30,137 nucleotides of DNA, from the IMG/VR virus record IMGVR_UViG_3300020454_000050, positions 1 through 30,137 of that record. One strand, given 5' to 3'. Under the pieces are notes generated by a model. It searched no databases and had not been told where the DNA came from. It saw nothing but the letters and a program-made list of their open reading frames with translations. Position numbers and translations under genes: made by a program. This stretch comes from a virus. Shown in pieces: positions 1 through 30,137 of the stretch (position 1 is its first letter; every line of letters starts with the position of its first letter).

Positions 1-1231
1 TAGGAAACTCACCGTTAGAATCCATACTTGTATAATGTTTCCAAAATGGTGTATCATCCCGATACCCCATAGTATAATGTTTAACAACAAAATCTCTAAA
101 TGATGTGAATTTACTATTTACTGCATAGTTAAACTGCTCACGTTGAAATCCATTCCATTGATTAGATGCTGTAGGTAACACTTGTATGAGTTTAAATAGG
201 AATTCGTGTACTGAATATAGTCCTCCAGACTCTAATGGTTCTATAAAACCTGCACTTAAACCAATACTTACTACATTATGTGACCAGACTTTCTCTCTAA
301 TCCCTGTTGGCCACTTGAGTAACCTAAACATATTCTCTGGTATATCTACTCCTAAATGCTCTTTAAACTCTACAAGTGCATCTTCATCCGTGATGTATTG
401 TGAGCAAAAATTATATCCTGTCCCTATTCTTTCCCACGTTGGTACTTTCCATACCCATCCTGCACTCAATCCAGTGCATTCTGTATATGGTTTCATTTCT
501 GTTTTCTTATCTGTATATGGTTTTCTTACTGCCCAAGTTGAATCATTTTTTAATAGGGTACTCCAATCGTTCCACTTAACGTTCAGATGGTTCATTAATA
601 ATGCACGGAAACCAGTGCAATCTATGAAGAGATCACCATCAACGTACCGATCGTTACTGCCAAGGAAAACTCTGCTAACCCCATCCACGCAGGATTGAAT
701 GTTAGTGACTTTGCCTTTAATGTGTCTAACACCTTTAGGAATTGCATAATAGTTTTTGAGATAGTCTCCAAATAGTAGTGCGTCAACGTGATACCCAACA
801 AATCTTTCCAAAAATGGAGGATATAGACGGTTATCTTCAATAGGGTCGATTATATCTGAGAATACCCTACAAAAGGTCATACTGTCAATGTTTCTACCAC
901 GTCTCCAATTATAATACTCGGTCAGAGGTATATCCGTGCCTCTTGGACCAAATGGATAATGGAATGAACCGTTTGTGTTGAAGTCAGTAAACTTGACGCT
1001 ATGTTTATATGTGGCATTACAAGGTGGCATCCAGTCTTCGTCTTTGAGACCGAGATACCGTATAAAGGTATTAAAAAACTGTGTCGTGCTTTCTCCGATT
1101 CCGATTCGTGGAATGTCTGCTTCGACAACAGTTATTTCTTTACCAGTTCCTTCAAAATGTCTTGACAACATACTTGCTGTCATCCACCCTGCACTACCAC
1201 CTCCGATAATGCAGATCCTATCTAACTTCAT
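1..1231 (-). CDS. prnA: FAD-dependent tryptophan halogenase, 3' end cut by window edge
   Basis: This minus-strand frame stays open from ATG at 1231 to the left edge (410 codons), so the C-terminus lies outside the window. The start MKLDRICIIGGGSAGWMTA carries the flavin-binding GxGxxG of flavin-dependent halogenases. NATYK at residues 72-76 matches the segment holding the catalytic lysine of PrnA (Lys79 there). GWVWKVP at 258-264 fits the WxWxIP signature that separates halogenases from monooxygenases. GLSAGFIEPLES at 324-335 matches the conserved segment with the catalytic glutamate. Members chlorinate or brominate tryptophan or related indoles using FADH2 from a separate reductase; no reductase is visible here. 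All key motifs are intact, so it is probably active. It is the last gene of the tail-fibre block, 38 nt after the preceding gene. Halogenase genes are known in some cyanophages; the substrate here is unknown. Confidence 0.9.
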   Translation of the reverse strand, partial: MKLDRICIIGGGSAGWMTASMLSRHFEGTGKEITVVEADIPRIGIGESTTQFFNTFIRYLGLKDEDWMPPCNATYKHSVKFTDFNTNGSFHYPFGPRGTDIPLTEYYNWRRGRNIDSMTFCRVFSDIIDPIEDNRLYPPFLERFVGYHVDALLFGDYLKNYYAIPKGVRHIKGKVTNIQSCVDGVSRVFLGSNDRYVDGDLFIDCTGFRALLMNHLNVKWNDWSTLLKNDSTWAVRKPYTDKKTEMKPYTECTGLSAGWVWKVPTWERIGTGYNFCSQYITDEDALVEFKEHLGVDIPENMFRLLKWPTGIREKVWSHNVVSIGLSAGFIEPLESGGLYSVHEFLFKLIQVLPTASNQWNGFQREQFNYAVNSKFTSFRDFVVKHYTMGYRDDTPFWKHYTSMDSNGEFP

Positions 1232-1269
1232 ATGTCAGTAGTTTGTACTACTAATTATAACACTTTTTC

Positions 1270-1797
1270 TTATACAGATCCAAGTTCATCATATGCACCA
1301 CCCCAGTTGGAATATCTTTCCCAACAAGGTACATCTGGCGTTGATAATTTACAAGGTCTGTTGACACTTGGTTCAGCAGCATCACTCATAAACTCTGCTA
1401 TTTCCTCTTCTGTCATTGTGGGGTCCATCATTTCATCAACTGATGAAGGTGATGTAGTTGCTGCCTTGACTCCCTTGATATGGTTAAACCACGTTGCATC
1501 TGATGCACCTAAGTCTTTACCTGCCAGTATGTCTTTGTAGAGCATATCTAATTGCTCTCCAATTTCACCATACGCTACAATTCTTGCAGTTGCAGGGTCT
1601 GTATATGATTCTGTTCTTTCTATCCATACCATATCAGCAGCGGTAGGACTCCATTCTAGTGTCCACGCTTTTGTTATGTTGTCTGGTGCGTTTACCCACA
1701 TTTGTGAACAACCTCTACCAAAGAATAGTGTGTATTCTTCCCCAGGTTCTACAATGTCAGCAACGTAACCAGTAGAATCCATTAATGCTTTTTTCAT
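1270..1797 (-). CDS. small tail-fibre-associated protein of unknown function
   Basis: A 175-aa protein with a strong ribosome binding site: GTAGGAG lies about 7 nt before the ATG at 1797. It begins MKKALMDSTGYVADIVEPGE, which reads like the compact N-terminal domain of small proteins encoded beside phage tail-fibre genes. Residues 75-91 (AYGEIGEQLDMLYKDI) resemble a helical IGEQLDML-type motif I associate with tail-fibre assembly or chaperone-like phage proteins. The C-terminal third is acidic and low in complexity, ending in a CWERYSNWGGAYDE-like segment. It follows the glycine-rich adhesin by about 9 nt and precedes the halogenase. I infer a role in fibre assembly or capping from position and motif only. 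Confidence 0.7.
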   Translation of the reverse strand: MKKALMDSTGYVADIVEPGEEYTLFFGRGCSQMWVNAPDNITKAWTLEWSPTAADMVWIERTESYTDPATARIVAYGEIGEQLDMLYKDILAGKDLGASDATWFNHIKGVKAATTSPSSVDEMMDPTMTEEEIAEFMSDAAEPSVNRPCKLSTPDVPCWERYSNWGGAYDELGSV

Positions 1798-1806
1798 AGT
1801 AATCTC

Positions 1807-2607
1807 CTACTTGTAGTTGATAACAGTAACAACACCATACTTACCATTGGAACCTCTGAATGAGTGGAAGTGTCCACCTGACCCACCTGCTCCGTATGCT
1901 GCGTGATCTTCGTGGTTATGTGAGAAGTTACCACCATTTGGCCAACCTCCTGATACAGCACCACCAAAGTGAGAAGAACCTCCGACTCCTCCACCACCAC
2001 CGTGGTGTGATTGTCCTCCTCCACCCCAAACATTGAGGTCTCCACCAGAACCATTACGTCCTAGTCCACCTGAGTGTTGGTTATTTCTATTAGCACCGTG
2101 TCCACCACCTGCTGATAGATAAGGTCCGAATGATGATGAACCACCATCTCCACCGTGTCCGAAGTACCAAGTACCTCCTCCACCACCACCAACTGTAATA
2201 CCAACTGATGATATGTTTACTACATTTAATACTCGTTCTGAATATCCACCTGACGCTCCTGATTCTCCGTGACCTGACGCTCCACCGCCACCACCTTGAA
2301 CTCTGATATGTATGTATTTAACACCACTTGGTCTGTTCCAAGTTCCGTTACCTGTCCATACTTGTAAGGATGAAATGTTTTCTGAACTAACATCTGTCCA
2401 ACTCATTGTTGAACCGTTTGTAGTTAAGAATTTACCGTTTTGACCACTAACAGACGGTACGATCTGACTGGATGAACCAGACATCGTTCCGTTTATAGTG
2501 ATATTGCTAACTGTCAAGTTTCCGTTAGCAGTGATGTTACCTGAAGCAAGTGAAAAACCACCAATGCCAGACAGGTCTTTAATAGATGCAACTTTTAGGG
2601 TACTCAT
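1807..2607 (-). CDS. glycine-rich tail-fibre adhesin
   Basis: A 266-aa protein. The N-terminal third (MSTLKVASIKDLSG, then repeated short Asn/Thr strands) is typical of cyanophage fibre proteins. From about residue 83 comes the motif VWTGNGTWNRPSGVKYIHI, then a C-terminal region with many Gly runs (GGGGGAS, GGGGGGTW, GGGGGVGG) broken by His, Asn and Ser. This composition resembles the glycine-rich receptor-binding domains of T-even adhesins (gp38 type), which pack polyglycine II helices with variable loops at the tip. The ATG at 2607 lies 25 nt after a perfect late-promoter core at 2632-2639. I infer that it contacts the host surface. No intramolecular chaperone or protease domain is visible. 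Confidence 0.75.
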   Translation of the reverse strand: MSTLKVASIKDLSGIGGFSLASGNITANGNLTVSNITINGTMSGSSSQIVPSVSGQNGKFLTTNGSTMSWTDVSSENISSLQVWTGNGTWNRPSGVKYIHIRVQGGGGGASGHGESGASGGYSERVLNVVNISSVGITVGGGGGGTWYFGHGGDGGSSSFGPYLSAGGGHGANRNNQHSGGLGRNGSGGDLNVWGGGGQSHHGGGGGVGGSSHFGGAVSGGWPNGGNFSHNHEDHAAYGAGGSGGHFHSFRGSNGKYGVVTVINYK

Positions 2608-2631
2608 TTTGCCTGTTAATTTTCCTAATGT

Positions 2632-2639
2632 TATTTATA
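2632..2639 (-). promoter_or_regulatory. T4-type late promoter core TATAAATA
   Basis: Read on the minus strand the sequence is TATAAATA, the T4 late-promoter core recognised by the phage sigma factor gp55 with gp33. It lies 25 nt before the adhesin ATG at 2607, the usual spacing in this window. Confidence 0.75.
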
Positions 2640-2650
2640 CCTTGAAGCGG

Positions 2651-3505
2651 TTAACTATAGTTATGCACGTGTATAAGCACGAGATAAGGATTGCCAGTTC
2701 CAGGAATTTCGTGGTTATGAATTGAAATATCTGCTCTTTGCATTACTCCACTTGCTCCACTACCATTGCTATAAAACACGTTACAACCGTAACCGTTTAC
2801 AGTCCACCCAGTAGGTGTACCTGTACCACCCTCAAAACGGGTATATACCTGCATTAAGGTTGCTTTTAATGTGTTATCAACTGGTGCATTTGATAAGTTA
2901 ATGGTAAAGTTACCACCACCTGTCTTTCTAATAAAAATATTACCACTATCGTTCCAGTTATGGTTTACCGTACCAGATGTCTGATAATAGTAAATATGTT
3001 CCTGTAAACCTGCGTGTGATAATGTTCCAGTAAATGTACCGTGACCAGATTCTATATCTTGGAATTGTGCAAAAGACAAATCATCGTCACCGATCATAGT
3101 CCAAGTTGCACCTGTCTCAATGGTTACAGTATATCCGTTATCAATCTGTATCGGACCTGCTGAAAAACCGTTAGAAAACTCTACACCACCATTGAATGTA
3201 GGTCCAACAGTAATATTTTCTTGTATATTAGGTCCGTTAGTTCTAATAATTGAGTTTTCACCAACAGAAGGACCACCACCACCTACATCATCCCAACCTG
3301 GGTTTCCTGCATTGGCATCCTGTAGATAAATCTGTGCTTGGTCTTCAGTCGTGTTATAGACCAAAGTACCATAAGCAGGTGTACCAAGTGCATTAATCTG
3401 CGATTGGTTCAACGGTGGAAGATTTAACTGTTCTGATATAGACCAAGCAGTTACAAGACCTCTTGTACTTGCCTGTATCTGATTACCATTAATCTTTGTG
3501 GTCAT
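2651..3505 (-). CDS. tail-fibre structural protein
   Basis: A 284-aa beta-rich, Asn/Gly/Thr-rich protein. The start MTTKINGNQIQASTRGLVTA and the phrase YGTLVYNTTEDQAQIYLQ (around residues 45-63) are typical of fibre proteins that begin with an attachment segment. The rest is repeated short strands with few charges, consistent with a trimeric fibre shaft. The C-terminus (IHNHEIPGTGNPYLVLIHVHNYS) is His-rich and could form a tip. It lies between the 1191-aa protein and the glycine-rich adhesin. ATG at 3505 follows a TCTAAATA element by 22 nt. The exact place in the tail (long fibre, side fibre or whisker) cannot be told from the sequence. Confidence 0.75.
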   Translation of the reverse strand: MTTKINGNQIQASTRGLVTAWSISEQLNLPPLNQSQINALGTPAYGTLVYNTTEDQAQIYLQDANAGNPGWDDVGGGGPSVGENSIIRTNGPNIQENITVGPTFNGGVEFSNGFSAGPIQIDNGYTVTIETGATWTMIGDDDLSFAQFQDIESGHGTFTGTLSHAGLQEHIYYYQTSGTVNHNWNDSGNIFIRKTGGGNFTINLSNAPVDNTLKATLMQVYTRFEGGTGTPTGWTVNGYGCNVFYSNGSGASGVMQRADISIHNHEIPGTGNPYLVLIHVHNYS

Positions 3506-3526
3506 AGTGTTCTACAGTCCTAATAC

Positions 3527-3534
3527 TATTTAGA
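3527..3534 (-). promoter_or_regulatory. late-promoter-like element TCTAAATA
   Basis: The minus-strand sequence TCTAAATA lies 22 nt upstream of the ATG at 3505, at the position the canonical TATAAATA takes elsewhere. An identical TCTAAATAGT occurs at 7128-7135, which supports a real variant promoter. Confidence 0.5.
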
Positions 3535-6500
3535 TAACAAGTTCCCTGATTTGGATAGTATCATTTTGTTGCGGTGCTGAACTGATACTAAAGTCAACTG
3601 CATTACCAGTAACTGTGTAGTCTACACCTGGGATTTGGGCAACACCATTTAAGAATACAAGAACAGAATATGCTGTGTGACCTGCTGATATTGCAAACGA
3701 AGTTGTAGATCCATTACCTGAGTATGTAACACCGTTATTATTATTAGTAATACCAGTTGCTAATCTATACTTGTCAGCAGCACCATAAGTTCCAGTAACA
3801 TCTAAGTTACCATCAAGGAATGTATTACCTAATATCTTCATCCTATTGGATGCGTCAGGCATTGTACCTATACCATAGTGTGTAACGTTACTAAATCTTC
3901 TTGCTTTTATTGGCGTGGTGTCAGTCATACCAAACTGATACCAAACTCCTGCCTGATACATCCAACCCATTGAGTCACCTGCTACCCAATCAATATTGTA
4001 TATAATATCTCCGTCATTAAATGCAAGTGTAGCATCAATATCTGGTTGACCTGATCCATCATCCTCTGCTAAGAATGTCTGTCTAAGAACTGTACCATCA
4101 TCATTTGAGTATGTAAGTCTTAGAGTCTGAATATTCTCCTGAGAAGTAATTCTCTTCTGGAAAGTAACAGGACCTGAGAATACAGATTCTAACTGGTTAG
4201 ATGCTCCACCAATTACAGTCAGTTTATCAGTCAGAACAACCTCAGAGAATGTCTGAATGGTTGTATTTTCTTCACCCAATACGTTAAGTTGAGCAATATC
4301 CTCGTTTGTGATCTGACCTGTAACTGGGTTGATAACTTGGTTTCCAACGAACAGTTCACCATCAGAGTTAACACCAGAGTAGTATGCAACACCCGCTGCT
4401 TCTTTCAACGACTGTGACAGTCTGACTTGTGCAGGGGATAAAACTTCTACCTGAGTTGACGGGAACGCTGTTGAATAATTTCCTGGTCCGAAACCTAGGT
4501 ACTCAAAAGTATGACCTGACGCTCTAAGAATAGAATAACGTCTAAGTTCACATAATATAGGTGCTACTGAGTTATCTGCATTTAGTTTCAGTGCAATCTT
4601 TCTTTCTTCTTCATCACCAAGACGTGATGTAACAACAATACTGTTCAATGTATTTGCTGTAGTATTATATCCTAAGTTATTCTCTTGCTCTAGTAAGAAG
4701 AACTGTGTAGTTTCTTTTGTAATTGATAGTTGCTTATCTTCATTTGGATTTGGTGAAGCACCATCTGTTGTTGTTACCTTACCAAGAATTTCATTATCTG
4801 CTACTGAAATAGCAGGTCCTGGGTCTGCAAGTGGATTATCTCTATCAAATGTAGGATACACATCAACAGTCTGCTGTGAGAAAGCAAAGTTATCAAAGTT
4901 TGATGTTGCAGGTGATACACTAGCATTAAGTATAGTTAGGTAATAGATACCATCAGCGACACCACGTTCAAACTCTTGGAATGTCTCAACTTCAAAGATA
5001 TAATATGTCTTATCATATGCAGGAGAGTTAGTCTCAGATGATCTAGGTTGTATGACGAAACCAGTAATAGGAGTTCTAGGAACTGGGAACGCATCCTTGT
5101 CTAGTACATATCTAAATCTGTAGATTCTATCCTTAAGGTCTCTTGCATCGGGGATTCTTCTAATGAATGTAGTAGGTGTAAATCCTAAGTTATTGTACTG
5201 ACTGTTTGCAATTAGAGTTGTGTAAATATCATTATTTGCTGAGTCAACCTGTATGTACCAGTTAGATTGGTTGGTATCATATTTAATTGGGTTTGCATCA
5301 TCACCTGGGGATGTACTTGTAACTTCTTTTCCAGAAGGATCAATCTTTGCTGTATGTGTTGTAGGAGCAGATGCACCCGCTGCAACTAATAGTACATTAA
5401 TCTTATCAGGTAATGTAGGTGAATCTTTTCTCGCACCTATTGTATAACCCTGTATCTTTGAAGGTGGTTTACCATTTTGATTGGTGTAACCATAGAGATA
5501 TAATTTTGTGGGATCTGCTGCTGCTTTTATCTTTTGAATATCTAATGTAACCCAGTTGATTGATACTTCTGCAATATCTTCTAGTGATTTAGGTGGTATA
5601 ACGTGTGTTATCTGCCCTGCTTTATCTTTTGTAAATGATGCTGACTTAAATCCTTTTGATCTTAGTGATGTATTACCAAAGTTTGAGTTAGAGTTGGTAA
5701 TTGATAAGTCACCGCCACTCTCTGAGAAGAAGTGATCTCCAAATCCAACAGCGAAAACAGAAACGACCTGTATGAATGAGTCATTAGATGCGTGGATGTG
5801 AACGTGTCGCCAACCTTTTCTATACTTTGCTAGACCATCAATATGTGCACCCGAACCCGCTGCCTGTGCTTCATAGTTACCAGTTGAAGCATTATACTTA
5901 ACAAAAGCACGGTCATCTTTCTGTAGAGAGATTCCCGTAAACTGTGCCACAACCATTGATTTGAAACCAGTTGCTTGTGAACCATCTGCGTGCATACCAT
6001 TGATTCCCCAAACTGATCTTAGTGAACAGTTGAATACGTATGGTGATGCAGAGTCAACTGTATCAATCTCAACTTTAACCAGTACGTTAGAACCGATAGC
6101 ATTACCAGTTGGTTCAGAACTCATCTGATATGTAAACTGGTTGCCCTGTGCTGACGTTACAAGGAAGGATCCGTTATAAAGATTCGCATCTGCCTCAGTT
6201 GGACCCGTGACCCCTGAGATATTGACCGCGACCCCGACAGAGAAACCGTGATTAACAGGATTATCTTGAATGTCAACAGTAAACGCAGTCGCTGTCTGTC
6301 CGTTTCTGATGATCTGTGAGACTCTGAATTCATCTGAGATAGGTCCTACAATTCTATTTTCTTCTACTCTTGCCTGTAACTGGTCTTGTGCGATAGTACC
6401 AGAAGTATCAGGAATTGTTGCATATGCTTTAGAAATCTTCTGATAGTAAAGATCTAGATCATTTCCATTTGCATATTCAAAACAAGTTATTTTATGATGT

Positions 6501-7105
6501 GAGAAGTTAGGTGCAATGACATCAGTAAGTTCTGGTCTATAATATACACCGTTGTTGTCACCATCAAAGAATGACATCTGCCAGAAATAGCATCCACCAG
6601 TCAGTCTGAATATAGCAGAAGTTCCTGGTTCGTTAGCAGAGGATATACCTAATGACGCTTGTGTTGTAGGATATGGAACATACTTAGGTACAATTTTTGT
6701 ACGTCTTAAGTCTGATCCAACAACAGAAACACCCCTTGGGCATATAACTCCACCATTAACAGAGTTAAATTTATATAAGATGTTATTTGAGGAAGTTAAT
6801 TCAAAGTTAGAGTTCTCATCAAATGGAGTAATTTCTCCAAATGTTGCAACCCCAGGTCTATTATCAATTACATATTCTGAAGGATAAAGATATATACTAA
6901 ATGCGTCAAATTCGTCATTACTTAAACCAACCCTATATGAAAATCTTGCCACCTCTAAGAACGCACGTTGTAACGTTTTAAAAGGTCGTAACGCTGAGTT
7001 ACCTCGGTTGTCATACGCATCCGACGCATCAAAATCATCAGGGTTGACGTATATAATACGACCAGTCCTCGATGTGATAATATTTTTGAGACGGGTTAGT
7101 GCCAT
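3530..7105 (-). CDS. large virion structural protein (baseplate or proximal tail fibre)
   Basis: At 1191 aa this is the longest protein in the window. It opens MALTRLKNIITSRTGRIIYVN, followed by RGNSALRPFKTLQRAFLEVA (about residues 34-53), a phrase that starts right-handed beta-helix domains in many phage fibre proteins. The middle is a long run of beta-rich domains with no enzyme motif I can recognise. The C-terminus (YSGNGSTTSFAISAGHTAYS onward) is a small beta domain of the kind repeated at fibre ends. Large proteins of this type are known virion components of T4-like cyanophages and are sometimes placed with gp10 or the fibre base; I cannot decide between these. The ATG at 7105 is 23 nt after a TCTAAATA element. 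Confidence 0.8.
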   Translation of the reverse strand: MALTRLKNIITSRTGRIIYVNPDDFDASDAYDNRGNSALRPFKTLQRAFLEVARFSYRVGLSNDEFDAFSIYLYPSEYVIDNRPGVATFGEITPFDENSNFELTSSNNILYKFNSVNGGVICPRGVSVVGSDLRRTKIVPKYVPYPTTQASLGISSANEPGTSAIFRLTGGCYFWQMSFFDGDNNGVYYRPELTDVIAPNFSHHKITCFEYANGNDLDLYYQKISKAYATIPDTSGTIAQDQLQARVEENRIVGPISDEFRVSQIIRNGQTATAFTVDIQDNPVNHGFSVGVAVNISGVTGPTEADANLYNGSFLVTSAQGNQFTYQMSSEPTGNAIGSNVLVKVEIDTVDSASPYVFNCSLRSVWGINGMHADGSQATGFKSMVVAQFTGISLQKDDRAFVKYNASTGNYEAQAAGSGAHIDGLAKYRKGWRHVHIHASNDSFIQVVSVFAVGFGDHFFSESGGDLSITNSNSNFGNTSLRSKGFKSASFTKDKAGQITHVIPPKSLEDIAEVSINWVTLDIQKIKAAADPTKLYLYGYTNQNGKPPSKIQGYTIGARKDSPTLPDKINVLLVAAGASAPTTHTAKIDPSGKEVTSTSPGDDANPIKYDTNQSNWYIQVDSANNDIYTTLIANSQYNNLGFTPTTFIRRIPDARDLKDRIYRFRYVLDKDAFPVPRTPITGFVIQPRSSETNSPAYDKTYYIFEVETFQEFERGVADGIYYLTILNASVSPATSNFDNFAFSQQTVDVYPTFDRDNPLADPGPAISVADNEILGKVTTTDGASPNPNEDKQLSITKETTQFFLLEQENNLGYNTTANTLNSIVVTSRLGDEEERKIALKLNADNSVAPILCELRRYSILRASGHTFEYLGFGPGNYSTAFPSTQVEVLSPAQVRLSQSLKEAAGVAYYSGVNSDGELFVGNQVINPVTGQITNEDIAQLNVLGEENTTIQTFSEVVLTDKLTVIGGASNQLESVFSGPVTFQKRITSQENIQTLRLTYSNDDGTVLRQTFLAEDDGSGQPDIDATLAFNDGDIIYNIDWVAGDSMGWMYQAGVWYQFGMTDTTPIKARRFSNVTHYGIGTMPDASNRMKILGNTFLDGNLDVTGTYGAADKYRLATGITNNNNGVTYSGNGSTTSFAISAGHTAYSVLVFLNGVAQIPGVDYTVTGNAVDFSISSAPQQNDTIQIRELVI

Positions 7106-7127
7106 TTAATTTTTATCCCTTAATTAC

Positions 7128-7135
7128 TATTTAGA
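7128..7135 (-). promoter_or_regulatory. late-promoter-like element TCTAAATA
   Basis: The minus-strand sequence TCTAAATAGTAATTA lies 23 nt before the ATG of the 1191-aa structural gene. It matches the element at 3527-3534 in sequence and spacing. Confidence 0.5.
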
Positions 7136-9008
7136 TTCCACCTGCGGGAGGAACATAATCTACGATAGTATAGTCACTTACATTGTTAACAAATCCATTC
7201 ACTTGTGCACTCATATCTGCACTTGAAGCATATACAATCAGATGAGATCCAGGTCCTATAACTAAACCTTTATGTTCTACTGTTGCGTTAGCACCAATAG
7301 CAGAATCATAATAGAGATAATCTCCAGTCTCCACATCAGTTGCAGCAGTCACACTACTTACTGTTGCTATTGATCTTGTTAGACCCTGTACAGGAGGAGT
7401 ATCTGGGAATGTATCAGACCCTGTGAAAGCAGCAGGTGAATCATTATCAACAAATACTTTCAACTTACTTGTAGCAGTGTCCCAAGAAGTTACATAACCG
7501 AAAGCACCTGCTGTTACAGTACCAATAGTCTGTGATGCAGTACCAACTGTAAATGTATTACCAGTTATAGGAGTTCCAACTACATCATAGATGAATACCT
7601 CTGTAAAAGTAGGATCAGGGTTTATATCAATAGATCCAGAGTATCCTGCTGTACCATCAGCATAATAGAATACGGGATCAGGAGTCGTAGCAGAAATTGC
7701 AATTTCAATGTATGCAGTACCACCAGAACCTGCTGTACCAACCTTTGTAACACCAGTTGTGAACTCAGTTCCTGGGGTTGGAGTAGCGTTTGTTCCATCA
7801 TTAACATCAGAAAATCTTAATGCTAAAGATGTATTTGTAGAATCAGAAATATCAAATCTATAAGTTTGATCTACATTTAACTGGAATGTTGTATCTGGTT
7901 TAACTTCTTGTCCTGATACAGTTGCCCAGATATATCCCGCTGTAAATGTTTTATCAACTGTGATAGTATCTTGAACAACAGCAGTTGCTCCTGATGTACC
8001 ACCTGTTAATGTCTCACCTGTTTTAAAGATGAAGAAACCTGCTGAACCCGCTGCTGTTAATGGAGTGACTGTTACACCATCGTTATGGTTAGCATCAGTT
8101 GTACCCATCATTCCACGAGTAACTGTAACGTCATTAGTAGAAACGTTAGTTGCTTGCATAATTTCATTACCAACAACAATGTATGAACCAGAAAGTATGG
8201 CAGCACCACTGGTTACAGTTAAAGTTGTGTCTCCCGCTGCAAAAGTACCACCCTCGTTAATAGTTGTGGTAGTTCCAGATGGAGTATATGCTGTTACGTA
8301 TTGACCTGGGGTATGTGTTGCAGGAGTTGTACCAAAGGTTCCACGTGTGATTGTTAATTGCCCAGGTCCTGTAGTACCTGAGTCAAATGTTGCAGCACTG
8401 ACAGTAACTACCTCGGCAGATGCAGTTCCGTCAGATAAGAATAGATAATCGTTAGCATTAATGTTTGTGGCAGAAGTAACAGGTACTGAGGTAACACCAG
8501 TTCCCATATTTGCCATCTCAATATTTAAACCCGTAGAAGTTGTTCCTCTAAATGTTGCAGTCAATGTAGAAACACTACCAGTTATTGTTTCACCACCTTG
8601 GAATGTACCCGCATTTTGTGCTGAGTCAACTCCGATAGTACTTGTGGTTCCAACTTTTGTATAGTAAGTTGTAGTGGTTGTAGTTTTTACAACGTCAGCA
8701 AGTTTTGCTGTGAAATTACTTTGACCACCTGTAATTGCTAAACCTGGGGTTGCGTCTCCAACAGTCAATCCTGGGTTTAGTGCTATCTTATACTTTGATA
8801 ATACATTACCTTTTTGAAATTTGTAAGTATTAGCATCAAGTGTAAGTTCTTGAGTGTAATCTTTATGTGCCAGTCTGTACGTTCCCGCTGAACCTCCACG
8901 GTTGCATACGTGTACAACACCCGATGTAGTGTCGTTAATATCGGAACTGTATAAGACTGTATTTGTAGTTGCAGACGGTGCTACCGCTGCTAGTCTTCCT
9001 GCTTTCAT
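7131..9008 (-). CDS. threonine-rich virion protein with internal repeats
   Basis: A 625-aa, Thr/Gly/Ala-rich protein. Its N-terminus (MKAGRLAAVAPSATTNTVLY, then VCNRGGSAGTYRLAHKDY) is a block I recognise from cyanophage structural proteins. Two related segments follow. Residues about 171-242 contain DYLFLSDGTASAEVVTV...LTITRGTFGTTPATH; residues about 259-318 contain SYIVVGNEIMQATNV...VTVTRGMMGTTDANH. A second repeated phrase is GETITGS (140-146) and GETLTGG (331-337). Such repeats suggest a fibre built by domain duplication. It ends only 25 nt before the next gene. I see no canonical late promoter directly upstream, so it may be read through from the 444-aa gene. Role: probable tail-fibre or baseplate-attached shaft, inferred. 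Confidence 0.8.
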   Translation of the reverse strand: MKAGRLAAVAPSATTNTVLYSSDINDTTSGVVHVCNRGGSAGTYRLAHKDYTQELTLDANTYKFQKGNVLSKYKIALNPGLTVGDATPGLAITGGQSNFTAKLADVVKTTTTTTYYTKVGTTSTIGVDSAQNAGTFQGGETITGSVSTLTATFRGTTSTGLNIEMANMGTGVTSVPVTSATNINANDYLFLSDGTASAEVVTVSAATFDSGTTGPGQLTITRGTFGTTPATHTPGQYVTAYTPSGTTTTINEGGTFAAGDTTLTVTSGAAILSGSYIVVGNEIMQATNVSTNDVTVTRGMMGTTDANHNDGVTVTPLTAAGSAGFFIFKTGETLTGGTSGATAVVQDTITVDKTFTAGYIWATVSGQEVKPDTTFQLNVDQTYRFDISDSTNTSLALRFSDVNDGTNATPTPGTEFTTGVTKVGTAGSGGTAYIEIAISATTPDPVFYYADGTAGYSGSIDINPDPTFTEVFIYDVVGTPITGNTFTVGTASQTIGTVTAGAFGYVTSWDTATSKLKVFVDNDSPAAFTGSDTFPDTPPVQGLTRSIATVSSVTAATDVETGDYLYYDSAIGANATVEHKGLVIGPGSHLIVYASSADMSAQVNGFVNNVSDYTIVDYVPPAGGI

Positions 9009-9015
9009 TTTTTAG

Positions 9016-10350
9016 TTACCATCCTGCTGCAAAATGTTGTTGTAATCTAAGTCTGCCACCTAGATCTGGTGCTGAAATTGGACCACCAAACGAAACACCC
9101 AATGTGCCTACGTTCGCTGTTGATAGTAGTGTAGCATCAGCATCAGGGAACTGAATTGTTTTAGTTCCTGTGATATTACTTAGATCAAGGTTAACAATCC
9201 TTTGATCATCTACTTCATCAACTAATTTTAATGCGACAATAGATTTGTTGCTTAAAATCTGAGTTGCTTGCGTCGCAACTAAAGTGTTGTTTGCAAGTAT
9301 ATTTGTATTTAGGTTAGTTGCAGGGAACTCATATTTAAGAGTAGTTGCACCCGAAACATTTGCTAAGTCAAAGAAAATACGAGCAGTAGTATCAGCACCA
9401 CTAACAAAGTAGGGGTCTGCATAGTTTTTGTTCGTAAAGTTTTGAGTTGCTTCAATACCTGCTACTGTGAACGATTGATCAGGGAATGTAACAGTTCTAT
9501 CTGTTGTAACTGCTCCCGAAGCAAACGTAACTTTTGGTGTTGGTGCATTTGGATCTCCCGATGCAATATCAGATATTGAAGGGTTGATCAAATTCTTGTT
9601 ACTAACGTCTTGTTCAGTAATAGTATCTATCAGAGTTGACTGTGATGCTGAAGTTCCATAGTCAGGTAGTCTGTAGATGTGTTCTACTGGTGATTCCCAA
9701 GAGTCAGTTTCAAACTTTGCTATCTTTCCCGCATTTGATGAACCAATTATCTGTAAGTTACCATCCTGTATGATGATAGTCTTATTAGATATTGTCTGTG
9801 CAGTGTCATTACCTATAAGAGTTGTAGATGTGAAACTTCCTGTGTTAGGTAAAGCAAAGGTACGAATACCTGCACCTGTTGACACATTAGAAATTTCAAA
9901 CTTTGCTCTTTTATCAGGGTTCTGATCATCTGCTAAGAAAAAGTTAACATCTGTAAGTTCTGTAGGTCCATTCACTAAAAATTTCCCAGAACCTTGCGGT
10001 CTGAGATCTATGTTCACATTGGATGAAGTTGTGTCACCTGCAATCAATCGAATAGTTGCTGATCCATCAGCATTATTCTGCTTCCTATAGTACATAGATG
10101 ATGTACCGAAAGCAAGACCTATTTCGTTATATGCGTTTTGGTATAATCCAGTGTCTCTATCCAAATCAAAACTAAGACCTGGTGCGGACTGTGACCCTGC
10201 ACTAATTCCTTTGAAAAGTTGGTTTATCCTTGCTTTTCTATTTGGTATTAGAGGGTCAGATATGACAACAGGTAGAATCGCTTCACCAGTTAACACTTCA
10301 TCCGCTAGAGTCTCTAATTGTGAAATTCTCTTTGTTCCCACAGCACTCAA
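9016..10350 (-). CDS. repeat-containing tail-fibre protein (SNK repeats)
   Basis: A 444-aa protein (if the TTG at 10350 starts it) that begins SAVGTKRISQLETL after the initiator, a common N-terminus of cyanophage fibre proteins. Four copies of a roughly 60-residue unit end in QTISNKTI (185-192), QDVSNKNL (247-254), QNFTNKNY (303-310) and QILSNKSI (364-371). Most are preceded by an aromatic-x-(L/F)-P step and a TL turn; a fifth, incomplete unit starts at IQFPDADATLLS (399-410). This L/S-NK repeat is common in phage tail fibres. The frame has no ATG near its start; TTG at 10350 or GTG three codons later must initiate. The TTG lies 20 nt after a perfect TATAAATA, and no good ribosome binding site is seen. 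Function: fibre shaft, inferred. Confidence 0.75.
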   Translation of the reverse strand: MSAVGTKRISQLETLADEVLTGEAILPVVISDPLIPNRKARINQLFKGISAGSQSAPGLSFDLDRDTGLYQNAYNEIGLAFGTSSMYYRKQNNADGSATIRLIAGDTTSSNVNIDLRPQGSGKFLVNGPTELTDVNFFLADDQNPDKRAKFEISNVSTGAGIRTFALPNTGSFTSTTLIGNDTAQTISNKTIIIQDGNLQIIGSSNAGKIAKFETDSWESPVEHIYRLPDYGTSASQSTLIDTITEQDVSNKNLINPSISDIASGDPNAPTPKVTFASGAVTTDRTVTFPDQSFTVAGIEATQNFTNKNYADPYFVSGADTTARIFFDLANVSGATTLKYEFPATNLNTNILANNTLVATQATQILSNKSIVALKLVDEVDDQRIVNLDLSNITGTKTIQFPDADATLLSTANVGTLGVSFGGPISAPDLGGRLRLQQHFAAGW

Positions 10351-10369
10351 GCGTTATTTGATACAATCT

Positions 10370-10377
10370 TATTTATA
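10370..10377 (-). promoter_or_regulatory. T4-type late promoter core TATAAATA
   Basis: A perfect TATAAATA on the minus strand, 20 nt before the TTG start at 10350. It lies in the 42-nt gap after the 100-aa gene. Confidence 0.75.
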
Positions 10378-10392
10378 CAAGTTTCACCTGTC

Positions 10393-10695
10393 CTAATCCC
10401 TTTGTCTCCAATCATCTGATCTATTGTCATTGTGAAACCAATCCGCTATGTCATCTGCACCGCTGAAACCCTTTTTATGTTTACTTGAATCCGAGTCTCC
10501 TATATCCAAGTACTTAAGAAAAGTTGAGTCATCATCCGTTTTTAATCTTCTTGCTTGACTTAGCATTCCTCTTGCTGATGTATTTGCTTTTGATAATTTC
10601 TCTGCCCATATCATATCATCTAAACTTACTTCTTGGTTCGCTGCAATAGACTTACAGATACCTTCTAACCGAAGGCGATAGGCAGTTGATAACAT
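10393..10695 (-). CDS. conserved cyanophage hypothetical protein
   Basis: A 100-aa soluble, charged protein starting MLSTAYRLRLEGICKSIAAN and continuing with helical segments (SLDDMIWAEKLSKANTSARG). The C-terminal part is acidic with a DDIADWFHNDN segment. I recognise the N-terminal pattern (YRLRLE.IC..I....EVSL.DMIWA.KL.KAN) as one that recurs in T4-like cyanophages, but no function is known to me. The ATG at 10695 is 24 nt after a GATAAATA element, so it is probably transcribed late with the fibre genes. It has no membrane segment or metal-binding motif. Confidence 0.7.
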   Translation of the reverse strand: MLSTAYRLRLEGICKSIAANQEVSLDDMIWAEKLSKANTSARGMLSQARRLKTDDDSTFLKYLDIGDSDSSKHKKGFSGADDIADWFHNDNRSDDWRQRD

Positions 10696-10718
10696 AAATT
10701 AATAAGTAATATTAATTT

Positions 10719-10726
10719 TATTTATC
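10719..10726 (-). promoter_or_regulatory. late-promoter-like element GATAAATA
   Basis: GATAAATA on the minus strand, 24 nt upstream of the ATG at 10695. It overlaps the stop codon of the 50-aa membrane protein gene. Confidence 0.55.
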
Positions 10727-10874
10727 TCTCAGATACCTGTTGTATTAGTGTGTCAATAGATCGAGACATACTGCGATACCCCGTTCCTACGTATAATTGT
10801 CCTAGAAATACAGACACGGTTGCTGCTCCCCAGAATACATAATACCATTTACTTTTAATTTGGTAGCGTTTCAT
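10722..10874 (-). CDS. small single-pass membrane protein
   Basis: A 50-aa frame found by direct translation: MKRYQIKSKWYYVFWGAATV, then SVFLGQLYVGTGYRSMSRSI and DTLIQQVSER. Residues about 11-30 are hydrophobic and aromatic and can form one transmembrane helix. The basic N-terminus (KRYQIKSK) predicts that end stays in the cytoplasm. The pattern IKSKWYYVFW...GQLYVG.GYR is one I recognise from small cyanophage proteins of unknown function. There is no clear ribosome binding site before the ATG, and the start abuts a plus-strand late promoter facing the other way. A role in the cell envelope or at lysis is possible but not shown; no holin-like pair is present. Confidence 0.65.
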   Translation of the reverse strand: MKRYQIKSKWYYVFWGAATVSVFLGQLYVGTGYRSMSRSIDTLIQQVSER

Positions 10875-10876
10875 AC

Positions 10877-10884
10877 TATAAATA
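10877..10884 (+). promoter_or_regulatory. T4-type late promoter core TATAAATA, plus strand
   Basis: A perfect TATAAATA on the plus strand, three bases from the divergent start of the 50-aa membrane protein. It lies 79 nt before the ATG of the plus-strand 49-aa gene at 10963. An AT-rich TATATCATATAA at 10931-10942 could be an additional host-type -10 region. Confidence 0.55.
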
Positions 10885-10962
10885 CTGATAGAATTAGGAA
10901 TAAGTCAATGCACTGAAACCTGCTTTACATTATATCATATAAACTGAAAAGGAGCAAAACTT

Positions 10963-11112
10963 ATGACACATAATATTGTCCCATACAATCAACTCAGAAA
11001 TTTTCAACCATCAGAGGATCAGATGTTAGATGAATATTATGATTGTATTGTAGAATGTAGAGAAGACCAAGGACTGTGTAAACGATATTGTCGTTCTATC
11101 CTTGAAAGATAA
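10963..11112 (+). CDS. 49-aa cysteine-rich protein
   Basis: A plus-strand gene in a minus-strand block, found by direct translation. It starts MTHNIVPYNQLRNFQPSEDQ and continues to DEYYDCIVECREDQGLCKRYC. The ribosome binding site AAAAGGAGCA sits about 9 nt before the ATG, the clearest in the window. Four cysteines (residues 28, 32, 39 and 43) form C-x3-C-x6-C-x3-C, which could bind metal or make disulphides in a helical hairpin. The gene has its own upstream promoter elements and a strong terminator after its stop, so it is an independent transcription unit. Similar Cys-rich mini-proteins occur in marine cyanophages and Prochlorococcus, to my knowledge without a known function. Confidence 0.7.
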   Translation: MTHNIVPYNQLRNFQPSEDQMLDEYYDCIVECREDQGLCKRYCRSILER

Positions 11113-11116
11113 AAAG

Positions 11117-11141
11117 AAAGAGGTCGCTAGGGGACCTCTTT
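11117..11141. terminator. bidirectional rho-independent terminator
   Basis: AAAGAGGTC (11117-11125) pairs with GACCTCTTT (11133-11141) around a 7-nt loop, giving a 9-bp stem. T-rich sequence follows on the plus strand and CTTTCTTTTT on the minus strand. It lies exactly between the convergent 49-aa (+) and 56-aa (-) genes, so it can end both transcripts. Confidence 0.85.
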
Positions 11142-11312
11142 TTATTCGGGAAATTTTAACATCGTATTATGCTCTATCGTTTTTGCAGCGTCTGCTAGTG
11201 CGTCTCTGACAGTAGGTTGTTGACCTGTTGCCTGATAAGCAAGATTGTTTTGGTCTGTCATTGACCATCTCCACTGGTGCATTTCATTACAATACCAGAG
11301 TTGTATTTGCAT
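11142..11312 (-). CDS. 56-aa hypothetical protein
   Basis: A small frame found by translation: MQIQLWYCNEMHQWRWSMTD, followed by QQPTVRDALADAAKTIEH and a short tail. The Trp-rich N-terminus (LWYCNEMHQWRW) looks like a beta hairpin and the C-terminal half is an amphipathic helix, a compact and protein-like pattern. The ATG at 11312 lies 16 nt after the stop of the 86-aa gene. It is the last gene before the bidirectional terminator, so it ends the cpeT operon. I recognise no function. Confidence 0.65.
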   Translation of the reverse strand: MQIQLWYCNEMHQWRWSMTDQNNLAYQATGQQPTVRDALADAAKTIEHNTMLKFPE

Positions 11313-11328
11313 ATGGTGTTCGTGTAAG

Positions 11329-11589
11329 TTAATAGGGAATCTCCGTATCGCACTTAACTAAGTGTGCGTCTAATTCAAATATAATCGGGTGACATAACTC
11401 TTGTATTAAATATGATGAGGATTGATAGATTTCCTCCATAGTTAACCAAGTATTTCTATTTGCCAACTCTATCATATCTGAGTCGGGTCTGTTAATTTCG
11501 TCGAAAGTGAATGCTAAACCATTAAGATAATAAATCCTACACAATCCTATTTTGACGACATAACGGAAGTCGGAATAGATGCGGTACAT
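11329..11589 (-). CDS. 86-aa hypothetical protein downstream of cpeT
   Basis: The frame starts at ATG 11589 inside the last 43 nt of cpeT and runs MYRIYSDFRYVVKIGLCRIY, then NGLAFTFDEINRPDSDMIEL and a helical C-terminus ending HLVKCDTEIPY. Composition (DEINRPDSDMIELANRNTWLTMEE) is protein-like rather than a shadow frame, and there is no competing frame in this interval. The start is uncertain: the overlap is unusually long for this genome and no ribosome binding site is evident. Function unknown; it could act with CpeT because it is co-transcribed, but nothing in the sequence shows this. Confidence 0.55.
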   Translation of the reverse strand: MYRIYSDFRYVVKIGLCRIYYLNGLAFTFDEINRPDSDMIELANRNTWLTMEEIYQSSSYLIQELCHPIIFELDAHLVKCDTEIPY

Positions 11590-12020
11590 TTGCTGAATAA
11601 GAAAGGACCTTTTTTGGAACCCCAGAGCAATTCCCCTTCCTCGTCATACCCTTTATCATCAGACTCAAAAGAATCTTTAGTTAAAGTTATTGTAGAAACA
11701 ACTACACCTCTGCCATTATGGGCATCTGGTTCGTTCTTACCTATCCAACCTCTCTCACTTTCAGTAAAGATTAGACTAGGCATTTTTTTATCAGCGTTAA
11801 ATGTTTCTAACAGTATGTGATCTTTTTTAGAAACGACATTGTGTGTTCGCTCGCGATACACTTCTCCGTTCCAGTCATACCACTGTTTTGAACTCAGACG
11901 ACCTTCATCATTGAAATACCAATAGTAATGGATATATGCAAATGAAGATGGCCACATTTGTGCCTGTCTCAAATTATGCCAGTGGTGAACCAAAAGATCC
12001 AGAAAGGGTTGTTGATCCAT
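11547..12020 (-). CDS. cpeT: CpeT-like phycobiliprotein lyase
   Basis: A 157-aa protein matching the CpeT/CpcT chromophore lyase family. The N-terminal pattern is FLDLLVHHWHNLRQAQMWPS followed by FAYIHYYW (residues 6-34). Next come KQWYDWNGEVYRERTH (45-60) and, near the end, KGYDEEGELLWGSKKGPFLF (123-142), which fits the family's D.G.D..G...WGS..GPF.F ending. CpeT/CpcT lyases attach phycoerythrobilin or phycocyanobilin to cysteines of phycobiliproteins, acting in the cytoplasm on phycobilisome assembly. Cyanophage copies are known auxiliary genes. The length fits phage forms, which are shorter than cyanobacterial ones. The ATG at 12020 lacks a Shine-Dalgarno sequence but follows a very AT-rich stretch (TATAATATATAAAATATA). 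Activity is unproven. Confidence 0.8.
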   Translation of the reverse strand: MDQQPFLDLLVHHWHNLRQAQMWPSSFAYIHYYWYFNDEGRLSSKQWYDWNGEVYRERTHNVVSKKDHILLETFNADKKMPSLIFTESERGWIGKNEPDAHNGRGVVVSTITLTKDSFESDDKGYDEEGELLWGSKKGPFLFSKCTASIPTSVMSSK

Positions 12021-12035
12021 CGTATATTTTATATA

Positions 12036-12308
12036 TTATAATTGCTCTTTGAGTTCACCTAATGTTTCAGTCACGTAACTTTTGACTTCTGCATCACTTG
12101 GTAAGGTAACACCAGGTATAGGGGGTGGTGGACCTGTCATAGGTATAGGTGGAGTCTCTAATGCTTCTACCTGTAACTGTCCGTCAGGGATTCCATTCAT
12201 TAGAATGTTTCCTTTATCTCCTTCTATGAGAACTGTCTCTCCTCTTTCAACAAGTTTGAAAACAAAATTTAAGTTCTCAACTGCTTCATCTTTTGTAATT
12301 CTGATCAT
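12036..12308 (-). CDS. small protein with Phd/YefM-like N-terminus and Pro-rich linker
   Basis: A 90-aa protein whose start overlaps the previous stop as ATGA. Residues 1-40 (MIRITKDEAVENLNFVFKLV, then ERGETVLIEGDKGNILMNGI) follow the sequence pattern of Phd/YefM antitoxin N-terminal domains: I..-EA..NL...-V..GE.V.I. A proline-rich stretch follows (residues about 51-70, ETPPIPMTGPPPPIPGVTLP), then a C-terminal amphipathic helix (DAEVKSYVTETLGELKEQL). In Phd-type antitoxins the C-terminal segment wraps the toxin. No toxin partner is adjacent. Alternatively it is a small virion or baseplate accessory protein, as its position after gp5 suggests. The resemblance is by eye only. Confidence 0.6.
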   Translation of the reverse strand: MIRITKDEAVENLNFVFKLVERGETVLIEGDKGNILMNGIPDGQLQVEALETPPIPMTGPPPPIPGVTLPSDAEVKSYVTETLGELKEQL

Positions 12309-12514
12309 AATTGATAATGTCTTTTATCTGATGGAATTGATGCTTGAATTATCTCAACCATCTCTTGAAAATTTTTAGCACCTTCTTCATCAAATTCATA
12401 AGGAACTATAGTTTGATCTCCTTCACTATTTAAAATAGTTACGGTTCGTTTTGGAAAGTCAATAATGACTTCTTCGATTGTGGTTTCCATTGCGTCCCAA
12501 TAATCTTCAATCAT
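12305..12514 (-). CDS. 69-aa hypothetical protein downstream of gp5
   Basis: An acidic protein starting MIEDYWDAMETTIEEVIIDF, with alternating strands (RTVTILNSEGDQTIVPYEFD) and a C-terminal helix (GAKNFQEMVEIIQASIPSDK). It starts six bases after the gp5-like stop and overlaps the next gene by four bases, so it is in the hub operon and translationally coupled. T4 has a small gene, 5.4, in this position encoding the PAAR tip of the spike, but this sequence shows no PAAR repeats or His/Cys metal site, so I do not assign it. Function unknown. Confidence 0.65.
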   Translation of the reverse strand: MIEDYWDAMETTIEEVIIDFPKRTVTILNSEGDQTIVPYEFDEEGAKNFQEMVEIIQASIPSDKRHYQL

Positions 12515-12520
12515 TATAAC

Positions 12521-14950
12521 TTAATTTAACATCAATGGCAACCCGTAAATATTGGTAGGACCAACTCTACAACCGAATGATGCTTTACCTGCTGTTACAC
12601 CGTATCTTATAGTTCCTACACCTAGAACACTATTAGTAATAGCACCTATACCTTTAATTCTTTCTGTGATAATTGAAGGAACACCTGCACCAACACCAAT
12701 GGTTGCTCTAACAGAACCAACTGTACCACCCATAGTTTCAACTATACCACAAGGTTTTGTAGTTCCCACAACAGAACGTATATAAGCAGCAGGTAATAAA
12801 GATCCTGTTAATCCTTCACTTTGTAATACAACATCAGGACCTTTTATCATAGTTAATCTACCTGTAATAGCAATAGGTAGAGGATTTAACATACCAATCA
12901 TTGTATAGATTTGGTTGTTTACAAAATTAGTTTCCCAAGCACATTCGTTGATAATCTCACCAGAAATAGCATTCATTAATGCTTGTGCTTTATTGTTGAT
13001 ACTATTTGCATTGACTTCATAGTCGCCAATAGCAGTCATTGTCATATTTGCTGCTTGTATTCCATAAGTTCCTTGATAGTTTACTTCGTGATCAGCAGCA
13101 ACAACCTGTGTAGATTTTGCTTGTTGTGTTCCTGCTGTAGATCCATCTTCACCTTCTACACCAACACCATTTGATGCGTGTTGATCGTGTGAACCACCAA
13201 CTTCTACTTTAAAATCTCCATTAACTTTTAAAGTGTAATCACCTTCAATAGTTACACAATGATTACCTTTGACGTTTGTACATAAATCCTTACCAACAAT
13301 TTTAGTTTCATTTCCAGGTTGGTTATAATGTGTATTACCAAAACGATCTGATATTTTAGTCTGTCCACCTGTATCCATAACAATAGTCTTCTCTTTACCT
13401 TTGTTATTATCTTGGATAATAGAAGAACCATTCATAAAGGTTTGCACTTCCATATCATAGGATTTTAGACCTTGATACATTTCAGTGATAATATCACCTT
13501 GAGTTTGTGGTTTACCAGTTACGACATCTATACCAACCTCTCGTGTCATAAATTCTGGAGCAGTTGTGCAACTGCTAGATCCCCACAATGGCAACCAGAA
13601 ATTACTCTTAGATTTTCTTATCTGTCGTCCACAATTTTTCTTTGCTAATAAAGATGTAATTAAACCAAGAATTATTTTTACAATATTCTGGAAGTTTAAC
13701 TTACTAAAATCCATTTGGAAGATACTTTGGATCTTACCTACCATTGATCTAAACTTACCAATAGCATCTCTTGCAGTTGCTATCGCAGAAACAATAACAT
13801 TAATAGTTTTAGTTATCTTTTGTAGACCTGCTTTTATCTTACCCATTATGGCACCTACTGCACCACTTACAGCAGTAGCAATACCATCATATACCTTCTG
13901 TACTATCATACCTGACAATGTAGCAGCAAACGCAGCGGTATTACTAAATGCAGACGATATTAGACCTAATATATGTGCTGCCTCAAACTTACAGAATATA
14001 GTGAAGAGTGATGATGCTACATCCATTAAAGTTGTGATAATACCTGTAGGTATAACATTACTAAGTAATGATTTTAGTTTTCCTATAACTGCTTCTATAA
14101 CTTTTGCCATCACTTCTTTCATCCAAGACATAATGCCTGAGATTCCATTAGCAATCGCTAGGTTAATACCTTTCATTGCTTTATTTAATATTTTATTATC
14201 TACCTTCTTACCTGTAATAATAGAAATCATATTACCCGCAGGATCTTTTGCTAACGATGATGCAAGATTACCTGCTTCTCTTAACATTCTCTCTAAATCT
14301 GTCTCAAATCCTGCTCCCGCAGGTCCTGCTGCTCCATCTGCAATACCAAAAATATCGGTAGGAATCAGCATAGGGTTTGTTGCATAATGTCCTTCAAGTC
14401 CTCTACCTAAAATACCAAGAATACCTCTATCTGTTGCTTCTCCACCATCTGAATTTGCAGGTTGTTCTCCTGTCTTATTAAATGGAGTTCCTCCTGCTAC
14501 ATCGGTTCCTGAGTAATCTTGTGATTGTTCTGGTAGTGGATCTGGTGCCTTTGTTGGGTCTGCTATAACTGTTGTAGATACATTTGAATCTGATCCACTC
14601 TCATCCGACTTAAATCCTCTAAAAGAACCTATAACAACTGGTAATTGTGCTTCTTCTCCATCTAAGAAAAATCCTAGAACCTGTGCACCAACTTCCAATG
14701 CTGTAGTTGTTCCTGTATTTTTTATACCTGCTTGGTCTGTAGGCAACAAAACTTGTGCCCAAGGCAATGACTTAGTAGGAACTGTAGTTAAATATGCTTC
14801 TTTTGACTGAGTACCTGTGTACCAACCTAAAATACGCACACGAACTCTACCAATCTCTTGTGGATCTTCTTTATCCTCGACTTCTCCGACCCACCACGTG
14901 AATCCGTCGCGACCCATCACATCAGTTGTACCTTGTAAAGCAGTTGTCAT
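12521..14950 (-). CDS. gp5: gp5-like baseplate hub / central spike protein
   Basis: An 809-aa protein. Residues about 15-115 (RDGFTWWVGEVEDKEDPQEI, then GRVRVRILGWYTG and LPVVIGSFRG) form the OB-fold domain of gp5/VgrG spikes. Residues about 505-660 carry short repeated strands (EGDYTLKVNGDFKVEVGGS) typical of the triple-stranded beta-helix needle. In T4 gp5 a lysozyme domain lies between these two parts. Here the interval (about 215-440) is Ala/Ile-rich and helical with several hydrophobic stretches, and no lysozyme motif is visible. The C-terminal 120 residues are Gly/Val/Ile-rich. The protein would sit at the tail tip and pierce the outer envelope. ATG at 14950 has a strong GGAGGA site and a late-promoter core (CATAAATA) 22 nt upstream. 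Confidence 0.85.
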   Translation of the reverse strand: MTTALQGTTDVMGRDGFTWWVGEVEDKEDPQEIGRVRVRILGWYTGTQSKEAYLTTVPTKSLPWAQVLLPTDQAGIKNTGTTTALEVGAQVLGFFLDGEEAQLPVVIGSFRGFKSDESGSDSNVSTTVIADPTKAPDPLPEQSQDYSGTDVAGGTPFNKTGEQPANSDGGEATDRGILGILGRGLEGHYATNPMLIPTDIFGIADGAAGPAGAGFETDLERMLREAGNLASSLAKDPAGNMISIITGKKVDNKILNKAMKGINLAIANGISGIMSWMKEVMAKVIEAVIGKLKSLLSNVIPTGIITTLMDVASSLFTIFCKFEAAHILGLISSAFSNTAAFAATLSGMIVQKVYDGIATAVSGAVGAIMGKIKAGLQKITKTINVIVSAIATARDAIGKFRSMVGKIQSIFQMDFSKLNFQNIVKIILGLITSLLAKKNCGRQIRKSKSNFWLPLWGSSSCTTAPEFMTREVGIDVVTGKPQTQGDIITEMYQGLKSYDMEVQTFMNGSSIIQDNNKGKEKTIVMDTGGQTKISDRFGNTHYNQPGNETKIVGKDLCTNVKGNHCVTIEGDYTLKVNGDFKVEVGGSHDQHASNGVGVEGEDGSTAGTQQAKSTQVVAADHEVNYQGTYGIQAANMTMTAIGDYEVNANSINNKAQALMNAISGEIINECAWETNFVNNQIYTMIGMLNPLPIAITGRLTMIKGPDVVLQSEGLTGSLLPAAYIRSVVGTTKPCGIVETMGGTVGSVRATIGVGAGVPSIITERIKGIGAITNSVLGVGTIRYGVTAGKASFGCRVGPTNIYGLPLMLN

Positions 14951-14971
14951 TGTTAAGTTATCCTCCGTTTT

Positions 14972-14979
14972 TATTTATG
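14972..14979 (-). promoter_or_regulatory. late-promoter-like element CATAAATA
   Basis: CATAAATA on the minus strand, 22 nt before the gp5-like ATG. It overlaps the stop codon of the 2OG oxygenase gene, so gp5 can be transcribed separately from the upstream hub genes. It is followed by the Shine-Dalgarno GGAGGA near 14961-14966. Confidence 0.6.
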
Positions 14980-15532
14980 CGTAGGAGATCCATCCTGTAG
15001 CGATTATTTTCTCTTCTGGTGACGTAAGACCGTGATGAACGTGAGTCCAATCTGCTGGCCAGAACACCGTTAAACCTTTCTCAGGTTTTATTTTTCTGTC
15101 TTGATGTATCCAGTATGTTTCACCACCTTCATTAATTGTATTTAAGTAAGTCATCCAAGCAAGATGCCTATAGGATGCAGTCTTACCAGACCCGATTCTT
15201 TCACAATGAGGGCGGTGATAACCACCTGTATTTGCAGGATACCATTGTATATTGAACGGTTCATTCAATTCAACGGGTGCCATACAAGCGTACGGGAATC
15301 TTTCAAGGTATTTATCAAGAACTGTTTGTAGTTCTCCTAAGAAAATACGAACTGCCTTATCATTGAGAAAAGGAGGTATTGCCATATCAACAGACTTCTT
15401 GATGGTAGGGTCTACCCCATCAGAGAACTCTCCATTAACCTTTTTAAGATAAGTACAATTATCCCAAAATTCCAGTAAATTGTCAATAGTGAGATCACTT
15501 ATATGATCTCCATAGATAAAATCAGTCGTCAT
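14975..15532 (-). CDS. 2-oxoglutarate/Fe(II) oxygenase, prolyl-4-hydroxylase type
   Basis: A 185-aa protein with the double-stranded beta-helix signature of Fe(II)/2-oxoglutarate oxygenases. The metal site is H109-C-E111 in GGYHRPHCERIGSG, where most relatives have HxD, and H164 in WTHVHHG. K175 in EEKIIATGW is the expected 2-oxoglutarate-binding base. LAWMTYLNTINEGGETYW (124-141) is the typical core strand pair. Such cyanophage enzymes resemble prolyl 4-hydroxylases; the substrate is unknown and could be a protein. The gene overlaps cp12 by 11 nt and is followed by gp5, so it is expressed with hub genes. HxE is a tolerated but less common variant, so activity is likely but not certain. Confidence 0.85.
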   Translation of the reverse strand: MTTDFIYGDHISDLTIDNLLEFWDNCTYLKKVNGEFSDGVDPTIKKSVDMAIPPFLNDKAVRIFLGELQTVLDKYLERFPYACMAPVELNEPFNIQWYPANTGGYHRPHCERIGSGKTASYRHLAWMTYLNTINEGGETYWIHQDRKIKPEKGLTVFWPADWTHVHHGLTSPEEKIIATGWISYA

Positions 15533-15749
15533 ATACTAAACACTCTGGTTCTTCTGGATGCTGATCGCACCATAGTTCCAATGCGTTAGGGTCGTGATGA
15601 TCTCCTGCTTCTATCTCTTCTTTATGATGTTCTGCATACTCTTCTAAGTCGTGCAGTTCTTCTTTTGCGTGTCTGCGTGCAGCAGGGTTCATTGTTGGAT
15701 CATCAATGATGTCCTTGTCTTTTTTAATGTGGTCTTCGATGTTTTTCAT
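15522..15749 (-). CDS. cp12: CP12-like Calvin-cycle regulator
   Basis: A 75-aa acidic protein, MKNIEDHIKKDKDIIDDPTM onward. The C-terminus ALELWCDQHPEEPECLVYDD (residues 56-75) closely matches the CP12 ending (...YC.ENP...EC.VYDD) with a C-x8-C pair (C61, C70). That end of CP12 inserts into GAPDH. CP12 joins GAPDH and phosphoribulokinase into an inactive complex and so slows the Calvin cycle; phage copies are thought to direct NADPH towards nucleotide synthesis. The N-terminal cysteine pair, which binds PRK in full-length CP12, is absent. I chose ATG 15749 because it overlaps the gp27-like stop as ATGA and has AAAGGA upstream; the longer frame lies inside gp27. Placement between hub genes is unusual. 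Confidence 0.8.
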   Translation of the reverse strand: MKNIEDHIKKDKDIIDDPTMNPAARRHAKEELHDLEEYAEHHKEEIEAGDHHDPNALELWCDQHPEEPECLVYDD

Positions 15750-17128
15750 AAAATGCTGTCCTTTGCTAAATTTAGTTTGGTTGTGATTCCTGGTGCTTCC
15801 CACTTGTGTTTCAAACCAATCACAATATACTTACCAGAATACAATTCGTCAAGTTCCAAACGTTCGGATTGCCCTTCAGTCTGTGACATAGGTATTCTGA
15901 CATCAATAATGTCACCTGCATCTATGGAAATATTTCCAGGGACTGTTATATCTAGTCTAATAGTATTTAACAGTTGCCAACGTGATGCAGAATATGCTGA
16001 ACTTGTAACGGAGTCAAAGGTCATATTCTTTGACGTACCTTCTGGGTTTGTTGAATTTTGAGCATTCTTCATACCTGGAAGTGCTCTAATCTTCATACGA
16101 GTTGGTTTTTCTTCTGAAAAATACTCGTCATTTGCAGTAGGGTAAGGGAAACCACTGTTTAGATTACTAGATAGATTCCATACTTTCTTAGCACCCATAT
16201 TAACTGGAGCGTTTATAGATCCCGCAGGTGCTGATCCTGCTTTATTAGTTTCTGCTGTACCACCTGAGTCAGGTAAAAATCCCTCAGTCAAAGCGGGCAT
16301 CAGTATTCCAATAACAAAATTACTATACAGTCCAGTACGCATCTTTTCTAAGTGATTTGCACGATCTGGATAGTTTATTGACTCTATATTATAAGCGTTT
16401 GTATCATTGTCTGTCAAGTTTGCTTGTACATAAGTATATACTTTGGGGTTTGTAAAAGATGGATTCTTCTTGGAACATAGGTAATCCATTGTTGCAAAAT
16501 TCATACCTTTACGTGTTTGCCAGTACATATATCCAGGTCTTTTTGATACTGAACCTACAATTTTATCTGAAATATATGAAATCACATCATAGGGTCTCCA
16601 AGACGTAGATATAAAACTAAAATTACCAGAAGATTCTTCCCAATGGTTGTGTTGTGTTTCTTTTAGATATGTCTTCTCAACATCTTTAACAGTATCAGAT
16701 CCCTTTTGATCTTCAAATGATTTAAAAACACGATTGGTTTCATTTAATGCTGTGGAAGGTGATGTGGTATATAAAATGTAAGTCTGTGCACGTTCTGATT
16801 TTGTAACGTTACCAACTTTATATACTTTTTGTATTATTTCTAATTCTTCATCACCTGATGAATCAGTTTTCATAGAGAGTCTTATATACTCATTACCGTT
16901 TAATTTTAATGCTAAATCTATGGTGTCATAAATCACTATTTCCATTCTCATTGTAGGAGAATCTACAGAGGATATAATATTAAATGCAGAACATAATCCA
17001 CGGAGATCAAAAGCATTTTCTCCACTAAAACTTAATTGAGACAAATCCTCTTTAGGAGAAGTATCTTTACCTAAAACTAAAAGACCAAACTCATCTATAT
17101 TGTAACCTTTGGGTTGATAATCTGCCAT
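15746..17128 (-). CDS. gp27: gp27-like baseplate hub protein
   Basis: A 460-aa protein, MADYQPKGYNIDEFGLLVLG onward, beta-rich with a mid-section (SFISTSWRPYDVISYISDKI, then RPGYMYWQTRKGMNFATMDY) that reads like the tail-tube-like hub domain of gp27/gpD proteins. T4 gp27 (391 aa) forms the trimeric ring joining the tail tube to the gp5 spike. The C-terminal part (DAGDIIDVRIPMSQTEGQSE, then SGKYIVIGLKHKWEAPGITT) has the strand pattern of the gp27/VgrG hub fold. It begins on a TAATG overlap with the second tape-measure-like gene and ends on an ATGA overlap with cp12, so it is coupled to both. Position (tape measure, then hub, then spike) supports the call. Confidence 0.7.
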   Translation of the reverse strand: MADYQPKGYNIDEFGLLVLGKDTSPKEDLSQLSFSGENAFDLRGLCSAFNIISSVDSPTMRMEIVIYDTIDLALKLNGNEYIRLSMKTDSSGDEELEIIQKVYKVGNVTKSERAQTYILYTTSPSTALNETNRVFKSFEDQKGSDTVKDVEKTYLKETQHNHWEESSGNFSFISTSWRPYDVISYISDKIVGSVSKRPGYMYWQTRKGMNFATMDYLCSKKNPSFTNPKVYTYVQANLTDNDTNAYNIESINYPDRANHLEKMRTGLYSNFVIGILMPALTEGFLPDSGGTAETNKAGSAPAGSINAPVNMGAKKVWNLSSNLNSGFPYPTANDEYFSEEKPTRMKIRALPGMKNAQNSTNPEGTSKNMTFDSVTSSAYSASRWQLLNTIRLDITVPGNISIDAGDIIDVRIPMSQTEGQSERLELDELYSGKYIVIGLKHKWEAPGITTKLNLAKDSIL

Positions 17129-19329
17129 TAGAATAAGTTACTCGGTGATGTGTTTTTCTCAGTCATATATCCAAATCGACTTTGAATATAACTGTTAATC
17201 TCATCTGGTTTAGATGGGAGAACAATTTCTTGATCAGATCCACCTCCCTGCTTTGTTAGGAGAGGTCTTTCTATTACATCTAAAACAACAGTTTCTATAT
17301 TTGAAGTTAATGCAGCACTTTCTAGTTGTTCCTCTGCTTGATTAACACTACCTATTAGTGATGCTAACATTGTTCCTGTGTCACCTTTACTACCAATAAT
17401 TGTTGCTGCTTCTAATAATCTTCTTATAGAAAGACTAGGATCTTTACGGGTATCTGGTGTATCTATAGGAACTATCATCTCCTCTCCGTGACCTACAAAT
17501 CCACCTATTGATCTACTCAATATAGGATTGAATCCTACAGGATAACCTGATTGTGGTCCACGTATTAGTCCACCTTTACTCATACCACCTTTCAAACTTT
17601 CAAGCATTGCTATAGTATCGTTCCAACTTCTAGTACTCTTACTTACTGCACTTTCATTTGCAGGTATCTCATCAAAGAACTTTGATAGGTTTAAAGCAAA
17701 TTGATTTACATCTATCTGATCACCCAAGAAATCTTGGAAACCTGCCATATTCTTCAGTTCTTTGAAGATAGTATCTTGACCTGCGGGATCGAATTTGAAA
17801 GTTTTAGGGTCTTTACCAGAATTTTTTAGTGCTGCTAAAGCATTAGATAATTTTATACCATAACGACCTATCTCTGTACCTTCACCATACAGTGCAACTA
17901 ATTCTTCAACAGTTTTCTGAGTTAAGGAAGTATCCATACCATCAGGTATTGCATCATATCTATTATTAGATGCCTCTTTAGCGATAAAGTCACCTAAGAA
18001 ATTAGGTAAGTTTAATGGATATGTAGAACCACCTTTACCACCAAACGTTTCCTGACTAGCAGACGTTACCCCTGAGAATGTATTAGAAGAAGTTATACTC
18101 TCTTCTGTTTCTTGACTTCCACTTCCTCCTGATACCCAACTTAAAACTTTTGTTAAACCAGTTAATAATGTAATCAAAGGTGCCATAGCATACTTGCCTA
18201 TGAAACTTGCAATCTCTAATATTCTAGGCATATGTGGTTCTATAAAATCAAGAACTTTTCCTACTGTTTCTGCATATTGTACAAAGAATTTCTTTATTGC
18301 ATCACCAACTGGTTTTAGAGTTTTATTGACCCACGCACCAACTCTAGCAAAGAATTTCTTTATCGGTTCTATAATATTTTTTACAATAGGACCAACATAC
18401 TTACCTACGTGTTTACCTAAAAATCCACCAAGAAGATTACCAATAGCACCACCAATTCCAGGTAATAACTGATTTCCTAATGCACCAAGTGCCATAGCAC
18501 CAGTTGTTGCACCAACTCCTCCACCGACTGCTGCTGATTGTCTATCCTCTTCTGGAATATCCTCATCATTCATTATATCATTATACGCTAGGAATCCTTG
18601 TCCTAAACCTAACGCTGCTTGACCAAGAACATTACCACCAAATACTTTTGCTAAGTTAAGAACACCTTTACCAACTAACTGAAGCATACTACTGAATGCT
18701 TTTAACATTGTTGCAGGGTTTTTTAGAAATGCTAGTCCTGCTCCAACTAAACCTACTCCTGCTAATAACTTGGTTGCACCTCCAAGTCTCGTCATAAATG
18801 ACTTTCCATCACCAAATAATTGATTCCAAGATTTACCTATCCAACTAACTATCCCTGATACTACGTTCCATAAACCTTTTAACATTATTCCAAGTCTATT
18901 CATTATCTTCGTCAATTTTTTCTGATTCTCATCTTTAGAAATCCAGTCTAAAGTGCTAAAAATTAACAAACCTTTAAACAATTTACCGAGATTTCCCATA
19001 AAACTCGAACCAGTTTTACCTAATAACGCACCAACAGCAAAACCTAAAGATCCTTTTAAGAATCCTTTTGCCATTTTAGCAGCATTTGATTTATCTCTGG
19101 CAAGTTGATTTTTTCTTGCCATCTCTGCTAGTTGCTGTTGCTGATTTAATCTAGTTGTTAATATTGCAGTACCTATACTGTTTACAGTTGCTCCTAGGGA
19201 ATTAATTGCAGTAATAGTCGTGGAGAATTTAGAACCCGTTACTGTCTTATTGCCAATAGTAACCGTCGCACCTTTATCCTCTGGGGGTGTGATAAATTTA
19301 TAAAATCTTATTGACTTTTGATCTGCCAT
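17128..19329 (-). CDS. tape-measure-like / baseplate hub protein, copy 2
   Basis: A 733-aa protein. Its N-terminus (MADQKSIRFYKFITPPEDKG, then INSLGATVNSIGTAILTTRL) parallels that of the upstream 758-aa protein: a short KF.xP segment, then N.LG..V..IG and a Gln-rich, charged coiled-coil (NQQQQLAEMARKNQLARDKS). Residues about 90-300 hold several Gly/Ala-rich hydrophobic helices (GFLKGSLGFAVGALLGK; GLLIFSTLDWI; GVGLVGAGLAFL), as in tape measures that enter the host membrane. The C-terminal 250 residues are soluble, with a GGLIRGPQSGYPVG-like turn and GHGEEMIVPI. In T4 the tape measure and hub protein is gp29 (590 aa). Function as a length-determining or DNA-channel protein is inferred from position and composition. 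Confidence 0.65.
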   Translation of the reverse strand: MADQKSIRFYKFITPPEDKGATVTIGNKTVTGSKFSTTITAINSLGATVNSIGTAILTTRLNQQQQLAEMARKNQLARDKSNAAKMAKGFLKGSLGFAVGALLGKTGSSFMGNLGKLFKGLLIFSTLDWISKDENQKKLTKIMNRLGIMLKGLWNVVSGIVSWIGKSWNQLFGDGKSFMTRLGGATKLLAGVGLVGAGLAFLKNPATMLKAFSSMLQLVGKGVLNLAKVFGGNVLGQAALGLGQGFLAYNDIMNDEDIPEEDRQSAAVGGGVGATTGAMALGALGNQLLPGIGGAIGNLLGGFLGKHVGKYVGPIVKNIIEPIKKFFARVGAWVNKTLKPVGDAIKKFFVQYAETVGKVLDFIEPHMPRILEIASFIGKYAMAPLITLLTGLTKVLSWVSGGSGSQETEESITSSNTFSGVTSASQETFGGKGGSTYPLNLPNFLGDFIAKEASNNRYDAIPDGMDTSLTQKTVEELVALYGEGTEIGRYGIKLSNALAALKNSGKDPKTFKFDPAGQDTIFKELKNMAGFQDFLGDQIDVNQFALNLSKFFDEIPANESAVSKSTRSWNDTIAMLESLKGGMSKGGLIRGPQSGYPVGFNPILSRSIGGFVGHGEEMIVPIDTPDTRKDPSLSIRRLLEAATIIGSKGDTGTMLASLIGSVNQAEEQLESAALTSNIETVVLDVIERPLLTKQGGGSDQEIVLPSKPDEINSYIQSRFGYMTEKNTSPSNLF

Positions 19330-21605
19330 TAGTAAACAGTTGCCTCATTCTCTTGATATTGAACACCTAGTCCATCATCTGTAGTAACAGAAGGTTGAAC
19401 AATAGGTTGAACAACAACTTTGTTGTCTCCTACCTTATATACCTTTTCCTGTTTTAGTTCTCCACCATTGTTAACAACAGTGCTAGTTATCTCTGATGGA
19501 TTAACACTATTAGTTAGGATCTTTTCTTCTTCTGGTGCAGGAAATATCTCAGGATATAAATCTGCAATATCCATCCTACCTTTGTTATATCCACCTTCAA
19601 CCTTATGGTTTGTAAATGCTTGTAATAAAAGGAATGTAGATTTTGATGTTAATTTTTTATTACCTTTACCACCCTTTTTATATTTTCTAGCATCCATCAA
19701 TTCACCTATTTTATCACCAGGTTTTACTCTTGTCTTATGATTAATCGTAGGTATTATGTTTCTGTATCCAATATCTTCATTTCCCGCATCACCTTCAATA
19801 ATCATTCCTCCTCTTCTGTAATCACCTGACGATTTACCTTTCTGGTATCCCCATTGTCGAACTTTTCCTGCTTTTACAGCAAAAACATCTATTGGAAATT
19901 TTGTTGGATCAGTCGGTCTTACTACTCTACCACCTTTCAATCCTAATTTATCTTTTACAGTTCCTACTTCAAAATCTAAGAATCCACTTTTTAATGGAAA
20001 CACAGCAGGAAGTAACGCAGTCACCTCTTCATTTGCTTGTGCTGTTTGTTCTGCTAATAATACTGCTTGCTCTTTTTTTAATTTCTCTTTATATTCTTTT
20101 TCTTTTGCAATACGTTCACCAACAGTATATCTCCAATTCCATCTTTTGAAGTCTGAACCTTCTTTTTTCTGTAGTTTTTCTAAGGTACTCAACTTTTTAG
20201 TTGAGTCAACTACGTCTATTGTCTTGTTTTCTGTTTTTGCATCTATTTTTTGTTGATCATTAGCAAAAGGATTTATAGTTACAACATTATTAATCAACTT
20301 TTTACCTGAGTTGACCAATCTCATTAATTCATATAATGCTTCTTCTACCCAAACAGAATTTAATATATTACCAATTTTTTCTATTCCTGATTCTACAAGG
20401 GGTTTAAATATTTCTTTCATCTTGTCGAAAAATGGTGCCAATCCAGTACTCCACAAGTCAACAAATGCGTCTGATATTGGTTTGTAAAATGCCTTGAAGA
20501 TGTCAAAGTACATACCAAATGCTCTCTTCATAGGTTTGAACATTGGTGTGAAGGCATCACCTAAGAATGCACCTATCTTGTCTCCTAAGAACGATCCTAT
20601 TAACTGACCAACAATCGGACCGAATGGACCAAGCACAGGTGTAAGTAATGCACCCATAGCAATACCACCAATAGCAGCACCTGCACCACCACCGATAGCA
20701 TTTTGTAAAGACTTACCTGATGATAATCTATTTGCAAATGAGAATATACCTGCTAATCCTGCCATTCCTCCACCTTTGAGGAATCTACCTGCACCTTTAC
20801 CAAACCCTTTAAGGAATTTACTTCCTTTCTGTAAAAATCTACCACCCTTGACTTTGGCAAGACGTTTTAAACGAAGCATTCTTTTAGCACGCAATGCTTG
20901 TTTTAATTTTCTCTGTTGTATTATCCTTCTACCTTCTGCAAATCTCTTACCTGATCCTTGTTTACCAAATCTAAGAAAATCTACCATTTTCTTCAATTTT
21001 TTAAAATCACCTATCAATTTCCACGGTCTCAATATTCTACCTGCTATCCATAATCCACCTATTCCACCTATAACTTTTAATATTCCCATTATAGGACTAT
21101 TTTCAGCAAGTCCATCAAATATTAGACCTATGCTACCAGATGTTACTTTATAAAGTGATTTAAACCAACCACCAATGACTGCCAAACCTATTTTTAAATC
21201 ATTCCTAGTCCCAGGCATTTCTAAGAAAGATAATATCAACCACCCTGCTGCTGCCTTTGCTAACCATTTTAGGGGTTTTAAAAGTGATTCTAACCACGCC
21301 CATTTTTTACCACTCTTTTTAACTTCTTGTTTAGCACCTTTCTCTACCTCTTGCCCATTTATATTTTTGTTGTACTCCTCTTCCTTTTTTCTATCTGCTT
21401 CTAGTTGTCTCTGCCTCTCTGCCTCTGCACTAAGTAATGTACTCTGTTGTTTTGTTAGATCATTAATTAACATCTGACCAATATCTGCCACAGCAAATCC
21501 CAACCTATTGACACTAAAGGTCAAGGTCTTAACTGGATCTCCCGCAGGACCACTAGGTGTTGGTGCAAGAAATTTCTTTATTTTTAATGGTGCTTTCGTT
21601 GCCAC
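19329..21605 (-). CDS. tape-measure-like / baseplate hub protein, copy 1, with degenerate M23-like domain
   Basis: A 758-aa protein starting with GTG at 21605, right after the 57-aa ORF stop. Order: KIKKFLAPTPSG and an N.LGFAVADIG segment (33-43), a charged coiled-coil (about 50-100), hydrophobic helices (112-190), a very basic stretch (200-280), and a Gly/Ala-rich hydrophobic region (280-350) matching copy 2. After a second coiled-coil (470-525), residues about 535-690 read like a peptidase M23/LytM fold: FPIDVFAVKAGKVRQWGY, then VKPGDKIGEL and STFLLLQAF. The family's catalytic HxH (usually HLHFE) is replaced by FLLLQ. It follows the gp26-like chaperone pair, the usual place of a tape measure. 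T4 gp29 is the nearest functional counterpart; sequence kinship is not shown. Confidence 0.65.
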   Translation of the reverse strand: MATKAPLKIKKFLAPTPSGPAGDPVKTLTFSVNRLGFAVADIGQMLINDLTKQQSTLLSAEAERQRQLEADRKKEEEYNKNINGQEVEKGAKQEVKKSGKKWAWLESLLKPLKWLAKAAAGWLILSFLEMPGTRNDLKIGLAVIGGWFKSLYKVTSGSIGLIFDGLAENSPIMGILKVIGGIGGLWIAGRILRPWKLIGDFKKLKKMVDFLRFGKQGSGKRFAEGRRIIQQRKLKQALRAKRMLRLKRLAKVKGGRFLQKGSKFLKGFGKGAGRFLKGGGMAGLAGIFSFANRLSSGKSLQNAIGGGAGAAIGGIAMGALLTPVLGPFGPIVGQLIGSFLGDKIGAFLGDAFTPMFKPMKRAFGMYFDIFKAFYKPISDAFVDLWSTGLAPFFDKMKEIFKPLVESGIEKIGNILNSVWVEEALYELMRLVNSGKKLINNVVTINPFANDQQKIDAKTENKTIDVVDSTKKLSTLEKLQKKEGSDFKRWNWRYTVGERIAKEKEYKEKLKKEQAVLLAEQTAQANEEVTALLPAVFPLKSGFLDFEVGTVKDKLGLKGGRVVRPTDPTKFPIDVFAVKAGKVRQWGYQKGKSSGDYRRGGMIIEGDAGNEDIGYRNIIPTINHKTRVKPGDKIGELMDARKYKKGGKGNKKLTSKSTFLLLQAFTNHKVEGGYNKGRMDIADLYPEIFPAPEEEKILTNSVNPSEITSTVVNNGGELKQEKVYKVGDNKVVVQPIVQPSVTTDDGLGVQYQENEATVY

Positions 21606-21779
21606 TTATAGTGTTTGATGTTGTGCGTTCGCTGCTTTTTGACGTGCTTCCTCTTCACGAAGATGTCGTATGAGCATATTTACATAGACATCCCTCTCCC
21701 AAGGCATCATTTGTTCTAATTCTGTAAGACTATATTTGTGGTATTGCATCATTGCAAAGTTAACCTCAAATATATTCAT
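21606..21779 (-). CDS. 57-aa chaperone extension (gp51 position), probably translated by -1 frameshift
   Basis: Found by direct translation: MNIFEVNFAMMQYHKYSLTE, then LEQMMPWERDVYVNMLIRHL and a charged tail (REEEARQKAANAQHQTL). The pattern YHKYSLTELEQMMPWERDVY.NML is the short helical motif seen in C-terminal extensions of tail-assembly chaperones. T4 gp51 (249 aa) occupies a comparable genomic place, but this protein is far shorter, so I use the name only for position. The ATG at 21779 has no clear ribosome binding site. The same frame is open upstream through the gp26 stop back to the slippery site at 21806-21812, which suggests it is made mainly as a gp26 fusion of about 301 aa. It ends just before the tape-measure GTG. 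Confidence 0.75.
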   Translation of the reverse strand: MNIFEVNFAMMQYHKYSLTELEQMMPWERDVYVNMLIRHLREEEARQKAANAQHQTL

Positions 21780-21799
21780 CAATGTATCGTGTGAGAGGG

Positions 21800-22510
21800 C
21801 TATGCGAAAAAACTTGCCATCCCCTCTAGAACCATCTCACTTTTCTTCTCAGTCTTAGGATTAAAAACTTCAATAGTGTGAGATACTTTAGGCATTGTCT
21901 CAAAGAATTTCTGAACCTCTTGGAACTGTAGGTTATTCATACCTTCAAAGAAAGTTAGAAGTTCTCCTTTCTTGTATGCTTTTGCGTTTTCTACTTCATC
22001 ACCGTTGGCAATTTTGTCAACACAATCTGCTGCAAGTTGGAAAATGTCATCAAGTTTAGGATCTTCTGATAGATTATTCTTCACAAATGTATCAATAGAT
22101 GGATACTTCATTACAAGTGTGACATCATCAGTAATCTTTACTTTATTTGAATGATCAGGAGGAACAATAACTTCCACCTCCTCAAGATTAACTTCTACAT
22201 CAACTTGAGTTTCATTATCATCAGGAGCAACTACTTTAAACTCACTGACTTCACCTACTGACTTAGCACGAATACGAAGAAACAAATATTCAATATCAAA
22301 TGTAGCAAGTGTATCTATTTTTTTAACACTCGTACAATTTTTAATAATCTCTTTTACTGCCTTTATCATTTCCTTTTGATCTTGAGATTCCATTGCCATA
22401 TAAAGCAATTTCTCTTCACGAACTAGGAAAGGACGGTATGTTACTTTCTGACCGAAAGGTAGTGTGCACTCATACTCAGGGACCACGAGGGTCGGCAATG
22501 GCATTGGCAT
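21800..22510 (-). CDS. gp26: gp26-like baseplate hub assembly protein / tail assembly chaperone
   Basis: A 236-aa soluble protein, MPMPLPTLVVPEYECTLPFG onward. The sequence VTYRPFLVREEKLLYMAMES (residues about 24-43) and IEYLFLRIRAKSVGEVSEFK (about 73-92) are features I recognise from the T4 gp26 baseplate protein family (T4 gp26 is 208 aa). The middle is acidic and beta-rich (VDVEVNLEEVEVIVP) and the C-terminal half helical. It ends GMASFFA with a U UUU UUC heptamer over the two Phe codons. Placed directly before the tape measures, it matches the chaperone position of lambda G. It starts 28 nt after a GCTAAATA element and 38 nt after the tail-tube-like gene. Role: building the hub around the tape measure, inferred. 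Confidence 0.8.
   Translation of the reverse strand: MPMPLPTLVVPEYECTLPFGQKVTYRPFLVREEKLLYMAMESQDQKEMIKAVKEIIKNCTSVKKIDTLATFDIEYLFLRIRAKSVGEVSEFKVVAPDDNETQVDVEVNLEEVEVIVPPDHSNKVKITDDVTLVMKYPSIDTFVKNNLSEDPKLDDIFQLAADCVDKIANGDEVENAKAYKKGELLTFFEGMNNLQFQEVQKFFETMPKVSHTIEVFNPKTEKKSEMVLEGMASFFA
21806..21812 (-). promoter_or_regulatory. predicted programmed -1 frameshift site (U UUU UUC)
   Basis: On the minus strand the gp26 codons read AGT TTT TTC GCA TAG. T TTT TTC fits the X XXY YYZ slippery rule in the zero frame. A -1 shift reads on as CGC ATA GCC CTC TCA CAC GAT ACA TTG and enters the ATG of the 57-aa ORF in frame, with no stop until 21606. The site is two codons before the gp26 stop. I could not test for a stimulatory structure. 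Confidence 0.7.
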
Positions 22511-22537
22511 AGTTTTAAATTCAATTCAATATGTAGT

Positions 22538-22545
22538 TATTTAGC
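22538..22545 (-). promoter_or_regulatory. late-promoter-like element GCTAAATA
   Basis: GCTAAATAAC on the minus strand, 28 nt before the gp26-like ATG at 22510. It shares the CTAAATA core of the elements at 3527 and 7128. Confidence 0.45.
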
Positions 22546-22548
22546 ACC

Positions 22549-23238
22549 CTAACTGAGGGTTACTTTCTCATCTACGTAATTATTTGAAGTCCAATCTCCC
22601 TGTGTGTTTATCTTTGCTTCCATACGTATTCTCTCAACTTGGAACTGAACATCTAACTTCATCAGTTGTGTCTGTTGATTATTAAACTTCATTGTACTTA
22701 CATTAGTAGGGAAACAATTAAATGCAGTCCAACTTGCAGTTACTTTGTTCAATCTTGTCTGTCCTATTACCTTTCCGTTTTGATTTATACCTCTAAGCAC
22801 ATCATTAGATCCTCCTTCATACTTATCAATGTGTATGTCTGCTACATAATCCTCATAAAACATTGATCTATTCTCTGAGTCTCTACTTATGATTTGAATC
22901 CAACGATCAAAAACATACCTTGGCCACTGATTTATTGGGACTATGAACTGTATGTTCATCTCAGTTGTCTGTTGGAACGTAGCATACTTTCTTTGAATAC
23001 CAAAGTTATTTACAGCACCAGTCATTAATGCTCTTGATGGAATTGTTACTTCATCTGCAAGATAATCTACAGCGTCCATCCATTCTCTTAATTCTACTTG
23101 TCCACTTGGTCCTAAAGTATTCGCAGTATTTGCCAACACAAAACGAGGAGGTTGTATTGAAACCTCGAATAGGTTAGTCTTGGAGGGTCCATAGTTACCC
23201 TTACTTAGAAAATTCTGAAAACCTTTAAAATTTCTCAT
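22549..23238 (-). CDS. tail-tube-fold baseplate protein (gp54/gp19-like)
   Basis: A 229-aa protein. NYGPSKTNLFEVSIQPPRF (residues about 15-33) and VTIPSRALMTGAVNNFGIQR (about 64-83) match the tail-tube fold: an N-terminal strand, the A.IPS loop and a GI.RKYA strand. It continues MNIQFIVPINQWPRYVFDRW, the usual helix after the strand, and ends with a strand pair (MKLDVQFQVERIR). In T4, gp54 (320 aa) and gp48 share this fold and start the tail tube on the baseplate; gp19 (163 aa) is the tube itself. At 229 aa and in the baseplate cluster it is better read as a gp54-type initiator than as the main tube. It overlaps its upstream neighbour as ATGA. Confidence 0.65.
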   Translation of the reverse strand: MRNFKGFQNFLSKGNYGPSKTNLFEVSIQPPRFVLANTANTLGPSGQVELREWMDAVDYLADEVTIPSRALMTGAVNNFGIQRKYATFQQTTEMNIQFIVPINQWPRYVFDRWIQIISRDSENRSMFYEDYVADIHIDKYEGGSNDVLRGINQNGKVIGQTRLNKVTASWTAFNCFPTNVSTMKFNNQQTQLMKLDVQFQVERIRMEAKINTQGDWTSNNYVDEKVTLS

Positions 23239-23708
23239 CTTTTTAGTGCTAATTGCGTTGGCATAGGTCTGTCCATATTATTAATAGTTACATAAAATTG
23301 TTCTAAGGGCATCAAACCTATATCTGCCCAATCAGATTCTGGTATGTCTAATAAAGCACCACGCACTCTATTCCTCAAGTATTTATGCACGGTAATGGCA
23401 AAAATGTCACCTGATATAGAATTACCTGCTGCTAATGCTTCACCCATCGCTGTGCGTTCCAATGGCATTACATAATGTAGGTTAGCACCCCAGAAATGAT
23501 TAGCATCTTCATTCATAATGTAAACTAATGGAAACGCATCCCAATGATACATTTTTTCTTTATATTTTGGGTTTGGATAGTCAAAAAACACCATCCTACC
23601 TACCTCTGGTTGAACGTAAGTGTTGAGAGTAGTTCTTAACTTGTTTCTCCACCACTGTTTAGTTCTACCACCAGTTTGTGCTGCTTTTAGGTCGGTGAAT
23701 GTACTCAT
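23235..23708 (-). CDS. structural or assembly protein between gp4 and the tail-tube-like gene
   Basis: A 157-aa protein with the core FDYPNPKYKEKMYHWDAFPL (residues about 42-61), then ANHFWGANLHYVMPLERTAM. This Y.P.-(K)...Y.WD.FPLV...-F.G.NLHY...-R layout recurs in T4-like phages near gp4, to my knowledge without an agreed function. It begins MSTFTDLKAAQTGGRTKQWW with a basic stretch that could bind DNA. It overlaps gp4 and the tail-tube-like gene by four bases each (ATGA), giving a tightly coupled trio. T4 places gene 53 after gene 4, but gp53 is clearly on the plus strand here. Probably a neck, connector or baseplate component; I do not assign it. Confidence 0.65.
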   Translation of the reverse strand: MSTFTDLKAAQTGGRTKQWWRNKLRTTLNTYVQPEVGRMVFFDYPNPKYKEKMYHWDAFPLVYIMNEDANHFWGANLHYVMPLERTAMGEALAAGNSISGDIFAITVHKYLRNRVRGALLDIPESDWADIGLMPLEQFYVTINNMDRPMPTQLALKR

Positions 23709-24145
23709 ACCTTTAGTTCCTTTTCGGTAAGTATCATAAATACCATTTGACGGTCTTTACAATAATCTCTTGCTGCTTTCCACTTTGCATCATTAACAGC
23801 GTAAGTTCTTACTTCATTCAGATACCTCTTTGTACGTCGCTGTTGTTTCTTAGGTGTCTGTGTCTGCTTAAGAGGTTTGACCTCGATAATAAGTCTCGTC
23901 TTCCTCCCTGCTTTTGTCCTTGCTCTGACGTAAAAATCTGGAAAATAGCGATGAACCCTACCATCAACAGGACTGATGTACGGGATAATAATTTCTTCAC
24001 TGCCCCACTCCTCCACGTTTCTATTACGGTCACACCATACCATAAACTTCCTTTCCCACAAACTTCTATAAATAATGTTAGTAGGATCCCCTTTATATTT
24101 TCCAGGGTAACTTGGTTTGAATTTTCCTGAGTAACTTTTAGTCAT
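23705..24145 (-). CDS. gp4: gp4-like head completion nuclease
   Basis: A 146-aa protein starting MTKSYSGKFKPSYPGKYKGD; an in-frame TTG two codons upstream is a possible earlier start. Motifs match T4 gp4 (head completion, also called gp50): IIYRSLWERKFMVWCD (25-39), RYFPDFYVRA (67-75) and RLIIEVKP (84-91). They give a PD-(D/E)xK-type active site of E31, D70, E88 and K90, as in TnsA-like nucleases. gp4 acts after packaging, when filled heads are readied for tail joining. The start is only 6 bp from the divergent gp48 ATG, so any dedicated promoter must lie inside gp48. It opens the hub operon on this strand. Confidence 0.9.
   Translation of the reverse strand: MTKSYSGKFKPSYPGKYKGDPTNIIYRSLWERKFMVWCDRNRNVEEWGSEEIIIPYISPVDGRVHRYFPDFYVRARTKAGRKTRLIIEVKPLKQTQTPKKQQRRTKRYLNEVRTYAVNDAKWKAARDYCKDRQMVFMILTEKELKV
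24067..24074 (+). promoter_or_regulatory. T4-type late promoter core TATAAATA, plus strand
   Basis: A perfect TATAAATA on the plus strand inside the divergent gp4 gene, 78 nt before the gp48 ATG at 24152. It is the only good candidate for expression of the inverted gp48-gp53 pair. Confidence 0.6.
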
Positions 24146-24151
24146 AAACAA

Positions 24152-25195
24152 ATGCCATTAGTATATCCTAGATCAATTCCTGGTAGTTCTCTCAACGTAT
24201 CTGCACAAGATAGTTTTGAGACCAGTTTTGTTGACTACTTACAAATAAAAATTTATAATTCAAAGTCAGGTAATCCATACTCTTACATTGGTAATAGCGG
24301 TAATTACGGAACAGGACACGTCCTTGGTGGTGGTTCAGAGACTGAAGGTTCTCTGTCTGAAACTATTTATCTATATTTACCACAACAATTAAAGGAACAA
24401 TACTCTACACAATATCAACGAACAACTCTAGGTGCAGGTGGTGTCGGTGCATTAGATGCAGTTGCAACAGCAGCAGCAGGAGGAGAGACAGATTTAGTAG
24501 AGTCACTTAAAACAACAGCAGGTGCAGCAAAACCTCAGTTTGTTATGGATAAAATTGCTGCTGCTGTAGGTACAATAAACACTGCATTAGGAGCAAGTGG
24601 TACTAACTTAGATGCAAATAGTATTGGTGCTCTAGTAAAAAAGAAAGTATTTAATCCATATCAAGAGACAACATTTCGTGGTACAAACTATCGTACACAT
24701 TCATTTTCTTTTGAGTGTCAACCACGTAGTTCAAGAGAATCTAATGAGTTATATAATATACTGAATAAACTTCGTAGAGCAATGTTACCTTCAATGCAAG
24801 ATGGGGAAACAGGAGACTTCACAACACAAGGAGATCAAGCAGGAACAAGTGAAGGAGATAATATAGTTAATGATATAGTAAGTGGATCAGCACCTGGTCG
24901 TTGGTTGCAGATACCTGATTACTTTAGACTTGACATCATTCGTGTAGAAGGCACACCAAATGCTGACGGTGAGATAGAACTAACTGGTACTTCTCCTAGA
25001 GGTTTGAAAAGAATTATGCAATTCCCTACTAAATTAGTATTAAAGGATTTGAATATCAACTTATCACCCAATGGTCCATACAACTCATTGAAAGATGCGT
25101 TTGATAGTTCTGTTGATTATGGTCCTGCTTCATTCACAATGACTCTCACATTTGATGAGACTGCATTCCTTACTAGAGAATCACTTACACAGTAA
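24152..25195 (+). CDS. gp48: gp48-like baseplate tail-tube cap protein
   Basis: A 347-aa protein close in length to T4 gp48 (364 aa). The N-terminus MPLVYPRSIPGSSLNVSAQD precedes an Ala/Gly/Thr-rich insert (about 90-165). The conserved core FRGTNYRTHSFSFECQPRSS (about 176-195) and ELYNILNKLRRAML follow. GRWLQIPDYFRLDIIRVEG and ILKD-type strands (LVLKDLNINLSPNGPYNS) then lead to the closing strand pair (ASFTMTLTFDETAFLTRESL). This order of tail-tube-fold elements is typical of gp48, which caps the hub and starts tube polymerisation. It shares one base with the gp53 start (stop and ATG overlap at 25195). No Shine-Dalgarno sequence is seen before the ATG. Confidence 0.85.
   Translation: MPLVYPRSIPGSSLNVSAQDSFETSFVDYLQIKIYNSKSGNPYSYIGNSGNYGTGHVLGGGSETEGSLSETIYLYLPQQLKEQYSTQYQRTTLGAGGVGALDAVATAAAGGETDLVESLKTTAGAAKPQFVMDKIAAAVGTINTALGASGTNLDANSIGALVKKKVFNPYQETTFRGTNYRTHSFSFECQPRSSRESNELYNILNKLRRAMLPSMQDGETGDFTTQGDQAGTSEGDNIVNDIVSGSAPGRWLQIPDYFRLDIIRVEGTPNADGEIELTGTSPRGLKRIMQFPTKLVLKDLNINLSPNGPYNSLKDAFDSSVDYGPASFTMTLTFDETAFLTRESLTQ
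24364..24371 (-). promoter_or_regulatory. possible late promoter for the gp4 operon (GATAAATA)
   Basis: GATAAATA on the minus strand within gp48, 219 nt before the gp4 ATG. It is farther than usual and the match is imperfect, but it is the nearest candidate for the hub operon. Confidence 0.3.
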
Positions 25196-26190
25196 TGGCA
25201 TACTTTAAATACCTACCCAAAGTTTACGTTAGAAATAAAACTAGAGTTGATGGTGGACAACCATACGAACTCGCAGTAAATATTTTTAGACGTATCAAAA
25301 TTAGAGATGATCTACAAGGTTCATTGCTTGGATTTATTCAGTATGAAATACAAGATGGAACAAGACCAGATCAAGTTGCATACGAGGTATATAAAGATGC
25401 AGGTCTTGACTGGGTAATTCTTCTAGTAAATAATATTATAAATGTTAATGATGATTGGCCAATGAATCGTGAGGATTTATATGGTTATGTTCAAGACAAA
25501 TATGGTTCTATAGAAGGAGTAAAACACTATGAAACGACCGAGTATAAGAGTCCTAGTCTTGATCTTGTCTTACTTCCTAGTGGGATTACTGTTTCGGAGT
25601 CTTACCAATACACGAAACCCGATGGCACCATCCTTACTAAATCCCAATCTAGAACTCCTGTATCCTACTACGACTACGAAACCGCAGTAAATAATACTAA
25701 GAGAAATATATATCTTTTACGTCCACAATATTTGACTGACTTTATTGCAGAATTTAAGAGATTAGCAAGGTATCTTCCTAATGCTGAGGTTGATGAGACT
25801 GGTAACAAGAAAACTAAAGGGTCTCTCGCTGAAGAATTTATTGGTCTACCTAGATACAATCGCCCAAGACAAAGCACTGCATCGACAGGTTCTGCATCTG
25901 GTGGTGGTTCATCTACAGCATTGATAGCATCAGGTGGTTCATCGGCAGCATCAACTACATCAACAGCAACCACATCAACAGGTGTAACGTTAAGTACAAC
26001 AGATTCAAATGCCTCTTCCGCAACGACTTATAATAATACATCATCTACTGATAGTTCTACCTCGTCAAGTAGTTCATCGTCTTCGTCCTCGTCCTCTTCG
26101 AGCAGCAGTAGTTCTTCTAGTAGTAGTTCTAGTAGTAGCGGGTCTAGTGGATCAAGTGGGTCAAGTGGTGGATACGGAGGAGGGTACTAA
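25195..26190 (+). CDS. gp53: gp53-like baseplate wedge protein with poly-serine tail
   Basis: A 331-aa protein. Residues 1-120 (MAYFKYLPKVYVRNKTRVDG, then ANIFRRIKIRDDL-like strands, DQVAYEVYKDAGLDWVILLV and DDWPMNREDL) match the gp53 wedge domain, which holds baseplate wedges together near the hub and is related to LysM. T4 gp53 is 196 aa; this one continues to about residue 225 with ordered sequence. It then ends in a Ser/Thr/Gly/Ala tail of about 105 residues with 26 consecutive serines (290-315) and GSSGSSGSSGGYGGGY. The stop codon overlaps that of the convergent 81-aa gene. The tail is absent from T4 gp53 and is probably disordered. Confidence 0.9.
   Translation: MAYFKYLPKVYVRNKTRVDGGQPYELAVNIFRRIKIRDDLQGSLLGFIQYEIQDGTRPDQVAYEVYKDAGLDWVILLVNNIINVNDDWPMNREDLYGYVQDKYGSIEGVKHYETTEYKSPSLDLVLLPSGITVSESYQYTKPDGTILTKSQSRTPVSYYDYETAVNNTKRNIYLLRPQYLTDFIAEFKRLARYLPNAEVDETGNKKTKGSLAEEFIGLPRYNRPRQSTASTGSASGGGSSTALIASGGSSAASTTSTATTSTGVTLSTTDSNASSATTYNNTSSTDSSTSSSSSSSSSSSSSSSSSSSSSSSSSSGSSGSSGSSGGYGGGY
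26062..26139 (+). repeat. poly-serine coding tract (26 codons)
   Basis: Twenty-six serine codons in a row within gp53, using all six serine codons (TCG, TCA, TCT, TCC, AGT, AGC) without a fixed DNA period. It is a protein-level repeat, not a simple DNA microsatellite. Confidence 0.9.
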
Positions 26191-26432
26191 TCCAAACAAT
26201 ACTCCAACGCTTTTTTAGCAGTGTCTTTTAACCTTGGTCTCTTCCAAGAAGCATAAGGAATAGTCACTAAAAATCCCAGAAGATCCGCATCAGGGTCCTC
26301 TGGGATTCCTATTGGTTCAACAAAAAATATACCTGCTCTCGCTACAGTCTTCCACTTACCCACATCGACAAATCCCAACCCTCTCAACGCACATTCTAGT
26401 TTGAGAGAGTAGCATCCGTCGATTAATTTCAT
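26187..26432 (-). CDS. 81-aa hypothetical protein
   Basis: The protein begins MKLIDGCYSLKLECALRGLG and contains GFVDVGKWKTVARAGIFFVE, then PEDPDADLLGFLVTIPYASW. It looks like a small soluble alpha/beta protein. Its ATG directly follows the stop of the secreted His-rich gene with no gap, and its stop overlaps the gp53 stop on the other strand. It therefore closes the right-hand minus-strand operon, and no terminator is visible at that junction. Function unknown. Confidence 0.65.
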   Translation of the reverse strand: MKLIDGCYSLKLECALRGLGFVDVGKWKTVARAGIFFVEPIGIPEDPDADLLGFLVTIPYASWKRPRLKDTAKKALEYCLD

Positions 26433-26741
26433 TTAGAAACACCAGTTGTCGTCTTTGTAAAAATAACAAGGGACTCCGTGTTGATTGTGTTTATTCGGAA
26501 CAAACACAGGTGTCCTAGGGGTCCAACCGTAATGATGATGATGGTGATAGTCTCCGTAGTTTGGTCTCTTACGGACAGGACGATACCAACAGTTCCAAGT
26601 TTCAAACAACTTATCAAATGAACAGTGCGAAGGTTCTACTTCAAACTGTCCGCTTTTTAATGGACCACGTTGACTGTGGTGTGCTGATGCTGCTTGAGGT
26701 GTAGCAAGTGCTGCTACTAGCATAAGTGGGAGGATTTTCAT
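26433..26741 (-). CDS. secreted His-rich small protein with signal peptide
   Basis: A 102-aa protein with a typical Sec signal peptide: MKILPLMLVAALATPQAASA, with cleavage predicted after ASA by the AxA rule. The predicted mature part begins HHSQRGPLKSGQFEVEPSHC and is rich in His, Tyr, Trp and Arg. It includes a HHHHHYGW cluster and four cysteines (SHC, WNCW, PCYF, WCF) able to form two disulphides. It overlaps the 2OG oxygenase stop as ATGA and abuts the next gene. Export to the periplasm or outside is unusual for a non-lysis phage protein; metal binding is possible. There is no lipobox and no second membrane segment. I know of no family for it. Confidence 0.75.
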   Translation of the reverse strand: MKILPLMLVAALATPQAASAHHSQRGPLKSGQFEVEPSHCSFDKLFETWNCWYRPVRKRPNYGDYHHHHHYGWTPRTPVFVPNKHNQHGVPCYFYKDDNWCF

Positions 26742-27337
26742 AATGTAACCTCGTTTCCGTGTTCTGTACCTATTATACCACGAATGAACACATCATATGC
26801 TATACATAGTCGCCAGTTTGTAGACTGGTTGCGTTCTGCCCTATGAACTAACTGTGATGGGAACATCAAGAGAGTTCCAGGTTCGGGTAGAATAGAAAAT
26901 TGTTTAGCAGTTGCAGGAACAAACCCTACAGTATCTGGTTCTAATGTGGGAACAAAACAGTTCTGATAGTGTGCTCCTTTATTAAAGAACAACCTACCAC
27001 TCTCAGGGTCACACATTATATAGTAAACACCACTCATTACAGCGTTACTATGTGAATGCCAATCACAACTGTCTCCAGGTTTATGTGATGCTGCCCAAGA
27101 CCTTACGATTTCTAATTCAGTTGTGGTCTTGATTAATAGTGTATTGTAACACCAATCCTCTACCTGTTTCTGTATCTTATTATATACAGCAGGAAGAAAG
27201 TTTAATATATTTTTTTCTTTAGTAATACTTTTTGTCTCAAACCTGTCCCACTCTTGTTGATCGAGAATAGAAAGGGTGCCTTCTGGCACCCCAATATTTT
27301 CTTGAAAGACAGGAGTTGGAAATAACTCGTGCATCAT
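26738..27337 (-). CDS. 2-oxoglutarate/Fe(II) oxygenase (putative hydroxylase), HSH type
   Basis: A 199-aa protein of the group often annotated 2OG-Fe(II) oxygenase in cyanophages. The start MMHELFPTPVFQENIGVPEG carries the characteristic LFPTPVF motif. The metal site is DWHSHSNAVMSGVYYI (92-107) with H94 and H96; FPSQLVHRAERN (159-170) supplies H165, and WRLCIAYDVF (175-184) supplies the 2-oxoglutarate-binding R176. PEPGTLLMFP (151-160) is the standard core strand. The substrate is unknown. It starts 13 nt after the gp32 stop and is coupled to the secreted protein downstream. It is a different subfamily from the prolyl-hydroxylase-like enzyme at 14975-15532. A second ATG follows the first and either could start it. 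Confidence 0.85.
   Translation of the reverse strand: MMHELFPTPVFQENIGVPEGTLSILDQQEWDRFETKSITKEKNILNFLPAVYNKIQKQVEDWCYNTLLIKTTTELEIVRSWAASHKPGDSCDWHSHSNAVMSGVYYIMCDPESGRLFFNKGAHYQNCFVPTLEPDTVGFVPATAKQFSILPEPGTLLMFPSQLVHRAERNQSTNWRLCIAYDVFIRGIIGTEHGNEVTL
27274..27291 (-). other. terminator-like hairpin inside the 5' end of the oxygenase gene
   Basis: GGGTGCC (27274-27280) and GGCACCC (27285-27291) form a 7-bp GC-rich stem with a 4-nt loop. On the minus-strand RNA it is followed by UUUCUAUUC. It is coding (GVPEGTLS) and lies about 60 nt downstream of the gp32 stop, where it could stabilise or terminate gp32 transcripts. Confidence 0.5.
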
Positions 27338-27350
27338 AGGGTATCAATCC

Positions 27351-28265
27351 CTAATCTTCTTCTGCGAGTTTCTGGAAGAAACTTAACGCATCGTCTTCAT
27401 CTTCTTTAGCAGTTGTTGCAGGTGCAACAGTTTTTGCTGCTGAGAATGACTCAACCTCTTCTTTCCAGTTCGTGTTTGGAACTGGGGTTTCGATGATTGG
27501 TTCGTTGAATGAAGTTGGTTGTACTGGTTGTCCGAGAACCGCCTTAAGACGTGCTTCCAACTCTTCATAAGATTTGAAATTAGATTCATCAGTAAACTCC
27601 TTAAGAGAGTAACTACTGTTATAAATCTCCTCTAACTTAGAATCGTCAAAGTTACCTAGAGTTGATGGTCCATTGAAAGATGAATCATCATAGTTCCAGT
27701 AACCTGCTACCTGTTTGATCTTTAATTTAAAGTCAGCACCTTTCCAAAGGTCAAAAGGATTGATTGCGGGTTGCGGATCATAATCGTTTTGATCTGGTTG
27801 CATACGTGCTGTAAGTTTATCAAAGATACGCTTACCAAATTTGTATAAGAATACTTGACCTTCATTCTCTGGGTTTAGAGGGTCTTTGATAACGTAGATG
27901 TTTGTGTAGTAAGAAAGTTTTCTCTTTTGCTTACGTGCTATCTCTTTGTCTGATTCTTTTCCACTATTCCAGAGCATAGAATTGTGTGCACTAATAGGGC
28001 ATTTCTTTCCTAAAGTAGTCAAAGAATTCTCAATGAACCAACCACCAGGACCTTGGAATGCGTGACTCCAAACTTGTGCCCAAGGCAGTTCACTCTCTCC
28101 TTGTGGAGGAACAAAACGAATGATAGCAAAACCATTACCTGACTTATCAACACCTGGTTTCCAGAAACGGTCGTCAGATTTTTTACCGTTACTATTTAAT
28201 TTGTTGATCTCTTTTGTTAGATCAGCAAACTTGCCAGATGATTTTTTTAAACTTGCGAATGACAT
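27351..28265 (-). CDS. gp32: gp32 single-stranded DNA-binding protein
   Basis: A 304-aa protein (MSFASLKKSSGKFADLTKEI), near T4 gp32 in length (301 aa). The basic N-terminal KKSSGK resembles the LAST-type motif (basic plus Ser/Thr) used for cooperative binding. The core includes GFAIIRFVPPQGESELPWAQ (45-64), KKCPISAHNSMLW (87-99) and KLSYYTNIYVIKDPLNPENE, the OB-fold strands. The C-terminal tail is acidic (TTAKEDEDDALSFFQKLAEE) and would bind replication and recombination partners. T4 zinc ligands are H64, C77, C87 and C90; here H68 and C89 match but position 92 is Ser, so the zinc site is not canonical. ATG 28265 is chosen over the upstream in-frame start because homologues begin MSF. It acts in replication, recombination and repair. 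Confidence 0.92.
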   Translation of the reverse strand: MSFASLKKSSGKFADLTKEINKLNSNGKKSDDRFWKPGVDKSGNGFAIIRFVPPQGESELPWAQVWSHAFQGPGGWFIENSLTTLGKKCPISAHNSMLWNSGKESDKEIARKQKRKLSYYTNIYVIKDPLNPENEGQVFLYKFGKRIFDKLTARMQPDQNDYDPQPAINPFDLWKGADFKLKIKQVAGYWNYDDSSFNGPSTLGNFDDSKLEEIYNSSYSLKEFTDESNFKSYEELEARLKAVLGQPVQPTSFNEPIIETPVPNTNWKEEVESFSAAKTVAPATTAKEDEDDALSFFQKLAEED

Positions 28266-28320
28266 AATTAGTCTGTTGTTTGTGTGTTGTATGTTTTTAC
28301 TACCCCATAAGGGTAACACA
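28266..28320 (-). promoter_or_regulatory. gp32 mRNA leader, possible autoregulatory operator
   Basis: After the late promoter core, the minus-strand leader contains a small hairpin (UACCC-UUAUG-GGGUA, 28301-28315). A nearly G-free A/C tract follows (AAAAACAUACAACACACAAA and onward, about 28270-28298) up to the ATG. It lacks a Shine-Dalgarno sequence. An unstructured tract next to a folded element resembles the T4 gp32 translational operator. Confidence 0.5.
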
Positions 28321-28321
28321 A

Positions 28322-28663
28322 TTATTTATTCGCGTCAAGTTCTCTTCTCCAACCGTGTAAGCGTTTCTCCATATCTTCTAAGACTTCTTGTATTTGCTTG
28401 CCACCACTATAGATTTGAGTCATTTGATCTATACGAATCTTAACCTCTCCTGCTTCTTGATCTTCTAATGCCATCAATGCTAGTCTAGCATAGAATACTT
28501 TTTGTTTGGCAATGAGTTCTAATGTTTTTTCTATGTGTGTCTTCTTATCATCAGGTTTCATTTGAGGATAAGTTACAGACAAATCATACAAATCTTTATA
28601 GAGTTGTTGCATATTTGCTAACTCTTCTTTGATTACATCTGATTCATAAAATGGGTCGGTCAT
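28322..28663 (-). CDS. DUF1825 family protein
   Basis: A 113-aa helical protein, MTDPFYESDVIKEELANMQQ onward. It matches the DUF1825 pattern known in cyanobacteria: F.S..V..E...M..LY..L, then IEKTLELIAKQKVFYARLAL (44-63), and a GGKQIQEVLEDMEKRLHGWR end. It is predicted to be almost all alpha-helix with coiled-coil character. The gene overlaps gp33 as ATGA. A host-like family carried by a phage and coupled to gp33 and gp32 suggests a conserved role during infection, but no function is established for it to my knowledge. The family assignment is by eye. Confidence 0.7.
   Translation of the reverse strand: MTDPFYESDVIKEELANMQQLYKDLYDLSVTYPQMKPDDKKTHIEKTLELIAKQKVFYARLALMALEDQEAGEVKIRIDQMTQIYSGGKQIQEVLEDMEKRLHGWRRELDANK
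28323..28330 (-). promoter_or_regulatory. late-promoter-like element AATAAATA
   Basis: AATAAATAAT on the minus strand, 58 nt before the gp32 ATG. It overlaps the stop codon of the DUF1825 gene and would let gp32 be expressed apart from the upstream genes. Confidence 0.45.
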
Positions 28664-28905
28664 AGTGGTAGTACTCCTCTGCTAGTTTTCTTTACGTAAT
28701 TTAATTGCTGTGCATTATATTTAATCTTATCCTTAAGAGGACGAGAGATTAGTTTGTTTACAGTTTCAATTTCAATTTCATATTCATCACAGACAACTAC
28801 GACTGCATCAATATAATTGGTTAGACCGTTGCTATTTTTAACAACATCCTCTACCATTCCTGAGAACTTCGCTTGTGTCATAAATTTGTCTTTGAATTCT
28901 TTCAT
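28660..28905 (-). CDS. gp33: gp33-like late transcription coactivator
   Basis: An 81-aa protein, MKEFKDKFMTQAKFSGMVED onward. The core YIDAVVVVCDEYEIEIETVN (31-50) and KLISRPLKDKIKYNAQQLNY (51-70) match the short gp33 proteins of cyanophages. T4 gp33 (112 aa) bridges RNA polymerase and the sliding clamp to activate late promoters with sigma gp55. The hydrophobic C-terminus (RGVLPL) could be the clamp-binding end. It overlaps the exonuclease gene and the DUF1825 gene by ATGA. A second ATG at residue 9 (MTQAKF) is possible. It would act on the TATAAATA-type promoters listed here. gp55 is not in the window. Confidence 0.75.
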   Translation of the reverse strand: MKEFKDKFMTQAKFSGMVEDVVKNSNGLTNYIDAVVVVCDEYEIEIETVNKLISRPLKDKIKYNAQQLNYVKKTSRGVLPL

Positions 28906-29582
28906 TTGATTGTAGACATAAAGTCATCGATATAAGATCTAAGAAGGTCATAGTAGTGATCAGGATTCTTTTCAAAGACTTGAATAGTACCATCTTCTAC
29001 TGCAACAATAGTAACGATCTTGTTGATAGGAACACCACATCTTTCGTAATACATAACTGCATAAGCAGTTTCTTGAACAAAATAATTCTCAATCCACATT
29101 TCTTTCTTAGGTTTCGTTGACGTTTTAAAGTCAATGACAGATAGTTCACCGTCAAACTCTGCTATGCAGTCAACGCGACCAGAAATGCGAAGATAATCAC
29201 TGAAGAGACAACTCTCCAAGAGGTGTATGTTATTGATCCTATTAAGTTCCTCACGGGAGGACTGAAAAAGATAAGTAGCAAGAGGATTAGTTTCATCGAA
29301 TGCAACTGGTTCGTTCTTCAAGTAACATTCTACCATACTATGAAACTTATTGCCACGTGAACAAGCAGCAGTTGAAATCTTTGTTGCTTGTTTTTCTCCT
29401 ACTCTTTTTCTCCACTTAATAATAGAATCCTTCTTACGATGACTTGTGATAGTCGTGATAGAAGGATACCATTTGTTCTCTGCAACTTCATAGAGTCTTA
29501 AACCAGACTTCTTTGTCACAGAGTTTATTTCATTGACAGGTTTAGGTGGACCTACAGTTTTAAATAATGTTTTAGAGACCAA
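28902..29582 (-). CDS. RecB/MGME1-like PD-(D/E)xK exonuclease
   Basis: A 226-aa nuclease. Motifs in order: RGNKFHSMVE (76-85), SGRVDCIAEFDG (134-145) with the metal-binding D138, LSVIDFKTS (147-155) with D151 and K153, and FVQETAYAVMYYE (168-180), the QxxxY motif of RecB-type nucleases. The closest relatives are MGME1-like exonucleases that trim single-stranded DNA ends. It probably acts in recombination, repair or host-DNA breakdown; its place between phoH and gp33-gp32 suits replication. There is no ATG at the 5' end: TTG at 29582 preceded by AAAGGTG is the best start, overlapping the phoH stop by 11 nt. Confidence in the family is high, in the role moderate. Confidence 0.88.
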   Translation of the reverse strand: MVSKTLFKTVGPPKPVNEINSVTKKSGLRLYEVAENKWYPSITTITSHRKKDSIIKWRKRVGEKQATKISTAACSRGNKFHSMVECYLKNEPVAFDETNPLATYLFQSSREELNRINNIHLLESCLFSDYLRISGRVDCIAEFDGELSVIDFKTSTKPKKEMWIENYFVQETAYAVMYYERCGVPINKIVTIVAVEDGTIQVFEKNPDHYYDLLRSYIDDFMSTIK

Positions 29583-30137
29583 GGTTCACCTTTGAAATTA
29601 AGTATTCTCTTACGAGACCAGACCTGACAATATCTTCTATGCCAAATTCAACTGTATCAAATGATGGCATTGTTTGCAAGATCTTCATAAAGTCTAGGAC
29701 TCCATTCCTTTCATTGCTTTTAACTAAATCAGATTGTGTGTAGTCACCTGAGAAAATAATCTTAGCGTTCTGACCTACACGAGTTATTATACTATCAAGT
29801 TCGTGAAAATTCAAGTTACTAAATTCATCCACTATTATTACGCAGTTATCTAATGTAGTTCCACGGATGAATGATGTAGACCAGAAAGAAATAGTTTCTT
29901 GTGATCTTAAATTGTCATATAACATTTCAAATGCAGCATCATCAGGCATCTGAAACATATACTTTACCATATTTTTGTATGGTATTTGGTATAGATTTGA
30001 TTTGTCCTCGTGATCTCCAGGAAGGAAACCAATCTCTCTTGTAGGGACGAGAGACCTTACCATATAAACTTTATCATATGGTGTGGACTGATCTAATACT
30101 TCTTTGAGTGCCAAGTACAAACTAATAAAAGTTTTAC
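29572..30137 (-). CDS. phoH: PhoH family ATPase, N-terminus cut by window edge
   Basis: The frame runs to the right edge, where it reads KTFISLYLALKEVL preceded by a partial codon: the Walker A GKT lies exactly at the edge and the N-terminus is outside. Walker B is NCVIIVDEFSN, followed by LDSIITRVGQNAKIIFSGDY, the typical PhoH sensor region. RSLVPTREIGFLPGD is the conserved loop of the family. PhoH proteins are ATPases linked to RNA or phosphate metabolism in bacteria; they are near-universal in marine cyanophages, with unproven function there. It is the first visible gene of the operon, overlapping the exonuclease by 11 nt. No pho-box can be judged because the promoter lies outside. Confidence 0.9.
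   Translation of the reverse strand, partial: KTFISLYLALKEVLDQSTPYDKVYMVRSLVPTREIGFLPGDHEDKSNLYQIPYKNMVKYMFQMPDDAAFEMLYDNLRSQETISFWSTSFIRGTTLDNCVIIVDEFSNLNFHELDSIITRVGQNAKIIFSGDYTQSDLVKSNERNGVLDFMKILQTMPSFDTVEFGIEDIVRSGLVREYLISKVNLGL

Follow-up and report, generated by a model that had tools for sequence, protein, structure and literature searches.

A conserved T TTT TTN heptamer and -1 frame coding behind a gp26-like gene point to a G/GT-type tail assembly chaperone pair in T4-like phages

Does the gp26-like gene of a cyanophage-like ocean virus yield a single protein, or do some ribosomes run past its stop codon into the short gp51-like reading frame behind it? The locus lies in a 30,137-base IMG/VR virus fragment, referred to here, over its whole length, as the window. 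In a 2016 review the G/GT frameshift was near-universal among long-tailed phages, T4 being the exception (PMC5009743). T4 gp26 and gp51 are listed as hub assembly chaperones, gp51 being needed for assembly and absent from the particle (PMC3004832). The gp51 proteins of cyanophage and vibriophage were found to be without the first ~200 residues, those of cyanophages having only about 20% of the length of T4-type gp51 (Sullivan et al., 2010; PMC3037559).

The gp26-like protein of the window matches PF12322 (T4_baseplate, E=1e-65) and phrog_150 (baseplate hub, E=2e-72), and its C-terminus reads MASFFA (Table 1). On the minus strand the gene ends in GAG GGG ATG GCA AGT TTT TTC GCA TAG, which places T TTT TTC in the zero frame two codons ahead of the stop, to the base where an earlier note on this DNA had seen it. 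From 21812 the -1 frame (FFRIALSHDTLMNIFEV...) is open for 68 residues up to its first stop (TAA, 21608-21606), and it enters in phase a gp51-like ORF of 57 aa counted from ATG or 58 aa from TTG, the latter matching phrog_634 (E=1.5e-23). The predicted fusion has 233 + 68 = 301 aa, and its junction peptide would contain ...EGMASFFRIALSHD...; that note had described the open frame, the entry in phase and a product of about 301 aa correctly in every detail.

Table 1. Features of the window, with comparable sites in three other phages
Feature	Coordinates	Strand	Basis
gp26-like gene, short form (TAC-N), 236 aa	21800..22510	minus	PF12322, phrog_150
Shine-Dalgarno-like GAGGGG, putative stimulator, 8 nt upstream of heptamer	21821..21826	minus	anti-SD pairing
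Proposed slippery heptamer T TTT TTC, zero frame AGT TTT TTC GCA TAG	21806..21812	minus	sequence, relatives
TAG stop of short form, bypassed by proposed -1 shift	21800..21802	minus	sequence
-1 frame extension (TAC-C; cyanophage annotation gp51), 68 codons + TAA	21606..21812	minus	phrog_634, T4 gp51 alignment
Tape-measure-like gene, 758 aa, GTG start	19329..21605	minus	weak tape-measure profile matches, position
Second tape-measure/tail-lysin-like gene, 733 aa	17128..19329	minus	phrog_1535 tape measure, E=1e-9
NTT TTC sites, Ackermannviridae S115 and Kevin, and Vibrio D533	L176 4786-4810, L181 4684-4710, L180 4555-4580		

We compared 171 complete relatives, about 160 of them IMG/VR loci, in addition to reference phages and the window itself; for a non-redundant set, eight further reference loci were added and the whole was thinned at 80% protein identity to 85 loci. 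Alignment of related genomes had been suggested in the earlier note as a check on the conservation of heptamer and phase, and both proved to be conserved. A zero-frame T TTT TTN is found close to the gene end in 169 of the 171 loci (TTTTTTC in 153, TTTTTTT in 15 and TTTTTTA in one) and in 82 of the 85 left after thinning, and the extension lies in the -1 phase in all frameshift-type loci examined. The exceptions among the 171 are T4, with two genes, and Stenotrophomonas phage IME-SM1, with a run of five T. Outside the group of T4 itself, conservation of T TTT TTN extends to almost all T4-like phages. Its presence at the end of the gp26-like gene is more than chance, the zero-frame TTTTTTC of the window being the sole instance among 8,662 codon positions in 25 genes, and other Phe-Phe pairs of the same gp26 genes taking the form T TTT TTY in only 5 of 78 cases. 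The codon preceding the Phe pair specifies S, D, N, A or R, yet it ends in T in 82 of 82 loci (53 expected), and TTT, which makes up 68% of all Phe codons, fills the first Phe position in every one of the 82; these codon counts take loci as independent and are therefore descriptive. Retention of the T through these changes of amino acid is direct evidence that the RNA itself is under selection. A homologous -1 extension is present in Ackermannviridae (S115, Kevin) and in Vibrio phage D533, where NTT TTC replaces the heptamer. In IME-SM1 (around 3250 of its locus) the gp26 frame runs on through the five-T slip site, possibly because of a homopolymer indel in the record, since close relatives have six T.

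Two kinds of element that could promote slippage flank the heptamer. The upstream Shine-Dalgarno-like stretch pairs more strongly with the 16S anti-SD than synonymous-codon randoms do (-5.88 versus -4.67 kcal/mol, p=2.6e-6, 82 relatives), and among nine control windows within the gene a single one exceeded its randoms (p=0.02). The invariant GG of this stretch corresponds to a conserved Gly codon, indicating that protein constraint contributes. From this pairing, the internal GAGGGG probably stimulates slippage. On the other side, RNA stability in the 60 nt after the slip site exceeds that of synonymous randoms (mean z -1.40, 81 loci), as against control values of -0.13 to -0.44 in the gp26 body and -0.43 further downstream. 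In P-SSM2 an 11-pair stem folds 5 nt after the heptamer and the folds of individual relatives are often strong; RNAalifold gave no common consensus fold downstream of the slip site. A hairpin just 3' of the slip site probably helps slippage in many of the relatives. Folding of this downstream RNA, likewise suggested in the earlier note, had a divided outcome, with stability evident across the family but not significant in the window itself (z -0.28 and -0.87). An AGAGGG upstream and a CCCTCT downstream (window 21787-21829, minus strand) could pair around the slip site, their folding not being significant. The arrangement recalls E. coli dnaX: the heptamer is homopolymeric, an internal SD precedes it by about 10 nt and, in many relatives, a hairpin follows after a few nucleotides; the two differ in that the run is of A in dnaX and of U here, and in that the structure varies between lineages and is not evident in the window. 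A more ambitious reading, which we advance tentatively and would not yet favor, is that a dnaX-like cassette of internal SD, invariant U6 heptamer and lineage-specific hairpin may be under RNA-level selection across marine phages, with Ackermannviridae slipping non-canonically at NUU UUC.

A homopolymeric T run could also act at the level of the polymerase, which might add or drop a U so that an altered mRNA would be translated normally into the long form, and 14 of the 82 non-redundant loci do carry runs of seven or eight T. Exactly six T are present in the other 68, however, a run that is short for polymerase slippage, and the single codon phase (T TTT TTN) maintained throughout is one that a polymerase would not need. 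The enriched elements described above, SD-like pairing and downstream RNA structure, both act on ribosomes. We therefore regard transcriptional slippage as improbable.

Coding in the -1 frame bears on whether the extension is instead a separate gene (gp51), expressed from its own start or by reinitiation, with the phase and the T run incidental. It is annotated in this way in many cyanophages, and TTG and ATG codons are present just past the stop in the window. Past the gp26 stop, however, the -1 frame stays open for about 53-69 codons in nearly all loci, as against at most 27 in the +1 frame, and base entropy just after the stop is 1.20, 0.79 and 1.67 at -1 codon positions 1, 2 and 3 respectively (81 loci). 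This codon periodicity sets in ahead of any start codon, coding constraint in the -1 frame beginning at the slip site itself. The first possible start is either missing or falls at extension codon 16 or later in 49 of 82 loci, and ATG and GTG are wholly absent from the extension in two of the 82. The periodicity from the slip site onwards, together with late or absent starts, indicates that the extension is generally no free-standing gene. With the invariant phase and the covalent fusion of the corresponding region in T4 gp51 also against it, a separate gene is, in our estimation, slightly less probable again than polymerase slippage. A single gene split by sequencing error or pseudogene decay, as error-prone homopolymers and the five-T run of IME-SM1 might suggest, is refuted by conservation of the arrangement across deep lineages (169 of 171 assemblies and isolates) and by coding constraint in both frames, and its probability is negligible.

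How, then, does T4 fit? Both T4 gp26 (208 aa) and T4 gp51 (249 aa) match PF12322 (E=9e-64 and 4e-52), and residues 147-246 of gp51 hit phrog_634 (E=1e-23), to which the cyanophage "gp51" extension belongs, with the gp51 tail (21 residues) aligning in register with FFRIALSHDTLMNIFEVNFAM.... By these matches T4 gp26 and gp51 are paralogues, gp51 consisting of a gp26 domain with the extension already fused to it. Since both belong to PF12322 and the tail of gp51 is the extension, gene 26 corresponds to the short form and gene 51 to the fused long form. The two are separate genes on opposite strands, unlike the arrangement in the window, and frameshifting neither takes place here nor is needed in T4. 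The earlier note had put the extension at the T4 gp51 position, which is misleading in that T4 gp51 is no short extension protein and instead is a full gp26 paralogue with a fused extension. The two-gene layout is also found in Aeromonas phage 31, Proteus phiP4-3 and a Krischvirus. In RB43 (4001-5294 of its locus) a gp51-type long gene and a gp26-type short gene share one strand as a tandem pair, whereas those of T4 are divergent.

The frameshift layout is present in Kyanoviridae, Pelagibacter phages, Sinorhizobium and Rhizobium phages, pf16, Menderavirus, a Nitratidesulfovibrio phage and a Pseudoalteromonas phage, and, within Straboviridae but outside T4's group, in AS-szw, LPCS28 and Vibrio CZ01. 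From gene layout, most T4-like lineages are predicted to obtain short and long forms by frameshift, and T4's group has two genes for them. In a phylogenetic tree the two-gene paralogues and the frameshift genes fall into separate groups (support 98/95), the frameshift clade having support of 98/96 on the core alone; with the root unfixed and some long branches, this topology is consistent with one duplication in the lineage of T4.

In the phages with the frameshift layout, one gene very probably gives rise to a short tail assembly chaperone and, by -1 ribosomal slippage, to a minor long one, the role taken by separate genes 26 and 51 in T4's group. The conserved heptamer, the invariant phase, -1 frame periodicity, the tape-measure-like neighbour and the natural fusion in T4 gp51 together support a G/GT-type frameshift pair, as the earlier note had proposed. 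We infer from the sequence that ribosomes slip at this site with an efficiency that would leave most of them in the gp26 frame, to stop at TAG and release the 236-aa short form. A minority would move back by one base at T TTT TTC, with the tRNA-Phe pair going from UUU/UUC to UUU/UUU; having passed TAG, these ribosomes would extend the chain beyond the two Phe by 66 new residues to the 301-aa long form. The lambda slip site is G GGA AAG; the locus differs in having U UUU UUC and an extension of about 66 aa, and no sequence homology to lambda G/GT was detectable. The likeness lies in -1 slippage, here a proposed one, near the 3' end of the gene, in a short and a long chaperone from one locus, and in a position directly upstream of the tape measure gene, here a tape-measure-like one (PMC5009743). 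In lambda the binding partner of the short form is the tape measure, and that of the T domain is the tube protein (PMC5009743); by analogy, the short form here may coat the tape measure protein of the next gene, the C-terminal domain of the long form may recruit the tail tube, and neither would remain in the virion. With a confident AlphaFold2 model of the gp26-like protein (pLDDT 93.9), Foldseek ranked 2ob9, the tail assembly chaperone of HK97, tenth, which is not significant (prob 0.20, E=1.9). Fold searches of the PDB with this model and with a T4-type gp51 model returned nothing significant, neither the gp26 profile nor T4 gp51 had a sequence match in the PDB, and NCBIfam gave none above cut-off.

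According to its abstract, a 2022 study by Vladimirov and colleagues reportedly found the frameshift to be conserved in several T4-like groups, with T4 using genes 26 and 51. Two later articles that cite that study state that it identified the tail assembly chaperones of T4-like phages (Vladimirov, Gautam and Davidson, 2022, Virology 566:9-15; PMC10885494, PMC12846349), that some T4-like phages, instead of frameshifting, have two genes, one short and the other longer and fused (PMC10885494), and that TAC-N genes of T4-like phages are known to contain poly-T -1 signals (PMC12846349). As those articles describe them, the published TAC-N/TAC-NC pairs share with the locus the protein family, the gene pair and the poly-T slip signals, the locus differing in that it comes from an uncultivated marine contig. 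The core of this scheme for T4-like phages has been in print since 2022, so that the recasting of gp26/gp51 as a G/GT-type pair in the earlier note was right but not new. What is added here is the 171-locus survey, the codon-level constraint on the heptamer, the tests of the SD-like element and RNA structure, and the -1 extension without the heptamer in Ackermannviridae and Vibrio D533. The shortness of cyanophage gp51 is accounted for, because gp26 would supply the missing ~200 residues through the frameshift, as is the apparent exception of T4, because its group uses a second, fused gene. Public records label the extension "hub assembly catalyst", "hypothetical protein" or "endolysin", or not at all, an inconsistency suggesting that hundreds of cyanophage records could be corrected.

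Downstream of the chaperone locus, two successive tape-measure/tail-lysin-like genes occupy 17128-21605 of the minus strand. The first of these begins with its GTG at 21605, the base next to the extension stop, and its 758-aa product has weak tape-measure profile matches (for example phrog_167, E=3e-5), with no tape-measure match in Pfam. The 758-aa and 733-aa proteins are related over their first ~380 residues (BLASTP E=4e-6), suggesting a tandem duplication. Elsewhere in the window, a 331-aa protein encoded at 25195-26190 (plus strand) carries a long poly-Ser/Gly tract at its end.
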